In this document: positions 1 through 32,271 of the stretch, one piece after another | How positions within the stretch are numbered: position 1 is the stretch's first letter | Layout: the number at the start of each line of letters is the position of its first letter | The notes under the pieces: generated by a model | The model's input: only the letters and a program-made list of their open reading frames with translations | The model's database searches: none | Told to the model about the DNA's origin: nothing | Source of the DNA: Candidatus Berkelbacteria bacterium CG10_big_fil_rev_8_21_14_0_10_43_13 | GTDB taxonomy: Bacteria > Patescibacteriota > UBA1384 > XYA2-FULL-43-10 > 1-14-0-10-43-13 | Length of the DNA: 32,271 nt | Reading direction: 5' to 3' | Assembly (NCBI GenBank): GCA_002773985.1 | Contig: PEZW01000027.1 | Location: 1 to 32,271 of the forward strand | Made by a program: the position numbers and the translations under genes

Positions 1-2
1 GA

Positions 3-1343
3 GTTTTTACTTTTCCAATCCCGACCTACAATATTTCCAAGGATTTTGATTGGGACAATAAAAATATCGAAAATCTTTGGAAGATGACCGCAAAATATGG
101 CATTCCGTACTTCTCAAATTTCGTCAACTCCGATATGGATCCTGAGGATGCCAGAAGTATGTGTTGCCGCCTGAGATTGGATAATCGTGAATTGCGTAAA
201 CGTGGTGGCGGTCTCTTTGGCGCCAATCCGTTAACCGGTTCTGTCGGCGTGGTGACGGTCAATCTGCCGCGGCTTGGGTATCGTTCTAGAGACAAGCGTG
301 AATTTTTCTACAATCTGACCTACATCATGGATCTGGCCAAGGAAAGCCTGGAGATGAAGCGCAAGGTTTTGGAAAATATGACCGACAAAGGTCTCTATCC
401 TTACTCGAAATTTTATCTTCGCAATGTCAAGAAGCGTGATGACAAATACTGGTCAAATCATTTCTCGACGATCGGACTTGTCGGACTGAATGAAGCGAGT
501 CTAAATTTGCTCGGTCACGACCTGACGACAGCAGAGGGTCAGCAGTTTGGCCGTGAAGCTCTGGAATTTATGCGTGAGAAAATTTATGGCTATCAGGCCG
601 AGACCGGTAATTATTATAACTTGGAAGCAACTCCGGCTGAAGGTACGTCATACCGTTTGGCGCTCAAGGACAAGCAAATATATCCGGAAATTATGGTCGC
701 CAACGAAGACGCAATCAGTGAGAGCAGTGAAGTCGCACCGTATTACACCAACTCATCACACCTGCCAGTTGATTTTACCGACGATCTTTTCGAAACACTC
801 GACTTGCAAGACGATCTCCAGACCAAATACACCGGTGGCACCGTGGTTCATCTCTTTGTCGGCGAAGAAATAACTGATACGACCGCGGTCAAAAACCTGG
901 TCAGGACGGTTTGCGAAAACTACCATTTACCTTATTTCACTGTTACGCCAACATTCTCGATCTGTCCGAACCATGGATATATTGCCGGCAAGGTTATGAC
1001 ATGCGAAAAATGTGGAGCCACAAACGAAGTCTATTCTCGGATTGTTGGCTACATCAGACCGATCCAACAGTGGAATTCCGGCAAAAGATCAGAATTTGAC
1101 GACAGAACCACATATAAGTTTGTCGACGGCAAGGAAAAAGCGGAGGCGGTTGCCCCCAACGGGGGTCCCTTTGGGGCTATCGAAACTACTGAGATAGAAT
1201 TCAGTTCTGGTGATGATCCGACAAAGAAGAAAACCAAAAAGACGAAGGAAAAGGTCTTGTCTGAGCCCAAGGTTGCTGTTGAAGAGGCACCAGAAATAAA
1301 GGTGACTATAGCTGAGGCAACTGAGCAAGCAGCGTTAATCTAG
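3..1343 (+). CDS. nrdD: Anaerobic ribonucleoside-triphosphate reductase (class III), C-terminal part, truncated by window start
   Basis: Open frame from the window edge (VFTFPIPTYNISKDFDW...); CPNHGY...CEKCG zinc site; YSRIVGYIRPIQQWNSGKRSEFDDRTTY glycyl-radical region; followed by nrdG. Confidence 0.93.
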   Translation, partial: VFTFPIPTYNISKDFDWDNKNIENLWKMTAKYGIPYFSNFVNSDMDPEDARSMCCRLRLDNRELRKRGGGLFGANPLTGSVGVVTVNLPRLGYRSRDKREFFYNLTYIMDLAKESLEMKRKVLENMTDKGLYPYSKFYLRNVKKRDDKYWSNHFSTIGLVGLNEASLNLLGHDLTTAEGQQFGREALEFMREKIYGYQAETGNYYNLEATPAEGTSYRLALKDKQIYPEIMVANEDAISESSEVAPYYTNSSHLPVDFTDDLFETLDLQDDLQTKYTGGTVVHLFVGEEITDTTAVKNLVRTVCENYHLPYFTVTPTFSICPNHGYIAGKVMTCEKCGATNEVYSRIVGYIRPIQQWNSGKRSEFDDRTTYKFVDGKEKAEAVAPNGGPFGAIETTEIEFSSGDDPTKKKTKKTKEKVLSEPKVAVEEAPEIKVTIAEATEQAALI

Positions 1344-1425
1344 TTGCAAGTACCGAGTACACAGTACCGAGCAGCACATTTCTATCTTGACTCGTAACTC
1401 AGTCCTCGGAACTTGATACTTAAGC
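1344..1425. repeat. Heptad-period hairpin repeat (GTACCGA-type arms) filling the nrdD-nrdG spacer
   Basis: Left GTACCGA GTACACA GTACCGA; right ACTCGTA ACTCAGT CCTCGGA ACTTGAT ACTTAAG; arms roughly complementary. Confidence 0.7.
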
Positions 1426-2235
1426 ATGAACATCGCAGGAATCCAAAAACTAACTCTGGTAGACTTTCCCGGTCACGTAGCAGCCACGGTTTTCACCCGT
1501 GGCTGTTCGTTCCGGTGCGGCTTTTGTCACAACCCAGAACTTGTCTTGCCGGAGAAATTCAATCCGCTCTTGAGTGAGGCGCAGATTTTCGAATTTCTCG
1601 AATCGCGTTATGGCAAACTGACTGGTATCTGCTTCACTGGTGGTGAGCCGTTGATGAATCCAGACGCCGATAAATTTATCTCCCATCTGAAGGCACTTGG
1701 CTTTGACGTGAAGCTGGACACAAATGGTTCATTTCCGGATCGACTGGAAAAAATTATCAAGGACGGCGACGTCGATTATATCGCTATGGATATTAAAAAC
1801 AGTTTGAGCAAGTATGCTCAAACTGCAATTCCTAATTCTAAATTTAGCACAGATCCCTTGGCTTCGCTCGGGATGACAGAAAAACTGTCAATTTCTAACC
1901 AAAGCTCAAATCAAAAACCCAAATTTTCAAACAGTGAAACAATTGAACAATCGAACAATGAGTTAACAAAGAAAATTCAACGCTCTGTCAAACTTATAAT
2001 GGATTCTGGTATCAACTATGAGTTCAGAACAACCGCCTGTCATCCGCTTCACGAACTTGCTGATTTCGAGGCGATGGGGAAGATGATCAAGGGTGCCAAA
2101 CGTTATTTTCTGCAAAATTACAAAAAATCAAAACGGATCGATGAGACCATTAAGTATGAGCCGTTTGCTGACGATGAACTAAAAAAAGCTAAGAAGATTA
2201 TGGGCAAGTATGTAAAAGAGGTCGGAATCCGCTAA
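1426..2235 (+). CDS. nrdG: Anaerobic RNR activating protein, radical SAM, with repeat-derived internal insertion
   Basis: TRGCSFRCGFCHNPELV CxxxCxxC motif, FTGGEPL, adjacent to nrdD. Confidence 0.9.
   Translation: MNIAGIQKLTLVDFPGHVAATVFTRGCSFRCGFCHNPELVLPEKFNPLLSEAQIFEFLESRYGKLTGICFTGGEPLMNPDADKFISHLKALGFDVKLDTNGSFPDRLEKIIKDGDVDYIAMDIKNSLSKYAQTAIPNSKFSTDPLASLGMTEKLSISNQSSNQKPKFSNSETIEQSNNELTKKIQRSVKLIMDSGINYEFRTTACHPLHELADFEAMGKMIKGAKRYFLQNYKKSKRIDETIKYEPFADDELKKAKKIMGKYVKEVGIR
1801..1968 (+). repeat. Intergenic-type repeat material inserted in frame inside nrdG
   Basis: AGTTTGAGCA-AGTA-TGCTCAAACT hairpin, CAATTCC TAATTCT array, GATCCCTTGGCTTCGCTCGGGATGACA and CAATTTCTAA...GAACAATCGAACAATG; encodes low-complexity peptide between conserved NrdG blocks. 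Confidence 0.7.
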
Positions 2236-2261
2236 CTAAATTATTAATTTACTCATATCAC

Positions 2262-2290
2262 AAAAACCTCAACAGTAAGTTGAGGTTTTT
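2262..2290 (+). terminator. Intrinsic terminator after nrdG
   Basis: AAAAACCTCAAC-AGTAA-GTTGAGGTTTTT. Confidence 0.85.
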
Positions 2291-2452
2291 GCTTGAGAGA
2301 ACCAAATATATTTTGCAACGACAATTTTTGAAAAACCCTTCCCACCGACACGGGGTGTGTGCCGGTGAGGGGATGTTTGTCGTTGCGTGTTGCAACTTTT
2401 GTGGGGGGGGGTGTGTCCGCTTGGAAAAGCGGAGTGGTGTGATGGGCTGTGA

Positions 2453-2911
2453 TCACACGGCCGCGAAGCCGACGATCTGGAAGATCTCTGGTAGAGACGT
2501 AGAAGTCTGGAAGAAGGTCGCTTCCCTTTTACCTTCTTCGGTTTCCGGTTCGATCACGAGGATGTACTTCTGCCCTCGATAGTAGTACGCCGCTGACGGG
2601 ACGACGAGTCGCTGGTCTTTTGGGAGTAGCGGAGCAGCTACCAGCGCCACTTCCCAGTCGCCTTGATGGCGTTTTTGCTTCTTCACGGTGGCAATTGCAT
2701 GCTCGGGCCGGTAAACATTCTTCGGTTGTCCCAGCAATGCCACTTTCCAGGCAGAGGTCATATTGCCTTCATCGGGGTTGGGCAGGTGGTCCTCAATCCA
2801 TTCCAGCGCAGGATTGAGACCGATCAACCCGGATCGCTCGACCAGGGCTATGATATCCTGGCTGTGATCTACCTCGAAAGCGGTCTCTGTGGTAGTCAGC
2901 GCGATTGCCAT
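2453..2911 (-). CDS. Hypothetical protein, GC-rich monocistronic cassette
   Basis: 152 aa ORF; AAGGAG upstream of ATG; promoter-like TTGACA-16-TAAACT on minus strand (3025..2998). Confidence 0.65.
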   Translation of the reverse strand: MAIALTTTETAFEVDHSQDIIALVERSGLIGLNPALEWIEDHLPNPDEGNMTSAWKVALLGQPKNVYRPEHAIATVKKQKRHQGDWEVALVAAPLLPKDQRLVVPSAAYYYRGQKYILVIEPETEEGKREATFFQTSTSLPEIFQIVGFAAV

Positions 2912-2997
2912 GTGTTGCTCCTTGGATAGCAGGTTCTGCCCCTTGTCTCCTCACAAAACGCCTGGGCGTCTCGCGAAGACCCAAGGTACTGCTACAA

Positions 2998-3025
2998 AGT
3001 TTATCAGATGGGTGATTTCTGTCAA
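2998..3025 (-). promoter_or_regulatory. Sigma70-like promoter for 2453..2911 ORF
   Basis: TTGACA gaaatcacccatctga TAAACT on minus strand. Confidence 0.55.
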
Positions 3026-3111
3026 TTGTTGATAACTGACGCCAAGCGTCATCTTGAGCTCACCACAGATTCTTTTATTGACATTTTACAATATAGGACT
3101 AAATTATAAAT

Positions 3112-3612
3112 ATGGAGCAACTTGCTCTCATCACGAGCCGGAGGGATCATGTCGCAATTATGCGTCCGTCTTTGGGTTTTCTCGAAAAGATAGAGAACGG
3201 CGACAAGACGATCGAGTCTCGCTGGTATTTGCAGCGATCCGCGCCTTGGGATGAAATTAGTGCCGGTGACACGATCTATTTCAAAAACGCCGGCGAGCCG
3301 GCTTCGGTCAAAGCCAGTGTTGCCGATGTTCGACATTTAGCCAGATTAAATCCGTTCAAAATCCGTCAACTTCTGGATGAATTTGGTTCGCGTCTCGGCT
3401 TGACGAAATCTGATTCCGACAGCTATTTCACCGAGATTAAAAACAAAAAATTTGGTATTCTCATCTATCTTCAAGATGTCAAGAAAATCAGACCGTTTGA
3501 TATCGACAAGCGTGGCTTTGGTACGATGTCGGCCTGGCTCGTCATCGAAAATATTGATAAAATTAAACGAGTCAAAGCACAGACATTTAAGCAAAATAAA
3601 TTGCTGAGGTGA
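3112..3612 (+). CDS. ASCH/PUA-like domain protein
   Basis: HVAIMRPSLGFLEKIENGDKTIESRWYLQRSAPWDEISAGDTIYFKNAG resembles ASCH fold motifs. Confidence 0.7.
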   Translation: MEQLALITSRRDHVAIMRPSLGFLEKIENGDKTIESRWYLQRSAPWDEISAGDTIYFKNAGEPASVKASVADVRHLARLNPFKIRQLLDEFGSRLGLTKSDSDSYFTEIKNKKFGILIYLQDVKKIRPFDIDKRGFGTMSAWLVIENIDKIKRVKAQTFKQNKLLR

Positions 3613-3616
3613 AAAA

Positions 3617-4207
3617 ATGAACATTGTTAAAAAGGCTAAGAAATATTGTCTTTCGATTATTGATGAAAGCGACGACATTTTCAGCCTCGTGACACATTTA
3701 CCAGAGGCGGAGAAATGGGCGGAGAAGATTTGTGATCTTCGTCCAGAAGCTGATAGAGAGGTAGTTTTGTTGACAGTTTGGCTCCATGACGTTTCGCATT
3801 ATGTTGGCGACAGAGATACTGACCACGCTGTCCGGTCTGAAAAAATGGCTAAGGAATTCCTGGAGAAAAACCAATACGATCCGAAAAAATTGCCAATGGT
3901 GCTACACGGTGTTCGTTCACATCGCAATCGTGACGTTGCTCCAGAAACGATCGAAGCAAAAATATTTGCCTGTGCTGATTCGGCTAGCCACATGACTGAC
4001 ATTGCCTATCTTTTGATGATGCAGACTGGTCGATTTGAGTATTTGGCTGGAAAGCTGGAACGGGACTTCAGAGATGTTAATTTCTTTCCTGAGATACACA
4101 AAATGCTTTCCCCTGTTTACCGAAGTTGGAAAGAGTTGGCCAAAAATTACAAAGCACTGCACCTTATAGAGAAAGTAAAACCAAAATCAGAGTTCGGATT
4201 CAATTAA
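3617..4207 (+). CDS. HD domain protein (predicted metal-dependent phosphohydrolase)
   Basis: WLHDVSHYVGD...HGVRSHR...ACADSASH HD-type residues. Confidence 0.75.
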   Translation: MNIVKKAKKYCLSIIDESDDIFSLVTHLPEAEKWAEKICDLRPEADREVVLLTVWLHDVSHYVGDRDTDHAVRSEKMAKEFLEKNQYDPKKLPMVLHGVRSHRNRDVAPETIEAKIFACADSASHMTDIAYLLMMQTGRFEYLAGKLERDFRDVNFFPEIHKMLSPVYRSWKELAKNYKALHLIEKVKPKSEFGFN

Positions 4208-4318
4208 TGGCTCGCCTGTCATTTGTCATCTCGGTCTGACCGCCGGCAAAGCAGGGAAGTCGCGGTATAAAGTTTTTAACTTGCTCAGTTTCCGTTTCCA
4301 CTGTATGACAGATCTAGC

Positions 4319-4346
4319 TTAATTCTGTATTCTGTATTCTTAATTC
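4319..4346. repeat. 7-bp tandem array
   Basis: TTAATTC TGTATTC TGTATTC TTAATTC. Confidence 0.75.
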
Positions 4347-4353
4347 TTGCCTT

Positions 4354-4929
4354 ATGACTTACAAAACACATCTCTCAATGGGAATACTGTTTTCGAGCAT
4401 TGTATTCCTCAATGTCGATAAATTAGAACTCTCGACCAGTCTGGCGATAATTTTGTTTTTTTCAACATTGCTCGGAGCCAGCACGCCGGATCTCGATACG
4501 CCGGCCGGGGGGTTGTGGCAGAAGATTCCGGCTGGCAGTATCTTGTCGCGAATTGTCCGCCCAGTCTTCATCGGTGGACACCGTCATCTGTCGCATTCAC
4601 TCATCGGCATGGGAATTTTCATCTTTTTGTATTCGTTGTTATTAAAATGGCTTGGTCTCTTTTTTCCTCTATTACCTATAACTTCGTACTATATACTTTT
4701 GTCTTTCGTTCTAGGCTACGCCTCTCATCTTTTTGCCGATTCCCTGACTGAAGATGGCGTGCCGCTGCTCTTCCCTCTCGACTATCATTTCGGAATTCCA
4801 CCGAACCCATTTCAAAAAGTCCGAATCAAGACAGGCCAGTGGTTTGAAAACTTGGTCGTTTATCCGCTCGTAAACCTGGCAATTTTGATTATTATATATC
4901 AATATTATATTCATATAGTAAAAAGATAG
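4354..4929 (+). CDS. YdjM/DUF457-like membrane-bound metal-dependent hydrolase
   Basis: MTYKTHLSMGIL...GASTPDLDTPAG...GGHRHLSHSLIG; multiple TM segments. Confidence 0.8.
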   Translation: MTYKTHLSMGILFSSIVFLNVDKLELSTSLAIILFFSTLLGASTPDLDTPAGGLWQKIPAGSILSRIVRPVFIGGHRHLSHSLIGMGIFIFLYSLLLKWLGLFFPLLPITSYYILLSFVLGYASHLFADSLTEDGVPLLFPLDYHFGIPPNPFQKVRIKTGQWFENLVVYPLVNLAILIIIYQYYIHIVKR

Positions 4930-5138
4930 CTCTCGGAGTTGATAATTGCTACAAAAAGTTTATCCTGAGCGTGGATTTTTTAATCCGGATAGTATATTAT
5001 TAAAGCTGAAAGCAAGGGTGCTTTGCACTCTGGTCGAAGCTTGGTTAATTATTTAGATTTTTTAAATTACGTGCGGTTTGAAATAGTCTCTTGATTGTTT
5101 TGAGTCATGTACTAATTTAAAATCTACTTAAGGTGAAT

Positions 5139-5438
5139 ATGGAAGAACGAAGAGAAGATTTTGCTCCTGCTGAGCCAAATCAAAAACTTTTCATTGGCGG
5201 ACTAGCTTGGGCTGCGACCGATGAAGATCTCAACGAGGCCTTCGCTCCCTTTGGTAACGTAGTCTCCGCTTCAGTGGTCAAGTACCCCGACACCGGCCGA
5301 TCAAAAGGTTTCGGTTTCGTCGAGTACGAGACAGTTGAAGAGGCGACCAAAGCCAAAGAAGGGCTAGATGGTAAGGAAATAGCTGGCAGGCCGATCAAAG
5401 TTGATTTTGCCCGTCCGCCACGAAAAAGAGAAGAGTAA
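5139..5438 (+). CDS. RRM-domain RNA-binding protein
   Basis: KLFIGGLAWAATDEDL (RNP2) and KGFGFVEYE (RNP1). Confidence 0.92.
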   Translation: MEERREDFAPAEPNQKLFIGGLAWAATDEDLNEAFAPFGNVVSASVVKYPDTGRSKGFGFVEYETVEEATKAKEGLDGKEIAGRPIKVDFARPPRKREE

Positions 5439-5466
5439 GTTGCGAAGCAACTGATCCTTTATCTTT

Positions 5467-5506
5467 TAAAAATATCCTGTAGTGAAAGCTATGGGATATT
5501 TTTTTT
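5467..5506 (+). terminator. Intrinsic terminator after RRM gene
   Basis: AAAATATCC...GGATATTTTTTTT. Confidence 0.75.
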
Positions 5507-5516
5507 ATGTGGCAAA

Positions 5517-5544
5517 AATTTCTAATTTCTAATTTCTAATTCCT
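5517..5544. repeat. 7-bp tandem array
   Basis: AATTTCT x3 + AATTCCT. Confidence 0.85.
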
Positions 5545-5662
5545 GCCTCGCCGGCAGGCGGGTCTAAACAAACTTCAAATCTCAAGCACTAAATCTCAAA
5601 TAAAATCACAATCATGCAATCAGAATTTGTTTTAAGATTTTGGGCGTGAAATTTAGTTAGAG

Positions 5663-5698
5663 CAATTAGGTCAATTAGATTAATTAGGTTAATTAGAA
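5663..5698. repeat. 9-bp tandem array
   Basis: CAATTAGGT CAATTAGAT TAATTAGGT TAATTAGAA. Confidence 0.8.
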
Positions 5699-5996
5699 AT
5701 TTGTTCGGGTTTTCCCCAGAAATAGGACTAATCCACAGTTGATATATACCAGGGAGGGGTATATTGTGGAAACTAGGGGGTATGGCTGGGGAAAAGAAAA
5801 CTTTTCCCCAGAAGTCCAAATTTCTAATTTCCCCCAAAGGGGAGCCTTCGGCTTAATTTCTAAAGGTGTCATCCTGAGCCAAGCCGATTGATCGGCTGGC
5901 GTGAGGATTTTATTGCTGCACGCGAGATTTTTTATCATTACAGGTAGCATTGAATTTTTCGTATTTTTGTATCAGTTTGTATTTTCGTGATTTATT

Positions 5997-6239
5997 ATGA
6001 AACACCAATCAATTTACAATCGACTACGTCGCATCGAGGGTCAAATTCGCGGCATTGAAGAAATGATCGCCAAAGATCGACCAACCGAAGAAATTTTTGT
6101 TCAGCTTGCTGCCGCGAAGTCATCCTTGTCATCAACGTTGTCAGCTTTTATCGAGTCACTACTAGAGCAAAAGGATTCTGATTCAAAAATCAGTCTGACT
6201 GCCGAGCAGATCAGACTGATTTTGAGATCGATCAAATAA
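5997..6239 (+). CDS. CsoR/RcnR-family (DUF156) transcriptional regulator-like protein lacking canonical metal ligands
   Basis: RLRRIEGQIRGIEEMI...QLAAAKSSL; no Cys in the protein and the expected His position not His. Confidence 0.8.
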   Translation: MKHQSIYNRLRRIEGQIRGIEEMIAKDRPTEEIFVQLAAAKSSLSSTLSAFIESLLEQKDSDSKISLTAEQIRLILRSIK

Positions 6240-6240
6240 A
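6186..6240 (+). repeat. Copy 1 of 55-bp direct repeat (native csoR-like 3' end)
   Basis: 51/55 identical to 6981..7035. Confidence 0.92.
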
Positions 6241-6332
6241 ATGACGATTTACTTTATGTAAAGCCGAAACCACCCGGTAGGGGGTGGTTCGGGTGAGTCT
6301 GACAACGGCTTGTTGGCAGCGGTTCTGTGTGA

Positions 6333-6902
6333 TCAGGTGCGCTGGATCTTGATTTTGGCGAGCTGTACTCCCAAGATCCATGTCTGGTTGAGCGTGTCGA
6401 TCGCCCAATCGACGTCATCCTTGTTTGGGCTGTCCGAATTGAACAGCACTCGCTGGCACTGGTCGAATTCGGCCTGGGCGCAGTCCGCGACGCTCCGGCC
6501 GGCGGCAATCTGTGCCTGCATGGCGACGGCCCATTGCTCCGCTAGTCTGATGCCGTCCCGCCCCTCGCCACGAAGCTTGGCGGTCTGGTAGAACCAGAGG
6601 CCCTCGTCGCGAAGTTCGACCGTCTCATCGCGAGTTGGGATGGCGATGCGCTCCCTCGAGTTATAGAGAGGCACCAGTTCGCTCATCACAGCTCTCAAAC
6701 CCCTGTCGTACTTCTCCTTGACGTGAGGCAGTTTGCGGAAGAACAGCATGGGCATATCCCAATACAGTCCCCACTTAATATTGGCCCTGACCTTCGCTCG
6801 CCTCTGGATTTCCATGTAGAAAGAGGCTGGTGGGCAGTCAAGGAAACCAGGTCCCCATTCAAGGACAGCGACATGCCATCCTCGGTCGTCGTTCTCGTTC
6901 AT
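6333..6902 (-). CDS. Hypothetical protein, GC-rich monocistronic cassette
   Basis: ATG at 6902 preceded by AGGGAG; open for 189 aa; TATATA box upstream. Confidence 0.7.
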   Translation of the reverse strand: MNENDDRGWHVAVLEWGPGFLDCPPASFYMEIQRRAKVRANIKWGLYWDMPMLFFRKLPHVKEKYDRGLRAVMSELVPLYNSRERIAIPTRDETVELRDEGLWFYQTAKLRGEGRDGIRLAEQWAVAMQAQIAAGRSVADCAQAEFDQCQRVLFNSDSPNKDDVDWAIDTLNQTWILGVQLAKIKIQRT

Positions 6903-6980
6903 CAGCGATCTCCCTACTGTTTGTATATAACAAAATCGAAAAATAATCAACCCAGATTTGCAAAAAAATAAATCAATAAT

Positions 6981-7035
6981 AAAATCAGCCTGACTTCCGA
7001 GCAGATTAGACTAATTTTGAGATCGATCAAATAAA
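6981..7035 (+). repeat. Copy 2 of 55-bp direct repeat (orphan csoR-like 3' end)
   Basis: Encodes KISLTSEQIRLILRSIK* without an upstream ORF. Confidence 0.92.
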
Positions 7036-7053
7036 GTTAATGGAATATAAATC

Positions 7054-7095
7054 AACATCAACAATTTCAAACGATCGTTTGAAATTGTTGATGTT
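7054..7095. repeat. 42-bp perfect loop-less palindrome, centre ACGATCGT
   Basis: AACATCAACAATTTCAAACGA|TCGTTTGAAATTGTTGATGTT. Confidence 0.95.
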
Positions 7096-7139
7096 TGGCA
7101 ATTAGATTTAAATAATTTGAGATCAACCCTAAATACAAT

Positions 7140-7168
7140 CAAAACCACATCATAAAGATGCGGTTTTG
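7140..7168 (-). terminator. Hairpin after pnp
   Basis: CAAAACCaCATC-ataaa-GATGcGGTTTTG. Confidence 0.6.
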
Positions 7169-7191
7169 GCTCACGCTATTTCAAATTTAAC

Positions 7192-9336
7192 TTAGGCGCG
7201 TTCGTTCTGGACGAGAGCCTTGATAGAGAGTGAGATGCGACCCTTCATCGGATCGACTTCGACGACCTTAGCAGTAACTGTTTGGCCGACTTTCAATTTA
7301 TCCGATACTCGCTCGACTCGCTCATCAGAAATCTGAGAAATATGAATCATACCGTCGAGCCGTGGTGAGATCGCCATGATAGCACCGATCTCTTTGCCGG
7401 TCATCCGATCTTTTTTTATTTCGATAATTTCGCCAGTGAGGATTTCACCGACCTTGATCTCGCGAGTCATCAGTTTGACTGTTTCTATCGCCTTAGCACC
7501 CATCTCTGGGTCAATCGAAGAAATCATCACAGTGCCGTCATCCTCGATATCGATGTTGGTGATCTCTTTGCCACCGCAATCTTCTACAATTTTTTTAATA
7601 TTTTTGCCACCCGGACCGATCAATTCGCCAATCTTATCAGGATTAATCTTAATTGATTCGATCTTCGGCGCGTACTTGGAAATTTCCGCTCGTGGTGCCA
7701 CGATGACTTCAAGCATAGCACCGAGAATTTCCATCCGGCCTTTCTTGGCCTGGCTCAATGTGTCGCGAACAATGTCATAAGTAAGACCGGTAATTTTGGT
7801 ATCCATCTGGATGGCAGTGACGCCGTCAGCGGTACCAGTCACCTTGAAGTCCATGTCACCGGCAAAATCTTCGAGACCCTGCAGGTCGGACAAAACGCGG
7901 TATTCTGAAGCGTCATCATTTGTCACCAACCCCATGGCGATACCGGCAACTGGTTTCTTGATCGGAACACCAGCGTCCATCAGAGCGAGAGTCGAACCGC
8001 AAGTGGCGGCCATCGAACTTGAGCCGTTTGAACTCAAGATCTCTGAAACGAGTCGAATAGTGTAAGGGAACGTCTCAGAGTCAGGAATCATCGGCTTGAG
8101 CGCTTTTTCAGCCAGATAGCCATGACCAATTTCACGTCGTCCAACGCCACGAACCGGCTTGACTTCACCGGTTGAATAAGGCGGGAAGTTGTAGTGATGC
8201 ATGAAACGCTTGGTCGATTCGCCCTCCATCGTGTCGATAAACTGCTCCATCCCCGGAGAAGCCAGCGTTGCTATAGTCAATGCCTGTGTTTGTCCGCGGG
8301 TAAATAGGGCCGAGCCGTGTGGTCTAGGCAAAACGCCAACCTCGACGTTGATCGGTCTGATTTCTTCCATTTCCCGATTGTCTGGTCGGATACCCTTAAC
8401 CAAGATCAAGCTTCGAATTTCTTTTTCAACAACTTTGGTGAAAGCGCCGGAGATTTCAACCTGTTTGTAATTACCTTCAAGCTGAGACAAAGCCTCCTCT
8501 TCGAAAGCCTTCAATTTTAATTTTCGTGCTGCTTCATCCATTTCCGCTAGAGCATCCTTGATCTTGTCAGCAACGAGGTTGTAGACTTCAGCATGAACGC
8601 CAACAATTTTTTCCTCAGCGGCCTCGGCGACTTGGCGTTGATGGTCCTCAGCAATTTTATGTTGGATTTCGATAGCTGCTTGCATTGCTTTGTGACCATA
8701 CTCCATCGCCTCAAAAATCTTTTCTTCAGGAACTTCGTTGGCTTCGGTCTCAATCATCATAATTCGCTCAGTATTGGCAGCAAAATTCAGATTCAGCGCT
8801 GATTTCTCGATCTCGTCTTCGGTCATATTTATGACAAACTGACCGTCGATCAAGCCGACGTTGATAGCGGCGATCGGACCCCTGAACGGTGCATTTGTCT
8901 GCATCAAAGCGGCAGAAGCGGCAACTGTTCCGATAGTCGCTAGGTCGATCGAGCCGTCATATGACAGCGCGGTGACCATGATCTGGACATCGTTGCGGTA
9001 AGATTTGGGGAACAGGGGACGAATCGGTCGATCAATTTTTCGTCCGGCCAGGATGGCACGGTCAGATGGGCGACCTTCACGTTTGATAAAGCGAGAACCG
9101 GAAATTTTGCCGGCAGCATAAAATCTCTCTTCAAATTCAACCATCAGAGGGAAATAATCCATGCCCTCTTTCGGCTCGGGATTTAAACAAACTGTCGCCA
9201 AAACGATCGTGTCCTCGTAGTGTGCCGTGATCGAACCGTTGGCCTGCCCGGCAAATTTGCCAGTCTCCAACGTTAATTTTTTACCACCAAAATCCACCTC
9301 GTAGGTGCGAGTCTTAAACTCGAGTTTCTTGATCAT
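7192..9336 (-). CDS. pnp: Polyribonucleotide nucleotidyltransferase
   Basis: Two RNase PH domains, KH (IGELIGPGGKNIKKI), S1 (GEILTGEIIEI...); downstream of rpsO; start at MIKKLEF preferred because the upstream extension is repeat-encoded. Confidence 0.95.
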   Translation of the reverse strand: MIKKLEFKTRTYEVDFGGKKLTLETGKFAGQANGSITAHYEDTIVLATVCLNPEPKEGMDYFPLMVEFEERFYAAGKISGSRFIKREGRPSDRAILAGRKIDRPIRPLFPKSYRNDVQIMVTALSYDGSIDLATIGTVAASAALMQTNAPFRGPIAAINVGLIDGQFVINMTEDEIEKSALNLNFAANTERIMMIETEANEVPEEKIFEAMEYGHKAMQAAIEIQHKIAEDHQRQVAEAAEEKIVGVHAEVYNLVADKIKDALAEMDEAARKLKLKAFEEEALSQLEGNYKQVEISGAFTKVVEKEIRSLILVKGIRPDNREMEEIRPINVEVGVLPRPHGSALFTRGQTQALTIATLASPGMEQFIDTMEGESTKRFMHHYNFPPYSTGEVKPVRGVGRREIGHGYLAEKALKPMIPDSETFPYTIRLVSEILSSNGSSSMAATCGSTLALMDAGVPIKKPVAGIAMGLVTNDDASEYRVLSDLQGLEDFAGDMDFKVTGTADGVTAIQMDTKITGLTYDIVRDTLSQAKKGRMEILGAMLEVIVAPRAEISKYAPKIESIKINPDKIGELIGPGGKNIKKIVEDCGGKEITNIDIEDDGTVMISSIDPEMGAKAIETVKLMTREIKVGEILTGEIIEIKKDRMTGKEIGAIMAISPRLDGMIHISQISDERVERVSDKLKVGQTVTAKVVEVDPMKGRISLSIKALVQNERA

Positions 9337-9373
9337 ACCTTTTCTTTCTAGAAGACCAAGTTGTCTGGAAAAG

Positions 9374-9511
9374 GTAATTGCTCTAATTAGTCTAATTGAC
9401 CTAATTGCTCTAAACAAATCCCAAATCCCAATTTCTAATTGGTGCTTAGGGCTTGTTTAGGTTAATTAGAAATTAGGTTAATTAGGTTAATTAGGAACTA
9501 CCCAAACCGCT
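9374..9511. repeat. 9-bp and 7-bp tandem arrays upstream of pnp
   Basis: TAATTGCTC TAATTAGTC TAATTGACC TAATTGCTC; CAAATCC CAAATCC CAATTTC TAATTGG; GGTTAATTA repeats. Confidence 0.75.
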
Positions 9512-9535
9512 CTTTGAATCTTCTTTGTTAATTAA

Positions 9536-9568
9536 CTAAGAAAAGCAGGCGCACCTGCTTCGTCTTAG
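9536..9568 (-). terminator. Hairpin after rpsO
   Basis: CTAAG..AAGCAGG-CGCA-CCTGCTT..CTTAG. Confidence 0.6.
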
Positions 9569-9572
9569 TAAA

Positions 9573-9851
9573 TTATTTCTTCAATCCTAAATCAGCAATC
9601 AACTTGGTGTACTTTTCTTCCTCAGTCTTGCGGAGGTAGTTCAGTAATCGGCGGCGTTTGCCGACCATCATCAAAAGTCCGCGGCGGGAATCAAAATCCT
9701 TTTTGTGATCTTTCAAGTGTTTGGTCAGATCAGAGACTTTCTTTGTCAAAATCGCGATCTGTACCTCTGTCGAGCCGGTATCGTCCTTGTGGGTCTGATA
9801 CTTCTTGATCAGATCCTCTCGACGATCCTTGTTTTCCTGTGATTCAGCCAT
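9573..9851 (-). CDS. rpsO: 30S ribosomal protein S15
   Basis: [49 protein letters not shown]. Confidence 0.96.
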
Positions 9852-9901
9852 TCCTTTTTTCCTTTCAGCCAGCAAGCAAAGCAAAACTTTACAATAACCA
9901 A

Positions 9902-10013
9902 ACATCAAGATACAAGATACAAACAATATTCAGTATTCAACTTTCAAATATTTGAACCTTTGAAAATTGGAATTTGAAATTTGTTTGGTAATTGTTTCTT
10001 GTCTCTTGGTTAT
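9902..10013. repeat. Degenerate heptad-period inverted repeat in rpsO leader region
   Basis: AAGATAC AAGATAC AAACAAT ATTCAGT ATTCAAC ... GAATTTG AAATTTG ... CTTGTCT CTTGG. Confidence 0.6.
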
Positions 10014-10187
10014 TGTGCGTTGCCTCGCACTGGTTTCTCCCTTGATTAGTTATTTGCTTTTATAGTTATAACAAAATTTGAGCTAAAAAGCAATCTTATA
10101 TTAGATTACATTAAATTAATTCCAACCAAGCCTCGTACCCGTTTGGGCAGGAGACCTGGCGGATCACAAGCGGTGACGCCGATGAAG

Positions 10188-10469
10188 TCACCCGCCCAAA
10201 GAGAGATTGAGGCTCCCGGGGTTGAGCAGGTAAACCATCCCGTCGATGTACCGGCCGAAGATCACATCAGCATGGAAGAGCACCCATGATCTGCCGTCTT
10301 CGTTGACAGGGGAGAGGAGCTTCTGGTGCATGTTGATGCCAGGTTGGCCCCAGACGCACCAGAACACTTCGCGGGTGTCAAACAGGCAGAATAGATTGCC
10401 CCTGGCTAGACGTCTGGCCATCATACTTCTCCCGCTGGTCCCCAGGGGCACAGTCATTTGATTTGCCAT
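10188..10469 (-). CDS. Hypothetical protein, GC-rich monocistronic cassette
   Basis: 93 aa ORF from MANQMTVPLG, AAAGG upstream; GC-rich relative to surroundings. Confidence 0.55.
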   Translation of the reverse strand: MANQMTVPLGTSGRSMMARRLARGNLFCLFDTREVFWCVWGQPGINMHQKLLSPVNEDGRSWVLFHADVIFGRYIDGMVYLLNPGSLNLSLGG

Positions 10470-10756
10470 GTTCCAGTGCCTTTCGCCGCCTCGTCTCTGG
10501 AGGGGCAAGTTGAATTAAATATATTAATCCAATTTGCCACTTCAGAATCGGACAATTTCTACCTCTATCTATAACATAAATTGATTATATGCGCAACGGT
10601 CTGCACTGTCGAAAGATTGACCGGTCCCATAAATACAAACGGCCGTTGTAAAAAATGGGATCGAAAAACCGCGAAGTTACGGGAATACGGGAATTAAAGA
10701 GGGGAGAATGGGTTGCAATGACGAAAAAATTACGAAATTAGGCGTATAATGGAAGT

Positions 10757-11854
10757 ATGAAAAAGAAAAGTATGAAAAAGAAAAAGCGGGGTGGACGGAT
10801 TCTAATTTTAATTGGCATCGCTATTGCAGCCGTATTTTGTTATTTAGTCCCAAAAGCTATTGCGCCAGAGGGCAAAAACGCGGTATCACTAAAAGTTGAT
10901 GATAGCTCTGTTATTGATCCGACGACCTCAACCGCGATACCGACCGTGCCGGACACAACAACTTTCACCTTTGCCGGAGATATGATGTTCGACCGTTATG
11001 TCAATCATAGTTTCAAAAATATTGGTCTCGATCATGTTTTCGACAATCTCGACAAAACATTATTTTCGAATTCTGATATTCGTTTTGCCAATCTCGAAGG
11101 GCCGATCAGTGCCGAGCCGATCGTCGATGATCATCCGGCACGATCGCTCGTTTTCAATATGCCACCGACGACAATCTCGGCGCTAAATGTTCTGAGTTTA
11201 AACGGTGTGTCACTTGCCAATAATCACACTCTCAATGCAGGAAATTCCGGTTTTGACACGACAAAACAACAATTAGATTCGGTTGACATCGGATACGCTG
11301 GTACGCAAAACGGCTTTAGCGAAGACAACAATATCATCAGATACAATACGACAATCCCAGTCGCCATCATCTGTGTCGATTATCTGGCATATTCAAACAA
11401 TGCCAAAATCACCGCGGCGATTCAGGCCGAAAAGGCAAAAGGGGAATTCGTCATCATTTTCCCGCACTGGGGAACAGAATATTCCATTACTCACACGACG
11501 AGCCAGGAAACCGCCGCCAAGACTTGGATCGATGCCGGCGCCGATCTCGTCGTAGGCAGTCATCCCCACGTCGTCGAGGACGTCGATATTTACAAAAACA
11601 AGCCGATTATTTATTCACTTGGAAATTTCGTCCTCGATCAAACTTTCTCAGCCGACACCCAGCAAGGTCTCATCGTTTCCGGTACGATTACCGCTGAAAA
11701 ATTAGAATTAAAAATTATCCCGATTCAATCAATCAAACTTTATCCACAACTGGCAACGGATACAATAAAAAATGCGATGCTGTCGCGAATTTTGAGTTCA
11801 CAAAACCTGACGCCATTTCTCTCAAATGGCGACACGATTTTGGTAGAACGATGA
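10757..11854 (+). CDS. CapA-family (poly-gamma-glutamate synthesis/metallophosphatase-like) protein, N-terminal TM
   Basis: FTFAGDMMFDR, FANLEGPIS, SLANNHTLNAG, VVGSHPHVVEDVD, IIYSLGNFVLDQ. Confidence 0.92.
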   Translation: MKKKSMKKKKRGGRILILIGIAIAAVFCYLVPKAIAPEGKNAVSLKVDDSSVIDPTTSTAIPTVPDTTTFTFAGDMMFDRYVNHSFKNIGLDHVFDNLDKTLFSNSDIRFANLEGPISAEPIVDDHPARSLVFNMPPTTISALNVLSLNGVSLANNHTLNAGNSGFDTTKQQLDSVDIGYAGTQNGFSEDNNIIRYNTTIPVAIICVDYLAYSNNAKITAAIQAEKAKGEFVIIFPHWGTEYSITHTTSQETAAKTWIDAGADLVVGSHPHVVEDVDIYKNKPIIYSLGNFVLDQTFSADTQQGLIVSGTITAEKLELKIIPIQSIKLYPQLATDTIKNAMLSRILSSQNLTPFLSNGDTILVER

Positions 11855-12481
11855 CTAGTTTGCTTTGAATGATGAACTAACACTATCAAAACCAAGATCC
11901 TTGTTCACGAGATCCGCGGGGCCATCCTGCCAGTGAGAGATGGTAAAAACGTAATTAGCGTTCTCGTCGATCTTGCTTTGAGATTCCGGCGTGTCATCAC
12001 TTGCCACCACATTCCATTGTGCTTTGGTATAGACGCCGATCGCAAGCGGAGCTCCACTTCCTTTAGCGCAAATACTGTCATTCCATGTCTTGTCAGTTGA
12101 AGTCAGACAAAAATAGAGTGATTTTGTTTGAGAATCAGAGGTCGGAGTTTTCGAGACTAGGACATAATTTTTCCAATTGTCATTTGGAAAAGTAAACGAA
12201 AAGCCGTATGTTGAGTTTGCGTAGCTTTTCCAATCAGTTGTTGCAGTTACAACTGCCGGAGTTGTGCTCGAAGTAGTTACCGTGCCTGAATAACTTGTCG
12301 CCGCTTGTGCCGTTGCCAATGCTGTCTCAGTATTGGAGACTTTTTTGTTCAAATCATCAATCTGTGCTTGCAAATCGTTCTTGTCTGTCGTTGCATTTTT
12401 ATTTACCAAATAATACGTCGCACCACCGACAATTCCGCCGGTCACAATCACTACAATTAATCCTTTAATCCATGGTTTCAT
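11855..12481 (-). CDS. Membrane-anchored hypothetical protein, short coiled coil plus extracellular domain
   Basis: N-terminal TM (GLIVVIVTGGIVGGATYYLV), coiled coil, Ser/Thr-rich linker, YGFSFTFPNDNW. Confidence 0.7.
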   Translation of the reverse strand: MKPWIKGLIVVIVTGGIVGGATYYLVNKNATTDKNDLQAQIDDLNKKVSNTETALATAQAATSYSGTVTTSSTTPAVVTATTDWKSYANSTYGFSFTFPNDNWKNYVLVSKTPTSDSQTKSLYFCLTSTDKTWNDSICAKGSGAPLAIGVYTKAQWNVVASDDTPESQSKIDENANYVFTISHWQDGPADLVNKDLGFDSVSSSFKAN

Positions 12482-12493
12482 TTGTCTCCCCGA

Positions 12494-12850
12494 TTAACAT
12501 TTTATTGTTTTTATTTGTCGCTCTAAAATTGCGACCCTGTTTTTGATTTTTTCAAGTTCGCTCAGTGCAAGATCATTATCTTCAAAAGTGCGTTTTTCGA
12601 TTGCATCAAGTCTACTATTAATTTTGTTAATTTCACGCCATAGCCGCTCGAAGTTTAGATCAGTTTTTGTTTCAAAATCATCAAATCTTTTTTCCAATCT
12701 ATTGAACCGCTGGTCGACCCCTTTGAACTGCTGGTCAATTTTTGCAAAGTTTTTATTTACTTCACCAAATTGTTCTGAGACATGACCAAACTCCCTGGCA
12801 ATCATTATTGCTAAGTCATCGATCGTCATCTTGGAATTTTCTATGGGCAT
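12494..12850 (-). CDS. Coiled-coil hypothetical protein
   Basis: heptad-like FxxVDQRFNRLEKRFDDFETKTD. Confidence 0.65.
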   Translation of the reverse strand: MPIENSKMTIDDLAIMIAREFGHVSEQFGEVNKNFAKIDQQFKGVDQRFNRLEKRFDDFETKTDLNFERLWREINKINSRLDAIEKRTFEDNDLALSELEKIKNRVAILERQIKTIKC

Positions 12851-12893
12851 AATAATATTTTAGATTGAATTTTCGTAAATTACAATTTTCGTG

Positions 12894-14216
<1,323 letters not shown>

Positions 14217-14335
14217 TTACATTTATATGAAAAACAACTTCGCTCAATCTTTATTTTCGCGACACAAACTGCTTGCTACTATTATAGTACACTTTTGACT
14301 AAAAAATTAAAGGAGACAAAGCAAATGTTGAAAAA

Positions 14336-14377
14336 AAATTCTACAAAAATGGACGATCGTCCATTTTTGTAGAATTT
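14336..14377. repeat. 42-bp perfect loop-less palindrome, core GGACGATCGTCC
   Basis: AAATTCTACAAAAATGGACGA|TCGTCCATTTTTGTAGAATTT. Confidence 0.95.
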
Positions 14378-14437
14378 GTACAACATTATCATTGCTTTAA
14401 TAGCAATTGTATTAGGGTTTTTGACTAAGATTTTTTG

Positions 14438-15592
14438 TTAAATTTTATTTTGGCTGGTCATCTGATATTCTTTTATTTTTGAGATAATCATGTTGGATGA
14501 TTTTTCCAGTGAGGAATTATCGATTTGAAAAGCCGCCGCCATCGCATGACCGCCACCGCCAAAGAGTTTGGCGATGACTGCGACATCAGTATTTTTGTTG
14601 GTCGAGCGGAGTGAGCCGTGAACATCACCGTTTTTTTCAGTTAGTAGCAGGGCGAAGTCGACATTTGCCGCGGTCTTGAGCAATTCGTCGATGACGCCGG
14701 ACGATTCTGTCTCGGCCGCACCGCATTCTAGATAATCCTTTTTGTAAATCTGGGTCCAGACAAAGTGGTCGCCGCGTTCATCGCGAAGATTTGACAGAGC
14801 TCGCCCCCACAGGCGCAGTGTCGAGAGTGGCTTCGTCTTGTAAATATATTTGATGATGTCTTGCTGACGAGCGCCGAAGGCAACTAGTTGTGCCGCGACA
14901 GTCAGCGATTTTGGTGTCGTATTGTTATTTTGAAATGAATTTGTGTCGGTGATGATGCCGGTCAGAAGTGCAGTGGCGATATCTTCGTCAATAAATTTCG
15001 GATCACCGGTCAGAGCTTCGAGGACGGAAACGAGAACTTCCGAGGTCGAAGTTGCGGTCATATCAACCAAATTGATTTTGCCAAATTGATCGTTGCCAGC
15101 GTGATGGTCGAGATTGATGACAGGGATTTCGTAAAAAATTTCCGGATTTTTTTCATATGGCGAGCCGATTCTCTCAAGATCAGTCGAGTCAAGAACGACA
15201 ACAGCTTCGAAATTAAACGAGCCATCGGCAGCCGTGACCATTTCTTTGGTGAAATTTCCCGTTGCTGGTGTGACTATAATATTGAGTTTGTCTCCGACAA
15301 CCTTGTACATAACTTTATCGGCCTTGACCTGAGAGACGTCGAGTGAAATGACGAAATCACGACCAGTCGAAAAGTTCTGACTGATTTTCTTGATCTGAGG
15401 TAAATATTCGAAAACAGATGGTGCCGGATCGTTGCAAACAGCGACGACGTCTTTGCCCAATTTTTTTAAGGAGAGATACAACGCCAAAATACTACCGATC
15501 GCATCTCCATCGGGATTTTTGTGGGTGAGAAGCAAGATCCGCTGTTTGGTCTTCAGCATCTCGACAACTTGTTGTTTGGGTGATAATTCCAT
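14438..15592 (-). CDS. DHH-family phosphoesterase (NrnA/oligoribonuclease-like)
   Basis: THKNPDGDAIGS, DHHAG, ITDTNSF, GGGGHAMAAAF. Confidence 0.92.
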   Translation of the reverse strand: MELSPKQQVVEMLKTKQRILLLTHKNPDGDAIGSILALYLSLKKLGKDVVAVCNDPAPSVFEYLPQIKKISQNFSTGRDFVISLDVSQVKADKVMYKVVGDKLNIIVTPATGNFTKEMVTAADGSFNFEAVVVLDSTDLERIGSPYEKNPEIFYEIPVINLDHHAGNDQFGKINLVDMTATSTSEVLVSVLEALTGDPKFIDEDIATALLTGIITDTNSFQNNNTTPKSLTVAAQLVAFGARQQDIIKYIYKTKPLSTLRLWGRALSNLRDERGDHFVWTQIYKKDYLECGAAETESSGVIDELLKTAANVDFALLLTEKNGDVHGSLRSTNKNTDVAVIAKLFGGGGHAMAAAFQIDNSSLEKSSNMIISKIKEYQMTSQNKI

Positions 15593-15595
15593 AAT

Positions 15596-15724
15596 AATCA
15601 CGAAAATACTAAATCATACAAAAATACAAACAGCCGCTTAATGATATTCACGAAATGAAATTTTACCTGAATACAAAGTTTTTCAAAGTTTTGTATTTTG
15701 GTATTTTTCGTATTTTCGTGATTG
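15596..15724. repeat. Inverted repeat AATCACGAAAATAC.../...GTATTTTCGTGATT
   Basis: Left arm 15596-15631 and right arm 15688-15724 are near-complementary. Confidence 0.85.
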
Positions 15725-15909
15725 TTTTGGTAACTCGGGGAAACGCTCTAATGTAGCACCTATCGAGATAAAAAGCAAGACAAAAGGGGCTGTAAATTTA
15801 TTATGTTCAAAACAGGCAACTTGGAGTATAGTTTACTAAACATTTTTCCAAATCTTTGCTATCCTAAATACAGGATTTAATATTCTTAATTCATAAAAAA
15901 GGAGTGCAA

Positions 15910-17265
15910 ATGTCTGAAGTTGATAAAAGTATTTTCAAGGCGTATGACATCAGGGGAGTCTATCCCGAGTCGATAAATGAGGACCTGGCGTATAAAATTG
16001 CTCAGGGTTATGTCGAGATCATCAAGCCGGAGGGCAAGGTGGCTGTTGGTTATGATGTTCGTAATTCCTCGCCGGCATTGCATGCTGAGGTGGTCAGAGG
16101 ACTGACTGACGCAGGAGTCGATGTTGTCGATATCGGTCTGATTTCGACTGAGATGCTTTACTTTGCCGTCGGTCAATACGGCTATGCCGGCGGTATCACC
16201 GTCACCGCTTCGCACAATCCCAAGGAATATGGCGGCATGAAAATGGTCAAGGAAAAAGCGATGCCGATCACCGGCGAGACTGGTATTATGGAAATTAGTG
16301 ACTTCTGTGTCGAAGGAAGATCTATAGAAGCAGACAAAAAGGGGAGTGTCGAGAAAAAAGACATTATGACCGATTTTGCCAATTTCACGGTCAAATTTGT
16401 TGACACTTCGAAGATTAAGCCGACTAAACTAACTATAAATCCAAATTTTGGCTTTGAAGGTGTGGTCCTGAAAGCCGTTATCAAAGCGGGTAATTTACCG
16501 ATAGAAGTTGTCGGGATAAACGACACGCCTGATGGTAATTTTCCCAAAGGCCGACCGGATCCATTTCTGCCAGAAAATCGACCGGAATTTATCGAGACAG
16601 TCAAAAGTTCAGGCAGTGATCTCGGTGTTGCTTGGGACGCTGACGCCGACAGAGTGTTTTTTTGTACCAGCTCAGGCAAGTTTGTCGAGCCGTACTACAC
16701 CAACGCGGCCCTGATCGCTTATATGTTGAAGAAAGATCCCGGTGCCACTATTATATATGATCCGCGCTATACTTGGGCGCTGATCGATAGTGCCGAACAA
16801 AATGGCGGCAAAGCCGAAATTTGTCGAGTCGGCCATTCCTTCATCAAGCTGGCGATGCGGAAATCAAACGCCTTCTTTTCCGGCGAATCGAGTGGTCACA
16901 CTTACTTCCGTGATTTTTGGTTTGCTGACTCCGGCATCTTGCCGTTACTGGAAATACTGGAAATGCTTGGTGCGACCGGCAAAACACTAGACGAAATTTT
17001 GGCACCATATTATGCCAAGTATTTCATTTCCGGTGAGTACAATAACAAAGTTGCCGATAGCCAGGCAGTCGTGAATAAAATTGAGGAAAAATATTCTGAC
17101 TCAGAAATTTCCAAGCTTGACGGTCTTTCGATCGAATATCCGGATTGGCGTGCCAATATTCGCTCTTCAAACACCGAGCCACTCCTGCGCTTAAACGTCG
17201 AAGCCAAGAGCGAAAAACTGATGGAAGAAAAACGCGATGAATTGCTAGCGATGATTATTCATTAG
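15910..17265 (+). CDS. Phosphomannomutase/phosphoglucomutase
   Basis: FKAYDIRGVYPE; TASHNPKEYGGMK; DADADRVFF; GESSGHTYF; RSSNTEPLLRLN; GGAG before ATG. Confidence 0.95.
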   Translation: MSEVDKSIFKAYDIRGVYPESINEDLAYKIAQGYVEIIKPEGKVAVGYDVRNSSPALHAEVVRGLTDAGVDVVDIGLISTEMLYFAVGQYGYAGGITVTASHNPKEYGGMKMVKEKAMPITGETGIMEISDFCVEGRSIEADKKGSVEKKDIMTDFANFTVKFVDTSKIKPTKLTINPNFGFEGVVLKAVIKAGNLPIEVVGINDTPDGNFPKGRPDPFLPENRPEFIETVKSSGSDLGVAWDADADRVFFCTSSGKFVEPYYTNAALIAYMLKKDPGATIIYDPRYTWALIDSAEQNGGKAEICRVGHSFIKLAMRKSNAFFSGESSGHTYFRDFWFADSGILPLLEILEMLGATGKTLDEILAPYYAKYFISGEYNNKVADSQAVVNKIEEKYSDSEISKLDGLSIEYPDWRANIRSSNTEPLLRLNVEAKSEKLMEEKRDELLAMIIH

Positions 17266-17279
17266 AGAAGGGAGATATT

Positions 17280-17504
17280 ATGCGCGAATGGTATGAGAAT
17301 CCTGATCAGGCAGAAGTCGATCAAGCCTCAGAGGTTGCTCGGCGGTTATTTGACAAAAGTATCGAAGCGATAAAAACAGCATCAGAAAAACACAGATCGT
17401 CGAAAGTTTTTACGATAAATTTGCCTGATCCAGAAATTCAAAATGATGTGTCTTTGCCTGAAGATCTGATTGCTGAATTCAATCAAAAGCTGGTTGATGC
17501 ATGA
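17280..17504 (+). CDS. Hypothetical protein (5' part of a TGA-interrupted ORF pair)
   Basis: GGGAG SD upstream; same frame as 17562..18260 with only TGA at 17502-17504 between them. Confidence 0.6.
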   Translation: MREWYENPDQAEVDQASEVARRLFDKSIEAIKTASEKHRSSKVFTINLPDPEIQNDVSLPEDLIAEFNQKLVDA

Positions 17505-17561
17505 TTTGGTCATATTAAGGTTGTAAGCGCAGGCTTAGACGTTCATTTCGATCCACATAGT

Positions 17562-18260
17562 ATGGATTTATTTTGCGAAGTAGAACAATCATCATCTGGG
17601 ACAGGATCTATTGGTGAAAAACTTGCCGATAGCGAAAAAAATTTGCCAAGTGGTTTGACAGTAGCTCTTGCGGAGGCGATAGAACAGGATTATGTGGACA
17701 CAGGACTTTCTCACATCTTAAGTTTGGGCGTGACATCCATAGATCAACTTCTTGATCTCATAAAAGTTCCGAATATCTCGAGAGTGAGAGAATTGTCCTC
17801 AAGTGAGAAACGAGAACTGATCGAACAAGTTTATAGATGGACGAAAAAATATCCCCAGCTAGAAGCCGAGGTGGTAGTAGATGATGGTAGCCAAGAAAGA
17901 GTTGCCAGGTGGGGTGAGACAGGCCTGAGTCCAGAGACAATAGTCGACATTCAATTATTCCGGACGAGCGAACTTCTTGAACCTGAAAATGAAGAAGCCA
18001 GAAAGAAAAAGCAAGAAGTTGTTTTGAGTGGAAGATGTGCACATTGCGGAAATTCAGTCTCACTGGATGGAATTCTTGAATACTACAGCGGAGAATTAAA
18101 CGGCTTATTTTCATATGTAAGTGACGAGGGAAGAGAAGTTCACGTGCCAGCGGAACGCGAGAATGAACAATCCCAGACATGGGGAATATTATTTCAACAC
18201 GACCACGAAGGCGCCGAAAAACCAGCTACTTTTCATCTGTCAGGAAGTCGAATTGAATAA
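17562..18260 (+). CDS. Hypothetical protein with CAHCG zinc-ribbon-like motif (3' part of interrupted ORF)
   Basis: 232 aa; coding-like frame continues upstream to the TGA (FGHIKVVSAGLDVHFDPHS). Confidence 0.65.
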   Translation: MDLFCEVEQSSSGTGSIGEKLADSEKNLPSGLTVALAEAIEQDYVDTGLSHILSLGVTSIDQLLDLIKVPNISRVRELSSSEKRELIEQVYRWTKKYPQLEAEVVVDDGSQERVARWGETGLSPETIVDIQLFRTSELLEPENEEARKKKQEVVLSGRCAHCGNSVSLDGILEYYSGELNGLFSYVSDEGREVHVPAERENEQSQTWGILFQHDHEGAEKPATFHLSGSRIE

Positions 18261-18300
18261 GCAGATGGAATCATCACAGAAAAAACAATATTGTCAATGC

Positions 18301-18329
18301 TTTACACACAAGCTCAAATGTGCTAAGGT
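18301..18329 (+). promoter_or_regulatory. Possible promoter upstream of rpsT
   Basis: TTTACA-17-TAAGGT. Confidence 0.3.
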
Positions 18330-18436
18330 TTTCAAGTAATCACGAAAATACAAAATTATAAGAAAATACGAAAATTTTGAGTTTCGGAATTTGAAGTTCA
18401 TTTAGTCCCCCAAAGGGGGATCTCCCTTCGGGAGAA

Positions 18437-18471
18437 AATTAGGAATTAGGAATTAGGAATTAGAAATTGGA
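18437..18471. repeat. 7-bp tandem array immediately upstream of rpsT
   Basis: AATTAGG x3, AATTAGA, AATTGGA. Confidence 0.9.
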
Positions 18472-18485
18472 GCGAAAGCGACCTT

Positions 18486-18806
18486 ATGCCTATCATCAAA
18501 TCAGCCAAAAAAGCTCTTCGTGTCAGTATTAGAAAACACGAAATCAACGACGCTACTCGCGCCAAGATCAAGAGTGCCGTCAAAGGCGTCAAAGTCGGGA
18601 CAAAAAGCAACGATAAAAATATTGACGAACTCTTGAGCAAAGCCTATCGAGAGCTTGACATCGCCTCGAAGAAAAATGTCATTCACAAAAACAAAGCTTC
18701 CAGACTTAAGTCTCGACTAGCCAAGTCAATTGCCAAAATTGCTGACGTCCCGGTAGAAAAAAAGGCCAAGAAATCGGTGGCGAAGAAAACAACCAAGAAA
18801 AAATAA
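18486..18806 (+). CDS. rpsT: 30S ribosomal protein S20
   Basis: MPIIKSAKKALRVSIRKHEIN...VIHKNKASRLKSRLAKSI. Confidence 0.93.
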   Translation: MPIIKSAKKALRVSIRKHEINDATRAKIKSAVKGVKVGTKSNDKNIDELLSKAYRELDIASKKNVIHKNKASRLKSRLAKSIAKIADVPVEKKAKKSVAKKTTKKK

Positions 18807-18851
18807 CCAAACATCGCGCCAAGAAATAAGAATATTTGACTATCGATATTT

Positions 18852-18880
18852 AAAAAAATCCGGACAACTTCCGGATTTTT
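18852..18880 (+). terminator. Intrinsic terminator after rpsT
   Basis: AAAAAATCCGG-acaactt-CCGGATTTTTT. Confidence 0.85.
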
Positions 18881-18903
18881 TAATTACAGGACTTACGCAT
18901 TTT

Positions 18904-19033
18904 GTCATCCCGGCCTGTGGCTGGAGAGCCGGGATCTTACTATTTAATAACTCAAGATCACTCGACTCCTCCGCCAGCTCCTCGAGTCTAAACGACCTCG
19001 GAGTCGATGGCCGGCGGATTCGCTCGGGATGAC
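18904..19033. repeat. GTCATCCCG.../...CGGGATGAC inverted-repeat element
   Basis: GTCATCCCG at left end, CGGGATGAC at right end, internal dyads. Confidence 0.75.
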
Positions 19034-19081
19034 AAACAAATTCAATACTTTTAACTTTTTACTTTAAACTTTTAACTAAAC

Positions 19082-19696
19082 TCACATATCACTGGTCAAC
19101 TGGAAGGCGGGAAGAAGACGAGAGATAGCTTTGCCTCGGATGAAACGTTTGCCGACTGGGCCGAAATAGCGTGAGTCGTTGGAATTTGGTCGGTTGTCAC
19201 CCATGACAAAATATTGATCGGATGTCAGCGTCCAGACGCCACCAGGATCAGTGCCGACACTATAACGTATATAATCTTCGTCTTTCTTGGCGTCGTTGAC
19301 AAAGACATACTCGTCCTTGATCTCTATTTTTTCCCCGGGCAAACCGACAATTCTTTTGATGTAGGTCTTGTTTGTCGGATCACCGGGGTAACTCAGTATG
19401 ATGATGTCACCACGTTGCGGTTTTGTATCGTTATAAATATTTTTACTCCAGAAAATCCAGTCGCCATCCTTGAAAGTCGGTGACATCGAAACTCCGCTGA
19501 CTACAAAGACACTAAAGAAAAGCGTGTTGATGATGGCCAAAACGACTAGAATCAAGACCAGCCATTTTGTCAGGTCAAAAATGATTCCGCCGCCATATAT
19601 CAGCTTGTAAAGCCAAGATCTCGAGCCGATACTTACATCTATTTCCTGCGGCGCGATCACGCTTGGCGCGACTTCTGTGTTTACTTCATTATTCAA
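19082..19696 (-). CDS. lepB: Signal peptidase I
   Basis: SGVSMSPTFKDGDW; RGDIIILSYPGDP...YIKRIVGLPGE; VMGDNRPNSNDSRYFGPV. Confidence 0.95.
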   Translation of the reverse strand: MNNEVNTEVAPSVIAPQEIDVSIGSRSWLYKLIYGGGIIFDLTKWLVLILVVLAIINTLFFSVFVVSGVSMSPTFKDGDWIFWSKNIYNDTKPQRGDIIILSYPGDPTNKTYIKRIVGLPGEKIEIKDEYVFVNDAKKDEDYIRYSVGTDPGGVWTLTSDQYFVMGDNRPNSNDSRYFGPVGKRFIRGKAISRLLPAFQLTSDM

Positions 19697-21170
19697 AGCC
19701 TGGCTCCTTCAGACTAGCTAAGCTTCTAGCGACATACGAGACTATCGGGAAAAGCGACAGGCAAAAATCTTGCAGACCAGGGCTAAGTTCGTCTGAAACA
19801 TACCAATTTGGTAAAACAAAATCCTGTTCTGAAAATCTTTTTGCCCAGGCGACTTCGCAATCAAGGACGATCGCGTAGGGCAAATTTTTTTGAAAAAGTT
19901 CCTGGTTTTCAAATGAAAATGGTATTTTTTCTGGATTTGACAGGTATTTGCGGAAAGCGAGCCAGTTGCTCATCATTTCTTGTCCAATCGCGGTGCGATT
20001 TGGGATTCTGCGAGCAGTGACAGTGATAATCAGACCAGACAGCATCATACCAGCCCAAAAGAATAAAATATATGGTGGATTGGTAAATACAAGCATACTC
20101 AGCAAGAAACAGGCTAGACCAGTGAAAAACGCTCCCATACCGACAATTTGATATTTACGATGGACTCGCTGGGGATTTGTTTTAAAATAGCCAAGACGAG
20201 TCGATAAAACATAAATACCAGAGGCAACAAGAGATATCTTTTTGCTGTAGAGATGGTTGTTTATACGTTGTTCGATCTCAGCACCATCGGAGACGACGCT
20301 GGCTCTAAAGATCTTCGAAAGCAGGACTTTTTCGTACGATAGAAGACGTTGGTCATATCTATTCTTGACAAAAGCAAAATCTCTTTCCTTATCAAGAATA
20401 TAGATATTACCTCTCTCAGCCAAGTCGACCAAAGTTGACGCAATCTCACGCGGGCCGACGTTTTGGTGATAGAGGACCCCGGCGATTGCTGGTGGCAGGG
20501 CCATCGGTGGTGAATCAGTTTCTTTGTCGGGGATATCGATTTTTTGTTGTTTTGATTCGACCGTGATAAAGCCGATCATGAAGATGAGCGTCAGTATCGG
20601 CAGAGCTAGAGCGACGATATACCAAGCTGATGATTTGATGTTGGCAACGGCGGCATACAGTTTGAAAAGCAAAGGCGGATCGACTGTGCCCGGTGGCATC
20701 TCTATGATGACCGAGAGAGTGGAATCAGGTCCGACACCGGAGGCATAATAATCGATGACTTTGTCGCTAATTGCGGCAACACTTGTGGAATCAACACCGT
20801 GGATACCCTTGATCTCGTAAATAGAAGACTTGACAACACTCTTTGGCAAGGTCATGAGGATATGAACTGAACTGTAACCGATACCAGTATTATCCAAGAT
20901 TGGCAAAATTAATTCGTCGCTTGAGCCGGAAGTGTCGATGTGCTGTTTCAGTTTTTGTCCATCGACAATAACGCTGCCGTCCTCGGCAATTTTCAGGGCG
21001 ATCGTCAAGTCAGCGGAGTCTGTTGGCGGTGTATATTTATTTGTGTCGGCTTTGTAGGTCTGAACACTGGTGTATCCTAGGCCGAGTACAGCAAAAAGGA
21101 AAGCAAAAACTGCTAGCTTTCGCCAATAAAAATTTACTATCGGATATTTCCGGTGGTTTTTTTTCGGCAC
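19689..21170 (-). CDS. DUF2207-domain membrane protein
   Basis: MALPPAIAGVLYHQNVGPREIASTLVDLAERGNIYI; N-terminal and internal TM segments; overlaps lepB by 8 bp. Confidence 0.8.
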   Translation of the reverse strand: MPKKNHRKYPIVNFYWRKLAVFAFLFAVLGLGYTSVQTYKADTNKYTPPTDSADLTIALKIAEDGSVIVDGQKLKQHIDTSGSSDELILPILDNTGIGYSSVHILMTLPKSVVKSSIYEIKGIHGVDSTSVAAISDKVIDYYASGVGPDSTLSVIIEMPPGTVDPPLLFKLYAAVANIKSSAWYIVALALPILTLIFMIGFITVESKQQKIDIPDKETDSPPMALPPAIAGVLYHQNVGPREIASTLVDLAERGNIYILDKERDFAFVKNRYDQRLLSYEKVLLSKIFRASVVSDGAEIEQRINNHLYSKKISLVASGIYVLSTRLGYFKTNPQRVHRKYQIVGMGAFFTGLACFLLSMLVFTNPPYILFFWAGMMLSGLIITVTARRIPNRTAIGQEMMSNWLAFRKYLSNPEKIPFSFENQELFQKNLPYAIVLDCEVAWAKRFSEQDFVLPNWYVSDELSPGLQDFCLSLFPIVSYVARSLASLKEPGFE

Positions 21171-21199
21171 TGCCTTTTGTCCCTCCAGATTTTACCTCT

Positions 21200-22165
21200 T
21201 TAACTAATTTTACCACTTTTGCAGAAATCAACAAAGAGCAAAACAAGGGCATTTTCGACTTCTATTTCGCTTGATTTGAGCGCGCTGTCGTAATCTTCAA
21301 GCTGGCGATAAAAATAAGCCAATTCTTCTAATGAAATTTTGCGAACCGCTGCTTCGGTTTTTCTGACGACAAAAGGATGCAAGCCAGCGGTTTTGGCAAT
21401 GTTTCCCTCGCCTCGCTGAGCCAGGTCTTTGACGATAATCATATTGCGAAATTGATAGATGACAAGATTGAAAACCATCATCATGTCGTCGCCATTTTTC
21501 ATAAAGGAGTGCAAAAGCTCGATCGCTCGTCGACTATTTCTGGCCGCCAGGGCGTCCGTAAGATCAAAGATTTTCAGCTCTATGTTTGGTTCGACCAGTT
21601 GTTCGACATCGTCAAGTGAGATCTCATCGTGTTTCTGAGCTGTGGCAAAAGCGGCCAATTTCAAAATTTCATTTTGCAATCGCCAGAGATCCGGTCCGAC
21701 ATAAAGGATCAGCCCGGCTGTCGCTTGATTGCTGATCTTGATATTTTGTTCAGCAGTTTTGATCGCAATAAAACGACGCATAGTTGTCTCATCGACTGGC
21801 ATGTAGTGTTTGTTTTTGGCATTTTTAATTAGAAACTTGAAAAGAGCATCGCGAGCATCAGGCTTGCCTTCGTCGACAAAAATTATCTCCGATGTTTTCG
21901 GCAATTTTTCGAGAGTGGGGATTAGTTTTTTGCGAAGATCTGAATTGTCCTTCTCGACGAGCAGATTCCTGACAATAGTCAATTTCTTATCACCAAGAAA
22001 AGGTGCTGAGAGGACGGCGTCGGTAAAGTTTTCCAGCGTCAATTTGTTGGCTTCGAGTTTATTTACATTTAGATCAGATTGCTGGCCAGCGATAAAATCA
22101 GCGACGATTTTTGCCGCCACTGCTGAAACAGAATATGTATCTTCACCATAAAGAAATTTAATCAT
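21200..22165 (-). CDS. holA: DNA polymerase III delta subunit
   Basis: MIKFLYGEDTYSV...APFLGDKKLTIVRN...ISNQATAGLILYVGPDLWRLQNEILKLA. Confidence 0.85.
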   Translation of the reverse strand: MIKFLYGEDTYSVSAVAAKIVADFIAGQQSDLNVNKLEANKLTLENFTDAVLSAPFLGDKKLTIVRNLLVEKDNSDLRKKLIPTLEKLPKTSEIIFVDEGKPDARDALFKFLIKNAKNKHYMPVDETTMRRFIAIKTAEQNIKISNQATAGLILYVGPDLWRLQNEILKLAAFATAQKHDEISLDDVEQLVEPNIELKIFDLTDALAARNSRRAIELLHSFMKNGDDMMMVFNLVIYQFRNMIIVKDLAQRGEGNIAKTAGLHPFVVRKTEAAVRKISLEELAYFYRQLEDYDSALKSSEIEVENALVLLFVDFCKSGKIS

Positions 22166-22181
22166 AAGATTTAAAGGATTA

Positions 22182-22367
22182 TTCGAACACGGATTTCTTT
22201 ACACGGATCAACACGGATGGCTCACCTTAATTCGTCTTACGGTAGCGAGGCATGGTTCGTCCTGGGACCGACGTCGGACGTGACCGCTCCACGATACAGG
22301 CTTCGTTACCGATAAACGTCGGACGATAGAATCCGTGAATATCCGTGTAACAAGATCCGTGTTCGAA
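22182..22367. repeat. MITE-like about 186-bp imperfect inverted repeat with ACACGGAT arms
   Basis: TTCGAACACGGATTTCTTTACACGGATCAACACGGAT ... ATCCGTGAATATCCGTGTAACAAGATCCGTGTTCGAA. Confidence 0.85.
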
Positions 22368-22378
22368 CCATCTTTATT

Positions 22379-23686
22379 TTATTTGTTCCAATTATCTCCG
22401 ATACTCACATTTGCTTCGATCGGGACGCACAGAGTGACGACGCTTTCCATCACCTCTTTGACCAATTTAGCTATCTCGTCAGCATGTTTTGCTGGTGCTT
22501 CAACCACCAATTCATCGTGAACAGTCAATAACAGTTGCGAGTCCCGAGTTCCGAGTCCAGAGGAAGTCGCGGCTCCTTTTGTACTCGGTACTCGATACTC
22601 GGTACTTAGTCTCTTGTCTAGCTCTATCATCGCTAGTTTCAAGATCTCCGCTGCCGTTCCTTGGACAGGGGAATTGATGGCAATTCTTTCCTCGGCTTCA
22701 GCAATATAACGAATGTGAGATTTCAGATTTGGCAGATAACGGCGTGTGCCGAAAAGAGTCTCGACATAACCTTTATCATGGCCCATCGTGATCATTTTGT
22801 TGACATAATTTTTGATGCCGGTATGAATATCAAAATAATTTTTGATATAAAGTGCTGCTTCGTCGATGGGAATCGCGAGCGATTGAGACAGGCCGTATGG
22901 TGTCTGGCCGTAAACAATACCAAAATTAACCGCCTTGGCCTTGCGTCGTTGATCCGAGGTCACTTTCGAGAGACTGATGCCGAATATTTCGGCAGCTGTC
23001 TGAGTGTGAATATCGTCACCGTTTTTGAACGACTCAATCATCGCCCTGTCTTGCGCCAAGCAGGCGACGACACGCAGCTCGATCTGGGAATAATCAGCCG
23101 AGATCAATTTCATGCCTTTGTCAGCGACAAAAGCACTGCGGATTTTCTCCCCATATTTGCCGCGGATCGGGATATTTTGCAAATTTGGCTCAGACGAATT
23201 TAGGCGACCAGTCGAAGTCTCCATGCCATAAGTAGTGTGGAGACGTGAGTTTTCATCAACGAGAAGGGGTAGCGGTTTGAGATAAGTCGAGATCAGTTTG
23301 GCGATCTCACGGTACTCGAGAATTAGGGAAATAATTTTGTGTTGATCTTCAATTTTTTTCAGTTCACTAGCGGCAGTCGAGAATCCGTCCTTGGTCTTTT
23401 TCAAATTATTTGTCGGTAATTTCAGCTCATCAAAAAGGACGTCAGCCAACTGGCTTGGGGAAGCAACATTGAAATCACGACCAGCTAAAGTATGAATACT
23501 TCTTACCAATTTATCTAGTTCTGAAGCCAAGTTTTTTTCTAGTTTGCCAAAAACTTTGACATCGAGTTTGATGCCGTTTTTCTCCATTTCTCGCAAAACC
23601 GGTTTGACCGCCTCGTCAATTTCTTCCGAAGTAATTGCTGGAATTTTCATCCCTAGTTTATTGGCTTTTTCCAAAATCTCGTTCAA
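22379..23686 (-). CDS. polA: DNA polymerase I, polymerase domain only (split PolA)
   Basis: Motif A DYSQIELR, motif B RRKAKAVNFGIVYG, motif C VHDELV; TTG start with AGAGG upstream. Confidence 0.93.
   Translation of the reverse strand: MNEILEKANKLGMKIPAITSEEIDEAVKPVLREMEKNGIKLDVKVFGKLEKNLASELDKLVRSIHTLAGRDFNVASPSQLADVLFDELKLPTNNLKKTKDGFSTAASELKKIEDQHKIISLILEYREIAKLISTYLKPLPLLVDENSRLHTTYGMETSTGRLNSSEPNLQNIPIRGKYGEKIRSAFVADKGMKLISADYSQIELRVVACLAQDRAMIESFKNGDDIHTQTAAEIFGISLSKVTSDQRRKAKAVNFGIVYGQTPYGLSQSLAIPIDEAALYIKNYFDIHTGIKNYVNKMITMGHDKGYVETLFGTRRYLPNLKSHIRYIAEAEERIAINSPVQGTAAEILKLAMIELDKRLSTEYRVPSTKGAATSSGLGTRDSQLLLTVHDELVVEAPAKHADEIAKLVKEVMESVVTLCVPIEANVSIGDNWNK
22534..22613. repeat. Heptad hairpin repeat (GTACCGA/TACTCGG) in frame within polA
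   Basis: GTTGCGA GTCCCGA GTTCCGA ... TACTCGG TACTCGA TACTCGG TACTTAG. Confidence 0.9.
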
Positions 23687-24182
23687 TTCTTGCCTCTCTG
23701 GCTATTTTTTCTTCTTGTTGTTTTTTGTTTACCCAATCATACAATTCTGGGCAGATTTTATCTTTGGGCAGTTTGTGTTCGAGCTCACGCATAAACCAAA
23801 TTCTAGCATATTTGATTGTGGAAAATGGCTTGCTTCTAGTCAGCGCCATTTGAACATCTTTATCAAACATAAGTTTGTCTGAACAAAGCAAAATATTACT
23901 AGAATTACTTTCGGTTGCTGCCATGACAATTTCTTTGTCATCTCGAAATTTCAGTAAGTATTGGAGTACGGCAGCGTCCCCAGGTGTCGCAGTAGAAGCT
24001 GTGGCTAGAGCAACGTCTCGATCTTGACGGAGATCTGCTGGGACACTGGCAATTGCCATTGGGTTTTGTCGCAGTTCTTCGATCAGTTCTTCTTTCTCAA
24101 TATCTCCGACTTCTCTTAACGTTGGTTTTTCCGGCTCAGGCTGCTCAACTTCTACTGGATTATATTGTGCTACTTCTGACAT
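23658..24182 (-). CDS. DUF4116-like repeat protein located between PolA exonuclease and polymerase ORFs
   Basis: RQDRDVALATAS...FRDDKEIVMAATES...MFDKDVQMALTRS repeats; GAGG SD; overlaps the polymerase start by 29 bp. Confidence 0.7.
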   Translation of the reverse strand: MSEVAQYNPVEVEQPEPEKPTLREVGDIEKEELIEELRQNPMAIASVPADLRQDRDVALATASTATPGDAAVLQYLLKFRDDKEIVMAATESNSSNILLCSDKLMFDKDVQMALTRSKPFSTIKYARIWFMRELEHKLPKDKICPELYDWVNKKQQEEKIAREARIERDFGKSQ

Positions 24183-24190
24183 GTTTTCCT

Positions 24191-25288
24191 CTATATTAAT
24201 CTCAACTGATCGTCTTTGGCTTTTTGTTTTTGTGCTTTTTCTGTTTTAACTGGGTCGGATTTTTCGATACCGAAGCGACGAAGGAGTGAATGAAATCGCA
24301 TTTTCTCAAAAAACTCTCGGACCTTATCCTTATCATAATCGCCCCAAGCGCAATCTTCAAGTTCGAAATCAAGTGGAACGTCGCGGCGAATCGTGGCCAA
24401 TCTTTGTGAGAGGAAAGCCTGCTCCTTGTTCATGATTAGCGATTTAAGTGCTGCTGGTTTAATATCGAGTTTTTTGCTTAAATTTTTAATAATTTGATCG
24501 TTGGGATTTGGGATTTGATTAGAAATTAGAAATTCGGATTTAGAAATTAGCCCAGCATCACTCAAGGATTCAGCTAATTGTTGATACAAATTTTTCAAGG
24601 TGTCGTATTGTTGTAATAATTTTGTCGTCGTCTTTGGACCAATCCCAGGTACCCCAGGAATATTATCCGACGGATCGCCGGCTAGAGCCTTCAGATCGAT
24701 GAAATCTTCTGGCTGCAAATTCCAGTCCTTTTCAATCTCAGCCCGACCAACTATTTGAGCGTTACTGAGCCCGTGTTTGAGGTTGTAGACGAATACTCCG
24801 CCATTGACCAATTGAAATGCATCCTTGTCACCAGTGACGATGTAGATTCGTATTACGTATTTCGTATTACGTATTATGGGTGCTTGTATCTTGTATCTTG
24901 TATCTTGTATCTTTTGAACAATTGTTCCTATGACGTCGTCTGCTTCAAATCCCTCTTTTTCGTAAACCGGAATATTTAATGATTGAAGGAGTTCGCGGAC
25001 GCGGGGAATTTGATCGTAGAGTTCCTGATCGGCCTTGACTCGAGTACCCTTGTATTCCTTGTACTCTTCGTGCCGAAAAGTCGGACCGGCCAGATCAAAA
25101 GTAGCGGCGATATAGTCCGGCTTCAGATCTTCCAATATTTTAATAAAGGTCGTCGTATAGCCGTAAACCGCGTTGGTCATCTCACCGCCGGGCAAAGACA
25201 TTGTTTTTGGTAGCGCATGATAAGCGCGATGAATTATCGCATTCGAGTCGATCAGCACTAAGGTTTTAGTTTTGTCTTCTTCACTCAT
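24191..25288 (-). CDS. 5'-3' exonuclease (PolA N-terminal domain) as separate ORF
   Basis: LVLIDSNAIIHRAYHAL; EGFEADDVIGT; IVTGDKDAFQLV; GDPSDNIPGVPGIGPKTTTKLL. Confidence 0.93.
   Translation of the reverse strand: MSEEDKTKTLVLIDSNAIIHRAYHALPKTMSLPGGEMTNAVYGYTTTFIKILEDLKPDYIAATFDLAGPTFRHEEYKEYKGTRVKADQELYDQIPRVRELLQSLNIPVYEKEGFEADDVIGTIVQKIQDTRYKIQAPIIRNTKYVIRIYIVTGDKDAFQLVNGGVFVYNLKHGLSNAQIVGRAEIEKDWNLQPEDFIDLKALAGDPSDNIPGVPGIGPKTTTKLLQQYDTLKNLYQQLAESLSDAGLISKSEFLISNQIPNPNDQIIKNLSKKLDIKPAALKSLIMNKEQAFLSQRLATIRRDVPLDFELEDCAWGDYDKDKVREFFEKMRFHSLLRRFGIEKSDPVKTEKAQKQKAKDDQLRLI
24501..24549. repeat. 7-bp-period array, 7 units, inside exonuclease ORF
   Basis: TTGGGAT TTGGGAT TTGATTA GAAATTA GAAATTC GGATTTA GAAATTA. 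Confidence 0.9.
24849..24911. repeat. Two adjacent 7-bp arrays (CGTATTA x4 degenerate and TTGTATC x4 exact) inside exonuclease ORF
   Basis: 24849-24876 CGTATTA CGTATTT CGTATTA CGTATTA; 24884-24911 (TTGTATC)4. Confidence 0.95.
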
Positions 25289-25401
25289 GATCACATAATA
25301 ACGGAAAAGAGAGCAATTGAGAATAACAAAATAGTTTTGTTTGCTTCGGCGGATCTTTTTGCATATAATAAGTTCAAGCATTAATTTGTAAGGAGCTAGT
25401 G

Positions 25402-25602
25402 ATGGCCGAAGAAGAAAAGAAAAAGTTAGTTGTTGCCGACACCTGTATCGGCTGTGGAATGTGTGAAAACATCGCGCCGGAGTATTTCGAGGTTAAGGAT
25501 GACGGCTTGAGCCATGTCAAAAAAGATTATGACGAAAAAGACAAAGATATTATCAACGAAGCGATCGACAGCTGTCCGGTGCAGGCAATTACGTTAGAAT
25601 AA
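25402..25602 (+). CDS. Single-cluster [4Fe-4S] ferredoxin
   Basis: DTCIGCGMCENIAPEYFEV...DSCPVQAI; AAGGAG SD. Confidence 0.93.
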   Translation: MAEEEKKKLVVADTCIGCGMCENIAPEYFEVKDDGLSHVKKDYDEKDKDIINEAIDSCPVQAITLE

Positions 25603-25611
25603 TAAGGTTTA

Positions 25612-25648
25612 TTTGAACACGGATCTTGTTACACGGATTGACACGGTT
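25612..25648. repeat. ACACGGAT-family repeat
   Basis: GAACACGGATCTTGTTACACGGAT identical over 24 nt to reverse complement of 22331-22367 arm. Confidence 0.85.
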
Positions 25649-25658
25649 AAATTCGGAT

Positions 25659-25763
25659 GTCATTTCGAATCCGTCGGCTGGTGGAGAGAAATCTCATGTG
25701 CGGAAGGATCTCTCGCCTCGCTCAGCCCACCTCGACGGTGGACTCGCGATGGGTCGAGATGAC
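25659..25763. repeat. GTCATTTCGA.../...TCGAGATGAC inverted-repeat element
   Basis: Terminal dyad GTCATTTCGA / GTCGAGATGAC. Confidence 0.75.
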
Positions 25764-25783
25764 AGAGTAAAAGGTGGGGAAAT

Positions 25784-26155
25784 ATGTTACTGTTTTTTAC
25801 TTGGTGGTATGGCGAGGAGCTAAAAAATGTACTCAAATATTTTGAGACGCTTTTTGCGTATCTTTTCGATCTCTTCTCTATCCGGATTTGCCTCTCGACT
25901 CTCTTTGCTGTCTGGCGACGTGACAAAGTCAATTACAAAGGTTTGCCCATCAAGGACATTTTTCAAGCCTGGACGATGAACATAGCTTCGCGCTTGGTCG
26001 GGGCGGTCGTCAAAATATTTACAATTTTTGCCTATTTACTGGTCTCAATTTTATGTCTAATCTTTGTTATATTTTTTTTGCTAGTTTGGCTCTCGTTCCC
26101 GCTAGTTGTCCTGGCTTTGATTTATCTCGGTATCAAAAATATTTTAGGACTTTAA
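25784..26155 (+). CDS. Small membrane protein upstream of ClpC-like gene
   Basis: Hydrophobic C-terminal half (IFTIFAYLLVSILCLIFVIFFLLVWLSFPLVVLALIYLG). Confidence 0.7.
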   Translation: MLLFFTWWYGEELKNVLKYFETLFAYLFDLFSIRICLSTLFAVWRRDKVNYKGLPIKDIFQAWTMNIASRLVGAVVKIFTIFAYLLVSILCLIFVIFFLLVWLSFPLVVLALIYLGIKNILGL

Positions 26156-26162
26156 TGGATTG

Positions 26163-26190
26163 GATCCTCGGGTCAAGCCCGAGGATGACA
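26163..26190. repeat. GATCCTCGGG-TCAA-GCCCGAGGATGACA palindromic repeat
   Basis: CCTCGGG/CCCGAGG dyad; would encode MDPRVKPEDDN in the extended ORF. Confidence 0.85.
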
Positions 26191-26201
26191 ACTACAAAAA
26201 G

Positions 26202-28709
26202 ATGGATAAAAACTTGATAGTTCAAACAAATGGCACGGCGATCCAGAAAGCCGTCAATCTCGAGAAAATATTCTCCATTTTTTTGGCGAAGTTCATATTT
26301 TTTATGATCTATCCGGCGGGAATTCTCTCAATAATTTATATTTTTTTGGTTAATTTTTTCCCAAACGCAATTGTTGGCGTCGCTACGACTTGGCTCGGTC
26401 TGGCATATCTGCTGTTGGCGGTTTTCCTAGTATTTTTAGCTATCAAGTCCTTTTTTGTCCAAAGATTGAAAAGGGTTCCAATCGGAGCCCTGAGCGAACT
26501 GAAGGAAAATCTGGCCAAAAACGAACCGGTCAATCTTTTTGCGGTTTTCTCTTTTGGTCTAGCCAAGGCAACTTCATCCCTGTTTTCAAATAAAAAAATT
26601 GAGGCCATAACATTAAAAGAATTAAGTCAGTATTTGTTGCAAGCCGACGATATGTCCTTTATCATCTTGCGTCTCGGTCTGAATCCAGCTGATGTTACAA
26701 ATGCCTTAGAAAACGATCAAAAAGTCGCCGATATTTTGTTGGCTGCCGTTGATATTGCCATCGCCGACAATCACAATGGTATTTGTTCCGGCGATCTTTT
26801 TTTCTCTCTTTATCAAGCTTCGGCTGGGCTGAAAAATTATCTTCAAAACTTTCAGGTCGAAGCGACCGACATCAAGAGTCTCATCGATTGGCAAAACAAA
26901 GTCACGGCAGAGATCGAATCGCGACAGGGCGTCTTCAATGCAAGTAGCTTTCGTTTTAGTGGTGGTGTTGGGAAGGACTGGTCCTTTGGCTACACTGTTT
27001 TCTTGCGGAAATTTTCTGTCGACCTGACGGAATCAATCGAAAATTACGGGCTTGGTCTGGAAATAATCGGTCGCGACAAAGAGATCAAACAGATCGAGGA
27101 TGCGCTGTCTCGTGCTGGAGGGGCAAATGTTGTATTAGTTGGTAACGCAGGCATTGGTAAACACACCACTGTTCTTGGTTTTGCCAAGAAAGTTATTGAC
27201 GGTGAAGTCCCGCGCGGCATTGCCCATGATGATATTTTGCAGATTGATACTGAGGCTCTCATTTCTGGCGTTAGTTCTGAGGGAGATATCATCCAGCGTT
27301 TTTCTGCTTGCTTGTCGGAAGCTGCTGCTGCTGGCAATATTATCGTTCTGATTGAGAATATTGACAATCTATTTTCTGCTCAGGGTATCGGCACGGCTGA
27401 TCTGACCGCTGTCCTGTCGCCATACCTTGAAAGCGGTGCGATGCATATCATCGGTACTAGCGAAGTCGGCCCGTACAACAAGTACATCGCTGCAAATACG
27501 TCGCTGGCAAACCATTTTGTTCGGGTTTCAGTCGAGGAACCACAGGGCGAAAATTTGGTCAAAATTCTTGAGGATACCGCGCCGACGATTGAGTCGAGAA
27601 CTGGCTCTATCGTCACCTTTGAGGCGATCAAGGCAGTTATCAAGTCTGCGCAGAGGTACATGGTCAATCTGACCGAGCCGGAGCGCTCTATTACTTTGCT
27701 TGAAGGTGCGGTCACCAGAACGACCACAGAGAGAGGCAAGACGATTGTTATCGATTCTGATGTTGCAGATTATATTTCCGAGAAATTTGAATTGCCAGCA
27801 GCCCAGGCGGGGGAGAAAGAAAAAACCAAACTGCTCAATCTGGAAAAGATAATGCACGAATCTGTGATCGGTCAGGATGAAGCGATCAAGGCGCTTGCCG
27901 GTGCGATGCGGCGAGCTCGGGCGCAGGTGACAGATTCACCGAAACCAATCGGCTCGTTCCTTTTTCTCGGTCCGACCGGTGTCGGTAAGACAGAAACGGC
28001 CAAGGCCCTTGCGCGTGCCTATTTCGACAATGCCAACAATATGATCCGTTTTGACATGTCGGAGTATCAGACCAAAGCCGATATTTATCGTTTGATCGGG
28101 ACCAAGGATGAGACTGGCAATCTGACGACTTATGTAATGGAAAAACCTTTCTCTCTTCTGCTTTTTGATGAAATAGAAAAAGCCGATCCGGATATTCTTA
28201 ATTTATTTCTACAAATTCTCGACGAAGGCATCTTGACTGATGGCCGCGGACAAAAAGTTTCTTTCTCTAATACAATTATTATTGCGACCTCAAATGCCGG
28301 CTCTGATGTCATCAGCCAGACACTCGGTCAAAATGCCAATTATGATCAGCTAAAAAACACTCTGTCACAATATCTGATCGAGCAGCACCTTTTCAAAGCA
28401 GAGCTACTAAACCGCTTTACTGGAGTAATTGCATTTTCACCACTCGATCAGAAGATGATTGCAGAGGTGGCAAAATTATTGATTAAAAATTTACAATCGA
28501 CTGTTCTGAAGAACAAGGACATTAAAATTGAAATTGCGCCCGATGCTATTGATTATCTAGCGGCAGCCGGCTTCGATCCGAAGATGGGTGCCAGACCGAT
28601 GCAGCGGACAATCGCTGATAAAGTTGAAAATATGCTGGCAGAAAAAATCCTCAAGAACGAGATTAAGAAAGGGGATGGTTTGACAATTACAAAGGAGATG
28701 ATTAGTTAG
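26202..28709 (+). CDS. ClpC/ClpB-like double AAA+ ATPase with N-terminal transmembrane segments
   Basis: D1 GNAGIGKHT; D2 GPTGVGKTETAKALA and LLLFDEIEKADPD; GARPMQRTI sensor 2; hydrophobic N-terminus. Confidence 0.88.
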   Translation: MDKNLIVQTNGTAIQKAVNLEKIFSIFLAKFIFFMIYPAGILSIIYIFLVNFFPNAIVGVATTWLGLAYLLLAVFLVFLAIKSFFVQRLKRVPIGALSELKENLAKNEPVNLFAVFSFGLAKATSSLFSNKKIEAITLKELSQYLLQADDMSFIILRLGLNPADVTNALENDQKVADILLAAVDIAIADNHNGICSGDLFFSLYQASAGLKNYLQNFQVEATDIKSLIDWQNKVTAEIESRQGVFNASSFRFSGGVGKDWSFGYTVFLRKFSVDLTESIENYGLGLEIIGRDKEIKQIEDALSRAGGANVVLVGNAGIGKHTTVLGFAKKVIDGEVPRGIAHDDILQIDTEALISGVSSEGDIIQRFSACLSEAAAAGNIIVLIENIDNLFSAQGIGTADLTAVLSPYLESGAMHIIGTSEVGPYNKYIAANTSLANHFVRVSVEEPQGENLVKILEDTAPTIESRTGSIVTFEAIKAVIKSAQRYMVNLTEPERSITLLEGAVTRTTTERGKTIVIDSDVADYISEKFELPAAQAGEKEKTKLLNLEKIMHESVIGQDEAIKALAGAMRRARAQVTDSPKPIGSFLFLGPTGVGKTETAKALARAYFDNANNMIRFDMSEYQTKADIYRLIGTKDETGNLTTYVMEKPFSLLLFDEIEKADPDILNLFLQILDEGILTDGRGQKVSFSNTIIIATSNAGSDVISQTLGQNANYDQLKNTLSQYLIEQHLFKAELLNRFTGVIAFSPLDQKMIAEVAKLLIKNLQSTVLKNKDIKIEIAPDAIDYLAAAGFDPKMGARPMQRTIADKVENMLAEKILKNEIKKGDGLTITKEMIS

Positions 28710-29206
28710 TAGCAAGTACCGAGGCACGAGTACCGAGTACTGAATACTGATTGGGGGCAAAATGGCTTTTTGTAAATTTGAAGAAATAATTGCATGGCAA
28801 AAATCAAAAATATTAGTCGTTGAGTGTTATAAAACTTTTCGAAATCTGAGAGACTACTCTTTCAAAGATCAGATACTTCGGGCTGTCGTTTCTATTATGA
28901 ACAATATTGCTGAAGGCTTTGAAAGAAAAGGCGAGAGACAATTCCGTCATTTTTTATTTATCTCAAAAGGTTCGTGTGCTGAAGTCCAATCAATGCTCTA
29001 TTTAGCACTCGATCTAAAATATATCTCAGATGATCAGTTTAAGGATTTATCGGAAAAATCTATCGAAGTTTCTAAACTTTTGGCTGGATTAATCAAGTCA
29101 TTGACAGAATAAGCACCCCTTTAAAATATTTGTTTTCAGTGCTCGGTACTCGTGCCTCGGTACTTATTACCTAAAACTCGGTACTCGTGCCTCGGTACTT
29201 GCTACT
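28708..29206. mobile_element. Candidate IVS-like element: heptad-repeat inverted repeats enclosing a four-helix-bundle (S23/IVP) gene
   Basis: AGTAGCAAGTACCGAGGCACGAGTACCGAGT (28708-28738) is the exact reverse complement of 29176-29206; second partial right copy at 29135-29164. Confidence 0.7.
28762..29112 (+). CDS. Four-helix-bundle protein (23S rRNA IVP/S23 family)
   Basis: FEEIIAWQKSKILVVECYKTF...LRAVVSIMNNIAEGFERKGERQFRHFLFISKGSCAEVQSMLYLA. Confidence 0.92.
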   Translation: MAFCKFEEIIAWQKSKILVVECYKTFRNLRDYSFKDQILRAVVSIMNNIAEGFERKGERQFRHFLFISKGSCAEVQSMLYLALDLKYISDDQFKDLSEKSIEVSKLLAGLIKSLTE

Positions 29207-30617
29207 TATGTATGTAGATCTGTGTTCCGATCTCTGTCCAATTGTAGAGTGCTTCAGCTGGGCCGATGCCGAGGCGGATGCAACCGTGAGAAACGGGGAT
29301 ACCGAGGTGATCGGCGCCCTCCTTGTAGCCATTTGGCCATTCTGGTAGTTCGTGCAAGCCCCAGCCACCGGCTTTGAACTCTTCCCACCACGGCATCCAG
29401 AGACCAGCAGAACTACTCCAGCGCCGCGGGCTTTTATTTAGAATTGAATAAGTACCGGTCGGTGTTGGCATAGATGCTTTGCCGGTGGAGACAGTCGTGC
29501 ACTCGACTAGATTGGTGCCCTCGATCCGACACAGTTTTTGCGTGGCCAAGTTGACATCAATATATTTACCGTCGAACCGTCCCAAGACAAGTCCTTCGTT
29601 TGGTACAATTCTAACCTCTTTGGCTGGAGTTGTCGTCGTGGTCAGGGCGACCGCAACGATACCTTGACTTAGCTGACTATTCAAACTGGCAACGGCTGCG
29701 TCTTTGTCGAGCGACACACCTTCGCGTCCAGCATCGATGACTTCATTTGTTGTCGCATTGACTTTGCGCTGAAGCATCCCAACCTCAAAATTTTTAGCAA
29801 TAATATTGAGATACGCCTTGACATTATTACTGTTCAGCTGGGCAGTGGTCTGACCATCTGAAGTTACAAATTCGATCCAGGTGTCGATCTGTACAGCTGT
29901 CGGTGAATATGATCTGCCACTATATGTAAAAGAATATTTCTTGGCCAACAAGTCTGTCGCTTGTTGCTGGGCTTGACTAAAGTCGGCATCAGACACATTC
30001 GGTGGTGTTGTCGAAGCAGCCAGACTAATCACACTGCTGTTTGTACCAGCCAAATTGATCAGGGAATCTTTCAACTGTTCTGTGCTGACCGTCACTCCAC
30101 TGGCACTGTTTTGAAGCACGACCTGACCGTTCTGGACCGTCAGCGCCGCATCTTGGGGTGTGACGTTTAGTTGAGCCACAGCAATATCGACGAACTGCTT
30201 GTATTTTTCCTGACTTATCGCCGGAGTGGCAGCCAGATTGTTCTTCCGAAACAATGTCAGCATGGAAGTTTTGAGCTGATTGACGAACGAGCCGGATCTA
30301 CCAATTTTATAACTTTGCTTGATCACACTGTCAGAGTCAAAACTTAAGCCTGTGTCTGCTAGAGTTGCGCTGACAGACTTGTCGTTGGCGGAGATGGTAA
30401 CCCTGCGATTGAGCACAGATCGTATCTCGTTGTCGAGTAAATATTTCGCTTGTATCTTGGTCTTACCTGACAGATTGATCTCACTGAAATAAATGTTCTT
30501 ATAGATCTTACCGGCGTAGACTTTTTGATACGAAAAAAGGGTGACCGACAAGCCACCAATTAACACTATTATAATGAAAAGCACGATTAGTAGATTTTTT
30601 TTTGTTTTTAGATGCAT
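29202..30617 (-). CDS. L,D-transpeptidase (YkuD) with N-terminal TM and PG_binding_4-like region
   Basis: GLHELPEWPNG...HLGIPVSHGCIRLGIGPAEALYNW catalytic motif. Confidence 0.92.
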   Translation of the reverse strand: MHLKTKKNLLIVLFIIIVLIGGLSVTLFSYQKVYAGKIYKNIYFSEINLSGKTKIQAKYLLDNEIRSVLNRRVTISANDKSVSATLADTGLSFDSDSVIKQSYKIGRSGSFVNQLKTSMLTLFRKNNLAATPAISQEKYKQFVDIAVAQLNVTPQDAALTVQNGQVVLQNSASGVTVSTEQLKDSLINLAGTNSSVISLAASTTPPNVSDADFSQAQQQATDLLAKKYSFTYSGRSYSPTAVQIDTWIEFVTSDGQTTAQLNSNNVKAYLNIIAKNFEVGMLQRKVNATTNEVIDAGREGVSLDKDAAVASLNSQLSQGIVAVALTTTTTPAKEVRIVPNEGLVLGRFDGKYIDVNLATQKLCRIEGTNLVECTTVSTGKASMPTPTGTYSILNKSPRRWSSSAGLWMPWWEEFKAGGWGLHELPEWPNGYKEGADHLGIPVSHGCIRLGIGPAEALYNWTEIGTQIYIHK

Positions 30618-30696
30618 AAATAAAATTTCAAGTTCACGAGCTTTTATTCATTATATCAATACCATGAGAATCTAACAATTGCCTGTATTGTCTAAA

Positions 30697-30719
30697 GAAA
30701 AAACACCGTTTTGCGGTGT
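30697..30719 (-). terminator. Intrinsic terminator (minus strand)
   Basis: ACACCG-caaaa-CGGTGTTTTTTC on minus strand. Confidence 0.75.
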
Positions 30720-30876
30720 AGTTTTCTTGATAGAACATAGTGTTAAATTTTTGAACTACTCCAGTGAATACAAGCGAGCATGTTTGTGACCCGAGGATGA
30801 ATAATCCCAATTAGGGGGGTGCCTCACCTCACAGTGTGAAGAATATTGGCCGGCTTAGCTGAAACCCCCTTTGTGA

Positions 30877-31254
30877 TCACGAAACGACCTGAAACTGGTG
30901 TTGCAGACACCGGTCAACATAGTCGTTGACAGTCTCGCCCCTGTTCTGTTCGATCAGTCCACATGTGAGCCAGAAATCGCCTGGTGGCGAGGCCATCGCC
31001 ACTGCGATTTCTTCACCGTCGCCGCATAGAACGAAGGTGACAGCCCTGTTTCCCAGGGTGTAGGTGGTCAACCAGATTCGTTCTCCGCAGGACACACGAT
31101 GGAGGAGATAGGCTCGGTAGTGGTCAGGATTTTCCTCCATCATGGCTAGAATTCGATTCTTCCGCCACCAGTACGGATCGATTTCGGTCGGTGTCTCCTT
31201 GGTCATCTTCGTTCGTCGCATCAGCAGACCGCGCAATACCTCTGGGAAGTTCAC
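30877..31254 (-). CDS. Hypothetical protein, GC-rich monocistronic cassette
   Basis: 125 aa from GTG at 31254; internal ATGs possible starts. Confidence 0.55.
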   Translation of the reverse strand: MNFPEVLRGLLMRRTKMTKETPTEIDPYWWRKNRILAMMEENPDHYRAYLLHRVSCGERIWLTTYTLGNRAVTFVLCGDGEEIAVAMASPPGDFWLTCGLIEQNRGETVNDYVDRCLQHQFQVVS

Positions 31255-31375
31255 GGCTAGTCTCCGCTCGCGTTTTTAACGCTTCAAATAAAATATCATA
31301 AAAATATTCTTTGTCAAATAAATTGTTCTGTTCAAATATGTCAAAAACATCCATTTATTATGATTATGCTCAGAC

Positions 31376-31412
31376 ATAACAAAAAACTAGTCTTGGACTA
31401 GTTTTTTGTTAT
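31376..31412. terminator. Bidirectional terminator, 17-bp perfect stem
   Basis: ATAACAAAAAACTAGTC-TTG-GACTAGTTTTTTGTTAT. Confidence 0.85.
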
Positions 31413-31595
31413 AAGCAAATGTTTTTTCTAAATGTTTTACCGGTGGTCTGTGAGTTTTTATTTAAGTCCTGTAAAAATGCATAAACGCGTTGCCTTATTA
31501 TACAAAAAATCCAACTATACTCAAATTGAAGCACGTTTGAACCACACTAGACAAACTCCTGCGTCGGCTTGCCACGCGAAGCCGAAGGCGGAGTG

Positions 31596-31671
31596 TGGTG
31601 GGCCTGGCAGGGTTCGAACCTGCGACCAAGCGGTTATGAGCCGCCTGCTCTAACCACTGAGCTACAGGCCC
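31596..31671 (-). tRNA. tRNA with CAU anticodon and encoded CCA; looks more like tRNA-Ile2 (CAU, lysidine) than elongator Met
   Basis: GGGCCTGTAGCTCAGTGGTTAGAGCAGGCGGCTCATAACCGCTTGGTCGCAGGTTCGAACCCTGCCAGGCCCACCA. Confidence 0.93.
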
Positions 31672-31776
31672 TAAAAATATGATTGGATTGCGGATTATTC
31701 CCAATCTAATTTTCATATTATAAGCGTATCAAAATTGCGTCTTTTTTTCAATGAAACGGTCTGATTGAGTCATTAA

Positions 31777-31812
31777 TTCTACAAATATGGACGATCGTCC
31801 ATATTTGTAGAA
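31777..31812. repeat. 36-bp perfect loop-less palindrome, core GGACGATCGTCC
   Basis: TTCTACAAATATGGACGA|TCGTCCATATTTGTAGAA. Confidence 0.95.
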
Positions 31813-31844
31813 AATATTAAAACACAAAGTCTGTGTCAAAGCCC

Positions 31845-31873
31845 TTGACAAATTGTGTTGTATTTGATATACT
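31845..31873 (+). promoter_or_regulatory. Sigma70-like promoter for CAP-domain gene
   Basis: TTGACA-17 nt-TATACT. Confidence 0.75.
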
Positions 31874-31966
31874 CATATAATTTCTAAAAATAAGTATGAA
31901 AAAGTCATACTTTATTAAAACCAAAAAAACCTCACCTGACCTCTCCTTGAAAAGGAGAGGAACCAA

Positions 31967-32271
31967 ATGAAAACCAAAAGCCACAAATTCAACCTGTCTC
32001 TCCTGGCGCGAGCCAAGGCGGGTAAAATCGTATTTTCAGCCGCCGTTATGGCGGGAATTTTTGTTGTCAATGCCGGTACAGTCTTTGCTTCTGACATCAC
32101 TCCGGCCAATGTCGAATATCTGGTCAACTCTGAGCGAACCTACTACGGTCTTCCTCCGCTGAAAGTCGATCCGAAGCTAAACTCTGCCGCTGCTTTGAAA
32201 ACCAAAGATATGATCAACCGAAACTATTTCGAGCATTTTGCCTTTGGTCTAACACCGTGGGATTTTATCAA
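31967..32271 (+). CDS. Secreted CAP/SCP-domain protein, truncated at window end
   Basis: N-terminal signal-like segment; VEYLVNSERTYYGLPPLKVDPKLNSAAALKTKDMINRNYFEHF. Confidence 0.85.
   Translation, partial: MKTKSHKFNLSLLARAKAGKIVFSAAVMAGIFVVNAGTVFASDITPANVEYLVNSERTYYGLPPLKVDPKLNSAAALKTKDMINRNYFEHFAFGLTPWDFI

Follow-up and report, generated by a model that had tools for sequence, protein, structure and literature searches.

The DNA analysed here (the window) comprises positions 1-32,271 of contig C28 of genome G000, a genome of the CPR type that totals 838 kb in 28 contigs. Within it, the genes for a ClpC-like ATPase and a YkuD L,D-transpeptidase converge on a short gene encoding a protein of the S23/IVP family, and this gene is bounded by inverted arrays of a seven-nucleotide repeat. 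The features of the locus are:

26160-28709, + strand, left host gene, ClpC-like ATPase (ORF, profile match); its stop codon (28707-28709) touches the left arm
28708-28737, + strand, left arm, one 30-nt unit AGTAGCA AGTACCG AGGCACG AGTACCG AG (26/27 to the unit of the dispersed copies); the perfect inverted repeat extends to 28738
28738-28750, + strand, further heptads of the left array in degenerate form (TACTGA ATACTGA), which extend into the ribosome-binding region
28762-29112, + strand, S23/IVP four-helix-bundle protein, 116 aa (PF05635, E=1.9e-33; TIGR02436; AF2 pLDDT 96.8; Foldseek)
29142-29171, - strand, inner right-hand unit, inverted with respect to the left arm (23/27 to the shared unit)
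29177-29206, - strand, outer right-hand unit, complementary to the left arm at every position (26/27 to the shared unit)
29202-30617, - strand, right host gene, YkuD L,D-transpeptidase (ORF, profile match); its stop codon (29202-29204) lies within the right arm

The ORF at 28762-29112 matches PF05635 with a score of 115.3 bits (cut-off 33.8) and TIGR02436 with 111.6 (cut-off 24), bearing out its earlier assignment to the S23/IVP type. PF05635 is the sole domain of the flanked gene, which is not a Y1/HUH transposase. A search of the window against Rfam gave a tRNA (31599-31671) as the only match, with no rRNA and nothing at the element; the element therefore lies outside rRNA, between the clpC-like and ldt genes.

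The arms at 28708-28738 and 29176-29206 are complementary at 31/31 positions, as an earlier note made from the sequence had described, and chance does not account for a perfect repeat of 31 bp within 500 bp. The same note was right that the stops of both host genes touch the arms. It had also recognized a second right-hand copy; this is present, preceding the outer one and 91% identical to it, but it lies at 29142-29173, about 7 nt later than had been given. The seven-nucleotide periodicity of the arms is real. Twelve period-7 arrays were found in 65 kb of this genome against none in shuffled sequence, and any other period gave 0-2.

Two ORF-less relatives of the hairpin had been proposed in the window, and both prove to be inverted pairs of the same 30-nt unit (at 1342-1420, and inside polA at 22533-22613):

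1342-1371, + strand, left of two inverted units, without ORF, in the interval separating the NRDD and radical-SAM genes (25/27)
1391-1420, - strand, right unit of the pair between the NRDD and radical-SAM genes (22/27)
22533-22562, + strand, first of two inverted units lying in frame within the DNA polymerase I gene (23/27); the frame is open and the DNA_pol_A domain complete
22584-22613, - strand, second unit of the pair inside polA (21/27); at this point polA of the sister species has a GTACTCA array

Copies of the GTACCGA family at unrelated sites have in common the unit AGTNGCA AGTACCG AGNNCCG AGTACCG AG, with sharp ends, and this is found singly, as an inverted pair with a short spacer, or around the IVP gene. 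Turnover of arrays by slippage and recombination would also yield heptads, but it would not put one ordered unit at unrelated sites. Since unrelated sites do carry one ordered unit with sharp ends, the GTACCGA family in this genome is not the product of free slippage. Besides intergenic positions, the units occupy in-frame positions within genes: mnmA has three insertions, recG at least three, and polA is a further case. The central unit of mnmA corresponds to a 24-nt excess over the sister species, where the site has no array. Arrays within genes keep the reading frame and seem to be translated. Nine in-gene units are unpaired, spread over six genes, and all nine are in the sense orientation; this bias may arise from selection on the peptide or from the insertion process.

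We note several further arrays. The mnmA and recG genes (L092:350-4485) together hold at least six in-frame heptad units, and the same loops in relatives hold other heptad-like inserts. Two arrays of CGTATTA and CTTGTAT types, apparently of other repeat families, lie at 24846-24918 inside the 5'-3' exonuclease gene (24191-25381). Single period-7 arrays are present at 18433-18473, 19047-19077, 5513-5549 and 4318-4350 (AATTAGG, ACTTTTA, AATTTCT and TTCTGTA types), some of which resemble arms found around IVP genes elsewhere in this genome, e.g. L007. DNA polymerase I is itself split here into two ORFs, one for the polymerase domain (22379-23686) and one for the 5'-3' exonuclease (24191-25381), with a further ORF (23658-24182) between them.

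The genome contains seven genes matching PF05635, and 7/7 lie between their own inverted heptad-like arrays. The period is 7, in some cases 8-9, and the sequence is distinct at each locus:

window locus, GTACCGA
L001, period-8 repeats of GTCAGCTT type (the weakest arms, with a spanning score of 28)
L002, GAATCAT/GAATTAT
L003, TAGGTTT/TAGGACA
L004, AAAGTTTGT
L006, TAGTGGA/TAGTTGA
L007, TTCTAAA/TCCTAAT

The analysis was extended to IVP genes from CPR relatives (80 genomes searched), from named genomes of many phyla, and from gammaproteobacterial and Bacteroidota genomes. The left flank of each gene was locally aligned with the reverse complement of its right flank, taking a score of ≥30 as the threshold. 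Spanning inverted arms were found for 125 of the 162 IVP genes (77%), in many bacterial phyla, while about a quarter of the genes missed the threshold. When flanks were swapped between genes only 2/162 (1%) reached it (p=1e-46); in direct orientation 17/162 did so, and other short genes in the same DNA gave 3/166 (2%). Among 105 clear left arrays the period was 7 in 76, 8 in 16 and 9 in 11, compared with none in shuffled flanks, and the median length of the period-7 arrays was 4.4-4.6 units. Arms were also present around 21/24 IVP genes on IMG/VR viral contigs; no relative was found in phage records. Inverted array pairs more than 200 nt apart enclosed an IVP gene in 25 of 35 cases, a count biased by the choice of loci around IVP genes. 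The remaining 10 pairs enclosed no other cargo gene but ordinary sequence between separate copies (e.g. pilins, a segment of mnmA). The earlier note had inferred that the architecture of the S23 intervening sequences (IVSs) of rRNA exists here outside rRNA. There is indeed a free-standing counterpart, with ORF-less relatives, and it is general across the IVP genes surveyed. The original observation is right and the phenomenon is much larger, for the rule, the protein-repeat pairing described below and the insertion within genes all go beyond the single case that had been seen.

Some individual loci in the survey deserve mention. In several Flavobacteriia IVP elements lie at the sufC-sufD (L242, L249) or sufA-sufB (L236, L257, L343) junctions, which suggests old insertions or hot spots. 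In plasmid pANA02 of Anabaena sp. 90 (L340) an inserted element separates cas6 from cas4 in a type I-D CRISPR operon. The IVP gene of Grimontia hollisae (L289) has a very long CAGGACC heptad array on its right and degenerate GGACCTGGG-type repeats on its left. A 1.5-Mb gammaproteobacterial genome (G509:C1) contains 11 weak PF05635 matches, of which 10 are near-identical (31-34 bits); these are probably a divergent relative that has multiplied recently.

The distribution of arrays follows that of the genes. No period-7 array was found in 359 kb from ten genomes lacking IVP genes, whereas there were 23 in 307 kb from eight genomes having them, and 25 in 145 kb of this genome; periods other than 7 were near zero. 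These densities come from sampled stretches, and the samples are small. Three of the eight IVP genomes (G018, G023 and G029, each with few genes) yielded no arrays from samples of 40 kb apiece. The correspondence is an association, not proof. The protein and its arms also co-vary. For 118 genes, comparing pairs between genomes, none of 500 Mantel permutations reached the observed correlation between protein and arm similarity, and arms were alike in 17% of the closest protein pairs but in under 1% of distant pairs. GAATNA-type heptads, for example, are common to L002, L085, L087 and L090 in four genomes. The result is compatible with co-evolution of recognition as well as with joint horizontal transfer.

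In the sister species (G001), which belongs to the same genus, the corresponding ClpC-LdT junction also holds an IVP gene. It too has inverted repeats, so that the refutation foreseen in the earlier note did not come about. ClpC is 72% identical between the two species and the IVP protein 65%. The IVP gene is in the opposite orientation to that of the window, between collinear flanks. The window protein is equally similar (65%) to its in-genome paralogue L004, so that orthology between the two species rests on position. The arms in the sister are GTACTCA in place of GTACCGA, and the dispersed arrays follow suit, being GTACTCA/GTACTGA in the sister and mainly GTACCGA in this genome; neither the GTACTCA nor the GTACCGA type was found in 13 other relatives. 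An array occurs at the same point of polA in both species, each with its own species' sequence. Arms and dispersed copies therefore change together within a species, either because insertion recurs at a hot spot or because old arrays are overwritten by copying.

Comparison of strains for empty sites gave a clean result in Pseudomonas but not among the CPR relatives, where ClpC synteny provided no clean empty site and the neighbours differ outside the sister species. An element of P. cremoricolorata is located between cysD and cysN, and the query matched in 100/100 genomes searched. Thirty cysD-cysN loci were read, of which 12 are empty, 14 full and 4 partly deleted. The spacing between the anchors is 66-69 nt in the empty sites (flank identity about 90-94%), 506-552 nt in the full ones and 230-404 nt in those partly deleted. 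No target-site duplication could be made out on comparing full with empty sites, the spacer being too short and diverged for this and unrecognizable in the full sites. The Pseudomonas IVP protein has a median dN/dS of 0.12 (41 pairs, with dS near saturation) and is under purifying selection. The copies look like the result of vertical descent from one insertion, so that movement there would be old, and loss is as visible as gain.

The predicted fold of the window protein (AF2 pLDDT 96.8) is closest in Foldseek to 2gsc (TM 0.90), the solved structure of Xanthomonas XCC0516, followed by 2rld (TM 0.83) and then Avd (4dwl, TM 0.79); the diversity-generating retroelement (DGR) particle is also matched. 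The IVP entries 2gsc and 2rld and the Avd entry 4dwl each contain five chains. Five subunits and arrays of four to five heptads suggest that each subunit might read one heptad. The IVP protein has no recognized nuclease domain and no known catalytic residues, so an enzyme is missing from any model based on it. Two candidate partners were considered. This genome has three Y1_Tnp genes, one close to the L007 IVP gene, but Y1_Tnp is absent from G076 (100% complete) and G078 (99%), both dense in arrays, and a REP transposase was rejected as a required partner. Reverse transcriptase was rejected likewise, since RVT_1 has no match in G000 (91% complete), in G001, or in G059 (100% complete, with 12.5 arrays per 100 kb).

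We consider it probable that the locus represents a two-part element of wide distribution, similar in plan to REP/REPIN-RAYT, in which the trans-acting protein is the nuclease-less IVP bundle. One part would be the S23/IVP gene bounded by two inverted arrays of about four to five heptads, and the other the gene-less array copies dispersed singly or as inverted pairs. The IVP protein would act in trans as a specificity factor that reads the heptads, perhaps one per subunit as the five chains in the crystal entries of both solved relatives suggest. Its target would be DNA, and within the array probably just one of the strands; the left arm on the gene strand is poor in C (10% C, 26% G), which makes recognition of a single strand plausible. 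Cutting and copying would be left to host enzymes of replication or repair, or to an unrecognized nuclease. This interpretation draws on the architecture and its generality, the species-specific pairing of arms and arrays, the co-variation, the occupied and unoccupied sites and the copies within genes. The empty and full sites and the dispersed ordered unit support mobility, and from these we infer, rather than prove, transposition itself. Since the repeats that surround IVP genes are also scattered through the genome and inside genes, they and the gene together have the look of a single selfish element that has been overlooked.

The earlier note had suggested a mobile or an RNA-processed family, and it is the first of these that the data favour. 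If the element worked at the RNA level its arms would form a stem from which RNase III excised an RNA that was functional or mobile. There is a precedent in the rRNA IVSs, which have a 28-bp stem and are processed by RNase III (PMC4990558), and the window arms are long and complementary. A wobble test between arms, however, gave 88 G-U-compatible transitions against 98 that would break a wobble pair (p=0.51), so that maintenance of the arms as an RNA stem is not supported and they behave as two inverted copies of the array, not as a conserved RNA helix. Moreover many dispersed arrays are single, with no partner with which to pair, those within genes are in frame and apparently translated, and RVT_1 is missing from the three genomes named above. 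An RNA-level element is on this evidence unlikely.

We think it more improbable still that the system is a regulatory one, in which IVP binds heptads in mRNA leaders in the manner of TRAP, and the arrays, multiplied by slippage and not mobile, make up a regulon. The left array does lie directly before the IVP start codon, and translational regulation has been proposed for TAACTGA heptads (PMC4679880). But the right arm has its heptads on the other strand, arrays occur inside the mnmA, recG and polA reading frames, and neither the ordered 30-nt unit at unrelated sites nor the empty and full sites in Pseudomonas would be expected. A retroelement, in which a reverse transcriptase with IVP as its Avd-like accessory adds copies of the arrays to the genome in DGR-like or telomerase-like fashion, would accommodate the fold match to Avd and the DGR particle and the C-poor left-arm strand, which is like telomeric repeats; with RVT_1 unmatched even in the complete, array-rich G059 it is very improbable. 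Spread of the arrays by REP-associated tyrosine transposases, with the IVP genes as passengers, is the least credible explanation, being already contradicted by the dense arrays in G076 and G078, and by the correspondence of the arms to the IVP gene between them and their co-variation with its protein, notwithstanding the Y1_Tnp genes of this genome.

The two-part element has anatomical links to the IVSs of 23S rRNA in Leptospira and Coxiella, which have the same protein family and terminal inverted repeats around the S23 ORF. In the Coxiella IVS (GACAGAT)3 GACAGAA is reported to lie directly before the S23 ORF, together with a 28-bp terminal stem (PMC4990558), so the anatomical link holds. 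IVSs with S23 ORFs are processed by RNase III and their mobility was proposed in the 1990s (PMC4990558), and IVP ORFs also occur within CPR rRNA genes (PMC11270868). By contrast, the elements described here lie between or inside protein genes, in many copies and with gene-less arrays, and give no sign that an RNA stem is maintained. The rRNA IVSs with S23 ORFs might then be the same element caught in rRNA, where it is removed by RNase III.

In REP/REPIN-RAYT systems the gene always lies between two inverted cognate repeats, the repeats are dispersed singly or as inverted pairs, and gene and repeats co-evolve (PMC2817692, PMC8266576). The likeness is one of analogy, not homology. The IVP gene also lies between inverted cognate repeats that are dispersed, but the protein is unrelated and has no HUH nuclease, the repeats are heptad arrays instead of short GC-rich palindromes, and the element is present in genomes without Y1_Tnp. 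We rate the system as one of the S23 IVS kind that probably works like REP-RAYT without its transposase. Avd shares the fold and the five chains seen in 2gsc and 2rld, but sequence identity is about 10% and this genome has no reverse transcriptase that we could find. Rickettsia palindromic elements are short repeats lying in frame inside conserved protein genes, as the heptad units do here; we know of no heptad structure or partner gene for them.

Dispersed tandem repeats of period 7, including the cyanobacterial STRRs, have been described before, as GGGAATC in Xanthomonas and GGGGA(T/C)T in Nostoc (PMC4692102), and as TAACTGA in Beggiatoaceae, cyanobacteria and Bacteroidetes, where no mechanism was evident (PMC4679880). 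They often have four units, are mostly intergenic, and form inverted pairs close together (70 cases in Xcc) (PMC4692102, PMC4679880). Those papers made no link to a gene, whereas here the arrays are tied to IVP genes. Arms of GGGANTN type flank IVP genes of a Nostoc plasmid (L341) and of gammaproteobacteria (L345, L369), and IVP elements may be a source of such heptamers, which have been a puzzle in bacteria. Within the open-access literature, to which the search was confined, no publication was found that connects IVP genes with heptad repeats dispersed in genomes.

A more far-reaching proposal, to which we give a little less than even credence, is that this is a new class of mobile DNA in most bacterial phyla. 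In this a nuclease-less oligomeric helical bundle would read tandem heptads, one per subunit, and guide host machinery that copies the array into new sites, with rRNA IVSs, cyanobacterial STRRs and the heptamers of Xanthomonas and Beggiatoa as its products.

The element offers a single answer to two old questions, the purpose of the S23/IVP proteins in rRNA IVSs and the origin of the over-represented 7-base repeats of bacteria, for which the papers of 2015 found no mechanism. Both become testable with a small crystallizable protein and a 30-nt substrate. It would explain many strain-specific in-frame insertions in conserved proteins, which is relevant to annotation and structural work on the CPR, and it would provide, beside REP-RAYT, a second independent case of the evolution of a repeat with its partner gene.
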